Source of the DNA: Bacteroidota bacterium
GTDB lineage: Bacteria; Bacteroidota; Bacteroidia; Chitinophagales; Chitinophagaceae
Direction: 5' to 3'
DNA: 64,000 nt
Assembly: GCA_005798905.1 (NCBI GenBank)
Contig: SYIK01000004.1
Location: forward strand, 1-64,000
Shown piece after piece: positions 1 through 64,000 of this stretch. Position 1 is the first letter of the stretch; the number at the start of each line of letters is the position of its first letter. Made by a program: the position numbers and the translations under genes. The notes beneath the pieces were generated by a model that saw nothing but the letters and a program-made list of their open reading frames with translations, ran no database searches and was not told the origin of the DNA.

Positions 1-29
1 AATAAAAACAACTATTTTCGGAGCCACTG

Positions 30-156
30 CGCCCAACACGAGATTGCCGTAATTTTGGAGCAGCCCATTGGTGTCAACCGTTTTTTGAGTGGCTTTTCCA
101 TCCTCGTTCCTCGGATGGCCGCCCCAAAACAACGGCAATCTCCGATCCGTTGTGCG
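30..156. repeat. attC-like integron recombination site (upstream copy)
   Basis: Imperfect palindrome. R''-like CGCCCAAC (30-37) faces R'-like GTTGTGCG (149-156), 7/8 paired. Inside is a long stem CGAGATTGCCGT-AATTTTGG / CCAAAACAACGGCAATCTCCG, separated from the R boxes by unpaired spacers. The loop holds a secondary hairpin CCATCC..GGATGG. Confidence 0.6.
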
Positions 157-206
157 AAATGGTTTTGGAACACAATAATTAAAAAAGTAATTTTTAGGGA
201 AACAAT

Positions 207-1121
207 ATGGCACTTTATAACTTACAGAATCAAAAGTTACAAATCATCAAAGAAGATTCTTTTAAATTAGAAAAAGATATTCAAGCAATAACAGAAAAAA
301 ATCTTGAATATATTTTTGGACTAAAATTTATAAAATCAGAATTTTCACTGAACAATCTTAGAATTGATAGTTTGGCTTTTGATAATGATAGTAAAAGTTT
401 TGTAATCATTGAATATAAGAGAGACAAAAATTTCAGTGTCATTGATCAAGGGTATGCCTATCTTTCTTTGATGTTAAATAATAAGGCTGATTTTATTTTG
501 GAATACAATGAAAGCACAAATACGAATCTAAAAAGAGATGATGTGGACTGGTCTCAATCAAGAGTAATGTTCGTATCACCAGCATTTTCTAAATATCAAC
601 AACAAGCAATAAATTTTAGAGATTTACCAATTGAATTATGGGAAATCACAAAATATCAAGATAATTTAATTCAATATAGCAGATTAAAATCGCCTGAAAC
701 TTCTGAGTCAATAAATAAAATCAGTAAATCCAGTGAAATCGTTGATAAGGTTACTGAAGAAGTAAAGGTTTATACAGAAGAAGATCACTTAAAATCTGCT
801 GATGAAGAAATTCTGTCTCTTTATGAAGAATTTAAAAACCAAATTTTAAATTTAGATGATAAAATTGAAGTTGTGCCAAAGAAGAAATATATTGCTTTCA
901 AAGCATCTTCTAATTTTATTGATGTTTTACCACAAAAAGGGAAAATTAAATTTTGGTTAAACATTCCAAAAGGAGAGCTGAATGATCCATATAATATAAG
1001 TAGAGATGTTTCTGAAATAGGTCATTGGGGAAATGGTGATTATGAATTTAGTTTAAATTCTTCATCTGATTTTATAAATTTAATGCCCTTGATAAAGCAA
1101 AGTTATGAAAGGAATAAATAA
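207..1121 (+). CDS. DUF5655-like protein with N-terminal PD-(D/E)XK-like nuclease fold (putative cassette cargo)
   Basis: ORF of 304 aa. Motif D..(x)..IIEYKRDKNFSVIDQGYAYLSLM resembles a PD-(D/E)XK core. The C-terminus (HLKSADEEILSLYEEFKNQIL...ISRDVSEIGHWGNGDYEFSL) resembles the DUF5655 family. Confidence 0.75.
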   Translation: MALYNLQNQKLQIIKEDSFKLEKDIQAITEKNLEYIFGLKFIKSEFSLNNLRIDSLAFDNDSKSFVIIEYKRDKNFSVIDQGYAYLSLMLNNKADFILEYNESTNTNLKRDDVDWSQSRVMFVSPAFSKYQQQAINFRDLPIELWEITKYQDNLIQYSRLKSPETSESINKISKSSEIVDKVTEEVKVYTEEDHLKSADEEILSLYEEFKNQILNLDDKIEVVPKKKYIAFKASSNFIDVLPQKGKIKFWLNIPKGELNDPYNISRDVSEIGHWGNGDYEFSLNSSSDFINLMPLIKQSYERNK

Positions 1122-1171
1122 AAATTGCTTTTAGAAAAAGGGGGCTCCAAAACCACTCAAACCCTTCGGGT

Positions 1172-1275
1172 CGCACAACAGCTGATATCTGCAAGGGCTA
1201 AAGCCACATTTTGTCACACTCAATTGATTTTTAATGGAAGTGATAAAACGTCAGATATCAGCAAACGTTATGTGC
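1172..1275. repeat. attC-like integron recombination site (downstream copy)
   Basis: CGCACAAC (1172-1179) / GTTATGTGC (1267-1275) outer boxes; perfect 11-bp inner stem GCTGATATCTG / CAGATATCAGC; short unpaired spacers; secondary stem TTTTGTCAC / GTGATAAAA in the terminal part. Confidence 0.5.
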
Positions 1276-1419
1276 AACTCTATTGGCGACAGTGCAACTT
1301 TGAAGTGAACGGCTTTGAACCAATAGTTTTTTTAAATCAAACTTGACGGACTATCCGCTTCTAATGCCTACGCTTCAAAAAATAAATTTGCAAAAAAAGC
1401 CCACCGCACCCCACCGCAC

Positions 1420-1487
1420 AAAACACACTTTCATTTTTTTTGCCACCCCCTAAAAAGCCACCCAGAAAAAAAATCAAAGAGTGTTTT
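1420..1487. repeat. Long imperfect inverted repeat (22-nt arms, about 24-nt loop)
   Basis: AAAACACACTTTCATTTTTTTT (1420-1441) versus reverse complement of AAAAAAAATCAAAGAGTGTTTT (1466-1487), about 19/22 matches. Confidence 0.6.
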
Positions 1488-1548
1488 CTCCACCGCTGAA
1501 ATGACGGACTCATAATATAGGCATGAAATAAAAAAAATTGAAATAAAT

Positions 1549-1579
1549 TTTGTTATTTCATTTTGTCTACATATATTTG
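1549..1579 (+). promoter_or_regulatory. Bacteroidetes-type promoter of the carH-like operon
   Basis: TTTG (1549-1552) - N19 - TATATTTG (1572-1579), matching the TTTG/TAnnTTTG Bacteroidetes consensus, just upstream of the ATG at 1595. Confidence 0.6.
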
Positions 1580-1595
1580 CACATATTTAGACAAA
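1562..1595. promoter_or_regulatory. Candidate operator palindrome for the MerR/CarH-like regulator
   Basis: Perfect 8-bp inverted repeat TTTGTCTA (1562-1569) / TAGACAAA (1588-1595) flanking the -7 element. Confidence 0.5.
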
Positions 1596-2488
1596 TGAAT
1601 TCTTTCACCATTTCACAATTGCAACGCTACTCAGGTATCAGTGTACATAGCATCAGGGCTTGGGAAAAAAGATATAATGCTCTGCAACCTGACAGAAGCG
1701 ATGGAAACACCCGTAACTATAACGGCAATCAATTGAGGCGACTGCTGAACATTGCCAGCCTGATGAATGCTGACTATAAAATTTCGGAGTTGTGCTCTAT
1801 GACAGATTCAAAATTGCATGAACTCAAGAACAAACAACTTGAAAGTAACATCAATGGTGATGAATTTTTGGTTTCCCAAATGGTGGCTGCTGCACTTGAA
1901 TTCAATGAATCGCTTTTTGAAAAAATATTTTCAAGAGCAGTGATGAATTATGGAATCGAAGGAACTTACCTGAAAGTAATTTATCCTTCACTTGAACGAT
2001 TGGGTTTAATGTGGTCAGCTGACAGGATAGCCTCTGCTCAAGAACACTTCATCAGTTACCTCATCAGGCAGAAACTGATTTCATCTATTGACTTGCTGAC
2101 AATAAATGAAAATTCAAAAAATCATTGGATTCTTTTTTTACCCGAAAATGAATTACATGAAAGTGGTTTGCTGATGGCAAATTATTTAATCCGAAATGCA
2201 GGTCATCGTTGCACTTATCTTGGTTCCAGTGTTTCGATTGATACTTTGAAACAGGCAGTAAAACAACTCAAACCTTACAACTTACTTTTCTTTTTGGTGT
2301 CGGCAGATGATGAGCATGAGGATAATTTACTTGTTCAGAGCATGTCAAAAAATTTTCCAACTCAAAAAATTCACATAGCGGCAGAAGGACATCGGCTAAC
2401 GCAATTTAAGAGCAAGAAAAATTTGTTTCTGTTAAAATCAGTTGAAGATTTGAAAAATGTGCTTAATAAAATGTCTAAATATAATTAA
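1595..2488 (+). CDS. MerR-family regulator with cobalamin-binding-like domain (CarH/LitR-like photoreceptor)
   Basis: N-terminal MerR HTH (FTISQLQRYSGISVHSIRAWEKRYNALQPDR); W-x9-EH (W SADRIASAQ EH); E-L-H-E-S-G matching (D/E)xHxxG. The track ORF starts at 1550; the internal ATG at 1595 is preferred because the promoter overlaps the longer form. Confidence 0.88.
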   Translation: MNSFTISQLQRYSGISVHSIRAWEKRYNALQPDRSDGNTRNYNGNQLRRLLNIASLMNADYKISELCSMTDSKLHELKNKQLESNINGDEFLVSQMVAAALEFNESLFEKIFSRAVMNYGIEGTYLKVIYPSLERLGLMWSADRIASAQEHFISYLIRQKLISSIDLLTINENSKNHWILFLPENELHESGLLMANYLIRNAGHRCTYLGSSVSIDTLKQAVKQLKPYNLLFFLVSADDEHEDNLLVQSMSKNFPTQKIHIAAEGHRLTQFKSKKNLFLLKSVEDLKNVLNKMSKYN

Positions 2489-2506
2489 TTATATCTATAC
2501 AGTAAA

Positions 2507-4006
2507 ATGCCTACCATTGCAATTATAGGTTCCGGTTTTTCAGGTTTAAGTGCTGCTTGTTATTTATCACAAGCCGGACATCGTGTGCATGTGTTTGAAA
2601 AAAATAATTCGGTTGGTGGCAGAGCAAGACAGTTGAAAACAGCAGCGGGATACTTATTTGACATGGGTCCGAGTTGGTATTGGATGCCTGATGTGTTTGA
2701 AAGATTCTTCAGTGATTTTGGATACAAAGTTTCTGATTTCTATGAATTGAATTTGCTGAATCCATCTTTTGATGTGGTATTCGAAGAAGGAGACAAAATG
2801 AGTGTGCCTGAAAATTTTGAAGTGTTGTGCAATCTGTTTGAATCAATTGAAACAGGAAGTGCAGTTCAGCTTAAAAAATTTATGAAGGAGGCAGCATACA
2901 AATACAAAACTGGAATTGAAAATTTGGTTTACAAACCCGGACTTTCCATTGCTGAGTTTGCTGATTTGAATTTGATAAAAGGTGCATTTCGTTTGCAGGT
3001 ATTCTCTTCTTTCAGTAAGCATGTTCGGAAATATTTTTCACATCCGAAATTAATTGCATTGATGGAGTTTCCTGTTTTGTTTTTGGGTGCTATGCCGCAA
3101 GACACTCCTGCATTGTATAGCTTAATGAATTATGCCGGACTTAAATTAGGAACATGGTATCCACAGGGAGGTTTTGGAAAAGTGATAGAAGCTATGAAAA
3201 ATGTAGCAGAAAAGAACGGAACTCATTTTCATTTGAATGCAACAGTTGAGAAAATTGAAATTGAAAATAATCAGGCAAAAAATATTGTGGTGAATGGTGA
3301 AAGATTTAATTGCGATGCTGTTATTGCTTCTGCCGATTATCATCATGTGGAAAGTAAATTATTGCCAAAGGAATTCAGAAACTATGATGAAAATTATTGG
3401 GGAGAAAAAACTTTTGCCCCCTCCTCTCTGATTTATTTTTTAGGAATAAATAAAAAAATATCTGCTCTGAATCATCATACCTTATTTTTTGACGAAGACC
3501 TCAATCAGCATTCAATAGAAATATATAAACAAACCAAATGGCCAAGCAAACCGTTGTTTTATGTATGCTGTCCCTCAAAGACTGATGATGAAGTTGCACC
3601 GCAAGGTCATGAAAATATTTTTCTGCTGATGCCCATTGCTCCCGGACTAAAAGATTCTGAAGAAATGAGAGAAAAATATTTTCAACTGATGATTTCAAGA
3701 TTAGAAAAGCAAGTGAATGAAAATATTTCAAATCATATTGACTTCAAAAAAAGTTATTGCGTAAACGATTTTATTTCGGATTACAATTCATACAAAGGCA
3801 ATGCATACGGGCTTGCAAATACGCTGATGCAAACAGCAATCTTTAAACCTAAAATCATAAATAAAAAAGTGGAAAACCTTTTTTATACCGGCCAACTTAC
3901 AGTTCCGGGACCGGGTGTTCCTCCTTCCATTATATCAGGCAAAATTGCCGCTGAACAATTACTAAAATATTTAAACAAGACAGAAGATGAAGTCGTTATT
4001 CGATAG
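2507..4006 (+). CDS. crtI: Phytoene desaturase
   Basis: 499 aa; N-terminal dinucleotide-binding motif IAIIGSGFSGLSAACYLSQAGHRVHVFEKN; C-terminal FYTGQLTVPGPGVPPSIISGKIAAEQ. Confidence 0.93.
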   Translation: MPTIAIIGSGFSGLSAACYLSQAGHRVHVFEKNNSVGGRARQLKTAAGYLFDMGPSWYWMPDVFERFFSDFGYKVSDFYELNLLNPSFDVVFEEGDKMSVPENFEVLCNLFESIETGSAVQLKKFMKEAAYKYKTGIENLVYKPGLSIAEFADLNLIKGAFRLQVFSSFSKHVRKYFSHPKLIALMEFPVLFLGAMPQDTPALYSLMNYAGLKLGTWYPQGGFGKVIEAMKNVAEKNGTHFHLNATVEKIEIENNQAKNIVVNGERFNCDAVIASADYHHVESKLLPKEFRNYDENYWGEKTFAPSSLIYFLGINKKISALNHHTLFFDEDLNQHSIEIYKQTKWPSKPLFYVCCPSKTDDEVAPQGHENIFLLMPIAPGLKDSEEMREKYFQLMISRLEKQVNENISNHIDFKKSYCVNDFISDYNSYKGNAYGLANTLMQTAIFKPKIINKKVENLFYTGQLTVPGPGVPPSIISGKIAAEQLLKYLNKTEDEVVIR

Positions 4007-4823
4007 TGTATCGGTAAAGTGTAGCAAGCTAACAACCCGTGCTTACAGCACAAGTTTTTCTCTTGGGATATATTTCCTGAAGAACAAACTCCGCAATCCC
4101 ATTTATTCTATTTATGGTTTTGTAAGATTTGCCGATGAAATTGTTGACAGCTTTGAGGGATATAACAAAAAATATTTGTTGCAAAAATTCAAAGATGAAA
4201 CTTATGAGGCAATTGAAAATCGCATTTCCTTAAACCCAATTTTAAATTCTTTTCAGCATGTTGTTCATCAATATCAAATTAGTCATGATTTGATTGAAAG
4301 ATTTTTGAAAAGCATGGAAATGGATTTAGAGAAAGTTGATTATACCTCTGAAAAATATAAACAATACATTCTTGGTTCTGCTGAAGTTGTTGGGTTAATG
4401 TGTCTGCATGTTTTTACGGAAGGAAATAAAAAACTTTATGAAGAACTAAAACCATTTGCTATGAAATTGGGAGCAGCTTTTCAGAAAATAAATTTCTTGC
4501 GTGATATGAAAGCAGATTATCAGATTTTGGGAAGAACTTATTTCCCAAATGTTGACATGAGCAGATTTACATCGTGCACCAAACGAAAAATTGAAAATGA
4601 AATTGAACAAGATTTTAAAGAGGCATTAATAGGAATTAAAAAACTTCCGGCATCATCAAAAGGCGGAGTTTATCTGGCTTATGTTTATTACAATTCGTTA
4701 TTCAAAAAAATAAAAAAAGTGCCTGCACAAAAAATTCTTTCTGCAAGAATACGCATTAGCAACCGTGAAAAATTGGGGTTGATGTTCAACAGTATGTTTC
4801 AGTATAAATTAAACCTTGTATGA
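3987..4823 (+). CDS. crtB: Phytoene synthase
   Basis: 278 aa; squalene/phytoene synthase motifs YGFVRFADEIVDSF and QKINFLRDMKADYQILGRTYFP; overlaps crtI. Confidence 0.92.
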   Translation: MKSLFDSVSVKCSKLTTRAYSTSFSLGIYFLKNKLRNPIYSIYGFVRFADEIVDSFEGYNKKYLLQKFKDETYEAIENRISLNPILNSFQHVVHQYQISHDLIERFLKSMEMDLEKVDYTSEKYKQYILGSAEVVGLMCLHVFTEGNKKLYEELKPFAMKLGAAFQKINFLRDMKADYQILGRTYFPNVDMSRFTSCTKRKIENEIEQDFKEALIGIKKLPASSKGGVYLAYVYYNSLFKKIKKVPAQKILSARIRISNREKLGLMFNSMFQYKLNLV

Positions 4824-5320
4824 GAATAATTATTTTCTTCTTCATCTTATTGTTTTCAGCAGCACATGCCGATGATATTCCGCTGAATACAATTCGTGAG
4901 CAATATAAAAGTGCTGCCACCAATGAAGGTGCTTGCAAAAATATGATTAGTATTTCAGAAAAATATAGCGTAGCTGAAAACTCCACACTTGTAGCATACA
5001 ATGCTTGTGCAACCATGATGATGGCGAATTATGTGTATAATCCATTCAGTAAATTATCTTATTTTAATGAAGGAAAAAAGTTACTTGAACAATGTATAAC
5101 TGTTGATAGTGCAAATATTGAAATCCGCTATTTGCGATTCACCATTCAAACAAAAGCACCGTCATTTTTGGGTTACAATAGTTCAATTGAAAAAGACAAA
5201 TTATTCCTGCGTAGAGAAATCAGCAATGTAAAAGATTTGCAATTGAAGCAAATGATTATTTCATTTTTGAAATCTTCGGAGCATTTAACCTTGATAGAAA
5301 AGCAAAATTTAAAATCATGA
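4820..5320 (+). CDS. Uncharacterised secreted protein in carotenoid operon
   Basis: 166 aa with N-terminal signal peptide (MRIIIFFFILLFSAAHA); overlaps crtB and idi by 4 bp each. Confidence 0.8.
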   Translation: MRIIIFFFILLFSAAHADDIPLNTIREQYKSAATNEGACKNMISISEKYSVAENSTLVAYNACATMMMANYVYNPFSKLSYFNEGKKLLEQCITVDSANIEIRYLRFTIQTKAPSFLGYNSSIEKDKLFLRREISNVKDLQLKQMIISFLKSSEHLTLIEKQNLKS

Positions 5321-5868
5321 ACGACTATTTAATATTGGTAGATGAAAAAGATAAGCCATGGGGAAAATTGGAAAAACAACTTGTGCATGAATTAGGATTG
5401 TTGCACCGGGCTTTTTCGGTTTTCATTTTTACTTCAAAAGGTGAATTGCTTCTACAGCAGAGAGCAGATGAGAAATATCATTCCGGTGGTTTATGGACAA
5501 ACACCTGTTGCAGCCACCCACGATTTGGAGAAGAAAATACTTGGGCTATAGAAAGACGATTGCAAGAGGAAATGGGAATGAAATGCAATACTGAATTCGC
5601 ATTCAGTTTTACTTACAAAACAAAATTTGAAAATGGTTTAACTGAACATGAATATGACCATGTCTATTTTGGAGTGACTGATGATTTACCTTTTCCTGAA
5701 AAATCAGAAGTGCAAAACTGGAAATATATCAGCTTAGAAAATCTTGAACAAGATATTCTTATTCACCCTGAAAAATATACTGAGTGGATGAAGATTTGTT
5801 TGCCGGAAGTGAAAAAACATTTTAATAATTATTTTAAAAATATTGCCAACGAATATGCATCAGTTTAA
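5317..5868 (+). CDS. idi: Isopentenyl-diphosphate delta-isomerase, type I
   Basis: 183 aa Nudix-like protein; GLWTNTCCSHPRFGEE and RLQEEMGM motifs. Confidence 0.93.
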   Translation: MNDYLILVDEKDKPWGKLEKQLVHELGLLHRAFSVFIFTSKGELLLQQRADEKYHSGGLWTNTCCSHPRFGEENTWAIERRLQEEMGMKCNTEFAFSFTYKTKFENGLTEHEYDHVYFGVTDDLPFPEKSEVQNWKYISLENLEQDILIHPEKYTEWMKICLPEVKKHFNNYFKNIANEYASV

Positions 5869-6328
5869 AGCAGAACAGTTTTTACCAATTGATATAAATA
5901 AAGCATGGGAATTTTTCTCTTCGCCAAAAAATCTTTCAAGAATAACTCCACCGGAAATGGATTTTAAAATTTTAAGTTCATTAAATGGAGTAGAAATATT
6001 TGAAGGAATGAAAATAGATTACACTGTTAAACCACTCTATGGTATTTCAGTTCGTTGGCAAACCGAAATTTGTAAAGTTCAAAATCAAAAATATTTTACA
6101 GATAGACAGGCCAAAGGACCATATAAAATATGGGAGCACGCACATACATTTTCAGAGGTTGATGGTGGAGTGCTAATGCATGATGTGGTAAATTATAAAT
6201 TGCCTTTCGGATTTATCGGCAGAGCATTGAATTCAATTTTAGTAAAAAGGAAAATTGAAATTATTTTTGAGTACAGAAAACAAATTCTTGAAATAATATT
6301 TATGTCAAATGGAAACAGCAATAATTAA
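5855..6328 (+). CDS. SRPBCC (START-like) family protein
   Basis: MHQFKAEQFLPIDINKAWEFFSSPKNLSRITPPEM is a typical SRPBCC N-terminus. Track ORF starts at 5843. Confidence 0.8.
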   Translation: MHQFKAEQFLPIDINKAWEFFSSPKNLSRITPPEMDFKILSSLNGVEIFEGMKIDYTVKPLYGISVRWQTEICKVQNQKYFTDRQAKGPYKIWEHAHTFSEVDGGVLMHDVVNYKLPFGFIGRALNSILVKRKIEIIFEYRKQILEIIFMSNGNSNN

Positions 6329-6779
6329 TTTTTTAATAGTACTTGCATCTTTCCTTAGTATGGAAGGCGTTGCATGGTTTACACATAAGTTCGTTATGCA
6401 CGGTTTGCTATGGAGTTTGCACAAAGACCATCATAAGAAAGAATCAAGTGGTTTTTTTGAGCACAACGATTTTTTCTTTTTGACTTTTGCCTTGCCCGGT
6501 ATTGCAGGATTGTTTTTCGGAATGCAGCAGGGTTATAATTTTCTTTTTTGGATAGGTCTGGGAATTACGATTTATGGCTTCGCCTATTTTTTTGTGCATG
6601 ATATTTTTATACATCAGCGGTTCAAATTTTTGAGAAAAGCAGACAACAAATATTTCAAAGCCATACGAAGAGCACATAAAATGCATCACAAACATTTGGG
6701 TAAAGAAGAGGGAGAATGTTTCGGAATGTTGTGGGTTCCTTTTAAATATTTCAGAAAAACTAATTCACTTTTAGACTGA
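6309..6779 (+). CDS. crtZ: Beta-carotene hydroxylase (fatty acid hydroxylase superfamily)
   Basis: 156 aa; His clusters HKFVMHG, HKDHHK, HDIFIHQRF, RAHKMHHKH. Confidence 0.9.
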   Translation: METAIINFLIVLASFLSMEGVAWFTHKFVMHGLLWSLHKDHHKKESSGFFEHNDFFFLTFALPGIAGLFFGMQQGYNFLFWIGLGITIYGFAYFFVHDIFIHQRFKFLRKADNKYFKAIRRAHKMHHKHLGKEEGECFGMLWVPFKYFRKTNSLLD

Positions 6780-7501
6780 TGAAATGGACTTATTTATTGG
6801 TGAATTTATTTACGGTTATTGTTCCGTTTATTTTTTCATTTCATCCTAAATTAAAATTTTACAAGAAATTCAAACTGTTCTATCTTGCAAATATTTTCAT
6901 TGCTGTTTTATTCATTTGTTGGGATGTTCTGTTTACAAAAATTCGTGTTTGGGGTTTCAACCCAGATTATGTTTTAGGAATATATTTTTTAAATCTGCCA
7001 ATAGAGGAAATTTTATTTTTCATCTGTATTCCTTTTGCATGTGTGTTCACTTACCACTGTTTGAATATATTTTTCAAATTACAATGGTCAGCAAAAATTG
7101 AAAACATTTTTGTGTTATGTTTTTCCTTATTGCTACTTTTTGTTGGAATACTTTTTCATTCAAAATTATACACTTCAACTACTTTCATTAGTTTAGGAAT
7201 TCTGCTTTTAGTTTTGAAATATGGTTTCAAAATTAAATGGCTTGCAAAGTTGGTTCTCATCTATCCTGTTTTGTTAATTCCATTTTTTATTGTGAATGGA
7301 ATACTTACAGGAACTGGACTGCAGCATCCTATTGTATGGTATAGCGATTCGGAAAATATAGGAATACGATTATTGACGATTCCTATTGAAGATATTTTTT
7401 ATGGATTTGAATTGATACTGCTAAACATTTTTCTCTTTGAATATTTTAAAAACCGAAACAACAACTCTAAAATTATTTATGACGAACAAAACATTTATTA
7501 A
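6779..7501 (+). CDS. Lycopene cyclase domain protein (fused CrtYcd type)
   Basis: 240 aa membrane protein with two cyclase repeats carrying LPIEEILFF and IPIEDIFYGF motifs. Confidence 0.85.
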   Translation: MKWTYLLVNLFTVIVPFIFSFHPKLKFYKKFKLFYLANIFIAVLFICWDVLFTKIRVWGFNPDYVLGIYFLNLPIEEILFFICIPFACVFTYHCLNIFFKLQWSAKIENIFVLCFSLLLLFVGILFHSKLYTSTTFISLGILLLVLKYGFKIKWLAKLVLIYPVLLIPFFIVNGILTGTGLQHPIVWYSDSENIGIRLLTIPIEDIFYGFELILLNIFLFEYFKNRNNNSKIIYDEQNIY

Positions 7502-8000
7502 TTCACTGCTTATACTTTTTATGTCAACAACAATTACTCATTCACAAACCTTGCAAACAGTTCCTTTTGTTGATTTGAAAAAATACGCAGGCAAATGGTA
7601 TGAAATTGCTTCGTATCCTCAGCGATTTCAGAAAGGTTGCAACTGCACAACAGCAGAATATACTTTAAGTGAAAAAGGATTTGTGATAGTTGAAAATCGT
7701 TGCAAAAAAGATAGTGTGAATGGCAAAGAATCCTACATTAAAGGAAAGGCATTTGTTGAAAAAGATTCAAGTAATTCAAAATTGAAAGTGCAATTCTTTT
7801 GGCCCTTTACCGGAAAATATTGGATAATTGATTTGGCAGATGATTACAGCTATGCAGTGGTTAGTCATCCAAACAAAAAATATTTGTGGATTCTTTCACG
7901 AAAACCAAAGATGGATGATGCTATTTACCAGCAAATACTTTCTAGACTAAAAGAAAAAGGATTTGATTTATTGAAATTAAAAATCACAACACAAATTTGA
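7437..8000 (+). CDS. Lipocalin family protein (Blc-like)
   Basis: VDLKKYAGKWYEIASYPQRFQKGCNCTTAEY and YLWILSRKP lipocalin motifs. A later in-frame ATG is likely the true start, given the 65-bp overlap with the cyclase gene. Confidence 0.87.
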   Translation: MNILKTETTTLKLFMTNKTFINSLLILFMSTTITHSQTLQTVPFVDLKKYAGKWYEIASYPQRFQKGCNCTTAEYTLSEKGFVIVENRCKKDSVNGKESYIKGKAFVEKDSSNSKLKVQFFWPFTGKYWIIDLADDYSYAVVSHPNKKYLWILSRKPKMDDAIYQQILSRLKEKGFDLLKLKITTQI

Positions 8001-9310
8001 AAAACATAAAACCTGTTTCCGTTTTTTGGTTTCGCAGAGATTTGCGTTTGCATGACAATCACGGGTTTTATCAATCCTTAAAAAATTCAAGTGATGTGTT
8101 GCCTGTTTTCATTTTTGATAAAAACATCCTTGAACAGCTTTCTGATAAAAGGGACAAACGGATTTCATTCATTCATCAAACATTAAATACCTTATATGAT
8201 GAATTGATTAAACACGGTTCTTCATTGTTTGTGTTGCAGGATGAACCTTTACATGCAATCAAAATTATCTGCGATTCATTTTCTGTAAAATCAGTTTTTA
8301 CCAATCACGATTACGAACCCTATGCCATTGAAAGGGATTCAAAAATTAAAGAATGGTTAGAATCAAAAAATATTTCGTTTCATACTTTTAAAGACCAGGT
8401 GATTTTTGAAAAGAATGAAGTGATGAAATCCGATGGAACTCCTTACACCATATTTACTCCTTATTCAAAAATCTGGAAGCAAAAATTAGCAGAAGAAAAA
8501 ATCAAAACATTTCCATCTGAAAATTTATTGTCTAATCTTTTTAAAACAAAACCATTTCATTTTCCGTCACTCATCGAAATTGGATTTGAGAAATCTAAAA
8601 CTAAAATTCCTTCAATAGAAATCAATAAACAAATAGTGAGTAGTTATCATCTCACCAGAAATCTTCCTGCATTAAATGGAACAAGCAAGTTGAGTATTCA
8701 CCTGCGTTTTGGAACTGTTAGTATCAGAGAACTAGCAGCTACTGCATTGCAATTAAACGAACAATGGCTGAACGAATTAATCTGGAGAGATTTTTTTATG
8801 ATGATACTTTTTCAATTTCCATATGTGGGAAATAGAAGTTTTAAAATAAAATATGAAAATATTGAGTGGAGAAATAACGAAACTGAATTTGAAAAATGGT
8901 GTAATGGAGAAACCGGATATCCGATTGTTGATGCCGGCATGAGAGAGTTAAATGAAACCGGTTTTATGCATAACCGTGTGCGAATGATTGTGGCAAGTTT
9001 TTTAACCAAACATTTGTTGATAGACTGGCGATGGGGTGAAGCCTATTTTGCAGAAAAACTTTTGGACTACGAACTTTCATCCAACAATGGCAACTGGCAG
9101 TGGGCAGCAGGTTGCGGATGCGATGCTGCTCCTTGCTTCCGCATTTTTAACCCGACAGAACAAACAAAAAGGTTTGACCAAGAAATGATTTATATTAAAA
9201 AATGGATACCGAATTTTACTTCAAATTACTTACCACCAATTGTTGAACATGCCTTTGCAAGAAGAAGAGCATTGGAAGTATTTAAAAAATCATTGCGGGA
9301 AAATTACTGA
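7997..9310 (+). CDS. Deoxyribodipyrimidine photolyase / cryptochrome family
   Basis: 437 aa; WFRRDLRLHDN N-terminus; NNGNWQWAAGCGCDAAPCFRIFNP FAD-binding motif; TTG start overlapping the upstream stop. Confidence 0.92.
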   Translation: MKNIKPVSVFWFRRDLRLHDNHGFYQSLKNSSDVLPVFIFDKNILEQLSDKRDKRISFIHQTLNTLYDELIKHGSSLFVLQDEPLHAIKIICDSFSVKSVFTNHDYEPYAIERDSKIKEWLESKNISFHTFKDQVIFEKNEVMKSDGTPYTIFTPYSKIWKQKLAEEKIKTFPSENLLSNLFKTKPFHFPSLIEIGFEKSKTKIPSIEINKQIVSSYHLTRNLPALNGTSKLSIHLRFGTVSIRELAATALQLNEQWLNELIWRDFFMMILFQFPYVGNRSFKIKYENIEWRNNETEFEKWCNGETGYPIVDAGMRELNETGFMHNRVRMIVASFLTKHLLIDWRWGEAYFAEKLLDYELSSNNGNWQWAAGCGCDAAPCFRIFNPTEQTKRFDQEMIYIKKWIPNFTSNYLPPIVEHAFARRRALEVFKKSLRENY

Positions 9311-9313
9311 ACG

Positions 9314-10210
9314 ATGAAAAATATTTTAATAACCGGAGGCAGTGGTTTTGTAGGTAGGCAACTAACAAAGTTGCTAATTTTTAATGGTTATGAAGTAAGT
9401 TGGTTGACACGCAAAATTAATATCGACATTGACACTCCTCAGTATTCATGGGATTGGGAAAATAAATTTCTTGAACCTGCAGCAATAGAAAAAGCAGATG
9501 GGATAATTCATTTAGCAGGTGCCAATGTGGGAGGAAGAAGATGGAATGCAAAATGGAAAAAAGAAATTTATGATAGCAGAATCAAGTCAACCGAATTTCT
9601 TTTTGAATTCATTTCTGAACATCCAAATAAATTGAAGACCTTTATTTCTGCTTCTGCAACCGGTTATTACGGCTGCGAAACATCAGAGAAAATATTTACA
9701 GAATCAGATTTACCCGGTAAAGATTTCTTAGCTGAAACTTGCAGCGATTGGGATGCAGCGGCAAATAAGTTCAATCAACTTAAAATCAGAACTGCAATCA
9801 TTCGCACCGGAATTGGTCTTTCAGAAAACAGTGAAGCGTATAAAAAAATATGTTTGCCAATTCGTTTTGGATTAGGAGCATCAATTGGAAGTGGCAATCA
9901 ATTTTTTCCGTGGATACATCTGGATGATTTATGCAACATTTATTTAAAAGCAATTTCCGATAAAAAATTTATTGGAGTATATAATGCAGTTGCACCAGAA
10001 TTCATCACCAATTCTCAGTTGACGAAAACGATTGCAACGCATCTTAAAAGGGCTATCTGGTTACCAAACATTCCATCACGAGTTATTAAAATATTATTTG
10101 GCGAAATTTCAGATTCACTTTTGAACGGAAGCAGAATTTCATCTGAAAAAATTATCAAAACAGGTTTTGATTTTAAATATAAAAGCATTGGACATTTTTT
10201 AAAATCATGA
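9314..10210 (+). CDS. TIGR01777-type NAD-dependent epimerase/SDR
   Basis: 298 aa; ILITGGSGFVGRQL; DGIIHLAGANVGGRRW. Confidence 0.87.
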   Translation: MKNILITGGSGFVGRQLTKLLIFNGYEVSWLTRKINIDIDTPQYSWDWENKFLEPAAIEKADGIIHLAGANVGGRRWNAKWKKEIYDSRIKSTEFLFEFISEHPNKLKTFISASATGYYGCETSEKIFTESDLPGKDFLAETCSDWDAAANKFNQLKIRTAIIRTGIGLSENSEAYKKICLPIRFGLGASIGSGNQFFPWIHLDDLCNIYLKAISDKKFIGVYNAVAPEFITNSQLTKTIATHLKRAIWLPNIPSRVIKILFGEISDSLLNGSRISSEKIIKTGFDFKYKSIGHFLKS

Positions 10211-10224
10211 TGGCATACACACAA

Positions 10225-10289
10225 AAAAATACACTCTTAAAAACCGCTTAAGCCAGCCCACGAACCAAAGTTTTTAAGAGAGTATTTTT
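10225..10289 (+). terminator. Hairpin (likely terminator) downstream of the carotenoid operon
   Basis: AAAAATACACTCTTAAAAAC (10225-10244) / GTTTTTAAGAGAGTATTTTT (10270-10289), 19/20 complementary. Confidence 0.6.
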
Positions 10290-10460
10290 TCTCCTCCAAA
10301 AAATCCACCCTTCCTTTTTTTACAAATTTATTTTTCCTACCGCACGGGTTCACAGCGTACACGACCAGTTGTGCGTCTAATGTAAATCGCTTTTAATTAT
10401 CTTCGTGCGAAGTTCAAACAGTCTCACTTCGTATGAAAAGCAGAGCAGCACATAACATAA

Positions 10461-10584
10461 GATTAAAAGAAATTTTAAAAAAGGGGGCATTGACCGTTAA
10501 ACAAACAGTGGTGCATCTATCAAACAGTGGTGGTTATACAAACAGTCGTGCTTCTAATCCCCCTTTTTTAAAACTTCTTTAATC
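10461..10584. repeat. Long imperfect inverted repeat enclosing short direct repeats
   Basis: GATTAAAAGAAATTTTAAAAAAGGGGGCAT (10461-10490) vs ATCCCCCTTTTTTAAAACTTCTTTAATC (10557-10584). The loop holds CAAACAGTGGTGCATCTAT, CAAACAGTGGTGGTTATA and CAAACAGTCGTGCTTCTA. Confidence 0.75.
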
Positions 10585-10614
10585 CCTTCTTCGTTATCAT
10601 AAATCAAAATGAAC

Positions 10615-10646
10615 AAAAAAGCCATCTGATTTTTTCAGATGGCTTT
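10615..10646 (-). terminator. Intrinsic terminator of rpsL-rpsG
   Basis: Perfect 12-bp stem AAAGCCATCTGA/TCAGATGGCTTT, followed on the - strand by a T tract. Confidence 0.88.
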
Positions 10647-10668
10647 AAGTTACTATTTTAAAAACGAA

Positions 10669-11136
10669 TTAAATTCTAAAATGTGCAAATGCTTTGTTTG
10701 CTTCTGCCATACGGTGTACATCTTCCTTTTTCTTAAAAGCAGATCCTTCGCCTTTTGCTGCAGCTACAATTTCTCCTGCAAGTTTATCCGACATACTGCG
10801 ACCGTTTCTTTCGCGGCTATAACGAACCAACCATTTTATGCTTAATGATATTTTTCTATCGGCACGTACTTCTGAAGGAATTTGAAAAGTTGCACCACCA
10901 ATACGACGGCTGCGTACTTCTACCGATGGCGTAACATTTGCCAAAGCAATTTTCCAAAGTTCATACCCATCTTCGCCTGTTTGTTTATTCACTTTTGCAA
11001 GTGCATCATAAAAAATATTGTATGCACCACTTTTTTTCCCTTGCCACATAATATTGTTTACAAAACGAGTAACTAACTTATCGTTGTATTGTGGATCGGG
11101 TGCTAATGCTCTTTTCTTGGCTTGTGCTTTACGCAT
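10669..11136 (-). CDS. rpsG: 30S ribosomal protein S7
   Basis: 155 aa; MRKAQAKKRALAPDPQYNDKLVTRFVNNIM. Confidence 0.97.
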   Translation of the reverse strand: MRKAQAKKRALAPDPQYNDKLVTRFVNNIMWQGKKSGAYNIFYDALAKVNKQTGEDGYELWKIALANVTPSVEVRSRRIGGATFQIPSEVRADRKISLSIKWLVRYSRERNGRSMSDKLAGEIVAAAKGEGSAFKKKEDVHRMAEANKAFAHFRI

Positions 11137-11156
11137 GTTATTATTATTTCAGTTTA

Positions 11157-11537
11157 TTATTTTTTACTTTTTTCGCGCTTGGTTCCGTATTTAGAACGAC
11201 TCTTTTTACGGTCTTTTACACCTGCAGTGTCAAGCGATCCGCGAACAATATGATAACGTACTCCCGGTAAATCTTTTACACGACCTCCGCGAATTAATAC
11301 GATTGAGTGCTCTTGTAAATTATGACCTTCACCCGGGATGTAGGCAATTACTTCCACTTTATTTGTCAAACGAACTTTTGCTACTTTACGTAGTGCAGAG
11401 TTTGGTTTTTTGGGAGTCGTTGTGTACACACGTGTACAAACGCCACGACGCTGTGGACAGCTATCCAAAGCCCTTGATTTACTTTTTGCTTTAATGATTT
11501 CTCTTCCTTTGCGAACCAGTTGTTGTATTGTAGGCAT
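11157..11537 (-). CDS. rpsL: 30S ribosomal protein S12
   Basis: 126 aa; [34 protein letters not shown]. Confidence 0.98.
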
Positions 11538-11563
11538 TCTGAACCTTTTATTTTTGGGACGGC

Positions 11564-11595
11564 AAAGGTAAAGGCCAATGAGTTAACCACCAAAA
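11564..11595 (-). promoter_or_regulatory. rpsL-rpsG promoter
   Basis: On the - strand: TTTG-N20-TACCTTTG, a perfect match to the Bacteroidetes consensus, 27 bp upstream of rpsL. Confidence 0.75.
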
Positions 11596-11628
11596 ATCAT
11601 AGCCATATTTCAAAAAAAAAGGAGATTC

Positions 11629-12693
11629 TTAGATTTTCCACATCCAATTGTATTTATCGGCACACTTAGTTTCGCGAATATCGGACAACCATTTTTTTAG
11701 CAAAAGGGCGTGTTCGAATTTTTCAATATCAAATTTCATAGAGAAATCCTTGTATTGAAGTTCTTTGATTAATGCAATAGTAACAGCAGTTCCGGCAACA
11801 AACACTTCGATGGACTTCCCATTTTTATATGCATCAATTATTTCATCAATGCTTAAAGGTCTCTCTTCAATAGTTAGCCCCATATCACTTAATAAAGTAA
11901 TTGCGCTCTGCCGAGTTACTCCATTTAAAATTGTTCCCATGGAAAGATCTGGTGTAATAACAATATTATCAATGATGAAAAAAATATTCATCGCACCACA
12001 TTCTTGTACATATTTGTGTTCAACAGCATCTGTCCATAATACTTGGTCAAACCCTAATTTTTTTGCTTTGGAAGTTGCATATAATGATGCCCCATAATTT
12101 CCTGCTGCTTTTACAAATCCAACACCACCAGCTGCAGCTCTTACATATTTTTCTTCAATATAAATTCGTAATGGCTCGTTGTAATATGGACCTGTTGGGC
12201 TTAAAATAATCATGAATTTATAATTATCCGATGGCCTTACACCAATCATTTCATCCGTTGCAAACATAAATGGACGAATATATAAAGATGAATTCTCATG
12301 TTGTGGAATCCAATTTCTATCTAAATCAATCAATGCACGCATTCCATCCATAAAAATTTCTTTGGGAATTGTTGGCATTTGCATTCTTTCAGCCGATAAA
12401 TTGAAGCGCTTAAAATTATCTTCCGGTCTAAAAATAAATGCTTCGCCCTCTTCATTTTTATAGGCTTTAATTCCTTCAAAAATTGATTGCCCATAATGAA
12501 TTGCAGCAATCGAAGGACTTAATACTAATGGTTGATATGGTTTTATTTCCACATTCTTCCATTCTCCATTCTCAAAATCGGCTTCCAACATGTGGTCGGA
12601 AAAATATCTTCCAAACGGAATATTAACTAAATTCAAATTTTTCAATTTGCTTCCTTCTGCTTTACTTATTTTGATGTCCATATTTGCAACCAT
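11629..12693 (-). CDS. ilvE: Branched-chain amino acid aminotransferase
   Basis: 354 aa; class IV aminotransferase (IHYGQSIFEGIKAYKNEEGEAFIFRPEDN). Confidence 0.94.
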   Translation of the reverse strand: MVANMDIKISKAEGSKLKNLNLVNIPFGRYFSDHMLEADFENGEWKNVEIKPYQPLVLSPSIAAIHYGQSIFEGIKAYKNEEGEAFIFRPEDNFKRFNLSAERMQMPTIPKEIFMDGMRALIDLDRNWIPQHENSSLYIRPFMFATDEMIGVRPSDNYKFMIILSPTGPYYNEPLRIYIEEKYVRAAAGGVGFVKAAGNYGASLYATSKAKKLGFDQVLWTDAVEHKYVQECGAMNIFFIIDNIVITPDLSMGTILNGVTRQSAITLLSDMGLTIEERPLSIDEIIDAYKNGKSIEVFVAGTAVTIALIKELQYKDFSMKFDIEKFEHALLLKKWLSDIRETKCADKYNWMWKI

Positions 12694-12758
12694 TATGTAT
12701 ATTTTTGACGGTGCAAAGAAACAAAAATAAATTAATACTATAAGTCTATCTGTAATTT

Positions 12759-13259
12759 ATGTCTTTGAACAAAATACAACTACCGCCATACCTTGTTGCT
12801 GAATTTTACAAAACGCATTTAGTTGAGCTAAATAGTTCTACTAATTCAAATACAGAATCTAAAAAATCGGAAACTTTAAAATCGCTTGGAGAAAACAAAA
12901 AACAGATTGCCATTCTTGTTAATTATTCCGATTCGGTTTTTTTAGCTGACAATCAACTTAATTTTCTTACACAACTTTTGGCAGCTTGCAAACTGAATTT
13001 AGGAGATGTTGCCATCATAAATTTTCATGGTTTAAAAATGGATTTCGAAACCATTTATTTTCAATTCAAAACTAAAGTGGTTTTACTTTTTGATGTAGCT
13101 CCGGCATCGTTAGAAATACCAATTTCATTTCCACAATTTCAAGTACAAAAATACAAGGAAACAAGTTTTTTATTTATGCCTTCTTTGCAAGAAATTGAAT
13201 CTGAAAAGACTTTAAAAATAAAAACATGGAACTGTTTAAAAATTATTTTTAATTTATGA
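12759..13259 (+). CDS. Conserved hypothetical protein
   Basis: 166 aa ORF overlapping rdgB by 4 bp; no family recognised. Confidence 0.7.
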   Translation: MSLNKIQLPPYLVAEFYKTHLVELNSSTNSNTESKKSETLKSLGENKKQIAILVNYSDSVFLADNQLNFLTQLLAACKLNLGDVAIINFHGLKMDFETIYFQFKTKVVLLFDVAPASLEIPISFPQFQVQKYKETSFLFMPSLQEIESEKTLKIKTWNCLKIIFNL

Positions 13260-13837
13260 AACTGATTTTTGCAACAAATAATCAACATAAAGTAGATGAA
13301 ATAAAAGCAGTGATTGGAAAACATTTCACGATTACAAGTCTGCGCGAAGCGGGAATTGGCATTGAAATTTCTGAACCGCACAACACCATTTTGGAAAATG
13401 CAAGCGAAAAATCAAAAACTATTTATCAACTTACCGGAAGTAACTGCTTTAGCGAAGACACGGGGCTTGAAGTAGAAGCACTCGATGGTGCACCGGGTGT
13501 AAAAAGTGCACGCTATGCTGGCGATCAAAAATCTTTCGATGCAAATATTGAAAAATTATTGTTGAATTTGAAAGACAAATCCAATCGAAATGCACGATTC
13601 AAAACAATCATTTCTTTATTAATAGATAAGGAAGAATTTTTTTTCGAAGGTATTTGCGAAGGTGAAATATTAAATGAAAAAAGAGGAGCCGGTGGTTTTG
13701 GATACGATTCAGTTTTTGTACCAACTGGCGCAACTAAAAGTTTTGCAGAAATGAACCTTGAAGAAAAAAACATATTCAGCCACCGCAGAAAAGCAACTGA
13801 TAAATTAATAAAATTTTTACAAAATTTTTCAACCTAA
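13256..13837 (+). CDS. rdgB: Non-canonical purine NTP diphosphatase (RdgB/HAM1)
   Basis: MKLIFATNNQHKVDEIKAV; EDTGLEVEALDGAPGVKSARYAG; GGFGYDSVFVP; SHRRKA. Confidence 0.96.
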   Translation: MKLIFATNNQHKVDEIKAVIGKHFTITSLREAGIGIEISEPHNTILENASEKSKTIYQLTGSNCFSEDTGLEVEALDGAPGVKSARYAGDQKSFDANIEKLLLNLKDKSNRNARFKTIISLLIDKEEFFFEGICEGEILNEKRGAGGFGYDSVFVPTGATKSFAEMNLEEKNIFSHRRKATDKLIKFLQNFST

Positions 13838-14583
13838 TTTTCTTCGTCATTATTCCAAATTTTCCAACTTTCATCTGCTTGAATTTGCAACATCTCCAAT
13901 CCGTTTTGAATTTCGGCACCTTTCGCTTCTCCTTTTATCAAAAAATTTGTTTTCTTCGGATTATAAATTAAATCAAAAAGTAAATGATTGGAACCAAGAT
14001 GTTCGTACGGAATTTCAGGAAAATCTTTTTCATTTGGACACATGCCCAACGGCGTTGTATTAATAATTAATTGATTCAAATTCATCGTTTCCGCATTCAG
14101 CTGTTTGTAAGCCAGTTGCCTATTTGCAGGGTTTCGAGAAACAAACTGATAGTTGATTTGAAGTTCTTCCAAAACAAATTGAACAGCTTTTGCAGCGCCA
14201 CCCGTTCCTAAAATCAACGCAGTTTGCTGCTTTGTAAAATCTATTTTTTTTTCTAAAGATTTTTTGAAACCAATTACATCTGTATTAAATCCTTTTGTTT
14301 TTCCGTTCATTATTTTAATACAATTGCACGCACCAATTTTTTCAACTTCAGCACTAATTTCATCCAAAAATAAAAGCACTTTTTTTTTATACGGTAGTGT
14401 AACATTCAAACCTTGCAAGCCAGAAATCAACATCAATTGTTTAAACTCTTCAATTGATTCCAATTGAAAATTTTCATACCTACAATCGGTTAAATTTTCT
14501 TTCTCAAATTTTTCTGTAAAATATTTTTTAGAAAAGGAGTGAGCCAATGGTTTTCCAATTACTCCAAATAATCGCATGTTCAA
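13834..14583 (-). CDS. aroE: Shikimate dehydrogenase
   Basis: 249 aa; FGVIGKPLAHSFSKKYF; GLNVTLPYKK; GTGGAAKAV. Confidence 0.95.
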   Translation of the reverse strand: MNMRLFGVIGKPLAHSFSKKYFTEKFEKENLTDCRYENFQLESIEEFKQLMLISGLQGLNVTLPYKKKVLLFLDEISAEVEKIGACNCIKIMNGKTKGFNTDVIGFKKSLEKKIDFTKQQTALILGTGGAAKAVQFVLEELQINYQFVSRNPANRQLAYKQLNAETMNLNQLIINTTPLGMCPNEKDFPEIPYEHLGSNHLLFDLIYNPKKTNFLIKGEAKGAEIQNGLEMLQIQADESWKIWNNDEEN

Positions 14584-15347
14584 TTTTCTTTATTCAAATA
14601 TAAATGGAAAGTATCGCCTCGTAGTCCAATGCGCATTGCTTCCAATGGCAACACTTCTGAAGGTGCAATATTTCCAAGATTAACATTACAGCCAACTAAT
14701 TCGATAAAATATAATTGCTGTGCTTTTTGGGGTGCTTCCCAAAGAATTTTTTCGGCAGGAATTTTGGTTAAAATCTCCTGAACTAATCCTTCACGCACTT
14801 CACCTGTTCCTCTATAAATACCAACATTTCCCGCCTCTCTTGCTTCTGCAATTACATAAGCAGCACCGGCATTCAATTCAGCATCCATTAATTCAATCCA
14901 TTTATACGGTGGCATAATATGTGTTGCATCTTTACTTCCTACTTCGCTAAGTACAGTTCCGTAGTTAGTCAATTTTTCAATATACCCACATTTTTCAGCA
15001 TGAGGAATGTTTATTGAACCATCGCTTACTTCCATATGAGTAATCACAAATTCTTTGCAAATACCTAAATAATCATCAAATTGATTTCGAATTAAAAATG
15101 CTTCGAAAAGTGTGCCTCCAAAATAAACTGGAATATCAAAAGATTGATAAACTTTTATTTTTTCTTTCAAATTCGGGGTTACAAATGAAGTGCCAAACCC
15201 CAATTTTACAATATCAACATGCGGATGTGAAATACTTAAAAAATTTTCAACTTCATTAATACTTAACCCTTTATCCATCACCATTGTTAAGCCGTTAACG
15301 CGTGGGCGTTGCAGACGATTAGGTATTTGAGAAAGCTGAAAATTCAT
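14580..15347 (-). CDS. Phosphosulfolactate synthase-like protein (ComA family)
   Basis: 255 aa; RPRVNGLTMVMDKGLS, DIVKLGFGTS, YFGGTLFEAF, EVSDGSI, EAREAGNVGIYRGTGEVR. Confidence 0.88.
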   Translation of the reverse strand: MNFQLSQIPNRLQRPRVNGLTMVMDKGLSINEVENFLSISHPHVDIVKLGFGTSFVTPNLKEKIKVYQSFDIPVYFGGTLFEAFLIRNQFDDYLGICKEFVITHMEVSDGSINIPHAEKCGYIEKLTNYGTVLSEVGSKDATHIMPPYKWIELMDAELNAGAAYVIAEAREAGNVGIYRGTGEVREGLVQEILTKIPAEKILWEAPQKAQQLYFIELVGCNVNLGNIAPSEVLPLEAMRIGLRGDTFHLYLNKEN

Positions 15348-15395
15348 TGTAAAATTTATTAATTAAAAAATAAAGTCAAAAATAGGAAACAAAAA

Positions 15396-16808
15396 TTATA
15401 ATTTTTTAAACTTCGAAATTACATTTACTACCTGTTGGTTTTGAAGAATTGAAGTATTGAGTTCAACAAACTTTTTTAACAACTTTGATTTTTTTTGCAT
15501 GGCTTTTTCCAATTGCAACACCGCTTCTTTTGACTTTCCTGCTGCAAAAAGAAATGCGCTATAATAGTACAAAAACAAGGGTTTCGAATTGGTATTTTTT
15601 AATGCTAACTCTACTTGAATCAATCCTTCGTTTATCGCATTGGCTTTATACAAACCACGTAGCAAAGATTCCCAACCGCTTTCATTTTTTGGTCTTGCAC
15701 GAACCACAATGAAAAAATATTGAATTGCTTCATTCCAATTTTCTTGCTGCAATTTGCATTCGCCCATTAATAAATTATATGCAGGATGCGAAGGCTGTAT
15801 TTTCAATGCTGCTTCTAATTGTTTTGCTGCACTCTCCCACTGGCCTTCGTTGAAATAAGTACAAGCAGTTTTATAATACAACTTTCCTTCTTCGGGATTG
15901 ATATGAGACGCTTTGCGGTAATAAAATCTTGCCTGTGCATTATTGTTTAATTTATCAAAACAATGACCGATTGCTTCAAAAATAAGTGGATCGGGTTTGG
16001 AAAGTTCAGCAACTTTTTCAAGCATTTCAATTGCTTCTTTGAATTTGCGCAAACGAATAAAAGCATCTGCCATATTGCGATAAGCATAATCAAATTTTTC
16101 GTCAATTGTTACAGAAAAATGATACGCGTCAATTGCTTTTTCATATAATTTTAATCCTTGATACGCTGCACCTAAATTGAACCACGCTAATTCGTTGTAA
16201 GGAAAATCATCAATTATTTTTTTATGCAATCGAATACTTTCTTCGTTGCGACCGGTGAAATCCGTCCAAAAACAAATTTTCAATAACGCTTCTTCGTTAT
16301 TCGGTTCTTCATTTAAAATAAGTTGAAGACAATCAAATATTTTTTCAAATTCTTCATAATCATCGTACACATCCGTCAACTCAAAAAGCAAATCAACTCT
16401 TTCTTCTCCTTCAAAAATGGTAAGTGCTTTTTCTAAAATCTCCACTGCTTTTTGTTGTAAATCAAGCGCCAAATATGCACTTGATTTCAAAATATAAATA
16501 TCAATATTGCTTGAGTCGAGTGTTTCAATATGATCCAAAAGATGCAACGCATCTTGGTATTTATTTGCAGTTAATAATAAATCTGCTTTGCGAATTAAAA
16601 TTGAAGAAGAGAATGGAAAACAGTCTGCACCCATTTCGGCGGCTTCCATTGCTAAACTTGCGGCTTCTTTTTCATCGAAATAGTCAATGATTTTTTCAAA
16701 ATCTTCTTCATCAAGAAATATTTGTTTTCGACCATTTTTAAGATCGTCGTATTGCCTTAACAATTCTTTCAAATCATCCCAATCTTCGCGGTACGGATTT
16801 TCTTTCAT
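15396..16808 (-). CDS. Tetratricopeptide repeat protein
   Basis: 470 aa with many TPR units (e.g. AWFNLGAAYQGLKLYEKAIDAYHFSVTIDEKFDYAYRNMADAF). Confidence 0.9.
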   Translation of the reverse strand: MKENPYREDWDDLKELLRQYDDLKNGRKQIFLDEEDFEKIIDYFDEKEAASLAMEAAEMGADCFPFSSSILIRKADLLLTANKYQDALHLLDHIETLDSSNIDIYILKSSAYLALDLQQKAVEILEKALTIFEGEERVDLLFELTDVYDDYEEFEKIFDCLQLILNEEPNNEEALLKICFWTDFTGRNEESIRLHKKIIDDFPYNELAWFNLGAAYQGLKLYEKAIDAYHFSVTIDEKFDYAYRNMADAFIRLRKFKEAIEMLEKVAELSKPDPLIFEAIGHCFDKLNNNAQARFYYRKASHINPEEGKLYYKTACTYFNEGQWESAAKQLEAALKIQPSHPAYNLLMGECKLQQENWNEAIQYFFIVVRARPKNESGWESLLRGLYKANAINEGLIQVELALKNTNSKPLFLYYYSAFLFAAGKSKEAVLQLEKAMQKKSKLLKKFVELNTSILQNQQVVNVISKFKKL

Positions 16809-16932
16809 GGCTTTTTCTTCTCGGTCAATTTACTATTTTTTTTCAGTGCGCAATTTTAAATACTATTTTGGTAATTGACGCGTTAAAGAATTGTAAAAAC
16901 TGTTTAAAAACCAGAACTATCATTCCCATTTT

Positions 16933-17310
16933 TTGTATTTAACTTCGCAACAGATGAATTTTAAACCAAAAATACCGAATCAATTTTTTTACAAAAAACT
17001 CGTGTTTTTTTGTTTACTTATTACAATTAGTTCCCTTGTTTTTGCCGCAAGCGGTGGCGGAAATTCGAATGCAAAAAAAATAGCTTTATTACAAAAAAAT
17101 AAAATTGCAACCAACGGAAAATTTTCATTGAAATCGAACTATGCTTACCGTGGAAGCCAAATATTATCTGTCAACTCAACTAATACAATTCGACTTCATT
17201 CAATTGTGACACTTCAAAAAGGTAGAGCAACTTATATTTTACCATTGAAAACTACGGTGTACAAACAACGAATAAAGTTATCTACAGGAATTCCACAGAT
17301 GAACAAATAG
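16933..17310 (+). CDS. Small hypothetical secreted protein
   Basis: 125 aa ORF with hydrophobic N-terminal segment (LVFFCLLITISSLVFAASGG). Confidence 0.55.
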   Translation: MYLTSQQMNFKPKIPNQFFYKKLVFFCLLITISSLVFAASGGGNSNAKKIALLQKNKIATNGKFSLKSNYAYRGSQILSVNSTNTIRLHSIVTLQKGRATYILPLKTTVYKQRIKLSTGIPQMNK

Positions 17311-17321
17311 CAAAACCGTTT

Positions 17322-18005
17322 TTAATTTTTTAACCCAATTTGTTTGCTTTCGGCATAAGTCAAAATCCGATAACCGGTTTTTGGTAACTCAAACTTTGCA
17401 GTTGGAACAATGTTGTAACTAATTTTTGAAACAGAAAAAATAACCTTTTTATTTCCAAAAACAGTTTCGTATTCCATTGCCAATCCAGGAAGCGATTTAT
17501 AAGCAAATTCAAAATCACGATTTTCTGCTATAATTTCTCGCGTAAAAAAAACAGTAGCGTTTGTTCCGTCTGAAAATTTTGCAACTGCTTTCTGGCAATT
17601 AAACCCTGCAATTATTTTGTATTCATCAAAAAAATCGAATGCAACATTTTGGTACTTATTATTTGCATCTTTCCAATCAGCTGCCGACATCTCAATCAAA
17701 TAATTATGTGTACCTAATGTTTTCAACAGTTTTACATTCCCCGATTTTCCATCAACGATTGTAGCTTGTGTTCCCACTTTATTCGAAATTTCGAACCGGC
17801 TCATGTATCCTTTTAAAAATACTGTTTGCGTTCCGCCATCAATTATTTCTAATGGAGCTATAGCTGTTTTTTCTGTTTGAACAGTTATGGAATAATAAAT
17901 AATTCCTTCTGAAATTCTTTTAGCAGCGTTTGTTGTTTCTTGCGCAAAAAGCAATGAGTTTGTTGAAAAATTGAACACAAATAATATTAACCCAACTGTT
18001 CTCAT
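17322..18005 (-). CDS. Secreted GLPGLI-like protein
   Basis: 227 aa; signal peptide; YKSLPGLAMEYE motif. Confidence 0.65.
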   Translation of the reverse strand: MRTVGLILFVFNFSTNSLLFAQETTNAAKRISEGIIYYSITVQTEKTAIAPLEIIDGGTQTVFLKGYMSRFEISNKVGTQATIVDGKSGNVKLLKTLGTHNYLIEMSAADWKDANNKYQNVAFDFFDEYKIIAGFNCQKAVAKFSDGTNATVFFTREIIAENRDFEFAYKSLPGLAMEYETVFGNKKVIFSVSKISYNIVPTAKFELPKTGYRILTYAESKQIGLKN

Positions 18006-18024
18006 ATTTATGAAGACAACACGG

Positions 18025-19857
18025 TTAGCGTTTTCCGTGCGGTTCTTTTAATTTTTTTTGTTGTTCTTGCATTTTTTCCATTTGCTCTTGCCACTTCGAT
18101 TTTGATTTTGGCTTTTTGCGATTCTCTTCAATCTTTACGAGCAATTTATCGTGATCGATAATAAATCGCTGAATCGTCCATTGCAAAGCCAATGTAATTA
18201 CATTAGAAACGGTATAATACCAAGTTAAAGCCGAAGGCAATCCATTGAAAATAAATAATAAAAACACCGGGAATATATACGGCATATATTTCAACATCGG
18301 ATTATTTTGATCCGGTGCTGCACTCATACTGTAAATAGAAATCAGCATACTTGTTACACAAGCAGTGATGGTAAACAAGCTAACATGCTCGCCGTAAATA
18401 GAACTTATTAAAGGAATATTTCCAAAGTTGAAAATAGAATCAAATGCAGAAAGATCATCGGCCCAAAGAAAATTTTGTCCGCGCAAATCCACATGAGCAT
18501 TAAAGAAACTATACAAAGCAAAGAATATTGGAATCTGCAACAAGCCGGGAAGGCAACCTGCAAATTGATTTACTCCCGCTTCGCGCATAAATTTCATTTG
18601 CTCCATTGCAAATTGTTGTTGCTCGGGAAATTTTTCTTTCAGCTTTGCTAAATCGGGGCGCAATAGTTTCATTTGCGCACTTGTTTTATAACCCGGGTAC
18701 ATCAATGGAGAAGTAATTAACCGAATAAAAAACGTTAACAACAGAATTGCCATTCCATAACTGTTAACCAATTTCATACAAAAATCGAAAACAGGTAATA
18801 CAATGTATTTATTTATTGGCCGTACAAATGCATAAATTCCTTGTCCCAAATTCACCAATTGGCTCATTTCCATTTCGTATTTTTTGAGAATACGATAATC
18901 CGACGGACCATAAAAAACAGATAGTGGAATACTTACATTTTCGCCCTTTGCTTCAATTTGCATATTGGCAGTTGATTGCACCGCCGTTAGCGAATCGTTT
19001 GGCGTACTCCATTCTATTTTTCCACTTTTGAAATTATTTTTAGCAACTAAAATGGTATTGAAAAATCGTTGACGCATTCCCAACCATTGTACTTTATCTT
19101 CAAAAATCACATCACTTCTTCTGCCGATAGTGTGGTAATCAAATTCGCCATTTAAATTATAACCCAATTGCGTATTTACACGTTCGTATTTCAAATCATT
19201 TTCCTGACTTATTGCTCGATAGTTCCATTCTAAATTCAACACTTCGTCAGTTAATAATTTGTCCGCTCCATTTAAATTTAAATTAAAATCGAGCATGTAT
19301 TCATTTGGCTTTATCGTAAACTGATGTGTGATGGCCGATTTCGTAGAATCGGAAGCCAACGTAAATGAAATTGTTTTGCTGCCATCTTCTTTATTTACTA
19401 CTTGGCCAGCTGTAAAAAATAGCTCATTAATTCTTTCCGTTTGATTTACACCGGAATTGATGGCGTAATCAATTTTATCAAAAGATGTTGCCGCAAGTTT
19501 TACTTGATTGCCGTCTTTTGTTTTAAAATTTTTAAGCTCTACCCATTTTGGTTGGCCTCCTTTATTTGAAAAACCAATTATAAAAACTTCATTTTCTACA
19601 ACAGTTATTTCCTCTACCATTGTTGCAGCTTGTGTAAAATTGCTTACAGGTTTTATTTCATTAGAAATTGTAACTGTTCCACTATCTGCAATTGAAGTTT
19701 TTGCCCGTGCAGCTTGAATATTAATATTTGTAATTGAATCGAGAATTGCTTTTTGACGAATGTTGGCTGCGTTTTCTTTATTTATGAAATAAAAATAACC
19801 GAAAAACAAAATTGCCAATGCTATAAATCCTACAACGATATTACGATCAAAGTTCAT
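18025..19857 (-). CDS. yidC: Membrane protein insertase YidC
   Basis: 610 aa; periplasmic domain plus GMAILLLTFFIRLITSPLMYPGYKTSAQMKLLRP core. Confidence 0.97.
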   Translation of the reverse strand: MNFDRNIVVGFIALAILFFGYFYFINKENAANIRQKAILDSITNINIQAARAKTSIADSGTVTISNEIKPVSNFTQAATMVEEITVVENEVFIIGFSNKGGQPKWVELKNFKTKDGNQVKLAATSFDKIDYAINSGVNQTERINELFFTAGQVVNKEDGSKTISFTLASDSTKSAITHQFTIKPNEYMLDFNLNLNGADKLLTDEVLNLEWNYRAISQENDLKYERVNTQLGYNLNGEFDYHTIGRRSDVIFEDKVQWLGMRQRFFNTILVAKNNFKSGKIEWSTPNDSLTAVQSTANMQIEAKGENVSIPLSVFYGPSDYRILKKYEMEMSQLVNLGQGIYAFVRPINKYIVLPVFDFCMKLVNSYGMAILLLTFFIRLITSPLMYPGYKTSAQMKLLRPDLAKLKEKFPEQQQFAMEQMKFMREAGVNQFAGCLPGLLQIPIFFALYSFFNAHVDLRGQNFLWADDLSAFDSIFNFGNIPLISSIYGEHVSLFTITACVTSMLISIYSMSAAPDQNNPMLKYMPYIFPVFLLFIFNGLPSALTWYYTVSNVITLALQWTIQRFIIDHDKLLVKIEENRKKPKSKSKWQEQMEKMQEQQKKLKEPHGKR

Positions 19858-19905
19858 TTTAAGTGAATTTTAAGGTGGGCAAAGATAAGGTAAAGAAAAA
19901 AATGC

Positions 19906-21546
19906 TTAGGATTGTTTCAAGTCAGCTGTTTCCAAATTTTTTGCTTGGCTATATTTTTTTGCAGCTTCAATAAATTTTACAAAAATTGGGTGTGGATTTT
20001 CTACCGTACTTTTTAGTTCGGGGTGAAATTGTACACCAATAAAAAACGGATGATTTGGAATTTCTACAATCTCTATCAAGTCCGTTTGTTTATTTAATCC
20101 GGAAGCAATCATCCCATTTTTTTCAAACTGATCGAGGTATTTATTGTTGAATTCGTAACGATGGCGATGACGTTCAAAAATTTGCATTATACCGTAAATC
20201 TGATGCGCTAATGAATTCTTTTTTAAATCGCACGCATAAGATCCCAATCGCATGGTTCCACCTTTTGTTGTAATCTTTTTTTGTTCTTCCATCATATCTA
20301 CCACTGGTTCCGAGCAAGTTGCTTCCATTTCGGTTGAATGCGCATTTTTTATGTTCAACACATTTCTTGCAAATTCAATTACCGCCATTTGCATTCCTAA
20401 ACAAATTCCGAAAAAAGGAAGTCCGGTTTCTCTTGCAAATTTTACGGCTGTAATTTTCCCTTCAATACCGCGATGACCAAAACCCGGTGCAACTAACAGC
20501 CCATCCAACCCTGTTAATTTTTCGCATACATTTTCAGCAGTGATAAATTCTGAGTGAATATTTTGAATCGTTACTTTGCAATCGTTAATTGCTCCCGCAT
20601 GTACAAATGATTCTAAAATTGATTTGTACGCATCTTGCAATTCCACATACTTTCCTATTAGTCCAATGGTAACTTTTGTTTTAGAAAATTTCAACTTTGT
20701 TAGAAAATTATTCCATTTAATTAAATTCGGAACAGAATCGTTTTCAATCTTTAATTTTTTTAATACAATTTGATCCAATTTATCTTGCATCATCAAAAGC
20801 GGTACTTCATAAATTGTACTCGCATCTCGCGCTTCAATTACTGCATCTATTTTTACATTACAGAATAATGCAATTTTGGTTTTAATATCTTCACTAATTG
20901 GCATTTCCGTTCTACATACAATTATATCGGGAAAAACACCTTCTTGACTTAATAATTTAACCGAGTGCTGTGTAGGTTTTGTTTTTAATTCTTGCGCAGC
21001 TTTTAAATAAGGTATTAAAGTAAGATGAATGACAATTAAATCTTCTTCGGGAAGTTCCCATTGCATTTGTCGAACAGCTTCAATGTAAGGTAGTGATTCA
21101 ATATCACCTACTGTTCCTCCAATTTCTGTAATTATAATATCAAACTTTCCACTTTCACCCAACAACTTAATTCTTCTTTTTATTTCATCCGTAATATGCG
21201 GAATAATTTGAACCGTTTTTCCCAAATAAGCGCCCTCTCTTTCTTTAGTAATTACCGTTTGGTAAATACTTCCAGTGGTAACATTATTAGCTTGAGAAGT
21301 AAACGTATTTAAAAACCGTTCATAATGCCCGAGATCCAAATCTGTTTCAGCTCCATCTTCTGTAACATAACATTCACCATGTTCATACGGATTCAGCGTA
21401 CCGGGATCTACATTAATATATGGATCGAATTTTTGAATAGTAACTTTCATTCCTCTTGCTTGCAACAGTTTTGCAAGAGATGCCGCAATAATTCCCTTTC
21501 CTAATGATGAAGTAACACCGCCCGTAACAAAAACATATTTAGTCAT
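19906..21546 (-). CDS. pyrG: CTP synthase
   Basis: TKYVFVTGGVTSSLGKGIIAASLAKLLQARG; GATase motif GICLGMQMAVIEFARNV. MTKYVF start at 21546 preferred. Confidence 0.98.
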   Translation of the reverse strand: MTKYVFVTGGVTSSLGKGIIAASLAKLLQARGMKVTIQKFDPYINVDPGTLNPYEHGECYVTEDGAETDLDLGHYERFLNTFTSQANNVTTGSIYQTVITKEREGAYLGKTVQIIPHITDEIKRRIKLLGESGKFDIIITEIGGTVGDIESLPYIEAVRQMQWELPEEDLIVIHLTLIPYLKAAQELKTKPTQHSVKLLSQEGVFPDIIVCRTEMPISEDIKTKIALFCNVKIDAVIEARDASTIYEVPLLMMQDKLDQIVLKKLKIENDSVPNLIKWNNFLTKLKFSKTKVTIGLIGKYVELQDAYKSILESFVHAGAINDCKVTIQNIHSEFITAENVCEKLTGLDGLLVAPGFGHRGIEGKITAVKFARETGLPFFGICLGMQMAVIEFARNVLNIKNAHSTEMEATCSEPVVDMMEEQKKITTKGGTMRLGSYACDLKKNSLAHQIYGIMQIFERHRHRYEFNNKYLDQFEKNGMIASGLNKQTDLIEIVEIPNHPFFIGVQFHPELKSTVENPHPIFVKFIEAAKKYSQAKNLETADLKQS

Positions 21547-21722
21547 AAAATAAAATATTTGAATTATGACCAAAGGAAGTATTACGAATTTCCGAGAGGT
21601 CGGGCAAAAATAACTTTATTTCTCTAAGTCAAAAAATAGAAATTATCTTTTGAAATAAAAATTGTTCCCTCTATATATTTTAGCAGCAAAATCATATATT
21701 TATCATCTTAATTTTTATACTG

Positions 21723-23006
21723 ATGAAACAGATTTTTACAACAATTTTTTTGTGTGTAGTTTTTTGCCCACTCTTTGCGCAAAAAACCTATATCTGGTGC
21801 GGAAATTTGATTGATGGCATTTCTAATTCTTCCAAAAAAGAAATGACAATCGTAGTTGAAAAAAACAGCATTCTTCGTATTGAATCAGGATTTGCAACTC
21901 CAGAAAAAAACGACAAACTAATTGACCTAAAAACCAAAACCGTCACACCGGGTTGGATAGATATGCACGTACATATTGAGAGCGAGCAAAATCCAAATCG
22001 TTACCTGAATGAATTTACGCAAAATAGCTCCGACATTGCTTTTCAATCAACAAATTATGCCGAAGCTTCGTTAAATATTGGCTTTACATCTGTAAGAGAT
22101 TTGGGAGGAAGTGGTGTAAATATTTCGCTCAGAAATGCGATTAACAAAGGAATAATCAAAGGACCTCGAATTTTTACAGCAGGTAAAAGTATAGCATCAA
22201 CTGGCGGCCATGCCGATCCTACAAACGGATACCGAAAAGATTTGATGGGCGATCCCGGCCCAAATGAAGGAGTTGTAAATAGTCCTGAAGATGGTAAAAA
22301 AGCAGTAAGGCAGCGTTACAAAGACGGATCTGATTTAATAAAAATTACCGCAACAGGCGGTGTTTTAAGCGTTGCAAAAAATGGAAGTAACCCTCAATTT
22401 ACCGAAGAAGAAATAAAAGCAATTGTAGAAACAGCGAACGATTATAATATGAAAGTTGCAGCACATGCCCATGGTGCCGAAGGAATGAAAAGAGCTATCC
22501 GAGCTGGAGTTCATTCTATTGAACACGGTAGTTTGATGGATGATGAAACAATTGAACTTTTTAAAAAATATAAAACATGGTATGTTCCCACACTAACAGC
22601 AGGACAATCTGTCGCAGACTCCGCAAAGAAAAAAGGATTTTTCCCTGAAATTGTAGCTGTAAAAGCAATTGCCATCGGTCCGCAATTAAAAACAACTTTT
22701 GAAAAAGCATATAAAGCCGGTGTAAAAATTGCATTTGGAACAGATGGCGGAGTTTACAAACATGGGTTGAATTGGAGAGAATTTATTTACATGACAGAAT
22801 CCGGAATGCCTGCAATGGATGCAATAAAAGCTGCTACAATAAACGCAGCAGAATTATTGGGAATGAAAGAACAATTGGGAAGTATTGAAGTTGGTAAACT
22901 AGCGGATATTGTTGCAATGGATGGCGATCCACTTCAAGATGCACAAGTTTTTGGGAAAGTTGTTTTTGTAATGAAAGATGGAATTGTTTATAAAAATCAA
23001 AAATAG
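21723..23006 (+). CDS. Amidohydrolase family protein (imidazolonepropionase-like), secreted
   Basis: 427 aa; signal peptide; TPGWIDMHVHIE; AHAHGAEGMKRAIRAGVHSIEHG; FGTDGG. Confidence 0.92.
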   Translation: MKQIFTTIFLCVVFCPLFAQKTYIWCGNLIDGISNSSKKEMTIVVEKNSILRIESGFATPEKNDKLIDLKTKTVTPGWIDMHVHIESEQNPNRYLNEFTQNSSDIAFQSTNYAEASLNIGFTSVRDLGGSGVNISLRNAINKGIIKGPRIFTAGKSIASTGGHADPTNGYRKDLMGDPGPNEGVVNSPEDGKKAVRQRYKDGSDLIKITATGGVLSVAKNGSNPQFTEEEIKAIVETANDYNMKVAAHAHGAEGMKRAIRAGVHSIEHGSLMDDETIELFKKYKTWYVPTLTAGQSVADSAKKKGFFPEIVAVKAIAIGPQLKTTFEKAYKAGVKIAFGTDGGVYKHGLNWREFIYMTESGMPAMDAIKAATINAAELLGMKEQLGSIEVGKLADIVAMDGDPLQDAQVFGKVVFVMKDGIVYKNQK

Positions 23007-23977
23007 TTTCCGTCAATTAAATAATTATTTACATAATTTTTTACGCCTTCCTCTAAACTATAAAATTCTTTTTGGTAGCCGACATTGCGCAGTTTATCCA
23101 TTTTTGCTTCGGTAAAATATTGGTACTTTTCTCGTATATCAATTGGCATATCTACAAATTCGATACAATTTTCTTTTTCCATACTTTTAAAAATAGCAGC
23201 AGCTAATTCGTTGAAAGAATGAGCTTTTCCCGTTCCTAAATTATATAAACCCGAAGCCGGTTTATTTTCCATCATCCAAAAACAAATTTCAATAACATCT
23301 TTTACATAAATAAAATCCCTAAGTTGTTCCCCATCTTTATAATTGGGATTATGCGATTTGAATAATTTCACTTTTCCGGTTTCTACTATTTGATTGAATG
23401 CATGAAAAACTACACTCGCCATTCTTCCTTTGTGAAATTCATTTGGGCCGTAAACATTGAAAAATTTTAAGCCTGCCCAAAATGGTGGTTGATTTTTCTG
23501 ACCAATCACAAACTTATCAAATTCATTTTTTGAAACACCATACGGATTGAGCGGTTGCAATTTTTCAACCAATTCATGTGCATCTTCATAACCAAAATCA
23601 CCCATGCCGTAAGTTGCAGCTGATGAAGCATACACAAGTGGAATATTATTTTCAGTGCAATAATTCCATATTTGTTTTGAATATTCAAGATTCAATTTTT
23701 CATGAACTGAATAATCAAATTCAGTCGTGTCGGTTCTTGCACCCAAATGAAAAACAAATGCAATATTTCTTTGCTCAGTTTTTAGCCAATGAAACAAATT
23801 GTTTCGATGAATTTTATCGCAATATTTTTTATCAATGTAGTTTGATAATTTTTTTTCGGTTTCAAACTCATCTACAATGATGATGTTGTAAAACCCTTTT
23901 TGATTAAAATAACTAAGCAAACAACTGCCAACAAAACCCGCTGCTCCGGTAATTAATATGGTCGCATTTTTATTCAT
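22997..23977 (-). CDS. rfaD: ADP-glyceromanno-heptose 6-epimerase
   Basis: 326 aa; ILITGAAGFVGSCLLSYFNQKGFYNIIIVDEF; NVYGPNEFHKGRMASVVFHAFNQI. Confidence 0.93.
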   Translation of the reverse strand: MNKNATILITGAAGFVGSCLLSYFNQKGFYNIIIVDEFETEKKLSNYIDKKYCDKIHRNNLFHWLKTEQRNIAFVFHLGARTDTTEFDYSVHEKLNLEYSKQIWNYCTENNIPLVYASSAATYGMGDFGYEDAHELVEKLQPLNPYGVSKNEFDKFVIGQKNQPPFWAGLKFFNVYGPNEFHKGRMASVVFHAFNQIVETGKVKLFKSHNPNYKDGEQLRDFIYVKDVIEICFWMMENKPASGLYNLGTGKAHSFNELAAAIFKSMEKENCIEFVDMPIDIREKYQYFTEAKMDKLRNVGYQKEFYSLEEGVKNYVNNYLIDGNYF

Positions 23978-23978
23978 A

Positions 23979-26210
23979 TCAAATAGAAACTAATGCAGCA
24001 CTGGATTCTTCTTTTGCTAAATAATTTTTAATGGCGTTATCGTATTTTTCTTTCCACCAATCTATGTTTTCCCAAAATTCTTCATCTACCAAAATTTCGC
24101 CGCCAGTAACAATTCCAATTCTTTCGTGCGGCAATTCTTCAATTGTATTTTCAAATGCTTCGATGGAATCTGCTTTTACCGTTACTACCACTCTGCTTTG
24201 TCCTTCGCCAAACAAATATGCATCTTTACGAATGGTTGCTTTTGTTTCAATTGCAAAACCGAGTTCACGATTAAATCCACTTTCGCATAAAGTAACAAAC
24301 AAACCACCTTCACTAACATCGTGTGCCGATTCCACTATTTTTTTCGAAATCAATTCAGCCAATTTTTGTTGCAATAAAAATTCTTCCTCTAAATCAAAAG
24401 AGGGTGCAGGTGAAAATTTTACTCCCTGCAATTTGTTCAAGTATTGAGATGAATTAATATCGTCATTCGACTGACCTAATAAATAAATTACATCTCCGGA
24501 TTCTTTAAAATCAAGTGTCATTTTATTTTCTATATTTTCCAACAAACCCACCATCCCAATTGTTGGCGTTGGAAATACCGGCCCATCGGGATTTTGGTTG
24601 TAGAAACTTACATTTCCACCCGTAACCGGTGTATTGAATTTTGTACATGCTTCGCCCATTCCTTTTATTGCATTTACAAATTGATAATACACTTCGGTAT
24701 TGTACGGATTTCCAAAATTCAAACAATTTGTTACACCCAATGGTTGTCCGCCACTGCAAACAATATTTCTTGCTGCTTCACTTACCGCCATCATTGTTCC
24801 TTTGTACGGATCGGCAAACACATAACGACTGTTGCAATCCGTAGTTACTGCTAATGCTTTTGAAGTTCCTTTTATTAATACAACTGCGGCATCACTTGGC
24901 GCATTGGTGGAAGTATTGTTGGTTCCCACCATACTGTCGTATTGATGAAAAATCCATTTTTTGGAAGCAATTGACGGAAGTTGAATTATTTTTTCTGCAA
25001 CCTCTTTCAAATCTTCTGGAACAGGAATTGAAGATGGATTAAATTTATTTATTTCTGCTAAATATTCTGGTTTGCTGAATTCTCTTTCATACTGCGGAGC
25101 GCCGCCACCCAGCACTAATTCATAAGCTGGCAATGATGCTTCCAATTCTCCATTCAAATAAAAGTTCAACAAACCATCATCTGTAACTTTTCCAATTACA
25201 GCTACTGGTAAGTCCCATTTGTCAAATATTTTTTTCACTTCCTCTTCTCTTCCTTTTTCAACAACCATCAACATTCTTTCTTGACTTTCACTTAATAACA
25301 ATTCCCAAGCTTTTAGATTTTTTTGTCGCGTTGGAACTTTTTCCAAATCGATATGCATACCTGCTTCACCTTTTGCACTCATCTCAGCCGTAGAGCAAAT
25401 AATTCCGGCAGCACCCATATCCTGCATTCCTACAATTGCACCTGTTTGAATTACTTCCAAGCAAGCTTCCAATAATTTTTTTTCTTGAAAAGGATCACCA
25501 ACTTGTACGGCTGGTAAATCTTGCACACTTTCTTCAGTAATATTTGCAGATGCAAAAGATGCTCCGCCAATTCCATCTTTTCCGGTTGCACTTCCTACAT
25601 ACATCACCGGATTTCCAATTCCTTTTGCAGTGGCAGAAACTGTTTCGCCAACTTTTACAATTCCAACACTCATCGCATTTACTAAAGGATTGGAATGATA
25701 ACATTCATCAAAATAAATTTCTCCGCCAACGGTAGCAACGCCAAAACAATTCCCGTAATGTCCGATTCCATGAACTACCCCTGCTAATAAATGTTGTGTT
25801 TTATCTTCATCCAAATTTCCAAATCGAAGTGAATTCAATGCTGCAATTGGTCTTGCTCCCATTGTAAAAATATCGCGATGAATACCTCCAACTCCTGTTG
25901 CAGCACCTTGAAAAGGTTCGATTGCCGAAGGATGATTATGTGATTCAATTTTGAAAACAACACCTAAACCATTTCCAATATCCATTAATCCCGCATTTTC
26001 TTCTCCAGCTTTTACCAACATTCTTCCCCCTTCGCGCGGTAATGTTTTTAACCATTTTATGGAATTTTTATAACTGCAATGTTCGCTCCACATTCCACTG
26101 AACGCACATAGCTCGTTGAAATTGGGTGTTCGCCCAAGTTTTTGTTTTATTAACTCAAATTCTTCTGCAGTAAGTCGAAGCTCTTCAGCTGTTTTTTTGG
26201 TAATTTCCAT
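23979..26210 (-). CDS. purL: Phosphoribosylformylglycinamidine synthase subunit PurL
   Basis: 743 aa; FSGMWSEHCSYKNS; KIESHNHPSAIEPFQGAATGVGGIHRDIFTMGARPIA. Confidence 0.97.
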   Translation of the reverse strand: MEITKKTAEELRLTAEEFELIKQKLGRTPNFNELCAFSGMWSEHCSYKNSIKWLKTLPREGGRMLVKAGEENAGLMDIGNGLGVVFKIESHNHPSAIEPFQGAATGVGGIHRDIFTMGARPIAALNSLRFGNLDEDKTQHLLAGVVHGIGHYGNCFGVATVGGEIYFDECYHSNPLVNAMSVGIVKVGETVSATAKGIGNPVMYVGSATGKDGIGGASFASANITEESVQDLPAVQVGDPFQEKKLLEACLEVIQTGAIVGMQDMGAAGIICSTAEMSAKGEAGMHIDLEKVPTRQKNLKAWELLLSESQERMLMVVEKGREEEVKKIFDKWDLPVAVIGKVTDDGLLNFYLNGELEASLPAYELVLGGGAPQYEREFSKPEYLAEINKFNPSSIPVPEDLKEVAEKIIQLPSIASKKWIFHQYDSMVGTNNTSTNAPSDAAVVLIKGTSKALAVTTDCNSRYVFADPYKGTMMAVSEAARNIVCSGGQPLGVTNCLNFGNPYNTEVYYQFVNAIKGMGEACTKFNTPVTGGNVSFYNQNPDGPVFPTPTIGMVGLLENIENKMTLDFKESGDVIYLLGQSNDDINSSQYLNKLQGVKFSPAPSFDLEEEFLLQQKLAELISKKIVESAHDVSEGGLFVTLCESGFNRELGFAIETKATIRKDAYLFGEGQSRVVVTVKADSIEAFENTIEELPHERIGIVTGGEILVDEEFWENIDWWKEKYDNAIKNYLAKEESSAALVSI

Positions 26211-26284
26211 AACGAAGCAAAACTATATGAATAACCTTAAACAGAAAATCGGAAATTGTAAAAAAAATTAAACACTGCTTTACA

Positions 26285-27445
26285 TTATGCTATTTGTTTG
26301 GATGGGATGATTGAATCCAAAACCGATTGATAAACCCGGAAAAGAATTTCAATATCATATTCGTCAATCATTTTTCGACGCCCATTTTGTCCCATTTGTA
26401 TTCTTTCATTCTTTTGCAATAAAATCATTTCTTCCATTTTAGCTGCAAGGTCTTTTGCATTTTTTGGCTTGCATAAAAAACCATTGTAACCATCTTGAAC
26501 AATATTGCTACACCCTTTGCTATCCGTAGTTATCACCGGCAGTTCCATGCAGCAAGCTTCCATTATTGAACGAGGCGTTCCTTCGTTGTAATAAGTTGGC
26601 AAAACCAAACAATCTGATTTTGCAAGACGAGATCTTACATCTTCAATAAATCCATGATAAGAAATTAACCCATTATTTTGCCATTCTTGCAATTGCTCTG
26701 CCGAAATCGAGTCGGGATGGTTGATTTCAAATTTTCCAATTAATTGACAATCGAATTCAACCCCTTTTTCTAATAATAATTTAGATGCGGCTGCATAATA
26801 TTGAATTCCCTTACTTTTTAGCAAACGCACTGCCATAATAAAAGTAAATGGGCGAACGACATTCATCTTATTTTCGATGGGAGAAATTAATGTTGTCGCA
26901 ATTCCATCTCCAGGAATTATTTTTAATTGACGAGAAGCAACCATTTTGTATTTTAAAAACAAATCAGCATCTTCTGAATTTTGAAACCAAACTTGATAAG
27001 AATTTTTTAGCGATAATTTATATAATAAGCGAACCAAAAATTGCAACCAATTTTTTTTATTGAATGAATAGCCCAATCCAGCAACAACAGCAACAGAAGT
27101 AACTTTTGCAACTGCTGCTGCAAAAGTTCCGTAGATATTTGGTTTTACGAAATAATGAAAAACGAGCAAAGGTTTTATTTTTCGATAAAGTCGCAAGAGG
27201 TTAAAAAACAATTTAAAATCCTGTAGAATATTCAATCCACGATTATTGATTTTAATTTTATGAATGATACAGCCTTCATCCGTTAAATAGTTTAGAAATT
27301 TATCCTCTCCGGCAATAACATGAACTTCAAAATTTTTTGCAATCAAAAATTTTACAACATGCAATCGATAATTGTAAACCGACCACCCACAGGTAGAGGT
27401 AAGCACTACCCTTCTATTCGTTTGTTTTTCTGCAAATGAATTCAT
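26285..27445 (-). CDS. Glycosyltransferase family 4 protein
   Basis: 386 aa; VVLTSTCGWSVYNYRLHVVKFL; YYNEGTPRSIMEACCMELPVITTDSKGC. Confidence 0.9.
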   Translation of the reverse strand: MNSFAEKQTNRRVVLTSTCGWSVYNYRLHVVKFLIAKNFEVHVIAGEDKFLNYLTDEGCIIHKIKINNRGLNILQDFKLFFNLLRLYRKIKPLLVFHYFVKPNIYGTFAAAVAKVTSVAVVAGLGYSFNKKNWLQFLVRLLYKLSLKNSYQVWFQNSEDADLFLKYKMVASRQLKIIPGDGIATTLISPIENKMNVVRPFTFIMAVRLLKSKGIQYYAAASKLLLEKGVEFDCQLIGKFEINHPDSISAEQLQEWQNNGLISYHGFIEDVRSRLAKSDCLVLPTYYNEGTPRSIMEACCMELPVITTDSKGCSNIVQDGYNGFLCKPKNAKDLAAKMEEMILLQKNERIQMGQNGRRKMIDEYDIEILFRVYQSVLDSIIPSKQIA

Positions 27446-27513
27446 GACATTTATAATTCTTATTTATCTATAAATTTGAGCAAAATAACTGTTTTATTTT
27501 CACCCTACCAATC

Positions 27514-28755
27514 ATGGAACAAACCAGTCTTTTTATTTTATACTTCCTTGTTTTTATTGCTACTTTTTATTTCATAAGTAAAAAAAGAAAAATTGAACTT
27601 AGTTTTTCCAAATTGAGTTTTGCATTTATAGCCAAACTTGCAGCCGGATGTTTTTATGGTTTTATTTTTTTGAAAATTTACAAAGGAGATGATACTTGGA
27701 AACTTCACCAAGCCGGACTTGCAGAATATGAACAATTAATAAAAACACCCTTTCATTTCTTTGCATCCCTTTTTCAGCACGGTTATCAGGAAAACCAAAC
27801 GCTTAGTTTTTTTACTTCGCATCATTCTTATTGGAAAGATTTACCTGATAACATTTTAATAAAACTACTTGCTATTTTCAACTTATTTAGTCAAGGTTCT
27901 TATTATATCAATGTTATCTTTTTCAACTTCCTTGTTTTGTGGGGACATTATTTTTTATACAAACTATTTCTTCCACTTTACGAAAAAAACAAACAACTAC
28001 TTTTTTGTATTGTATTCTTTTTTCCGCCATTATTGTTTTGGGAAAGTGGCATCAGAAAAGACGGAATCATGTTTTTAACATTGATGGGATTTCTTTATCA
28101 TTTTTCTATTTTGATACAAACGTCAAAAAAGAAAAATATTTTTTACGCGATTCTGTTTCTTGTAGGTTTATTTATTTTCCGAAATTTTGTAGCACTTGTT
28201 ACAGTTGCCGTTGCACTGTTTTGGATGCTATTTAATTTATTCCCAAGAAAAACTATTCTTATTTTTTTGGGTGGATTGGCAATAATTGTTTCTCTATTTT
28301 TTGCAACAAGTTTTTTAACCCCCGATTTAAACTTGCCATTGCAAATGGCAAACCGACAAGAACGATTTCAAAATTTAACCGGCGGTTCACAATTACCCCT
28401 TCCTCAACTTACAGCTGATTTTAAAAGTTATATTTCCATTTTACCAACTGCAATAAATCATGCTTTTATTCGCCCTTACCCCAACGAGATAAAAAACCCA
28501 TTTTACCTTTTGGCATTTGCCGAAACAGTTTGCCTTTTAACTATTCTGGTTGTTCTATTATTTTACAACCGAATTTTTTTTACGAAAATCATACAATCTC
28601 CTTTATTATTTAGTCTGTTGTTGTTGGCAGTATTTAATTATATACTGATTGGGTATATGGTTCCATTTCTTGGCGCAATTATTCGTTACAAAGCGATATA
28701 CGAAATCATCCTCTTTCTTATTCTACTTAAAGGCGTTAAACATCTTAAATTATAA
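27514..28755 (+). CDS. Polytopic membrane protein (unknown function)
   Basis: 413 aa with many predicted TM segments, adjacent to a glycosyltransferase. Confidence 0.7.
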   Translation: MEQTSLFILYFLVFIATFYFISKKRKIELSFSKLSFAFIAKLAAGCFYGFIFLKIYKGDDTWKLHQAGLAEYEQLIKTPFHFFASLFQHGYQENQTLSFFTSHHSYWKDLPDNILIKLLAIFNLFSQGSYYINVIFFNFLVLWGHYFLYKLFLPLYEKNKQLLFCIVFFFPPLLFWESGIRKDGIMFLTLMGFLYHFSILIQTSKKKNIFYAILFLVGLFIFRNFVALVTVAVALFWMLFNLFPRKTILIFLGGLAIIVSLFFATSFLTPDLNLPLQMANRQERFQNLTGGSQLPLPQLTADFKSYISILPTAINHAFIRPYPNEIKNPFYLLAFAETVCLLTILVVLLFYNRIFFTKIIQSPLLFSLLLLAVFNYILIGYMVPFLGAIIRYKAIYEIILFLILLKGVKHLKL

Positions 28756-28756
28756 A

Positions 28757-28781
28757 TAATAATAATGTTTAATTATTATTA
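28757..28781 (+). terminator. AT-only hairpin after 27514-28755
   Basis: Perfect 10-bp stem TAATAATAAT / ATTATTATTA with 5-nt loop just after the stop; no U tract. Confidence 0.35.
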
Positions 28782-28919
28782 GAAAACTGTTTACATTTCA
28801 TATAATTGATGCCTCATTTTTAAATTTTCTTTCACAGTTTATCCACTTTATTCAAATTTTTTACAACTAAATGCAAAATTGTAAAAAGAAAATATTTTCT
28901 TTGTTGAAATTATTCATTT

Positions 28920-31109
28920 ATGTCAAATCGTTTTGAAGCAATTAAAAACCTCTCCAATTCAACACAATCAAATGCAGTTAAACAAAGTAGGATAACCGAC
29001 ATTTTTGGTGAAAATGTTTTTAAAGGGAATACTGCTCGAGAATTTTTAAGTGACGAAGCATACAAAAGTTTAATGACTTCTGTAAATGCTGGCAAAAAAA
29101 TTGATCGATCAATGGCAAATCAAATTGCAAATGGAGTTCGAGCTTGGGCAGAAAGTAAGGGTGTTACCCATTTTACACATTGGTTTCAACCATTGACGGG
29201 TACAACTGCAGAAAAGCATGATTCTTTCTTTACAATCAAAAGCGATGGAACAGCAATTGAAGAATTTGATGGAGCTGCATTAATTCAACAAGAACCCGAT
29301 GCATCTTCATTTCCAAGCGGTGGTTTGCGCGCTACTTTTGAAGCACGTGGCTATACAGCTTGGGACCCTTCTTCTCCTGCATTCATTATGGAAATTGGGC
29401 ATGGAAAAACACTGTGTATCCCAACAATTTTCATTTCCTATACAGGTGAATCACTCGATTATAAAGCTCCATTATTAAAAGCTTTAGAATCTTTAAACGA
29501 TGCAGCAGTAGAAGTATGTAATTATTTTGATAGAAATGTAACAAAGGTTACTGCAACGCTAGGGTGGGAACAAGAATATTTTGTTGTGGATGAAGGATTA
29601 TATAATGCAAGACCGGATTTGATTTTATGTGGAAGAACTGTTTTTGGTCACACACCGGCAAAAGGACAACAATTGGAAGATCATTATTTCGGATCAATTC
29701 CGGAAAGAGTTTATGCTTTTATGCGAGATTTTGAAACTGAATCGTATAAATTGGGAATTCCTTTGCGCACAAGACATAACGAAGTAGCTCCTGCCCAATT
29801 TGAATGTGCTCCAATTTTCGAAGAAGTGAGCGTTGCCGTAGATCATAATTCATTATTGATGGACATTATGGATCGGGTTGCACGTCGTCACAAACTAAGA
29901 GTACTACTTCACGAAAAACCATTTGCAGGAATAAACGGAAGCGGTAAGCACAACAACTGGAGTATGGCTACAAATAATGGCATCAACCTTTTGGCGCCGG
30001 GAAAAACGCCAAAAACCAACTTAATGTTTCTCACTTTTTTTGTAAATATTATAAAAGCCGTGCACGATTACAACGATGTTTTGCGTGCATCAATTGCATC
30101 GGCAAACAACGATTATCGATTAGGCGCCAACGAAGCGCCTCCTGCAATTATATCTGTTTTCATAGGTGATTATCTTACCAAAGTATTGAAAGAAATTAAA
30201 GAAAGAGTAACTGACAAAATGGATGAAACAGATGAAAGTTTATTGAAAATTGATATTCATAAAAGTATTCCTGAATTATTACTCGACAACACCGACCGCA
30301 ACAGAACTTCTCCGTTTGCATTTACTGGAAATAAATTTGAGTTTCGTGCAGTAGGTTCAACGGCAAATTGCGCGAATGCAATGACCGTAGTGAATACAAT
30401 AATGGCCGACACATTGAAAAAATTTACTAAAGAAGTAGACGCCTTAATTGAAAAAGGAGAGAAAAAAGAAATAGCAATTATGCACGTCATTCGAGAATAT
30501 ATTGTTGCAAGCGAAAAAATTCTTTTCGAAGGCGACGGCTATAGCGATGCGTGGGAAAAAGAAGCAGCAAGAAGAGGATTACCTAATGTAAAAACAACGC
30601 CGCTTGCACTGGATGCGATGGTTACAAAAAAAGCAAAACAACTTTTCGAAAGCAACAATGTTTATAATCATTTGGAATTAGAAGCAAGACACGAAATAGA
30701 ATTGGAAAAATATATTAAAAAAGTGCAAATCGAAAGCCGCATTATGGGAGAACTAGCTACCAGTCATATTTTACCGGCAGCAATTCGTTACCAAAATTTA
30801 TTAGCAACAAATATTCGAGGCTTAAAAGAAGCTGGCTTAAAAGAAGCTACTTATAAAAGTCAAAAAGAAATGTTGGAAATAATTTCAGCACATATTAATA
30901 GTGTAAGCGAAAATGTATCTGCGATGATTGAAGCGCGGAAAGCTGCAAACAATTTAACTGATACACGAAGCAAAGCCATTGCTTATCAAGAAAAAGTAAA
31001 AGATGCTTATTTCGACATCGTTCGTTACCATGTAGATAAATTGGAACTTTTCGTAGATGATAAAGAATGGACATTACCGAAATACCGCGAAATTTTATTT
31101 TTGCGTTAA
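28920..31109 (+). CDS. glnN: Glutamine synthetase type III
   Basis: 729 aa; THWFQPLTGTTAEKHDSF; GSGKHNNWSMATN; NRTSPFAFTGNKFEFRAVGS. Confidence 0.97.
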   Translation: MSNRFEAIKNLSNSTQSNAVKQSRITDIFGENVFKGNTAREFLSDEAYKSLMTSVNAGKKIDRSMANQIANGVRAWAESKGVTHFTHWFQPLTGTTAEKHDSFFTIKSDGTAIEEFDGAALIQQEPDASSFPSGGLRATFEARGYTAWDPSSPAFIMEIGHGKTLCIPTIFISYTGESLDYKAPLLKALESLNDAAVEVCNYFDRNVTKVTATLGWEQEYFVVDEGLYNARPDLILCGRTVFGHTPAKGQQLEDHYFGSIPERVYAFMRDFETESYKLGIPLRTRHNEVAPAQFECAPIFEEVSVAVDHNSLLMDIMDRVARRHKLRVLLHEKPFAGINGSGKHNNWSMATNNGINLLAPGKTPKTNLMFLTFFVNIIKAVHDYNDVLRASIASANNDYRLGANEAPPAIISVFIGDYLTKVLKEIKERVTDKMDETDESLLKIDIHKSIPELLLDNTDRNRTSPFAFTGNKFEFRAVGSTANCANAMTVVNTIMADTLKKFTKEVDALIEKGEKKEIAIMHVIREYIVASEKILFEGDGYSDAWEKEAARRGLPNVKTTPLALDAMVTKKAKQLFESNNVYNHLELEARHEIELEKYIKKVQIESRIMGELATSHILPAAIRYQNLLATNIRGLKEAGLKEATYKSQKEMLEIISAHINSVSENVSAMIEARKAANNLTDTRSKAIAYQEKVKDAYFDIVRYHVDKLELFVDDKEWTLPKYREILFLR

Positions 31110-31130
31110 TCAATAATTTAATTCTTTATA

Positions 31131-31163
31131 AAAAAAAGCTACACTTCGTCGTGTGGCTTTTTT
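31131..31163 (+). terminator. Intrinsic terminator of glnN
   Basis: AAAAAAGCTACAC-TTCGTC-GTGTGGCTTTTTT hairpin with T tract. Confidence 0.88.
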
Positions 31164-31195
31164 ATGGTGAAATTTTAAATAAATAAAATTCAATA

Positions 31196-31942
31196 CTACT
31201 CATTTGTTGAACTTCCCAACAATTGCATCATTTCTTTCATTTCCGGATCGCTTAAATAGCGCCATTTACCAACCGGTAAATTCCCCAAATGAATATGCAT
31301 AATGCGCATTCGTTTTAAATGCACAACCTCGTAACCGAGTGCATCACACATTCTTCGTATCTGCCTGTTCAGTCCTTGTTTCAGAATAATGGAAAATGTT
31401 TTTCCACTAATAATTCGCACCTTACACGGCAGAGTGATTTCATTTAAAATATGAACGCCATTGCTCATCTTTACTACAAAATCGGGTGATAATTTTTTAT
31501 TAACTGAAACGATGTATTCTTTTTCGTGTTCATTTCCTGCACGAAGAATTTTATTTACAAAATCGCCATGATTGGTTAAAAAAATCAACCCCTCCGAATC
31601 TTTATCTAATCTTCCAATAGGAAAAATTCGTTTCGAATGATTGATAAAATGAATGATATTGGAACGATCTTTTTCATCCGTTGTGGAAGTGATATTTATT
31701 GGTTTATTAAATGCAATTATGAATTGATGTTGTTTGTTTGATTTAGAAATTTTCAGCAATTCGTCATCAATATAAACTTTGTCATTTGCATCAACTCTCG
31801 ATCCAGGCAATGCGATAGAACTGTTAATTGTTATGCGTGCTTGTTCAATCAATTTATCAGCTTCTCGGCGAGAGCAATAGCCAGTTGCACTTATGTATTT
31901 GTTAATACTGACTTTTTCTTCTTCCTTTTTCATAACGCGCAA
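31196..31942 (-). CDS. rluF: RluF-like 23S rRNA pseudouridine synthase
   Basis: S4 domain (INKYISATGYCSRREADKLIEQARITIN); FPIGRLDKDSEGLIFLTNHGD; LKQGLNRQIRRMCDALGYEV. Confidence 0.9.
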   Translation of the reverse strand: MRVMKKEEEKVSINKYISATGYCSRREADKLIEQARITINSSIALPGSRVDANDKVYIDDELLKISKSNKQHQFIIAFNKPINITSTTDEKDRSNIIHFINHSKRIFPIGRLDKDSEGLIFLTNHGDFVNKILRAGNEHEKEYIVSVNKKLSPDFVVKMSNGVHILNEITLPCKVRIISGKTFSIILKQGLNRQIRRMCDALGYEVVHLKRMRIMHIHLGNLPVGKWRYLSDPEMKEMMQLLGSSTNE

Positions 31943-31975
31943 AGATAATTTTTTAAAAAAAAGATTACCAAAAAC

Positions 31976-32007
31976 AAAAAAGCCACTCAGTTTTTCTGAA
32001 TGGCTTT
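31976..32007 (-). terminator. Intrinsic terminator of icd
   Basis: AAGCCACTCAG-TTTTT-CTGAATGGCTT hairpin; T tract on the - strand. Confidence 0.85.
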
Positions 32008-32023
32008 CACTTATAAAAATAAT

Positions 32024-33256
32024 TTAACCCAATTTCTTTTTTAGATTTTCATCAATGGCATCTAAAAATTCTTCGGTGTGCAAATAATGTTCCGCATGTT
32101 TTACATTATTACCATGAATACAAACTGCAAGATCTTTCGTCATCTTTCCACTTTCAACGGTTTCAATACAAACTTGCTCCAACGTATCTGCAAATTTTAT
32201 TAGCAGATCGTTTGCATCAAGCTTTCCACGAAAAGCCAAACCTCTAGTCCATGCAAAAATGCTGGCAATAGGATTGGTGCTTGTTGGTTTTCCTTTTTGA
32301 TGTTCGCGATAATGACGAGTAACAGTTCCGTGCGCCGCTTCTGCTTCCATCGTTTTTCCATCGGGAGTAATTAATACGGAAGTCATCAAACCCAACGATC
32401 CAAAACCTTGTGCAACCGTATCGCTTTGCACATCGCCATCATAATTTTTACAAGCCCAAACAAAATTGCCATTCCATTTTAAAGCACTGGCAACCATATC
32501 ATCAATCAAGCGATGCTCGTAAATAATTCCTACTTCTTCAAACTTGATTTTAAAATCGTTTTGATAAATTTCTTCAAAAATATCTTTGAATCTTCCATCG
32601 TATTTTTTAAGAATTGTATTTTTTGTAGAAAGATAAAGTGGCCATTTTTTACTCAATGCCATATTGAAACAACTATATGCAAAACCACGAATGCTTTCGT
32701 CGGTATTGTACATACTCATTGCAACTCCGTCGCCTTTGAAATTAAAAACTTCAAAATTTTGCGGCGCAGTTCCATCTTCGGGTGTGAACGTCATTGTTAA
32801 TTTCCCTTTCCCTTTTATTACTGTATCCGTTGCGCGGTATTGATCGCCAAAAGCATGACGACCAACAATTATGGGAGCTGTCCAATTGGTAACTAATCGC
32901 GGAACATTTTTCATCACAATGGGTTCGCGAAAAACAGTTCCATCTAAAATATTACGAATCGTTCCATTCGGGCTTTTCCACATTTGTTTCAACTTGAATT
33001 CTTTTACGCGATCTTCATCTGGAGTTATAGTTGCGCACTTAATTCCTACGCCAAATTCTTTAATGGCATTGGCTGCGTCAATTGTTACTTGGTCGTTTGT
33101 TTGGTCGCGATATTCTACTCCAAGATCATAATATTTTATATCAATTTCGAGATAAGGAAGAATGAGTTTCTCTTTTATAAATTTCCAAATGATGCGTGTC
33201 ATTTCATCGCCATCCAATTCTACAACAGGATTAGCTACTTTAATTTTTTGCGACAT
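32024..33256 (-). CDS. icd: NADP-dependent isocitrate dehydrogenase
   Basis: 410 aa; [21 protein letters not shown]; eukaryote-like homodimeric IDH. Confidence 0.96.
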
Positions 33257-33313
33257 ATTTTTTCACTTTATTTAGGTTGTGAAGTTAATCTACTTTTGCA
33301 ATCATTACATCAG

Positions 33314-35200
33314 TTAAAGATTGACAATCAAAACCGGAATTGCTAATTCGTGCCGAACTGTATTTACGGTTTCGCCATAAATAATATCTTTAATTCCGGT
33401 ATGGCGGTGTGCACCAATTACCAACATATCTGCTTTGCCTTCATTTACAATTCTAATAATTTCTTTTGAACGAGAATGAAAGCCTAAAATTCCAACCGAA
33501 GGATAACCTTTGTCAATAAGCTGTTGCACGTATTCATTCACCCTCTCCTGATCCTTACGCGTTTCTAAATCGTCGCTTTCATTTCCAAACATTCTTGCAG
33601 ATGCACTTTCCACAACATGAATTAAAACATAACTTGTTTTATTATTTCCCTGTCCAATTGCATGTGATAAAAGTTTCAAATCATTTTTACTAAAATCAAG
33701 CGCAACAGCAATTTTATTATAAACTGGAATTGGGATTTGTTCCAACCCTCCAGATTGATCATGAACTTGTAAATCAATTGGTTTAATTTTTTTCATAACA
33801 ATTGGATAAAAAAGTGTTACGGCAAGTAAAAAAACAAAAAATAGAGCTGCTAAAATGATGACAATTTTCCAATATAAATTATCTGAAGTTAGAAAAAAAT
33901 TAGTGGCTTGTTCCGTCACCATTCTAATGTTTAGATAAACAAGTACTGCTGTTACAATTGCAGAAAGAATAATTAGCAAAGGTTTTATTGCAAATTGTCC
34001 CATTGCTTTTTTATTGCTGGTAAAATGAATTAGCGGAATAATTGCAAAACCCAATTGCAAACTTAAAATGACCTGACTCAGCACTAAAAGGTTGTCGATA
34101 TTTTTTTCTCCATTTATGAGAATTACAATTACTGCAGGAACAATTGCAATGAGTCGTGTCATTAATCTTCGCACCCAGGGATTAATTCTAAGTTGTAAAT
34201 ATCCTTCCATTACTATTTGCCCAGCAAGCGTTCCGGTAATTGTAGAACTTTGCCCCGATGCAATTAATGCAATCGCAAATAACATAGGCGCAAGATTTGA
34301 ACCCAACATCGGTTGCAATAATTCGTGTGCAACTTTTATTTCTGCAACATCCGTTCTTCCAGTTTTAAAAAAAACAGTTGCAGCTAAAACAAGAATAGCA
34401 GCGTTGACAAAAAAAGCAAGATTAAGTGCAACAGCGCTATCGATGAAATTTAGCTTCAATGCTTTTTTTATCCCTTTTTCATCTCTTTTTATTTTCCGAG
34501 TTTGAACCAAAGCAGAATGTAAATAAAGATTATGCGGCATCACAGTAGCACCAATAATTCCGATGGCAATGTATAAGGCAGTGTTGTTTGGAATGGATGG
34601 AATAAATCCAGTAGCAACTTCATTTAAATTTGGTTTTGCAATTAAAATTTCGGTAAGAAAAGAAAACCCAATAATTGCAATAAGTGCAATTATAAATGCT
34701 TCCATTTTGCGAATGCCTAATCGTTGCAATAATAAAAACAAGAAAGTATCCAAAACAGTTAGTAATACACCCCAAATTAGTGGCAATCCCGTTAGCAATT
34801 GAATTCCAATTGCCATCCCAAGAATTTCTGCTAAGTCGGTTGCAGCAATTGCAATTTCTGCCAATCCATAAAGTGCATAATTTATATAGCGAGGATAAGT
34901 TTCCCGATTAGCTTGTGCTAAATCTCTTCCGCGCACAATTCCTAATCTTGCTGATAAACTTTGCAATAACAAAGCCATCAGATTACTCATGAGCAGCACC
35001 CATATTAATTTATATCCAAACTGACTACCACCTGCAATATCTGTAGCCCAATTCCCAGGATCCATATAACCAACACTTACCATATAAGCTGGCCCAAAAA
35101 ATGCAAATATTTTTCTCCAAGCTGGTCGCCGACTACTAGTCGTATCAACACTTTGGTGTACTTCACTCAGTGAAGAATAATTATTTGTTTTGGAGTCCAT
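33314..35200 (-). CDS. Nramp divalent-metal transporter fused to C-terminal UspA domain
   Basis: 628 aa; VGYMDPGNWATDIAGGS, MPHNLYLHSALVQTR; C-terminal KIAVALDFS...MLVIGAHRHTGIKDIIYGETVNTVRHELAIPVLIV. Confidence 0.93.
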   Translation of the reverse strand: MDSKTNNYSSLSEVHQSVDTTSSRRPAWRKIFAFFGPAYMVSVGYMDPGNWATDIAGGSQFGYKLIWVLLMSNLMALLLQSLSARLGIVRGRDLAQANRETYPRYINYALYGLAEIAIAATDLAEILGMAIGIQLLTGLPLIWGVLLTVLDTFLFLLLQRLGIRKMEAFIIALIAIIGFSFLTEILIAKPNLNEVATGFIPSIPNNTALYIAIGIIGATVMPHNLYLHSALVQTRKIKRDEKGIKKALKLNFIDSAVALNLAFFVNAAILVLAATVFFKTGRTDVAEIKVAHELLQPMLGSNLAPMLFAIALIASGQSSTITGTLAGQIVMEGYLQLRINPWVRRLMTRLIAIVPAVIVILINGEKNIDNLLVLSQVILSLQLGFAIIPLIHFTSNKKAMGQFAIKPLLIILSAIVTAVLVYLNIRMVTEQATNFFLTSDNLYWKIVIILAALFFVFLLAVTLFYPIVMKKIKPIDLQVHDQSGGLEQIPIPVYNKIAVALDFSKNDLKLLSHAIGQGNNKTSYVLIHVVESASARMFGNESDDLETRKDQERVNEYVQQLIDKGYPSVGILGFHSRSKEIIRIVNEGKADMLVIGAHRHTGIKDIIYGETVNTVRHELAIPVLIVNL

Positions 35201-35329
35201 TATTTAAGGCTGACTATTGAGGATATAAATATTTATTCGCAAGAATAATATTCAGACGAAGCTAACAAAAAATAAAATGGCAATTTATTAATTTTTTTAG
35301 CCATTAAAGGAAATCTTATATTCGATATT

Positions 35330-36295
35330 ATGATTATGTCAATGCAAAAATTCGGAATCTTTCTTTTACTAATTGCTTTTACAATGACGGCTTGTAAAGG
35401 GAAAGAAAAAATTTCACTTTCCGGTGAAGAGCCAATTGAGTTGGAAGACTTTATTGCATCTTTCGAATTAGTAAAACCAACCATTGAATTCAACGATGCT
35501 TTTTTGCAGCAAACCGAGAGTGATTCGCTTCGAATCAGCTACACGATTTTTACACAATTCGTTCCCGATTCTGTTTTTTCAAAAATCATTGGCAAAAAAA
35601 TAAAACCAAAAATTTATGCATTAAAAAGAGTGGAGTTTGAAAAACAAGAAATTTATTTGTTTGTAAAAGTGGTGCACGGCGAAAAAAAACTAATTCTTCT
35701 TTTATGTTTTGATTCAGAAAATAATTATTTAGCAAGTTTACCTATATTGATTCTAGACGATAACCCAAACACAAAACAAGTAAGTGGAATTGATAGACGT
35801 TTTTCTATTTTTAAAACAACTTTCTTAACAAAATCAGGAGAAACATTTGGAGAAGGAAGAGAAGTTTTTGTTTTTAGCGCAGATGCAAAACAATTTATTT
35901 TGATAATGACCGATGCATTGGATGATAAAATAAAAGATATTATCAATCCGATTGATACTTTAAAACGAAAACATAAATTTTCTGCCGATTACAGCAACGA
36001 CAAAATGAATTTTGTTTCTATTCGCGATGGCACAAAACCCAATACCATAAACATTTTTATTCATATTGAAAAAAATGGAAAAGAATGTACTGGCGAGTTG
36101 AAAGGTGTGGCCAATTTTACCAATTCGCGGACTGCAGTCTTTCGGCAATCCGGCAACCCATGTGTCCTTCAGTTGAAATTTAGCTCGTACGCAGTTTCGT
36201 TAAAAGAATTAGAAGCATGCGGTTCGCAACGCGGAGTAAAATGTTCTTTTGATGGATATTTTCCTCGTAAAAAAGAAACAAAAAAAAATAATTAA
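35330..36295 (+). CDS. Hypothetical lipoprotein
   Basis: 321 aa; lipobox-like LLIAFTMTACKG. Confidence 0.7.
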   Translation: MIMSMQKFGIFLLLIAFTMTACKGKEKISLSGEEPIELEDFIASFELVKPTIEFNDAFLQQTESDSLRISYTIFTQFVPDSVFSKIIGKKIKPKIYALKRVEFEKQEIYLFVKVVHGEKKLILLLCFDSENNYLASLPILILDDNPNTKQVSGIDRRFSIFKTTFLTKSGETFGEGREVFVFSADAKQFILIMTDALDDKIKDIINPIDTLKRKHKFSADYSNDKMNFVSIRDGTKPNTINIFIHIEKNGKECTGELKGVANFTNSRTAVFRQSGNPCVLQLKFSSYAVSLKELEACGSQRGVKCSFDGYFPRKKETKKNN

Positions 36296-37500
36296 ACAAA
36301 CTGCTCGATTAATTCATCGACAGATTTATTTGTATTTCTAAATAAATTTAATTTTCGAATTACATTTTCCACAATTGCATCAGGGCAGGAAGCACCACTT
36401 GTAATAAGAATACTTATTGGATCTTTTTGTGTTAAAAAAAATGGAGAAGTAATTTCTTTTTTTTCATGCAATAGAAAATGAGTAATGCTGTCCTTTGAAA
36501 TAATTTTTTCTTCTTTATCAATAAAAAAAGTCGGTAATTTCTCTTCACAAAGTTCCACCAAATGTGAAGTGTTTGATGAATTATACCCACCCACAACAAT
36601 TGCTAAATCGGCTTTGCTATTCAACATGTGACTTACAGCAGTTTGGTTATCATTCGTTGCATAACAAAGTGTGTCTTTTGTATCAGCAAAATTTGTATCG
36701 CCAGTTGAATCAATGATCACTTGTTTTAAAAAATCGGAAATTGCTTGTGTATCACTTGCAAGCATGGTGGTTTGATTAACCACACCAATTCTTTGTAAAT
36801 CTTTTGTTGGATCAAATCCTTCGGAATATTGCCCATCAAATTTAGCATAAAAATCTGCAGCCGATTTTTCTTTCAAAATATATTTAGCAAGATTTTTTGC
36901 TTGAAACATATCACTTACAACCACCACCGGTGCATTTAATGCAGCATGCGAAAAAGTAGCTCGTGTCTCTTCGTGGTTGGGTTTACCATGAATAACAATG
37001 GTGTAATTTTTCTTAGCAATTTGTTCACTTCTATTCCAAACTTTTTCTACAAACGGGCAAGTCGTGTTGTATTTTTCGGTAACAATTCCAATCTCTTTTA
37101 TTTTTTTTTCTTGTTGTAGTGTTGTTCCAAATGCAGGAATAATCACAATATCTTCTGATGTTAAATTATCCAAAGGAATTAATTGCTTGCCATAATTATC
37201 TTGTAAAAATTGAACGCCGTGATTTTTTAAATCTTCATTTACTTGTGGATTGTGAATCATCTCACTTAATAAATAAATTTGCTTACCGGGATTATTACTA
37301 ACCGTTTTGAAAGCTATTTCAATTGCATTTTCCACTCCATAACAAAACCCAAAATGGCGTGCTAAATAAATTTTCAGTGAACCAAAATCAAGCAATGTTG
37401 GGCTGAAATCTTTTTTCATTCGATCCAACTCTTGCCGCTTTTTTTTGATTGCAGAAATTAGTGGACTTCGATAAATGATAGGAACTTCGAAATTTTTCAT
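36292..37500 (-). CDS. ispH: 4-hydroxy-3-methylbut-2-enyl diphosphate reductase (long form)
   Basis: 402 aa; YLARHFGFCYGVENAIEIAF; TTCPFVEKVWNRSEQ; VVGGYNSSNTSHLVELCE; ITSGASCPDAIVENVI. Confidence 0.94.
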   Translation of the reverse strand: MKNFEVPIIYRSPLISAIKKKRQELDRMKKDFSPTLLDFGSLKIYLARHFGFCYGVENAIEIAFKTVSNNPGKQIYLLSEMIHNPQVNEDLKNHGVQFLQDNYGKQLIPLDNLTSEDIVIIPAFGTTLQQEKKIKEIGIVTEKYNTTCPFVEKVWNRSEQIAKKNYTIVIHGKPNHEETRATFSHAALNAPVVVVSDMFQAKNLAKYILKEKSAADFYAKFDGQYSEGFDPTKDLQRIGVVNQTTMLASDTQAISDFLKQVIIDSTGDTNFADTKDTLCYATNDNQTAVSHMLNSKADLAIVVGGYNSSNTSHLVELCEEKLPTFFIDKEEKIISKDSITHFLLHEKKEITSPFFLTQKDPISILITSGASCPDAIVENVIRKLNLFRNTNKSVDELIEQFV

Positions 37501-37570
37501 TGCTCTAAGATACTAACGATAGCGCCTTTATTTAATTGAAGAAAAATGTAGTTTCGAATTTTGAAATTTT

Positions 37571-38491
37571 TTACAATAATTTATTCATACTTCTTACAGC
37601 TTCGGCACTTTCGCTAAATGCCAATTTTTCTTCTTCGTTCAATTCAAAATCAACAATTTTTTCCCAGCCATTTTTTCCAATAATTACCGGAACACCCAAA
37701 CAAATATCTTTTTGGCCATATTCACCATCAAGTGAAACGCAACAAGTATGCATTGCTTTTTCATCTTTTATAATTGCCTTCACCAAAGCTGCTGCAGCTG
37801 CTCCTGGTGCATACCATGCCGAAGTTCCAATCAATTTTGTAAGCGTTGCACCTCCAACCATTGTGTTATTTACAATTTCTTTTTGTTCTTCCGCATTTAA
37901 AAAATTTGTTACAGGTGTTTCATTCTGTGTAGCTAATCGGATTAAAGGAATCATTGTAGTATCGCCATGTCCACCAATTACAAATGCATTTAATTTGGAT
38001 GGACTGCAATTTAATTTTTGACTCAATTGATATTTAAAGCGGCTACTATCCAGTGTTCCGCCCATTCCAATAATTCTATTTTTGGGCAAGCCAGTAGAAT
38101 TAAGCGCTAAATAAGTCATTGTATCCATCGGATTGCTAATAACAATAATGATTGCTTGTGGTGAAAATTTTAAAATATTTTCACAAACACCTTTTACAAT
38201 TCCGGCATTTACACCAATCAACTCTTCGCGAGTCATTCCGGGTTTTCGTGGCAAACCAGAAGTAATTACAACTACATCGCTATTTGCAGTTTTGGAATAA
38301 TCATTTGTACTTCCAAAAATTTTAGTTTCAAAACCAAGTAAAGCAGCTGTTTGCATCAAATCCTGTGCTTTGCCTTCGGCAATACCTTCTTTAATATCTA
38401 ACAGCACTAACTCTTGACAAATGTCCATTCTAGCAATATTATCTGCACTGGTAGCGCCTACTGCGCCTGCACCTACAACTGTAACTTTCAT
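37571..38491 (-). CDS. mdh: Malate dehydrogenase
   Basis: MKVTVVGAGAVGATSADNIAR; ISNPMDTMTYLA; GGHGDTTMIPL. Track ORF begins at 38515; MKVTV at 38491 preferred. Confidence 0.95.
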   Translation of the reverse strand: MKVTVVGAGAVGATSADNIARMDICQELVLLDIKEGIAEGKAQDLMQTAALLGFETKIFGSTNDYSKTANSDVVVITSGLPRKPGMTREELIGVNAGIVKGVCENILKFSPQAIIIVISNPMDTMTYLALNSTGLPKNRIIGMGGTLDSSRFKYQLSQKLNCSPSKLNAFVIGGHGDTTMIPLIRLATQNETPVTNFLNAEEQKEIVNNTMVGGATLTKLIGTSAWYAPGAAAAALVKAIIKDEKAMHTCCVSLDGEYGQKDICLGVPVIIGKNGWEKIVDFELNEEEKLAFSESAEAVRSMNKLL

Positions 38492-38512
38492 AGTTTTTAT
38501 TTTTTTTCGCGG

Positions 38513-38520
38513 CAAAGATA
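38513..38520 (-). promoter_or_regulatory. -7 element of mdh promoter
   Basis: TATCTTTG on the - strand, a perfect TAnnTTTG, 22 bp upstream of the mdh start. Confidence 0.5.
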
Positions 38521-38547
38521 GGATTTGCAGAAGTTTTATTCTTCTCT

Positions 38548-38578
38548 TTTGCCATCAAAACCATGTAGCTTATCTTCG
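38548..38578 (+). promoter_or_regulatory. efp promoter
   Basis: TTTG (38548-38551) - N19 - TATCTTCG (38571-38578), a near-match to the Bacteroidetes consensus. Confidence 0.55.
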
Positions 38579-38629
38579 CACCCTCAAAAAATTTATTCGA
38601 AGGAACTTTGATCTAAATCAAAAAAAATT

Positions 38630-39193
38630 ATGGCAACAACAGCAGACATTAGTCGTGGAATGATTATTAAATTGGATGGAAGCCTTTACAGCATTGTTGA
38701 ATTTGGCGAAAACAAAACAGCACGTGCAGCGGCAAAGGTTTGGGCTAAACTAAAAGGTGTTGACAATAAGCGCAGCATTGAAAAAACTTGGAATTCTGGC
38801 GACACAGTATTTCCAATTCGTGTAGAAAAACGTACTTACCAATTTTTATACAAAGACGATACAGGTTACAACTTTATGGATGTTGAAAATTTTGAACAAG
38901 TTGCATTACAAGAGGAAGTAATAGATGCTCCAAATTATTTGAAAGAAGGTCAAGAAGTTGGTGTGTTGGTTAATACGGACAATGATCAAATTCTTGGAGT
39001 TGAGCTTCCAGAAAAAATAACTCTTCTAGTTACTTATTGCGAACCTGGTGTAAAAGGTGACACTGCAACACGAACTTTAAAAATGGCAACGTTGGAAACA
39101 GGAGCAACAGTTGGTGTTCCACTTTTTGTAAACGAAGGTGAAATGATACGTATAAATACCAAATCGGGTGAATATGTAGAACGAGTTCGATAA
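38630..39193 (+). CDS. efp: Elongation factor P
   Basis: 187 aa; TADISRGMIIKLDGSLYSIVEF; GVKGDTATRTLKMATLETGATVGVPLFVNEGE. Confidence 0.97.
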   Translation: MATTADISRGMIIKLDGSLYSIVEFGENKTARAAAKVWAKLKGVDNKRSIEKTWNSGDTVFPIRVEKRTYQFLYKDDTGYNFMDVENFEQVALQEEVIDAPNYLKEGQEVGVLVNTDNDQILGVELPEKITLLVTYCEPGVKGDTATRTLKMATLETGATVGVPLFVNEGEMIRINTKSGEYVERVR

Positions 39194-39331
39194 GTAAAAA
39201 TTGGTGTTTTTGACTAAATTTGAAAGATTTTTATCATTTTATCGCCTTTTTTTGTCATTTTTTACCAAAAAATCGATTTTTTCATTTGGTTTCCTTACCT
39301 TGCCCCTCCTTTAAAACTAATACTGCAAAAA

Positions 39332-39808
39332 ATGGATTTAAAACAAATTCAAGAGTTGATTAAAATGGTCAACAAATCGAATATCGGCGAACTAACCGTT
39401 GAGCAAAAAGATATAAAAATAACAATCAAACAAAAAGAAGAAAAAATAACACAGGTTATTAGTGCACCAACTCAATCTGTGCAATCTTCTTTTCAACCGG
39501 CCCCACAGCAAATAACAGCAACAACCGTTGTTACCACCGATGATAAACCTGTAGCAGTGGCATCTAATTTGATAACTATTAAAAGCCCAATGATTGGAAC
39601 TTTTTATAAAAAACAAGGTCCGGGTAAACCAGATTTTGTTTCAATTGGCGACGATGTTTCACCAGGAAAAGTTGTTTGTATAATTGAAGCAATGAAGCTA
39701 TTCAACGAAATTGAATGCGAAGTAAAAGGAAAGATTATTAAAGTTTTGGTAGAAGATGCAACACCTGTTGAATACGACCAACCTTTATTTTTGGTAGAGC
39801 CCAATTAA
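39332..39808 (+). CDS. accB: Acetyl-CoA carboxylase biotin carboxyl carrier protein
   Basis: 158 aa; biotinyl motif IIEAMKLFNEIECEVKGKI. Confidence 0.96.
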   Translation: MDLKQIQELIKMVNKSNIGELTVEQKDIKITIKQKEEKITQVISAPTQSVQSSFQPAPQQITATTVVTTDDKPVAVASNLITIKSPMIGTFYKKQGPGKPDFVSIGDDVSPGKVVCIIEAMKLFNEIECEVKGKIIKVLVEDATPVEYDQPLFLVEPN

Positions 39809-39866
39809 TAAAAACGAGCCGATCCCTTTCTTTTCTGAAAAATAAACACGCATTTAAATTTATAAA

Positions 39867-41204
39867 ATGTTTAGCAAAATATTAATAGCAAATCGTGGCG
39901 AAATTGCCCTTCGAATTATTCGTACTTGCCGCGAAATGGGAATCAAAACAGTTGCAGTTTATTCAACTGCCGACAGAGATAGTTTGCATGTAAAGTTTGC
40001 CGACGAAGCTGTTTGTATTGGAAAACCACAAAGCAGCGAATCATATTTAAATATTCCGCATATCATGGCGGCTGCAGAAATCACCAATGCAGATGCTATA
40101 CATCCCGGCTATGGATTTTTAGCTGAGAATTCTCGTTTTGCACAAATCTGTGCCGATCATCAAATTAAATTTATAGGGCCAACTCCCACAATGATTAATT
40201 CGATGGGCGATAAAATAACTGCAAAAGAAACCATGATAAAAGCTGGTGTTCCTGTAGTTCCCGGTGGAAAAACTTTGTTGAAAAATTTGGATGAAGCAAA
40301 AGGATTAGCCAAAAGTATGGGCTATCCAATCATTCTAAAAGCTACTGCTGGCGGAGGCGGAAAAGGAATGCGGATTGTTTGGGAAGATTCCGAAATGGAA
40401 CGTGCTTACGACACGGCAAAAGCTGAAGCTGCCGCATCGTTTAAAAACGATGGTATTTATATGGAAAAATTTGTGGAGGAACCACGACATATTGAAATAC
40501 AAGTTGCAGGAGACCAATTCGGAAATGTTTGCCATTTGAGTGAAAGAGATTGTTCCATTCAGCGTCGCCATCAAAAGTTAGTTGAAGAATCCCCTTCTCC
40601 ATTTATGACAAAAGAACTAAGACAAAAAATGGGTGATGCTGCAAAAAAAGCGGCGGCTGCAATTAACTATGAAAGTGTTGGAACGGTTGAATTTTTGGTG
40701 GACAAAAACAGGAATTTTTATTTCATGGAAATGAATACTCGTATTCAAGTAGAGCATTGCGTTACAGAAGAGGTTATAAATTTTGATTTAATAAAAGAGC
40801 AAATTAAAATTGCTGCCGGAGAAAAAATATCAGGCGAAGATTATTTTCCGCAAATGCATTCTATTGAATGTAGAATAAATGCAGAAGATCCATATAATGA
40901 TTTCCGCCCATCTCCTGGAAAAATTGTTACACTTCACCAACCCGGTGGACACGGTGTACGCGTAGATAGCCATGTATATGCCGGTTATGTAATTCCGCCT
41001 TATTACGATTCCATGATTGGTAAACTTATTACTGTTGCAAGAACAAGAAACGAAGCCATCGATACCATGTATCGTGCACTAAGCGAATATGTAATTGAAG
41101 GAATTAAAACTACAATTCCTTTTCACCTTCAATTAATGCAAAACGAACAGTTCCGCAGTGGAGATTTCAATACTAAGTTTTTAGAAAATTTTCAGATGAA
41201 ATAA
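39867..41204 (+). CDS. accC: Acetyl-CoA carboxylase biotin carboxylase subunit
   Basis: 445 aa; [44 protein letters not shown]. Confidence 0.97.
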
Positions 41205-41211
41205 TTTTTAT

Positions 41212-41244
41212 GAAAAAGGCTCCAATTTCAGGAGCCTTTTTTGA
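41212..41244. terminator. Bidirectional terminator between accC and a small - strand ORF
   Basis: AAAAAGGCTCC-AATTTCA-GGAGCCTTTTTT stem with A/T tracts on both sides. Confidence 0.85.
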
Positions 41245-41269
41245 ATAAGTAAATAACAGAATTTACTTA

Positions 41270-41392
41270 TTATTTCTTCGTTCCACCAACTAAACCAATG
41301 ACAGCACCCACAATTGCAGCTATTAATGAAGATGCAACTATGTCAACTAAAATAGCTGTCATATCCGACATATTCATCTGAGCATTCATCAT
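41270..41392 (-). CDS. Small glycine-zipper-like membrane peptide
   Basis: About 40 aa from the internal Met: MMNAQMNMSDMTAILVDIVASSLIAAIVGAVIGLVGGTKK (full ORF 41270-41464). Confidence 0.45.
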   Translation of the reverse strand: MMNAQMNMSDMTAILVDIVASSLIAAIVGAVIGLVGGTKK

Positions 41393-41503
41393 AAAATTAT
41401 ACTGTGTACTTATATTCTTTACTGAAGTCTTTTGTAAACTGAAATATTTCCAGCAATAAATCATAACAAACTTTATATACTGGCAACTCCTGATGTAAAC
41501 CCA

Positions 41504-41537
41504 TAAAAAAAAATTCCCCGGCTACGCGGGGGAATTT
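41504..41537 (-). terminator. Terminator downstream of the FISUMP-domain gene
   Basis: AAATTCCCC..CGGGGGAATTT GC-rich hairpin; T tract on the - strand. Confidence 0.8.
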
Positions 41538-41554
41538 ATCAAATAGTCAAATTG

Positions 41555-42388
41555 TCAATCCCTGACGCAGCGAACAGACCACCCGATTTCCTTATTGCCA
41601 ATGTTCCTGACGATATTGATATCATTACTGAACAGGGAGCGGTACCAGGCGTGCGTATTATTGTGCTCCGTCGCACTCCACCAGAAGCCGACGTTACCCA
41701 CAGAGAGGAATTCCCCACTACTGGTACAGAAGCCGCCTGGCAGACCTGTAAAGCCGCTCCGATTTGTAGCTCCTGTATTGGGGGTTGTCCAGTTGGCAGT
41801 TCCGGGTGTTTTCATTTTACAGCCCGCTACATTTTCACCTCCAAGGGTTGTGGTTAAAGTTGTCCATTCCGCATCGGTGGGTATATGCCAGCCCGCGGGG
41901 GCTAAGCCTCTTGGGTCGGTTACTGCATACCAGTTATACAACTTGCCGTAAATAGCACCGTTGGCAGGGTCGTTGTTATAATAGCACCAAGCTCCGGTAG
42001 TTAATGCAGCCCATGCGTTGGCATCGGTTACCTCCGGTATAGAATCCCCGTTTCTGTAAAAGGCAACTTCCAGGTTTTTATTCATCCATTTTTGCGTACC
42101 AATCTGTATGGTGGGCATTGCATCGGCCGTAGCCGATATCCAATCCAAACTTGTTTTAATCTCCAATCCATTGGTAGTGGTATTAAATATCACCAAACCA
42201 GTAGCTGGTGATGAAATTAAATTTCTTTCTGCAGTTGTCATCCTCGGTGGTAACAACCCTTTGGTGGTACTTGTTACATCCAACTGCGCTGATGCATGTG
42301 GGCTTACAGTACCAATGCCCACTTGCGCTGTAGTATTTATACTTGTAAAAAATAAAAGAATGAATAAAAAGCTTATTAATTGTTTCAT
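41555..42388 (-). CDS. Secreted FISUMP-domain protein
   Basis: 277 aa; IGTQKWMNKNLEV, LYNWYAV, GLAPAGWHIPTDAEWTTL, GFWWSATEHNNTHAWYR, GWSVRCVRD. Confidence 0.85.
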   Translation of the reverse strand: MKQLISFLFILLFFTSINTTAQVGIGTVSPHASAQLDVTSTTKGLLPPRMTTAERNLISSPATGLVIFNTTTNGLEIKTSLDWISATADAMPTIQIGTQKWMNKNLEVAFYRNGDSIPEVTDANAWAALTTGAWCYYNNDPANGAIYGKLYNWYAVTDPRGLAPAGWHIPTDAEWTTLTTTLGGENVAGCKMKTPGTANWTTPNTGATNRSGFTGLPGGFCTSSGEFLSVGNVGFWWSATEHNNTHAWYRSLFSNDINIVRNIGNKEIGWSVRCVRD

Positions 42389-42488
42389 AAACTAAAACTT
42401 TAGTTGTTGTTTATTGGAACAAAATAAGGTAATTTTGTAGCAATGCAAATTGTTATTAATAATCAGTTTCTTTTAAAATATTTAATTA

Positions 42489-43343
42489 ATGAAAGAGAAA
42501 AATAACTTTAAAAATTACTTCCTATTTATTAGTACTACATTTATTATCTATTCTTGTTCTGATGGTGGAGAGCCAATACCGCAAAACCCATGCAGCGGAG
42601 TTACTATATCTGTTACAGCTTCAATTACCAATACATCGGGAAGTTTAAATAACGGTAGCATTACCGCATCTGCAAGCGGTGGTTCTGGTTTTACTTTTAG
42701 TATAAATGGTGGTGCATTTCAAAGTTCCGGCACTTTTTCCGGACTTGCAGCAGCTACTTATTCGATCATCGCAAAAGATAGCCGAGGTTGTACAGGAAGC
42801 CAATCATTTACTGTTGCCGTAAACGACCCTTGCGCTACAGTAAGTTTTACAGTAAGTGGAACTACCGTTTCATCTACACCATGTACCACACCTGCAAATG
42901 GATCAATAACTGTAACTACATCAGGAAGTGGTTCTGGATTTACTTATAATATTAGTGGTGGCGCATTTCAAGCTTCACCAACTTTTTCTAATCTTGCTGT
43001 AGGTACATATACTGTAGCTGCAAAAGAAGCCGGTGGATGTGTAAGAACCGCTAGTGTTACAGTGAGTGCTACTCCAGCCGGTCCACTTTTTAGTGCTGTT
43101 AAAAACATCATTACTGCAAATTGTACAACAGGAGGGTGCCATTCAGGTGCAAATCCTTCAGGTGGAATTGACTTTACTGTTGAATGCAATATTATTGTTC
43201 ACAAAGTAAGAATTAAAGTAAGAGCAGTTGATAATTTTGGAACAGCCCAACAAATGCCTCCACCGCCAGCAGCGGGTTTGAGTTTGTCCGATAGAAATGC
43301 AATTGTAAATTGGATAAATGCAGGAGGACTTTACAGCAATTAA
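42489..43343 (+). CDS. Lipoprotein with SprB-like repeats and C-terminal cytochrome c-like segment
   Basis: 284 aa; two repeats NNGSITASASGGSGFTFSINGGAFQSSGTFSGLAAATYSI / ANGSITVTTSGSGSGFTYNISGGAFQASPTFSNLAVGTYTV; then NCTTGGCHSG.....MPPPPAAGLSLSDRNAIVNWINAGG. Confidence 0.75.
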   Translation: MKEKNNFKNYFLFISTTFIIYSCSDGGEPIPQNPCSGVTISVTASITNTSGSLNNGSITASASGGSGFTFSINGGAFQSSGTFSGLAAATYSIIAKDSRGCTGSQSFTVAVNDPCATVSFTVSGTTVSSTPCTTPANGSITVTTSGSGSGFTYNISGGAFQASPTFSNLAVGTYTVAAKEAGGCVRTASVTVSATPAGPLFSAVKNIITANCTTGGCHSGANPSGGIDFTVECNIIVHKVRIKVRAVDNFGTAQQMPPPPAAGLSLSDRNAIVNWINAGGLYSN

Positions 43344-44467
43344 ATAAGTTCTTTCAGTTTTGAAACTACTTTATCAATTTCATCTTTCGTATTTAATTTG
43401 CTGAAAGAAAATCGAATTGTTACCAAGTTGGGATTATTATTTATAGCTCGAATAACATGAGAACCAATGTCGGCACCGCTACTACAAGCACTTCCGCCGC
43501 TTACGCAAATATTATTAATATCCAATCCGAAAAGTATCATTTCGGATTTTGGAGTTTTTGGAAGTGATACACTTAAAACAGTATAAAGCGATTTACTGCT
43601 ACAATCGCCATTAAAAGAAACTCCTTCAATTTCCTTTTGAAGTTTTTCCATCATATATGTTTTCAACCATTGAATTTGAACACTTTCTTTTTCATAATTA
43701 GTGTTAGCTAATTCCAATGCTTTTGCAAATCCAATAATTCCATAAATATTTTCGGTGCCTGCACGCATGTTTCTTTCTTGTCCTCCTCCATGCATCAGTG
43801 GATTAACTTTAATATTCTCATTTATAAATAAGATCCCTATTCCTTTTGGACCATGAAATTTATGCCCAGATCCTGAAATAAAATGAACAAGTGATTTGCG
43901 CAAATCCAAGGGATAATGACCAACCGTTTGTACACAATCGGAATGAAAAACAGCATTGTATTTTTTACAAATAGCCCCCACCGCGTTTATATCCAATAAA
44001 TTTCCAATTTCGTTATTGGCATGCATCAATGTTACCAATGTTTTTTCTTTCTGTGCTGCTAATTGATTTTCCAAATCAACCAAATCCACGTTGCCATTTT
44101 GTAATAATTTTACAAAACTAAGACTGACTGAATTTTTAGACTGATGATACTCTACTGTATGCAAAACAGCGTGATGCTCTATTGAAGAAGAAATGATATG
44201 CTTACATCCTAAATCGCGAATGGAAAGAAGAATTGCCGTATTGTTACTTTCTGTTCCTCCACTTGTAAAAAATATTTCACCGGATTTTACATTCAACAAT
44301 TTCGCAACTGATTTGCGTGCATTTTCAATTGCCATTCTTGTTTCTCTTCCGTAACTATAAATAGAAGATGGATTCCCAAAATGCGAAGTAAGGTAGGGCA
44401 TCATTACTGCTAGCACATCTTTGTCCAATATGGTAGTAGCAGCATTATCCAAATAAATTCGATCCAT
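43340..44467 (-). CDS. Cysteine desulfurase
   Basis: 375 aa; IYLDNAATTILDKDV; SGHKFHGPKGIGILF; GSACSSG. Confidence 0.93.
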   Translation of the reverse strand: MDRIYLDNAATTILDKDVLAVMMPYLTSHFGNPSSIYSYGRETRMAIENARKSVAKLLNVKSGEIFFTSGGTESNNTAILLSIRDLGCKHIISSSIEHHAVLHTVEYHQSKNSVSLSFVKLLQNGNVDLVDLENQLAAQKEKTLVTLMHANNEIGNLLDINAVGAICKKYNAVFHSDCVQTVGHYPLDLRKSLVHFISGSGHKFHGPKGIGILFINENIKVNPLMHGGGQERNMRAGTENIYGIIGFAKALELANTNYEKESVQIQWLKTYMMEKLQKEIEGVSFNGDCSSKSLYTVLSVSLPKTPKSEMILFGLDINNICVSGGSACSSGADIGSHVIRAINNNPNLVTIRFSFSKLNTKDEIDKVVSKLKELI

Positions 44468-44513
44468 CTTTGGTCAGTAAATAGTTGCAGCAAATATAAT
44501 CAACTAGAATTCG

Positions 44514-45908
44514 TTACAAACATTCTCCAATATCCTGCATCAAACGCCGAGCAATATTTTCTGCGGCAGTTTCCAAATTACTTTCTGCATAAATACGGAT
44601 GATTGGTTCTGTATTGGAGCTGCGCAGATGCACCCAATCTTTATCAAATTCTATTTTCAATCCGTCTTCCATATTCACCGGATTGTTTCTGTATTTGTTT
44701 TTTATTTTTTCGAATAGTTTTCCAACTTCAATTCCACCATTGTGTTCGTGTATGCCCGTATTTAATGCTATTTTATTTTTCAACATAAAATAATCGGGAT
44801 AAGTTTTACGAAGCGAATTAATTCCTTTTACATGTGCGGATAAATGGGTTAAAAACAATCCGATTCCAATTAGCGCATCTCGTCCATAATGAAAATCGGG
44901 AACAATTATCCCACCATTTCCTTCGCCGCCAATAACTGCATTTACTTCCTTCATTTTTTCTACCACATTTACTTCACCAACTGCCGAAGCAAAATAGTTG
45001 CAGCCTTGTTTTTCCGTAATATCTTTTAATGCTCTTGTGCTACTTAAATTACTTACGGTGCTTCCTTTTCGTTTACTTAATAAATAATCGGCAACTGCAA
45101 CAAGTGTGTATTCTTCTCCAAACATCGAACCATCTTCACAAACAAAACAAAGACGATCCACATCCGGATCTACCGCAATTCCTAAATCGGCATTTTGTTT
45201 TACAACTTCATTGCTCAATTCGCGTAAATGTTCAGGCAATGGTTCGGGATTATGTGCAAACTTTCCGTTTACTTCCGCATTTATTACAATAATATCATTT
45301 ACACCCAATGCTTTTAATAAAGCAGGAACATAAGTAGCACCTGTGGAATTAATGCCATCCACTACAATCTTATAATTTTGGTTTGCAATAGCTTCGGCAT
45401 TCACCAAAGGATAGTTTACAACCCCATCGATATGTTTTTGAAAATAGCTGTCGTCCAAAATCACTTTCCCTTTTGAAGTTGTTTCTGTTGAAGTGGGATT
45501 TTCTGCTATTTGCAAAACAAGCTCTCCCAATTTTGAAGAAATAAATTCGCCTTCGCTGTTTAAAAATTTAAGTGCATTCCAATCTTGCGGATTGTGGCTG
45601 GCAGTGATTATTATGCCGCCATCTGCATTTTCTTCTTTTACTGCAATGGCAACAGTTGGAGTTGTTGTTAATCCTAAATCAACAATATTAATTCCTAAAT
45701 CAGTAATTCCTTTTACTACAATATCGCGCACCATTTTTCCACTCGTACGACCATCGCGACCGATTACAATTTTAGCATTGCTTTTGTCTTTTGTAATGAG
45801 CTGCGCAAATGCCGAAGTAAATTTTATTATATCAACTGAAGAAAGATTTTCGCCTTGCTTTTCACCGATTGTTCCTCTAATACCAGAAATACTTTTAATA
45901 AGGGGCAT
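44514..45908 (-). CDS. glmM: Phosphoglucosamine mutase
   Basis: SGIRGTIGEKQGENLS; TASHNPQDWNALKF; VDPDVDRLCFV; start at internal MPLIKS. Confidence 0.92.
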   Translation of the reverse strand: MPLIKSISGIRGTIGEKQGENLSSVDIIKFTSAFAQLITKDKSNAKIVIGRDGRTSGKMVRDIVVKGITDLGINIVDLGLTTTPTVAIAVKEENADGGIIITASHNPQDWNALKFLNSEGEFISSKLGELVLQIAENPTSTETTSKGKVILDDSYFQKHIDGVVNYPLVNAEAIANQNYKIVVDGINSTGATYVPALLKALGVNDIIVINAEVNGKFAHNPEPLPEHLRELSNEVVKQNADLGIAVDPDVDRLCFVCEDGSMFGEEYTLVAVADYLLSKRKGSTVSNLSSTRALKDITEKQGCNYFASAVGEVNVVEKMKEVNAVIGGEGNGGIIVPDFHYGRDALIGIGLFLTHLSAHVKGINSLRKTYPDYFMLKNKIALNTGIHEHNGGIEVGKLFEKIKNKYRNNPVNMEDGLKIEFDKDWVHLRSSNTEPIIRIYAESNLETAAENIARRLMQDIGECL

Positions 45909-46005
45909 GCAAATTATTATTAGGTTTTTGAATCTCAAATAATGGGGTGCGAAGATACAAATTCCTGACCACCTTTTTTTCTGAATCTATACATTTGCAA
46001 AAAAT

Positions 46006-46752
46006 TTGAACGTGACAAAAAATTGGTATCAATCTTGGTTCAACTCTTCTTTCTATCATAAATTATATTTTGAAAGAGATGAAAAAGAAGCTACTGCATT
46101 CATTACTAATTTGTTAAAATTTTTAAACCCACCAACCGGCAGTAAAATGTTGGATGTTGCTTGTGGAAGAGGAAGGCATAGTATTACCCTTGCCGAATAT
46201 GGTTTTTCGGTAACCGGTCTTGATATTTCGGAAAAAAGTATTGCGTTTGCTAATCAATATAAAAGTGAAACCTTGGAATTTTTTCAACACGATATGCGGC
46301 ATTTTTTTCGAAAGAATTATTACAATTATGCTTTTAATATTTTTACGAGCATGGGTTATTTTGATAGCCGAAAAGAAGACGATGATGCAATGCATACAAT
46401 TGCTGAAAGTTTAAAACCGAACGGTTATTTTATTATTGATTTTATGAATGTCGATTATGTTGAAAAACGATTAATAACAGATGAAGAACAAATTATTGAT
46501 GACACGCATTATAAAATTCACCGTTGGCAAACTTCAACCCATTTTTTAAAAAGAATTCAAATTGCCGACCCATCGCTTCCCACGCCAATGGAGCATACAG
46601 AGAAAGTGCAAAAATTTAGATTGGCAGATTTTTCGGAAATGCTACAACTCCACAAGTTGAAAATTTTAGAAATATTTGGCGACTATCAACTTCAATTATT
46701 CGACATCAATAATTCTCCCCGATTGATTTTGATTACGCAAAAACAGAATTAA
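46006..46752 (+). CDS. Class I SAM-dependent methyltransferase
   Basis: MLDVACGRGRHSITLAEYGFSVTGLDIS; TTG or GTG start. Confidence 0.9.
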   Translation: MNVTKNWYQSWFNSSFYHKLYFERDEKEATAFITNLLKFLNPPTGSKMLDVACGRGRHSITLAEYGFSVTGLDISEKSIAFANQYKSETLEFFQHDMRHFFRKNYYNYAFNIFTSMGYFDSRKEDDDAMHTIAESLKPNGYFIIDFMNVDYVEKRLITDEEQIIDDTHYKIHRWQTSTHFLKRIQIADPSLPTPMEHTEKVQKFRLADFSEMLQLHKLKILEIFGDYQLQLFDINNSPRLILITQKQN

Positions 46753-46788
46753 TTTATTCCAAATTTTTGTTTCCATTATTTTTGCTTC

Positions 46789-47367
46789 ATGTTATTAGAT
46801 TCAGAAGTGATTTGGCAAAAAATAGAAAAGTTAGACCAATGGGCTTTTCTTCAAATAAACAACAATTTAAGCCATCCATTTTTGGATGAATTCATGCCTT
46901 TGTTTCGTAATTCTTTTTTCTGGATTCCACTTTATTTTTTTCTACTACTTTTCGCAACAATCAATTTTAAAAACAAAGGTTGGTGGTGGTTGTTATTTTT
47001 TATTTGCACTGTTTCGTTGACAGATTTAATAAGCAGCCGACTAATAAAAGAAAGTTTTGAAAGACTGCGCCCTTGCATGGATCCCGAATTTTCTCTACAA
47101 GTACGGTTACTATTAAATCGTTGTTCGGGAGGTTATAGTTTTACTTCGTCACACGCTGCCAATCATTTTGGAATTGCTGCATATTTCTTTGTAACAACAA
47201 AATTTTTGCTAAATAAATGGGCTTGGCTTGCTTTTGGATGGGCAGCAATCATCTGTTTTGCACAAATTTATGTTGGAGTACATTATCCATTAGATATTAT
47301 TGGTGGCGCCATTGTTGGTTTAACAATTGGCCTAACAATTGGTTCATATTTCAAGAAAAGATACTAA
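46789..47367 (+). CDS. PAP2-family phosphatase
   Basis: KESFERLRPC, YSFTSSHAANHFG, YVGVHYPLDIIGG motifs. Confidence 0.9.
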   Translation: MLLDSEVIWQKIEKLDQWAFLQINNNLSHPFLDEFMPLFRNSFFWIPLYFFLLLFATINFKNKGWWWLLFFICTVSLTDLISSRLIKESFERLRPCMDPEFSLQVRLLLNRCSGGYSFTSSHAANHFGIAAYFFVTTKFLLNKWAWLAFGWAAIICFAQIYVGVHYPLDIIGGAIVGLTIGLTIGSYFKKRY

Positions 47368-47406
47368 TTCGTTATCTTTGATTTCTTACCAAGCGTTTAT
47401 TCCTTA

Positions 47407-48699
47407 ATGGAAATTTTCATACTGTTGATTCTCATACTACTTAATGGTTTGTTTTCGATGACAGAGATTGCAATGGTTTCTGCAAAAAAAGCAAGATTGG
47501 AAGCACAAGCTGCCAAAGGGAACTTAGAGGCAAAAGAAGCCTTGAAGTTGGCAAATCATCCAGATAAATTTTTATCAACTGTACAAATTGGAATTACATT
47601 AATTGGAATTCTTACAGGTATTTTTTCCGGGGGAACTTTAAAGGCCGATTTAGTGGTTTTTATTAATCAATGGTCATGGGCTGTACCTTATAGCAGTACT
47701 GCTGCAACAATAATTCTCGTGATCATTATCACTTATTTTTCGTTGGTTTTTGGAGAACTTGTTCCAAAAAGAATTGGTTTGTCAAAACCCGAATCGATTG
47801 CAAAATTGATGGTTCGCCCAATGAATTTTATCAACAGCATTGCCCGTCCTTTTGTTTGGTTGTTGAGCACTTCAACTCATTTAATTGTAAGTCTTTTTAA
47901 AATAAAAGCAAGTAGTACGCAAATAACCGAAGAAGAAATAAAAGCCATTATTAGCGAAGGAACCGAACATGGCGCAATCGAAGAAGCCGAACAAGAAATC
48001 ATTGAACGCGTTTTTCATTTGGGAGATCGCAACATTACCTCGTTGATGACACACCGAAGTGATATTATTTGGTTTGATATAAAAGACAACGAAGAAAAAA
48101 TAAAAGGAAAAATTCTTCAATTTCCACATGCGGTTTATCCCATTTGCGATGAAGATATTGACGACATCAAAGGAATTGTAACCATCAAAGACCTTTACAT
48201 CAATGACGATTCTGTGCCGCTAAAACAAATTATAAAACCGGCACAATTTGTTCCCGAAAATATTACACCTTATCAAGTTTTAGAAAAATTAAAACAAACA
48301 AAACAACAATCTTGTTTTATTATTGATGAATACGGTTCGCTGCAAGGAATGATAACGCTCAATGATATTTTAGAAGCAATCGTTGGCGAAATGCCACAGC
48401 CCGATGTATTGGATTTTGAAATAATAGAAAGAGAAGACGGTTCTTTTTTAATTGATGCACAAATTCCTTTTTACGACTTTTTAACTTGGTACGAAAAAAC
48501 AGATTGGATGTACGAAGGCGAACAAGAGTTTGACACCCTCGCCGGCTTTATTCTTCATCAATTGGAGCGCATTCCAAAAACTGGCGACAAGTTAGAATGG
48601 AAAGGATTTACGATTGAAATCATTGACATGGATGGGCAGCGAATTGACAAAGTGCTTGTAAAAATCAGCAAGCAAATAAGAGAAGAAATGAACAGCTAA
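47407..48699 (+). CDS. HlyC/CorC-family (hemolysin-like) CBS-domain protein
   Basis: 430 aa; DUF21 TM region, CBS domains (VMTHR-like SLMTHRSDIIW; SCFIIDEYGSLQGMITLNDILEAIVG). Confidence 0.92.
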   Translation: MEIFILLILILLNGLFSMTEIAMVSAKKARLEAQAAKGNLEAKEALKLANHPDKFLSTVQIGITLIGILTGIFSGGTLKADLVVFINQWSWAVPYSSTAATIILVIIITYFSLVFGELVPKRIGLSKPESIAKLMVRPMNFINSIARPFVWLLSTSTHLIVSLFKIKASSTQITEEEIKAIISEGTEHGAIEEAEQEIIERVFHLGDRNITSLMTHRSDIIWFDIKDNEEKIKGKILQFPHAVYPICDEDIDDIKGIVTIKDLYINDDSVPLKQIIKPAQFVPENITPYQVLEKLKQTKQQSCFIIDEYGSLQGMITLNDILEAIVGEMPQPDVLDFEIIEREDGSFLIDAQIPFYDFLTWYEKTDWMYEGEQEFDTLAGFILHQLERIPKTGDKLEWKGFTIEIIDMDGQRIDKVLVKISKQIREEMNS

Positions 48700-49232
48700 A
48701 AAGTAAAGTTGACAAAGTTTTTAGGTGAATCAAGTTTCACACTTTTTCTTTCTCCACCTACAATTACATGAATAATATTTGCTTGATTTTTATTAAAGTC
48801 GTGCAGTAAAGTGTTGGAAATTTCAACACTTTTTATTTTAGTTATTTTTTCAATTTGCAAATAACACAATACAGCATCGTCTTCAATCTCAAATCCAATA
48901 AATGAAAACTTTGCACTGCTGCCATTTACTTTTAATGAAAGATTTTTATCAAAATAATTGTGAATAGTTTGTTCCAATTCGATCTTATTTTTTGGTTTGG
49001 TAATACTTACCAATTTGCCCGTATGCTGCGAAAGTGTTTTTTCAAAATCATCCGTAAATATGCGGGTAGTTATTTCCATAATTTTTTCAGAGTCGTTGTA
49101 ATTCACTTCTGTAACACAAACATAAAACGGATGAAAACTCATAACTGCGAAAAGAGTCATCCATTTAAATAATGTAATAACCATTGATAAAATAATTTTT
49201 TGTGATACAAATGTCTGAATTATTTTCAACAT
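48696..49232 (-). CDS. DUF6702-like protein
   Basis: 178 aa; FHPFYVCVTEVNYNDSEKIMEITTRIFTDDFEKTL. Confidence 0.75.
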   Translation of the reverse strand: MLKIIQTFVSQKIILSMVITLFKWMTLFAVMSFHPFYVCVTEVNYNDSEKIMEITTRIFTDDFEKTLSQHTGKLVSITKPKNKIELEQTIHNYFDKNLSLKVNGSSAKFSFIGFEIEDDAVLCYLQIEKITKIKSVEISNTLLHDFNKNQANIIHVIVGGERKSVKLDSPKNFVNFTF

Positions 49233-49250
49233 TCATTTTATCAAAAAACA

Positions 49251-49841
49251 ATGGAAGAAATTATTTTTTATTTCAAAATTGGTTGGCAGCATATTTTAAG
49301 TTGGGACGCGTTGGACCATTTACTTTTTTTGACAGCACTCACGGCTATTTATAGTTTAAAAGAATGGAAACAAGTTTTAATTTTAATTACTGCTTTTACA
49401 ATCGGACATTCACTCACATTGGTTTTAAGTGTGTTGGAAATTGTTCGCTTTCAAACTAATTGGGTAGAATTTTTAATCCCATGCACCATTATTTTTACAG
49501 CATTGTTCAATTTATTTCAAAAAAATGCTCCTTTAAAAAAACAACTATTAAACTATATTTTGGCACTCCTTTTCGGTCTAATTCACGGCATGGGCTATGC
49601 CAACACAATTCGCTTTATGTTAGCTTCGGATCAAACGATTGGGAAGGGATTGCTTGGTTTTAATTTCGGTTTGGAAGCAGGTCAACTTATTGTTGTACTT
49701 TCCATTTTATTTACAACATTTATATTGACTTACTTTTATAAAATCAATCGTCGCGAATTGCTCATTTTTCTTTCAGCTGCAAGTTTTGCCTTAGCATTAA
49801 AAATTGCTATTGAAAGATTTTCAAGCATATTAAATTTTTAA
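49251..49841 (+). CDS. HupE/UreJ-family membrane protein
   Basis: 196 aa; GWQHILSWDALDHLLFL; TAFTIGHSLTLVLSVL; FGLIHGMGYAN; FNFGLEAGQL. Confidence 0.88.
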   Translation: MEEIIFYFKIGWQHILSWDALDHLLFLTALTAIYSLKEWKQVLILITAFTIGHSLTLVLSVLEIVRFQTNWVEFLIPCTIIFTALFNLFQKNAPLKKQLLNYILALLFGLIHGMGYANTIRFMLASDQTIGKGLLGFNFGLEAGQLIVVLSILFTTFILTYFYKINRRELLIFLSAASFALALKIAIERFSSILNF

Positions 49842-49893
49842 TTCAAATAAGATTTATTTTTTTTCAAAGAACAAAAACAATCAAATCACAAAC

Positions 49894-52275
49894 ATGAAAA
49901 CTATCTTTCTTCTTACAGGATTTTTGTTACCGTTATTGACGCAAGCGCAAAACACACAAAACAATCCTGGCTCCAATCATGGAAATAAGTTTGAACAACT
50001 CGGAACAATTTTGGCATCGCCAAACGAATACCGAACTGCAAGCGGTGCGCCAGGTGGCAGTTATTGGCAACAACAAGTTGATTATGATATTAAATGTGAA
50101 TTAGATGAAGAAAATTTGAAACTGAACGGATCGGAGTTAATAACTTATTACAATAATTCTCCTGACGCACTTAGTTATTTATGGTTTCAGTTGGATGAAA
50201 ATCAGCACAGCAGTGTGAATAATGCCAATTATCAAACAAGCAATACATTGCCAAAACAAAGCTCTGATAAAATGTTAGATGCAATGATTGAAAAAAGAAA
50301 TGATAATGGCTATGGATTTAATATTCTAAAACTTACTGATGCTGCCAACAAACCACTTCGATATTTTATTAATAAAACAATGATGCGAGTGGAGCTTCCC
50401 GCTCCATTATTAGCAGGTCAAAAATTTAGTGTAAAAATTAATTGGAATTATAAAATAGTTGACAGAAGAGATTTTTTTAAATTTGGTGGAGGTCGTGGCG
50501 GATATGAATTCTTCCCAGAAGATGGCAACCGTCTATTTACAATGGCGCAATGGTATCCTCGTTTGTGTATGTACAGCGACGAACAAGGTTGGCAAAATCA
50601 TCAATTTACAGGTCGAGGGGAATTTACACTTTGCTTTGGCAATTTTAAAGTTCAAATGACAGTACCCGCTGATCACATAGTTGGGTCTACAGGAGAATGT
50701 CAGAACTACGCACAAACTTTAAGTCCAACAAGTTTTGCACGTTGGCAAAAAGCACAAACTGCAACCGAGCCAATTGAAATTGTAATGCTTTCCGAAGCAA
50801 AGAATGCAGAAAAAAATAAAAGTAAATTGAAAAAAACTTGGATTTACAAAGCAGATAATGTACGCGATTTTGCTTGGACAAGCAGTCGCAAATTTGTTTG
50901 GGATGCAATGCCAGCAGTTGTTGAAGGTAAAAAAATTATGTGCATGAGTTATTATGCAAAAGAAGCCTATCCTATTTATAATAAATTTTCAACAAAAGCA
51001 GTTGCACATACAATTAAAACTTATTCTGATTTTACAATTCCTTACACCTACCCTGTTGCGATAAGCGTTGAAGCTGCCAACGGAATGGAATATCCGATGA
51101 TTTGTTTCAATCCGGGAAGAGCAGAAAAAGATGGCAGTTATAATGAAGCTGCAAAAAATTCTGCCTTGCTTGTAATCATTCACGAAGTGGGACATAACTT
51201 TTTTCCCATGATTATTAATAGCGATGAACGCCAATGGAGTTGGATGGACGAAGGGTTAAATTCTTTTGTACAATACCTTACGCAGGAATTATGGGATAAT
51301 AAATATCCATCGGATCGTGGGCCGGCTTGGGGAATTGTTGACTACATGAAACTTTCGAAAGATCAATTGGAACCAATCATGACCAATTCTGAAAACATCA
51401 TTCAATTCGGACCAAATGCCTACGGCAAACCGGCAACAGCTTTAAACATTTTGCGCGAAACAATTATGGGGCGCGAATTATTTGATTATGCTTTTAAAGA
51501 ATATGCTAAACGTTGGGCATTCAAACACCCAACACCTTCTGATTTTTTTCGTACGATGGAAGATGCAAGTGGTGAAGATTTAGATTGGTTTTGGAGAGGA
51601 TGGTTTTATGGAACCGATGCTTGTGACATTTCATTAGATACTGTAAAATATTCTCGTGCCGATGTAAATGCAACCGCGCAACAAAAAGATATGACGGTAA
51701 TGAGAAGTCTACAAAAACCGATGGGCAGTGGATTTGAAGATATTTCCAAAATTAGAAATCGTGAGGATAAAAAAATTGTGTTTAGCACAGATAAGGATAC
51801 AACCCTACGCGATTTTTATTGGAACTATGCCCGCGGAAATGAAAAATACGACACAACAAAATATGCGATAGAAGTAAAAGCACAAGTAGAATCTTTACCC
51901 GAAAACGAAAAAGAAAAATATGCAGACAAACATTTTTACGAACTTAATTTTAGCAACAAAGGCGGATTGGTAATGCCAATAATTATTGAATGGACTTATA
52001 AAGACGGAAGCAAAGAAACAGATCGCATTCCGGCGCAAGTTTGGCGTTTAAATGAAAAGAGTGTTGTTAAATCTTTTATGAAAGACAAAGAAGTAGCATC
52101 CATAAAATTAGACCCGATGAAAGAAACTGCAGACATTGACGAAACAAACAATAGCTGGGGAACAATTGCAGCGCCAAGTAAGTTTCAATTATTCAAACAA
52201 AAACAAAATGTTGTACCGCCGGTAGGAATTAATCCGATGCAAAAAGCAGAAGAAAATAAGAAAAAAGGATTTTAA
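49894..52275 (+). CDS. M1-family metallopeptidase
   Basis: 793 aa; zinc motif HEVGHNFFP...WMDEGLNSFVQ; signal peptide. Confidence 0.92.
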   Translation: MKTIFLLTGFLLPLLTQAQNTQNNPGSNHGNKFEQLGTILASPNEYRTASGAPGGSYWQQQVDYDIKCELDEENLKLNGSELITYYNNSPDALSYLWFQLDENQHSSVNNANYQTSNTLPKQSSDKMLDAMIEKRNDNGYGFNILKLTDAANKPLRYFINKTMMRVELPAPLLAGQKFSVKINWNYKIVDRRDFFKFGGGRGGYEFFPEDGNRLFTMAQWYPRLCMYSDEQGWQNHQFTGRGEFTLCFGNFKVQMTVPADHIVGSTGECQNYAQTLSPTSFARWQKAQTATEPIEIVMLSEAKNAEKNKSKLKKTWIYKADNVRDFAWTSSRKFVWDAMPAVVEGKKIMCMSYYAKEAYPIYNKFSTKAVAHTIKTYSDFTIPYTYPVAISVEAANGMEYPMICFNPGRAEKDGSYNEAAKNSALLVIIHEVGHNFFPMIINSDERQWSWMDEGLNSFVQYLTQELWDNKYPSDRGPAWGIVDYMKLSKDQLEPIMTNSENIIQFGPNAYGKPATALNILRETIMGRELFDYAFKEYAKRWAFKHPTPSDFFRTMEDASGEDLDWFWRGWFYGTDACDISLDTVKYSRADVNATAQQKDMTVMRSLQKPMGSGFEDISKIRNREDKKIVFSTDKDTTLRDFYWNYARGNEKYDTTKYAIEVKAQVESLPENEKEKYADKHFYELNFSNKGGLVMPIIIEWTYKDGSKETDRIPAQVWRLNEKSVVKSFMKDKEVASIKLDPMKETADIDETNNSWGTIAAPSKFQLFKQKQNVVPPVGINPMQKAEENKKKGF

Positions 52276-52293
52276 ATTTTAAAACAAAAAAAC

Positions 52294-52632
52294 ATGGAAG
52301 CGCAAAAAGTAGATCTATTCATTCTTACGAATGCAAAATTTTTTGAAAGTCATCACGTAGCACAAATTAGAGATCGTTTGTTAGAAATTGATGATTCAAA
52401 ATGGTTAGCATTACAAACAATTCAGTTCAAAGATGCTTCAACAAGTTTGATAATTTCAATCTTGGGCGGCAGCTTGGGGATTGACCGTTTTATTATTGGA
52501 GACACGGGTTTGGGAATTGGCAAATTGCTTACCTGTGGCGGACTTGGAATATGGACAATTGTAGATTGGTTTTTAATTCAAGGTGCAACAAGAGAAAAAA
52601 ACATGCAAAAAATTCAACCATTTCTTTATTAA
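52294..52632 (+). CDS. TM2-domain protein
   Basis: 112 aa; GGSLGIDRFIIGDTGLGIGKLLTCGGLGIWTIVDWFLI. Confidence 0.88.
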   Translation: MEAQKVDLFILTNAKFFESHHVAQIRDRLLEIDDSKWLALQTIQFKDASTSLIISILGGSLGIDRFIIGDTGLGIGKLLTCGGLGIWTIVDWFLIQGATREKNMQKIQPFLY

Positions 52633-52637
52633 AAGCA

Positions 52638-53051
52638 ATGCACAAAAATAAATTATATTTATTTTTAACGATTGCCTGCATCGCAGGATATGGTTGGCTT
52701 TTGTTTGCATTTAATAATACAGAACAATTAAACAATAACGCAAACTCGGTTTGCCTTATTAAACAAGCAACAAATTTGCCTTGCCCTTCTTGTGGAACTA
52801 CGCGATCAGCTGTGTCAATCATAAATGGAAATTTTTCGGATGCTTTTTTATGGAATCCTTTTGGCTTTGTTGTTTTAGCAATAATGTTGCTTTTACCAAT
52901 TTGGCTTTTGAGTGATTTTATAAAAGGAAACAATAGTTTGCAAAATGCTTTTTTGCAAACCGAAAAAATAGTATCTCGAAAATGGATTGCAGTTTCAGCC
53001 ATTTTTTTAGTTGCCGCAAATTGGATTTGGAATATTTATAAAGAATTATGA
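52638..53051 (+). CDS. DUF2752 family protein
   Basis: PCPSCGTTRSAVSIINGNFSDAFLWNPFG; internal ATG at 52638 preferred over 52551. Confidence 0.88.
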   Translation: MHKNKLYLFLTIACIAGYGWLLFAFNNTEQLNNNANSVCLIKQATNLPCPSCGTTRSAVSIINGNFSDAFLWNPFGFVVLAIMLLLPIWLLSDFIKGNNSLQNAFLQTEKIVSRKWIAVSAIFLVAANWIWNIYKEL

Positions 53052-53479
53052 CTTTACTTAAAAAATTTGGCTACATCCCCGGAGAACACGAAGCAGAAAA
53101 GGCATCGAATAGTTATTTGATGTCATTGATTGCAATTATTGCGGGACTTCCTTTTCCTATTCTTAACCTGATTGCAAGTTTTATTTTTTATTTGGGCAAT
53201 CGCAAAGGAACTTATTTTGTTCGCTGGCATTGCACGCAAGCTTTATTAGGTCAAGTTTCTTTATTAATAATGAACAGTTTTAGTTTTTGGTGGACCATTT
53301 CAATCTTGTTCGACGATGAACATATTTCCAATAAATATATCGCATACATGCTTACTGTATTCCTTTTTAATTTTGTTGAATTTATTGGTACAATTTATTC
53401 TGCAGTAAAAACACGAAGAGGCGAACATGTAGACTGGTGGCTTTATGGCAATCTCACTTCTTTTATTTGCAAACTGTAA
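53048..53479 (+). CDS. DUF4870-like membrane protein
   Basis: 143 aa; RKGTYFVRWHCTQALLGQ-type TM protein. Confidence 0.65.
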   Translation: MTLLKKFGYIPGEHEAEKASNSYLMSLIAIIAGLPFPILNLIASFIFYLGNRKGTYFVRWHCTQALLGQVSLLIMNSFSFWWTISILFDDEHISNKYIAYMLTVFLFNFVEFIGTIYSAVKTRRGEHVDWWLYGNLTSFICKL

Positions 53480-53480
53480 T

Positions 53481-54281
53481 ATGAAAAAAATAATCTTTCC
53501 CATTTTGATTTTCGTTGCATTATTTTTTGCGACTTGGTTTGTATTGAAACAAATAGATTGGATCAAACATTTTAAAGTAAAACAAACAACCAAATCACTG
53601 GAAGAAAAACTGGGTGATTTAATTTGGAAATCAATATCGGCAAGCGAAGGTGTAATAAATGATAAAAAAATCACCAATGCAGTTGATAGCATTCTTACTA
53701 AAATTTGCAAAGCAAATAATATCGACCGAACTAAAATAAAACTGCATATTGTTAAAAACTCGGAAGTGAATGCGTTTGCATTGCCCAACAATTATCTGTT
53801 GGTGAACAGTGGATTAATTTTGAATTGTGTTAACGAAGGCGAACTGGCGAGTGTAATGGCACACGAAATTGCACATATTCAGTTAAATCATGTGATGGAA
53901 AAAGTGGTTCTCAAAATGGGAATGACGGTGCTTGTTACAATTACTTCGGGAGGCGGTGGCGAAATGACCAAAGAAATTTTGCATTTGCTCACTTCTACTG
54001 CATACGATAGAACTTTGGAAAGCGAAGCCGATGCAAAAGCTGTTGACTATTTAATTGCTTCAAATATGGATCCGGAAAATTTTGCAAATTTTTTATTCCG
54101 ACTATCGGGTAAAGAAGATGAATGGACAAAACGACTTGAAATGATAAGCACGCATCCCAATTCGAAAGAAAGGGCTGAAGCAATCATTGAACTTTGCAAG
54201 GATAAAAAATTTGCAAAAAAACAAGTGCTTTCACCTAAAAAATGGATTGAGTTGCAGGATAGAATTAAAGAAATGAAATAG
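53481..54281 (+). CDS. M48-family metallopeptidase
   Basis: VMAHEIAHIQLNHVMEK; ESEADAKAVDYL; start at internal MKKIIF. Confidence 0.92.
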   Translation: MKKIIFPILIFVALFFATWFVLKQIDWIKHFKVKQTTKSLEEKLGDLIWKSISASEGVINDKKITNAVDSILTKICKANNIDRTKIKLHIVKNSEVNAFALPNNYLLVNSGLILNCVNEGELASVMAHEIAHIQLNHVMEKVVLKMGMTVLVTITSGGGGEMTKEILHLLTSTAYDRTLESEADAKAVDYLIASNMDPENFANFLFRLSGKEDEWTKRLEMISTHPNSKERAEAIIELCKDKKFAKKQVLSPKKWIELQDRIKEMK

Positions 54282-54294
54282 TTGGCTTCGAGAA

Positions 54295-54343
54295 CCTCAG
54301 TCAACTATTTTTCACTGAGGAGTACCCTGAGCCTGCCGAAGGG
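54295..54343. repeat. REP-like intergenic palindromic repeat
   Basis: Stem CCTCAGT (54295-54301)/ACTGAGG (54314-54320), followed by CCCTGAGCCTGCCGAAGGG (54325-54343). This resembles the widespread CCCTGAGCCTGTCGAAGGG intergenic repeat. Confidence 0.65.
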
Positions 54344-54401
54344 TGAAATGTACTATTGGGTTCGTCAGTATTAGTTATTTTGCAGATTCAAAAACAAAAA
54401 C

Positions 54402-55574
54402 ATGGAACTTATTGAAGTAACTACTTCAGCATTGGCAAAGGATTTTATCTTCGTAAATGTTACCATAAATAAAGACAATCTCAATTATATTCGCCCGTTG
54501 GATAAGGATATAAATGATGTTTTTGATAAAGAAAAAAATAATGCTTTTCAGTTTGGCGAAGCCGTTCGTTGGATTTTAAAAGACAATAATGGAAATGCAA
54601 TTGGTAGAATTGCAGCTTTTGTTAACTCAAAATATAAGAACAAAGGAGACGATGTACCAGTTGGTGGTTTCGGTTTTTTTGATTGTATAAATGACCAAAA
54701 AGCTGCCGATCTGCTTTTTGATACTGCCAAAAATTGGTTGCTTCAAAAAGAAGTACAAGCAATGGATGGTCCGATAAATTTTGGAGAAAGAAATCGTTGG
54801 TGGGGTTTATTGGTAGAAGGGTTTCACGAACCATTGTATGCGATGAATTTCAATGCACCGTATTACCAAAAACTATTTGAAACTTATGGCTTTCAAGTTT
54901 TTTACAACCAAATTTGTTGGTTACTGAATGTGCCAAAAAAAGGTGGCCAGCTTGCACCTCGCTTATATGCCGCACACCGAAAATTTTCTTCCAATCCCGA
55001 TTTTAAAACCAGCACAGTTTCTAAAAATAATTTACAAAAATTTGCCAAAGATTTTTGCACTATCTACAACAAAGCATGGGCGGGGCATGATGGCAATAAA
55101 GAGATGAACGAAAGTGATGCACTTAAAACATTCAAAAAAATGAAGGCAGTAATGGATGAAAACTGTATATTTTTTACTTATCATAAGAATGAACCAGTAT
55201 CTTTTTTTATAAGCCTACCAGACCTTAATCAAATTTTTAAATTTCTGAATGGAGAATTCAATTGGTGGGCAAAATTGAAATTTCTTTTCTATAAAAAATT
55301 TATCGGGTGCACTCGGCTTGTGGGAATTATTTATGGAGTTACGCCAGAGTTTCAGGGTTCAGGAGTTGATTATTTTATGCTTGCCGAGGCAGAAAAAGTA
55401 ATTATTGCAAAAACGAAGTATACCGAATTTGAAATGCAATGGCAGGGAGATTTCAATCCAAAAATGTTGAATATCTCAAAAAATTTGGGTGCCACCCAAA
55501 GCCGTCGTTTAATTACTTATCGGTATTTGTTTGATAGAACCAAGGAATTTGTTCGACATCCGCTATTGAATTAA
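54402..55574 (+). CDS. Hypothetical protein with GNAT-like regions
   Basis: 390 aa; acyltransferase-like pattern (GGFGFFDCIND..AADLLFDTAKNWL; YGVTPEFQGSGVDYFML). Confidence 0.7.
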   Translation: MELIEVTTSALAKDFIFVNVTINKDNLNYIRPLDKDINDVFDKEKNNAFQFGEAVRWILKDNNGNAIGRIAAFVNSKYKNKGDDVPVGGFGFFDCINDQKAADLLFDTAKNWLLQKEVQAMDGPINFGERNRWWGLLVEGFHEPLYAMNFNAPYYQKLFETYGFQVFYNQICWLLNVPKKGGQLAPRLYAAHRKFSSNPDFKTSTVSKNNLQKFAKDFCTIYNKAWAGHDGNKEMNESDALKTFKKMKAVMDENCIFFTYHKNEPVSFFISLPDLNQIFKFLNGEFNWWAKLKFLFYKKFIGCTRLVGIIYGVTPEFQGSGVDYFMLAEAEKVIIAKTKYTEFEMQWQGDFNPKMLNISKNLGATQSRRLITYRYLFDRTKEFVRHPLLN

Positions 55575-55685
55575 AATAAATAATTTTGAAAAATATTTAT
55601 TCAAATAAAACAAAATAATCCTTCAAAAACTTACCTATCATTGCATTAACTTGAAGACGCAATTTTAGTTTTCGCAATCGCTATC

Positions 55686-57452
55686 ATGGATAAATTTATT
55701 GTTTCAGCACGCAAATATCGTCCACAATTGTTTGACACAGTTGTCGGGCAGGAACATATAACTACCACATTAAAAAATGCAATTCTATCCAAGCAACTTG
55801 CCCATGCATTTTTATTTTGTGGACCACGCGGTGTTGGAAAAACAACTTGTGCAAGAATTTTAGCTAAAACTATTAATTGCGAAAACCAAACAAAAACCGG
55901 AGAAGCGTGTAATACTTGTAACTCCTGTGTTTCTTTTGCCGACGGCACATCTTTAAATATGCACGAGCTGGATGCGGCATCAAATAATTCCGTAGATGAT
56001 ATTCGTTCTTTGGTTGATCAAGTTCGTTTTGCGCCACAAGCTGGTCAATTCAAAGTTTATATTATTGACGAGGTTCACATGCTTAGCACTTCCGCATTTA
56101 ATGCTTTTTTAAAAACGTTGGAAGAACCACCACCTTTTGCAATTTTTATTTTAGCTACAACAGAGAAACATAAAATTCTTCCCACTATTTTGAGTCGTTG
56201 TCAGATTTTCGATTTTAAACGAATTACCATTCAGGCAACGGTAAATCATTTGCAAAATATTTGCACACAAGAAAATATAAAAGCAGAAAAAGCAGCATTG
56301 CAGGTGATTGCGCAAAAAAGTGAAGGATGCTTGCGCGATTCACTTAGTATTCTCGACAAAATTGTAAGCTTTACCAGTGGCCAATTGACGTATGCAAATA
56401 CACTTGAACACTTAAATATTTTAGATGCAGAATATTATTTCAAATTATTGGACTACATGCAATCGCAACAACTTTCGGATGCACTTATTTTGTACGACGA
56501 AATAAATAACAAAGGTTTTGATGGCGATTTAGTGCTATCAGGATTTTCTGAATTTATCCGCAACTTGCTGATTAGTAAAGATGAAAAAGCTGCGTTTTTA
56601 TTGGATGTAACAGAAAATTTCAAAGACAGTTATTTGCAAACTGCTAAAAATGTTTCATCGCCACTATTAATTGCAACGCTAAATATTTTAAATGAAGCTG
56701 AAATCAATTACAAAACAGCCCGAAATAAAAAATTGCATTTAGAATTAACACTAATAAAACTGTGTTATTTAAAACAAGCAATTGAATTAAGTGCCGACGA
56801 AAACGGTCTCTCTAAAAAAAAAATAGTTGAACAAACCAAACCACTTGCTTTTAAAAATATTACTCCATTCAAAATTCAAAAAACAAACAAAACAGAAGAG
56901 CAGCAACAACTTCCAGCTGCAAAATTAATTATTGAAACACCCCCTATTTCTATTCTTCAAAAAGAAGATACTCTGAAAATTTCAAGTGCACATCAAAAAA
57001 CTACAAAACTAAATTCGCTCGAGTCCATTCGTAAACAAATAAAAGACAACAGTAATAATGGGATTGCAAAATCGAACATCCCTTTAGAAATAGAAAAATT
57101 GCAAAAAGCTTGGAGCGAGTATGTCGACAAATTGAAAGAAGAAAAAAATCCAGCAGCAACTAATTTCGAAATGGCCGAACTTCGAATTCAAGATGAAAAT
57201 AATTTTATAGCACTCGTCACCAACAATATTCAATTTCGATTTATTGAACAAGGTGGTTTAAAAGTATCGCAGTTTCTCAGAGAAAAATTGCATAACCAAC
57301 TTTTACAATTTTACATTGTGATGGAACAAAATAAAGATGCAAACAAATCGTATGAAATTCCACTTAGTGCAAACGAACAGTTTCAAAAAATAATTCAAAA
57401 ATATCCATTAGTAAAAAAATTAAAAGACCGTTTGCGATTAGACTTAGATTAA
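55686..57452 (+). CDS. dnaX: DNA polymerase III subunit gamma/tau
   Basis: 588 aa; HAFLFCGPRGVGKTTCARILAKTINC; DEVHMLSTSAFNAFLKTLEEPP. Confidence 0.96.
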   Translation: MDKFIVSARKYRPQLFDTVVGQEHITTTLKNAILSKQLAHAFLFCGPRGVGKTTCARILAKTINCENQTKTGEACNTCNSCVSFADGTSLNMHELDAASNNSVDDIRSLVDQVRFAPQAGQFKVYIIDEVHMLSTSAFNAFLKTLEEPPPFAIFILATTEKHKILPTILSRCQIFDFKRITIQATVNHLQNICTQENIKAEKAALQVIAQKSEGCLRDSLSILDKIVSFTSGQLTYANTLEHLNILDAEYYFKLLDYMQSQQLSDALILYDEINNKGFDGDLVLSGFSEFIRNLLISKDEKAAFLLDVTENFKDSYLQTAKNVSSPLLIATLNILNEAEINYKTARNKKLHLELTLIKLCYLKQAIELSADENGLSKKKIVEQTKPLAFKNITPFKIQKTNKTEEQQQLPAAKLIIETPPISILQKEDTLKISSAHQKTTKLNSLESIRKQIKDNSNNGIAKSNIPLEIEKLQKAWSEYVDKLKEEKNPAATNFEMAELRIQDENNFIALVTNNIQFRFIEQGGLKVSQFLREKLHNQLLQFYIVMEQNKDANKSYEIPLSANEQFQKIIQKYPLVKKLKDRLRLDLD

Positions 57453-57507
57453 CAACCATTTTAATTCAGCTTTTTTATCTTAATTTCGGCAACAAATTTT
57501 AACGAAC

Positions 57508-58755
57508 ATGGCGGAAGTAATTTTAATGCCCCGATTGAGCGATACAATGACCGAAGGAGTTGTTGCCGCATGGCATAAAAACATTGGTGATAGTATAAAA
57601 AAAGGAGATTTATTGGCGGAAATAGAAACCGACAAAGCCACCATGGAATTGGAAAGTTATAAAGATGGAATTCTTTTACATATCGGAATTGCAAAGGGCG
57701 GAAAATTGCAAGTCAACGATTTGTTGGCGATAATTGGGAAAGCTAACGAAGATATTTCTTCGCAAATAAATAAACAAGTTGCTGAAATCATTGAACCGAC
57801 AAAAACCGATTCGCAACCAACCGCAATTCAACCAACAAGTGAAGTCGTTGAAACGCCAAGTACAAACGTTGTTAATTTTGATGTAGCAACAGACGACCGT
57901 TTAAAAGCATCTCCTCTTGCAAAAAAATTAGCAAAAGAAAAAGGAATCGATATTACCGGCATTCAAGGTAGCGGCGATGGAAGAAGAATTGTAAAATCAG
58001 ATATTGATAATTTTAAACCAATTACAGAAATTCCTATTACAGTTGTTCCTACAATTAACACTGAAACCGGGAAGGCAGAATTTACAGACAGCCCCAATGG
58101 CCAGATGCGGAAAGCGATTGCAAAAAGACTTTGCGAAAGTAAATTTTCAGCTCCCCATATTTATTTGACTATGGAAATAAATATGGACAATACAATTTCC
58201 ATTCGCACACAAATGAATCAAATTGGGAATGTGAAAATTTCGTTTCAAGATATGTTGATTAAAGCGTGTGCATTTTCTTTAAAACAACATCCATCCATAA
58301 ATTCATCTTGGATGGGCGATTTTATTCGCACTTATCATCATGTTCATATTGGCAGTGCAGTTGCTTTGCCAGAAGGATTGATTGTTCCAGTAATTAAATT
58401 TGCCGATCAAAAATCTTTTGTACAAATAGCAACCGAAACAAAAGAACTTTACGCAAAAGCAAAAAATAAAAAATTACAACCAACAGAATTTAGCGGAAAC
58501 ACTTTTACAATCAGCAATTTGGGCATGTTGGATATTGAAGAATTTACAGCTATTGTAAACCCTCCCGATAGTTGCATTTTGGCTGTTGGAAAAATAAAAG
58601 AAATTGTAGTTAAAAAAGAAGATGGATTTGGAACAACGAATGTGATGAAAGTTACACTTAGTTGCGACCACCGAAGTGTGGATGGAGCAATGGGAGCAGC
58701 TTTTCTGCAAACATTAAAAAAATACATGGAGAACCCAATTACGATGTTGCTTTAA
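57508..58755 (+). CDS. Pyruvate dehydrogenase E2 (dihydrolipoamide acetyltransferase)
   Basis: 415 aa; lipoyl motif ETDKATMELES; E3-binding domain ASPLAKKLAKEKGIDI; catalytic SCDHRSVDGAMGAAFL. Confidence 0.95.
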   Translation: MAEVILMPRLSDTMTEGVVAAWHKNIGDSIKKGDLLAEIETDKATMELESYKDGILLHIGIAKGGKLQVNDLLAIIGKANEDISSQINKQVAEIIEPTKTDSQPTAIQPTSEVVETPSTNVVNFDVATDDRLKASPLAKKLAKEKGIDITGIQGSGDGRRIVKSDIDNFKPITEIPITVVPTINTETGKAEFTDSPNGQMRKAIAKRLCESKFSAPHIYLTMEINMDNTISIRTQMNQIGNVKISFQDMLIKACAFSLKQHPSINSSWMGDFIRTYHHVHIGSAVALPEGLIVPVIKFADQKSFVQIATETKELYAKAKNKKLQPTEFSGNTFTISNLGMLDIEEFTAIVNPPDSCILAVGKIKEIVVKKEDGFGTTNVMKVTLSCDHRSVDGAMGAAFLQTLKKYMENPITMLL

Positions 58756-58860
58756 TTGTTTCCAAGATTTACTCACTTAATTAGTTATGCCTTTTTGGAC
58801 AAATTGTTAATATTTTCTAAAAAAATATAATTACAAATATTTTGACTTAGATTTGATTGA

Positions 58861-59196
58861 GTGAAACAATTTTTTGCGATATTATTTTTTATAGTTTTAA
58901 CAACAACTGCTTCTTTCGGACAAGAAATTAATGCCAAAGAAACACCGCAACGGATTTTAAGATTATATCCCAACCCAGCTATCTCTTTCATAAAATTTGA
59001 TTTCCAAAATGAATACCAAAAAGGATACAGTATTCAAATAATTAATTTTATTGGAAAGCAACAGCAGGATTTAAAAAATATTAATTACAGTACAACACTT
59101 GATCTTTCCAACTTTTCTCGCGGAATTTATATTTATCAGTTAAAAAATGAAAATGGGAAAATAGTAGATTCTGGAAAATTCCAAGTTCGAAAATAA
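58861..59196 (+). CDS. Minimal T9SS type A sorting-domain protein
   Basis: 111 aa, GTG start; signal peptide, then LRLYPNPAISFIKFDFQNEYQKG...LDLSNFSRGIYIYQLKNENGKIVDSGKFQVRK. Confidence 0.8.
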   Translation: MKQFFAILFFIVLTTTASFGQEINAKETPQRILRLYPNPAISFIKFDFQNEYQKGYSIQIINFIGKQQQDLKNINYSTTLDLSNFSRGIYIYQLKNENGKIVDSGKFQVRK

Positions 59197-59259
59197 TCCA
59201 ACTTCATCTCTCTTTTTTTCTAAAGCAACGAAAATGAATTTTGAACGGTCTATAGTTAA

Positions 59260-59637
59260 ATGTATTTTATGAACAAGCTATCTACTTTTATTATAGTTGT
59301 AATTGCAACTTTATTAATTAGGTGTGAAAAAGAACAGCCAATAACCAAAACATTTAAAGCCAAATTTGTTGCTGGAATGTGTGGACAAATCATCATTGAA
59401 ATACTGGATAGCAATTATTATGACAAAGGGATGAATTGGACAAATTCAAGCGGTCAATTATATCATCATGTATTTACTGTTCGGAATCCTTGTGATTTAA
59501 ATCCTTCAACTCTCAACGTCGGAGGAGATATTTTTGATTGCGTATTAATCGCATCGCCCGACAAAACTAACTGTATCACTTGTCTTGCTTATATGGAAAC
59601 TCCCCCAAAAACATGGAATATAAAAGTGAAGAAATAA
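59260..59637 (+). CDS. Hypothetical secreted protein/lipoprotein
   Basis: 125 aa; hydrophobic N-terminus ending IRCEKEQ. Confidence 0.6.
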   Translation: MYFMNKLSTFIIVVIATLLIRCEKEQPITKTFKAKFVAGMCGQIIIEILDSNYYDKGMNWTNSSGQLYHHVFTVRNPCDLNPSTLNVGGDIFDCVLIASPDKTNCITCLAYMETPPKTWNIKVKK

Positions 59638-59725
59638 ACTTCCTTTTATTATAACTAACTAATTACAGTACAAGTCTAATTAGGCCAAATTCTTCCTTTC
59701 AAGACAATTTGTCCCAACTCATCTA

Positions 59726-59755
59726 TTGGCAGAATTATTGACAACCTTACCTTTG
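59726..59755 (+). promoter_or_regulatory. grpE-dnaJ promoter
   Basis: TTGG - N18 - TACCTTTG (59748-59755), perfect -7 element. Confidence 0.5.
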
Positions 59756-59773
59756 CGTTCAATTTTTATAAAA

Positions 59774-60367
59774 ATGCGACAAAAAGATATGAAAGAAGAA
59801 AAAGAACCTGCAAAAATGCAATCGGAAGAAGCGATTGAAAACAACGAAACATCCATGCTAAATTCCGATGAAAATCTGAACGAAGTTGAATCTAAAAATG
59901 AAGAACAATCAAATTTGGCGGAAATTGAACTATTGAAAATTCAAGTAGCAGAAGCGCAAGACAAACTACTTAGAAAAATAGCTGAATTTGATAATTTCAA
60001 AAAAAGAAATTCAAAAGAAAGAATCGAACTAATTCAAACAGCTGGCAGAGAAGTAATTATTGACATGTTGAGTGTGTTGGATGATTGTGAACGTGCTACC
60101 AAACAAATGTCAAGTACAGACGATCCAACGCATATCAAAGAAGGTGTTAATTTAGTTTTTAACAAATTGAAAAATACACTGCTTGCAAAAGGATTGAAAC
60201 CAATGGAAACAATCAATCAATTATTCAACTCCGATATGCACGAAGCAATTACGGAAATTGAAGCACCCACAGAAGCATTGAAAGGGAAAGTAGTTGATGA
60301 GATTGAAAAGGGTTATTATTTAAATGAAAAAATAATTCGTTACGCCAAAGTTATTATTGGCAAGTAA
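59774..60367 (+). CDS. grpE: Nucleotide exchange factor GrpE
   Basis: [37 protein letters not shown]; internal ATG at 59774 preferred. Confidence 0.94.
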
Positions 60368-60375
60368 AATTTTAT

Positions 60376-61527
60376 ATGTCAAAAAGAGATTACTACGAAA
60401 TATTGGGTGTGAGCAAATCATCGTCAACGGATGATATAAAAAAATCTTACCGTAAAGTTGCAATGCAATTTCATCCTGATAGAAATCCGGGTGATAAAGC
60501 AGCTGAAGAAAAATTCAAAGAAGCTGCAGAAGCTTATGAAGTGTTGAGTGATGCAGATAAAAAAGCGCAATACGATCGATACGGACATGCTGGTGTAAGT
60601 GGCAATGGTCGTGGTTTTAGTGGCGGAGGTATGAATATGGAAGATATCTTTAGCCAGTTTGGTGATGTTTTCAGTGATGATCTTTTTGGTAGTTTTTTTG
60701 GCGGAGGAAGAGGTCGTTCATCAAGAGGTCGTGGCGTTCGCGGAAGCAATCTTCGCGTAAAAATAAAACTGACTTACGAGGAAATTGCAAAAGGAGTTTC
60801 CAAACAAATTAAAGTTAAGAAGCATGTAAATTGTACAACATGTAGTGGAAGTGGTGCAAAAGATAAATCAAGTATTCAAAATTGTAGTACTTGTGGTGGT
60901 AGTGGTCAGGTTAAGAAAATTGCAAACACTTTCATGGGCCAAATGCAAACAGTAACGACTTGTCCGAGTTGTAATGGAGAAGGTTCTACTGTAACAAGTA
61001 AATGCACCGCATGCAAAGGCGATGGAAGAGTTTATGGAGAAGAAACGGTAAAGCTAGATATTCCAGCCGGCGTTCAAGAAGGAATGCAGTTGAGTTTAAG
61101 TCATAAAGGAAATGCCGGTGAAAGAGGTGGATCGCCGGGTGATTTACTTATTTTAATTGAAGAAGAACCGCATAAAGAATTGCAACGCGATGGATCGAAT
61201 GCTGCTTATGATCTTCATATTTCATTTTCAGATGCTGTTTTTGGAAAACAAGTTGAAGTGCCCACCATCGACGGAAAAGCAAAAATCAAAATTCCTGCAG
61301 GAACGCAAGGTGGAAAAATTTTCAGGTTAAAAGGAAAAGGATTTCCAACTGTAAATAGCTACCAGAGAGGCGATCAGCTGATTAACATAAATGTTTGGGT
61401 TCCGCAACATTTATCGGCAGAAGAAAAACTGATGCTGGAAAAATTAAATGAATCATCCAACTTCAAACCCAATCCTGATAAAACAGAAAAAAGTTTTCTG
61501 GAAAAAATGAGAGAGCTTTTTACTTAG
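60376..61527 (+). CDS. dnaJ: Molecular chaperone DnaJ
   Basis: 383 aa; J-domain with HPD; four CxxCxGxG-type zinc motifs. Confidence 0.97.
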
Positions 61528-63304
61528 TCTCTTTTTTCTTTTTGAATTTACCATAAAGCAATTTTGCTTTATAAACTAATTCCACAAATTGGCTTTGATT
61601 GATATCCGTTGGATTTGCAGCTTCGCTTGCTTGGAATAGCACATCACCCCAAGTAATATTTTTTGTGTATGCGGATGATTTGAGCAAAGATCCAAACATA
61701 ATTACAGAATTTGCAAATCTGTAATTAGGAGTTAATTTATTAAAACCAATCGGATTGTAATTTGACTTGAACTCCATTTTTTGTCGAATAGAATCATTCG
61801 GTATTTGATAATGTAAATTAATTTCAGAAAAAAAATCATTTTGATTCTTGAAATCGTTCCATCCAATTTCTGGAATTATTTCAAAAGCCATGGTTACGGA
61901 ATATCCTGACCCAATTTCGCCACCTTCAATGACAGAAATAGAATCAGTTATTGCAGAAACTTTATTGTCAAAACCAATTAATCGATACTCTTTTACATAC
62001 GAAGGGTTGAATTCAACATTCAGATATACATCGTCTGCAACAGTATAAAGTGTTTGTGCAAATTCTTTCAACAAAATTTTATCGGCTTCGTAATAATTAT
62101 CCAAATAAGCAAAATTTCCATTTCCTTTTCTTGCTAACAATTGAATTTTTGAATCTTTATAATTTCCCATTCCCACACCTAAACAAGTTAAATAAATTCC
62201 TTTTTCACGATGGCGCATAATCATTTCTTCTAATTCAATTTCTGTTTTTAACCCAACATTAAAATCTCCATCCGTTGCAAGTATGATTCTGTTATTCCCA
62301 TTTTCAATAAAATAATTTTTAGCTAGTGAATAAGCAAGTCGAACCCCCGACTCGCCGGGAGTTGAACCACCTGGGCTTAAATCGTCAATTGCTTTTATTA
62401 TTTTTTCTTTTTCATTTCCACTTGTTGGGAAAAGCATAACACCGGCAAACCCGCCATATACAACAATGCTGACAGTATCTTTTTCCCTTAATTGCAAAAC
62501 CAAATTTTTAAACGCTGATTTCAATAGGGGAAGCCGATTGGGCATATCCATTGAACCGGAAACATCAATCAAAAAAACCAAATGTGCAGGAGGAAGTGAA
62601 TCGAAATTTATTTTTTTTGAATTAATATTTACATAATAAAGTTGATTGGCTGAATTCCATGGACAAGCAGTTAGTGTGGTATTTATTTTAAACAGTGAAT
62701 CTTGAAAAGGTGGTTGATATGCAAAGTTGAAATTGTTAAGCATCTCCTCGATGCGAACCGCGTCGGTGGGAACTTTCATGTCCAAATTTATAAAGCGTCG
62801 AATATTGCTATAAGAGGCCCTGTCTATATTTAAAGCAACACCGGTACTTGAAATGTTTTTCGTTTTTACAAACTCATTTTCTACAACATCTGCATAAGTT
62901 TCTTCGTGAGAATATAATTTCGACACACTCTTTTTTTCAACATTCCTTGATAAAGAAACAAGTTTCTCTTTTCGAATATTGGTATTTTGAATTGGGATTC
63001 GTTTTAATCGAATTGAAATAAACTCTCCGGTAATTACAAAATATTTTTCAGGCAAGTATCCTTCAAGCATAAATTGCAAACTGTCTGTTTTTTGTGAGCT
63101 TGAAATTCCAAATGATCCGAAAGCGTCCGTGCGAAAAATAAATCCCGTACGCACTTGAGCAATCTTTACATTTTGCAGCAAGCTTCCCGATTCATCTCGT
63201 ACTTCGCCGCGTAAATAATATTGCTGCGCAAATGCAGTCGTAATTAAAAATTGCAACAACAATATTTGAAATAGTTTTTTCAAATGAAAATCAACTTCTT
63301 TCAA
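61520..63304 (-). CDS. VWA-domain protein with N-terminal carboxypeptidase-regulatory-like domain (YfbK-like)
   Basis: 594 aa; [54 protein letters not shown]. Confidence 0.9.
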
Positions 63305-63338
63305 AGTAATGAAAAAACTAACAGCGTTGCAATTATTT

Positions 63339-63872
63339 TTAAACTAGTTTATAAATTTCTTTAAGATTTCTGCCAAGCCCATCATAATCTAATCCATAAC
63401 CAACAACAAATTTATTTGGAATTGAAAACCCAAGATAGTCAACATTAATAGGAAAAACCAATGCATCTGGCTTGTGTAATAATGCCGCAATTTTTAATGA
63501 AGCGGGTTGCTGGTGCAATAATTTAGGAAGAAATTCATTCAGCGTTTTCCCAGTATCCACAATGTCTTCAACAATAATAATTTCTTTCCCAAAAAGATCC
63601 ATATCAAGTCCAATTGCAGTTAGCACACGGCCGCTTGAACTCATGCCTTTATAAGAAGCAAGTTTTATGAAACAAATTTCTGCATCAATTGTTAGGTTTT
63701 TAAAAAGGTCAGATGCAAACATAAACGACCCATTCAAAATTGCAATAAACAATGGCTTGCGCCCTTCATAATCTTTATTAATTTCTATTGCAATTTTTTT
63801 TACTTGTTCCTGAATTTCTGTTTCGAAAAGATAAGGCTCGAATATTTTATCATGAATTTTGACTTGCTTCAT
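63339..63872 (-). CDS. hpt: Hypoxanthine phosphoribosyltransferase
   Basis: 177 aa; EIIIVEDIVDTGKTL; FVVGYGLDYDGLGRNL. Confidence 0.95.
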   Translation of the reverse strand: MKQVKIHDKIFEPYLFETEIQEQVKKIAIEINKDYEGRKPLFIAILNGSFMFASDLFKNLTIDAEICFIKLASYKGMSSSGRVLTAIGLDMDLFGKEIIIVEDIVDTGKTLNEFLPKLLHQQPASLKIAALLHKPDALVFPINVDYLGFSIPNKFVVGYGLDYDGLGRNLKEIYKLV

Positions 63873-64000
63873 AGTAACTAACTTTAATATTTATAATATT
63901 TTTTTGGTTTGTAAATTTAATACAGAACCAACTTGCAACTTTGAACCCGATTTTAGATTATTATACTCAAGTAAACTTTCTAGTCTAATTGCTTCAATCT

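Follow-up and report, generated by a model that had tools for sequence, protein, structure and literature searches.

A single-gene cassette that very probably closes an integron-like array linked to a recombinase without the IntI additional domain in Bacteroidota

Classical integrons, whether mobile (classes 1-3) or chromosomal, are built around the IntI integrase: an integrase gene and an attI site are accompanied by mostly single-gene cassettes in one direction, with palindromic sites of R''-L''-L'-R' architecture, a variable centre, a G|TT crossover and a cargo rich in defence genes. The Bacteroidota arrays described here resemble them in all of these respects, the crossover as judged by sequence. 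In the circular form of an integron cassette, start and end make up one site, which yields the rule that the start of a cassette is complementary to its own R'' box; to our knowledge, this is not expected of terminators or ordinary repeats. We also know of no XerA or archaeal Xer enzyme that is linked to cassette arrays.

The additional domain of IntI has been taken as necessary for integron recombination (PMC9668308, PMC8138268), and the archaeal integron paper treats it as a defining character (PMC9668308). In the passages of Smyshlyaev et al. (2021; PMC8138268) that deal with the integron-like subgroup of tyrosine recombinases, this insertion is not fully conserved, so that members without it have been seen in sequence surveys; the same passages describe no cassette arrays, attI or attC for such members. 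For the Bacteroidetes, the IntegronFinder 2.0 survey reported nothing beyond In0 elements and a single complete integron, that of Salinibacter ruber (PMC9024848), so that the arrays described here appear to have been overlooked there. Our literature search, which did not extend to bioRxiv and most subscription journals, found no description of the system presented below. Since the NCBI model NF040815 is labelled 'site-specific tyrosine recombinase/integron integrase', such proteins may bear the name of integron integrases without the system having been described.

The window analyzed here, 64,000 nucleotides long, is the left end of a 92,188-bp contig (C18) of a Bacteroidota genome, with window base 1 being contig base 1. 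We conclude with high confidence that positions 150-1267 are the last cassette of an integron-like array, consisting of a recombinase, an attI-like GTT and single-gene cassettes in one direction, on a Bacteroidota chromosome. The relevant features, all on the forward strand, are as follows.

1-149, + strand: 3' part of site A, attC-like, closing the 284-bp cassette that comes before, with the outer arm of the site upstream of window base 1
40-142, + strand: inner hairpin of site A, GAGATTGCCG (40-49) with CGGCAATCTC (133-142), from an inverted-repeat search (85% complementary over 26 nt) and folding
149-151, + strand: crossover GTT, with a putative cut between G149 and T150; the window equals contig C5 through this GTT and differs from base 152
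150-1267, + strand: gene cassette of 1118 bp, whose start GTTGTGCG is the reverse complement of R'' CGCACAAC
207-1121, + strand: cargo gene, 304 aa, PADLOC candidate PDC-S18, with a C-terminal DUF5655 and a weak nuclease-like N-terminus
1172-1179, + strand: R'' box of site B, CGCACAAC
1181-1191, + strand: L''-like left arm of site B, GCTGATATCTG
1252-1262, + strand: L'-like right arm of site B, CAGATATCAGC, followed by the spacer AAAC (1263-1266)
1267-1275, + strand: R' box of site B, GTTATGTGC, with a putative crossover between G1267 and T1268; the same box occurs in the site at C11:136

An earlier note, made from the letters of the window, had placed a single ORF (207-1121) between two attC-like palindromes. 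Both palindromes are present, with the boxes it named at the positions it gave, and both fold better as single-stranded DNA than dinucleotide shuffles (z = -2.6 for site A, where 4 of 200 shuffles did as well, and z = -3.5 for site B, where none of 200 did). Its choice of R'' and L'' for site A fell on the wrong bases: CGCCCAAC (30-37) and GAGATTGCCG form the inner part of that site, whereas the functional outer arm, R'' GCGGTTCAAC plus GGATCGGAGA, pairs with TCTCCGATCC at 139-148 and is located on contig C7, at about 524-580 on the minus strand. There, AACGGATCGGAGA, the outer arm of the 284-bp cassette, pairs with window TCTCCGATCCGTT (139-151, including TCTCCGATCC), which places the true outer arm of site A outside the window.

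The limits of the cassette follow from the complementarity of its two ends and from a second copy of its left flank. GTTGTGCG, at 149-156, finds its exact complement in the R'' box of site B. Window 12-151 is identical to positions 1-140 of contig C5, at the start of that contig, through the shared GTT; the sequences then differ, the C5 unit carrying another gene, for a PIF1-like helicase, and closing in a palindrome whose R'' GCCGATAAC is the complement of the unit start GTTATCGGC. As the start of each unit is complementary to its own R'', the window cassette corresponds to 150-1267, with the start proposed earlier and an end one base short of the proposed one (about 1268). Unit structure, complementarity of start and R'', and the split of two contigs at GTT can all be read directly from the assembled sequence, and they strongly support the interpretation of 150-1267 as one recombination cassette with one gene.

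Site B would be the last site of this array before the chromosomal genes, and no complementary R'' for its R' box was found downstream. An Rfam scan of the window returned zero matches. Beyond the array, positions 2507-9310 read like a carotenoid cluster behind a MerR-type regulator, with phytoene desaturase- and synthase-like genes, an isopentenyl isomerase, a hydroxylase and a cyclase-like gene, followed by a photolyase-like gene. Relatives of the MerR-type neighbor in congeners are just 32-37% identical, and the locus is not kept in congeners.

The contig breaks at window base 1, and the window consequently holds no integrase. The earlier note, which saw no intI, had suggested that the array might extend beyond base 1, and in the same genome further units, or an integrase, were indeed identified on contigs C5, C7, C17 and C19, making the window cassette the last unit of such an array. 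The right ends of C19 and C17 and the left end of C7 share one repeat, and the left end of C7 runs into the start of both the window and C5, the repeat on C7 overlapping the window by about 42 bp. A tyrosine recombinase, not an IntI, is encoded at the end of contig C19 (C19:335234-336100; 292 aa from the first ATG), and its stop codon lies about 100 bp before the GTT of the repeat (GTTGAACCGC at C19:336200). Between a GTT of the C19 type and the window lies the 284-bp cassette, which has no clear gene and whose R'' GCGGTTCAAC is the complement of GTTGAACCGC. Window base 1 would thereby connect to the C19 or the C17 element, through an assembly overlap and not through contiguous sequence.

By inspection, the element on C17 (C17:19900-20164), which is located upstream of fusA, retains both flanks and has lost the recombinase gene, and looks like a non-autonomous derivative of the integrase element. 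A third copy (C7:1-800, minus strand), upstream of typA, breaks off inside the attC-like site, apparently at an insertion sequence that includes a partial transposase ORF. The genome holds one other copy of the site B box ACGTTATGTGCAA; it lies 136 bp into contig C11 and is part of the palindrome GCACCTAAC A GCGTGTATGTG ... CACATACACGC AAAAC GTTATGTGC, which has an outer box similar to that of site B and a different inner stem. This attC-like site (C11:10-148) stands at the contig start, is followed by chromosomal sugar-nucleotide genes on the other strand, and is probably the end of another array.

To place this locus in a wider context, we surveyed the recombinase family, defined by alignment (A1) and called present at E <= 1e-80, and detected it in 162 of 296 sampled genomes of the class; regions 3' of the recombinase were inspected at about 120 loci. 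Among palindromic sites found by structure, 18 of 40 had a downstream box complementary to R' (0.2-3.5 kb downstream, at most one mismatch in 10), against 0 of 40 for a control in which the R' tail was reversed. Units proximal to attI, defined by a GTT within about 260 bp of the recombinase stop and by closure in a complementary R'' plus palindrome, were found at 18 of 40 loci under loose criteria, with 5 control hits, and under stricter criteria at 14 of 50 loci (control, 0) and 19 of 32 loci (control, 1). About half of the integrase loci had no rule-obeying cassette under the criteria used. The order of integrase, attI and cassettes, and the linkage to a single recombinase family, can be read directly from these sequences. 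The longest chains comprise nine cassettes (L233), seven (L206, L220 and L231), six in Algibacter onchidii (L137) and five in Rufibacter (L118). Outside the Bacteroidota, a Spirochaetota metagenome-assembled genome (L140) encodes an integrase of this kind, together with an attI-like start and a single cassette that obeys the rule and carries a methyltransferase gene.

In 110 of 121 cassettes the largest ORF has the orientation of the array, and the first 63 cassettes have a median length of 1,066 bp. The 121 sites with paired arms present 74 distinct left-arm sequences, and their most common R''-to-R' length is 117-119 bp. Their consensus is (A)AAC-GTTR-N6-A for R' and YAAC-A for R'', the spacers being 1-4 nt and mostly 5-6 nt long. 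Within a site, R' and R'' are complementary at 3.35 of 7 positions, against 3.26 for boxes of unrelated sites, which is what one would expect of an R' that is part of the following cassette. Cassettes that carry different genes in different genera have site bodies with up to 96% identity, the examples being Algoriphagus (L112) with genome G187, and Winogradskyella (L126), Sphingobacteriales (L135) and Algibacter (L137). The converse arrangement was also observed: the second cassette of L095 and the fifth of L137, in two genomes, carry the same gene (89% identical over 795 bp) with different site bodies.

Several search patterns were discarded. In a palindrome scan by AAC..GTT alone, most scores overlapped those of shuffled controls, and AMCGTTRNNNGCAA, used as a site finder over the genome, gave 9 matches against 11 in the control, indicating that sites cannot be located by their R' box alone. 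Site length had at first seemed to follow a 32-bp periodicity, an idea dropped once 121 sites were available. Class 1 integron sites, included as a positive control, were missed by the strict stem search, whereas the looser start/R'' rule recovered one expected class 1 cassette, of the aacA4 type, so that this complementarity is common to both systems. The presence of exactly one stem mismatch in 60 of 63 sites is partly a product of the search rule and was not counted as evidence.

Assemblies tend to end at these arrays. Among the matches listed, 13 minus-strand recombinase genes lie less than 300 bp from a contig start, on their 3' side, against one plus-strand recombinase gene near a contig start on its 5' side. 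Of the remaining contigs, many end a short way past the recombinase gene, and two stop at the attI GTTA itself (L069 and L129). Such breaks 3' of the integrase are suggestive of mixed cassette content in the population, and hence of activity; with so many assemblies broken there, current genomes probably under-report these arrays.

In an alignment of the array-linked enzymes the conserved residues of tyrosine recombinases are visible, and the KDR and HxLRH motifs are separated by 58-63 residues, versus 100-101 in 12 IntI proteins, with IntI1 and a protein from another genome of the order among them. This difference means that the IntI additional domain, an insertion of roughly 41 residues, is missing, an absence also seen in a profile search, which left TIGR02249 positions 181-238 unmatched. 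On the inferred tree, the IntI proteins form one clade (SH-aLRT 100) with the array-linked enzymes outside it. The C19 enzyme, the only integrase in its genome that is not a XerC/D-type match, likewise has no additional domain, falls outside the IntI clade, and scores 218 bits against the NF040815 cut-off of 220. In sequence, the nearest enzymes of solved structure are an archaeal XerC-like enzyme, XerA and, matched in two stretches, IntI4; in fold, XerA and IntI4 rank first (structure model with pLDDT 82 and pTM 0.55, the latter too low for a reading of the domain arrangement). XerA and archaeal Xer (NF040815; PDB 5hxy, 4a8e), the closest solved relatives by both measures, have no N-terminal HARP-like domain in the matched stretch.

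Many array-linked recombinases have a short domain before the SAM-like domain. In the integrase N-terminus, HARP (PF07443) matched weakly in 2 members out of 17 (best E 7e-4; 16.5 bits against a cut-off of 25 in the example examined), none of the 17 exceeding the curated cut-off, and weak matches to DUF5710 occurred in 7 of 17 (best E 0.004). The 534-aa integrase of one locus (L072, 242-1843, minus strand) has an N-terminus apparently made of several HARP/DUF5710-like units. Unlike its relatives, the enzyme encoded on C19 has no such N-terminal domain; its tyrosine-recombinase motifs are intact, and it may represent a reduced copy.

These comparisons bear on the possibility, raised in the earlier note, of an integron array or a CALIN, which in its classical form would mean that the cassettes are moved by an IntI that is encoded elsewhere in the genome or has been lost. 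The window alone, with a cassette, sites and no integrase in view, does resemble a CALIN, the cassette logic and R/L architecture are the same, and a true IntI with the additional domain (422 bits) is encoded at 3295-4539 of locus L082, in one other genome of the same order (G054). However, the genome studied here has no IntI above cut-off and, unlike in a CALIN, does encode a non-IntI integrase, on C19, whose 3' repeat overlaps into the array. The linked enzymes lack the insertion and lie outside the IntI clade, often with a HARP/DUF5710-like N-terminus, and in many genomes the arrays begin directly after such a recombinase. Moreover, the strict core GTTRRRY is matched by just 7 of 120 sites, the core being instead C-GTTR-N6-A in sites of mostly 117-119 bp, and the Bacteroidota integrase gene reads towards its array, which lies 3' of it, whereas intI1 of the class 1 plasmid examined points away from its cassettes. 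We regard this explanation as largely refuted and, overall, improbable: the cassette proposed in the earlier note stands, and its assignment to a classical integron or CALIN does not.

Xer enzymes are exploited by several mobile elements, and the genome encodes XerC/D-type proteins, so that host XerC/XerD could in principle move the cassettes while the linked recombinase is incidental. We consider this very unlikely, because the arrays start closely 3' of one specific recombinase family in many genomes and because a GTT crossover with long, variable palindromes is unlike dif, a conserved 28-bp site. That the palindromes are terminators, REP-like repeats or insertion-sequence remnants around an ordinary chromosomal gene has next to no probability, for although hairpins are common near gene ends and a separate terminator-like inverted repeat (AAAACACACTTTCATTTTTTTT / AAAAAAAATCAAAGAGTGTTTT, 1420-1487), which scores in the site scan without cassette features, lies in the window, start and R'' are complementary across hundreds of bases (18/40 against 0/40), an identical site body precedes different genes in two contigs, and the gene is absent from five congeners.

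On the integron-like reading, the platform would consist of a tyrosine recombinase gene, an attI-like GTT roughly 10-250 bp after its stop, and cassettes that each end in a palindromic attC-like site. The recombinase probably cuts G|TT in attI and attC and would join the G to the TT of an incoming circular cassette, which would account for the TT and own R' tail at the start of each cassette and for the complementary R'' box at its end. The exchange would be performed by a recombinase of the linked family and the cassettes would move as circles, with a folded single strand as the likely substrate, because the arms vary and yet stay self-complementary. The HARP/DUF5710-like N-terminal domain might replace the missing IntI domain in holding the folded DNA.

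The protein encoded in the window matches PADLOC PDC-S18 (E 1.3e-132) and a C-terminal DUF5655 (E 3.7e-16), with HSDR_N_2 and NucS_C matches below cut-off, and is probably a phage-defense protein. Its gene was not found in the five congeners searched and is patchily distributed in the family; its homologs in other genomes (L003-L006) showed no such sites by inspection, and a search of viral contigs with peptide patterns from the protein found no relative. Other cassettes encode a HaeII-type restriction enzyme, a TIR effector, PDC-M48B, an NB-ARC/TPR protein, an HNH nuclease, a superoxide dismutase, a cation efflux protein and numerous proteins that match no family.

We class this system as integron-like, as its anatomy would be that of an integron and its enzymes do not score or group as IntI. 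On balance, we lean towards the view that the Bacteroidota have an integron-like platform of their own, found in roughly half of the genomes sampled from the class, in which a recombinase without the IntI domain works with a HARP/DUF5710-like domain that holds the folded sites, and which would represent either a second origin of integrons or a branch predating the IntI insertion. If this is true, a large family follows the integron cassette logic without the additional domain, and the minimal requirements and the origin of integrons would become directly testable. Besides defense candidates, the arrays hold many genes of unknown function, and the phylum itself is abundant in gut, soil and sea.
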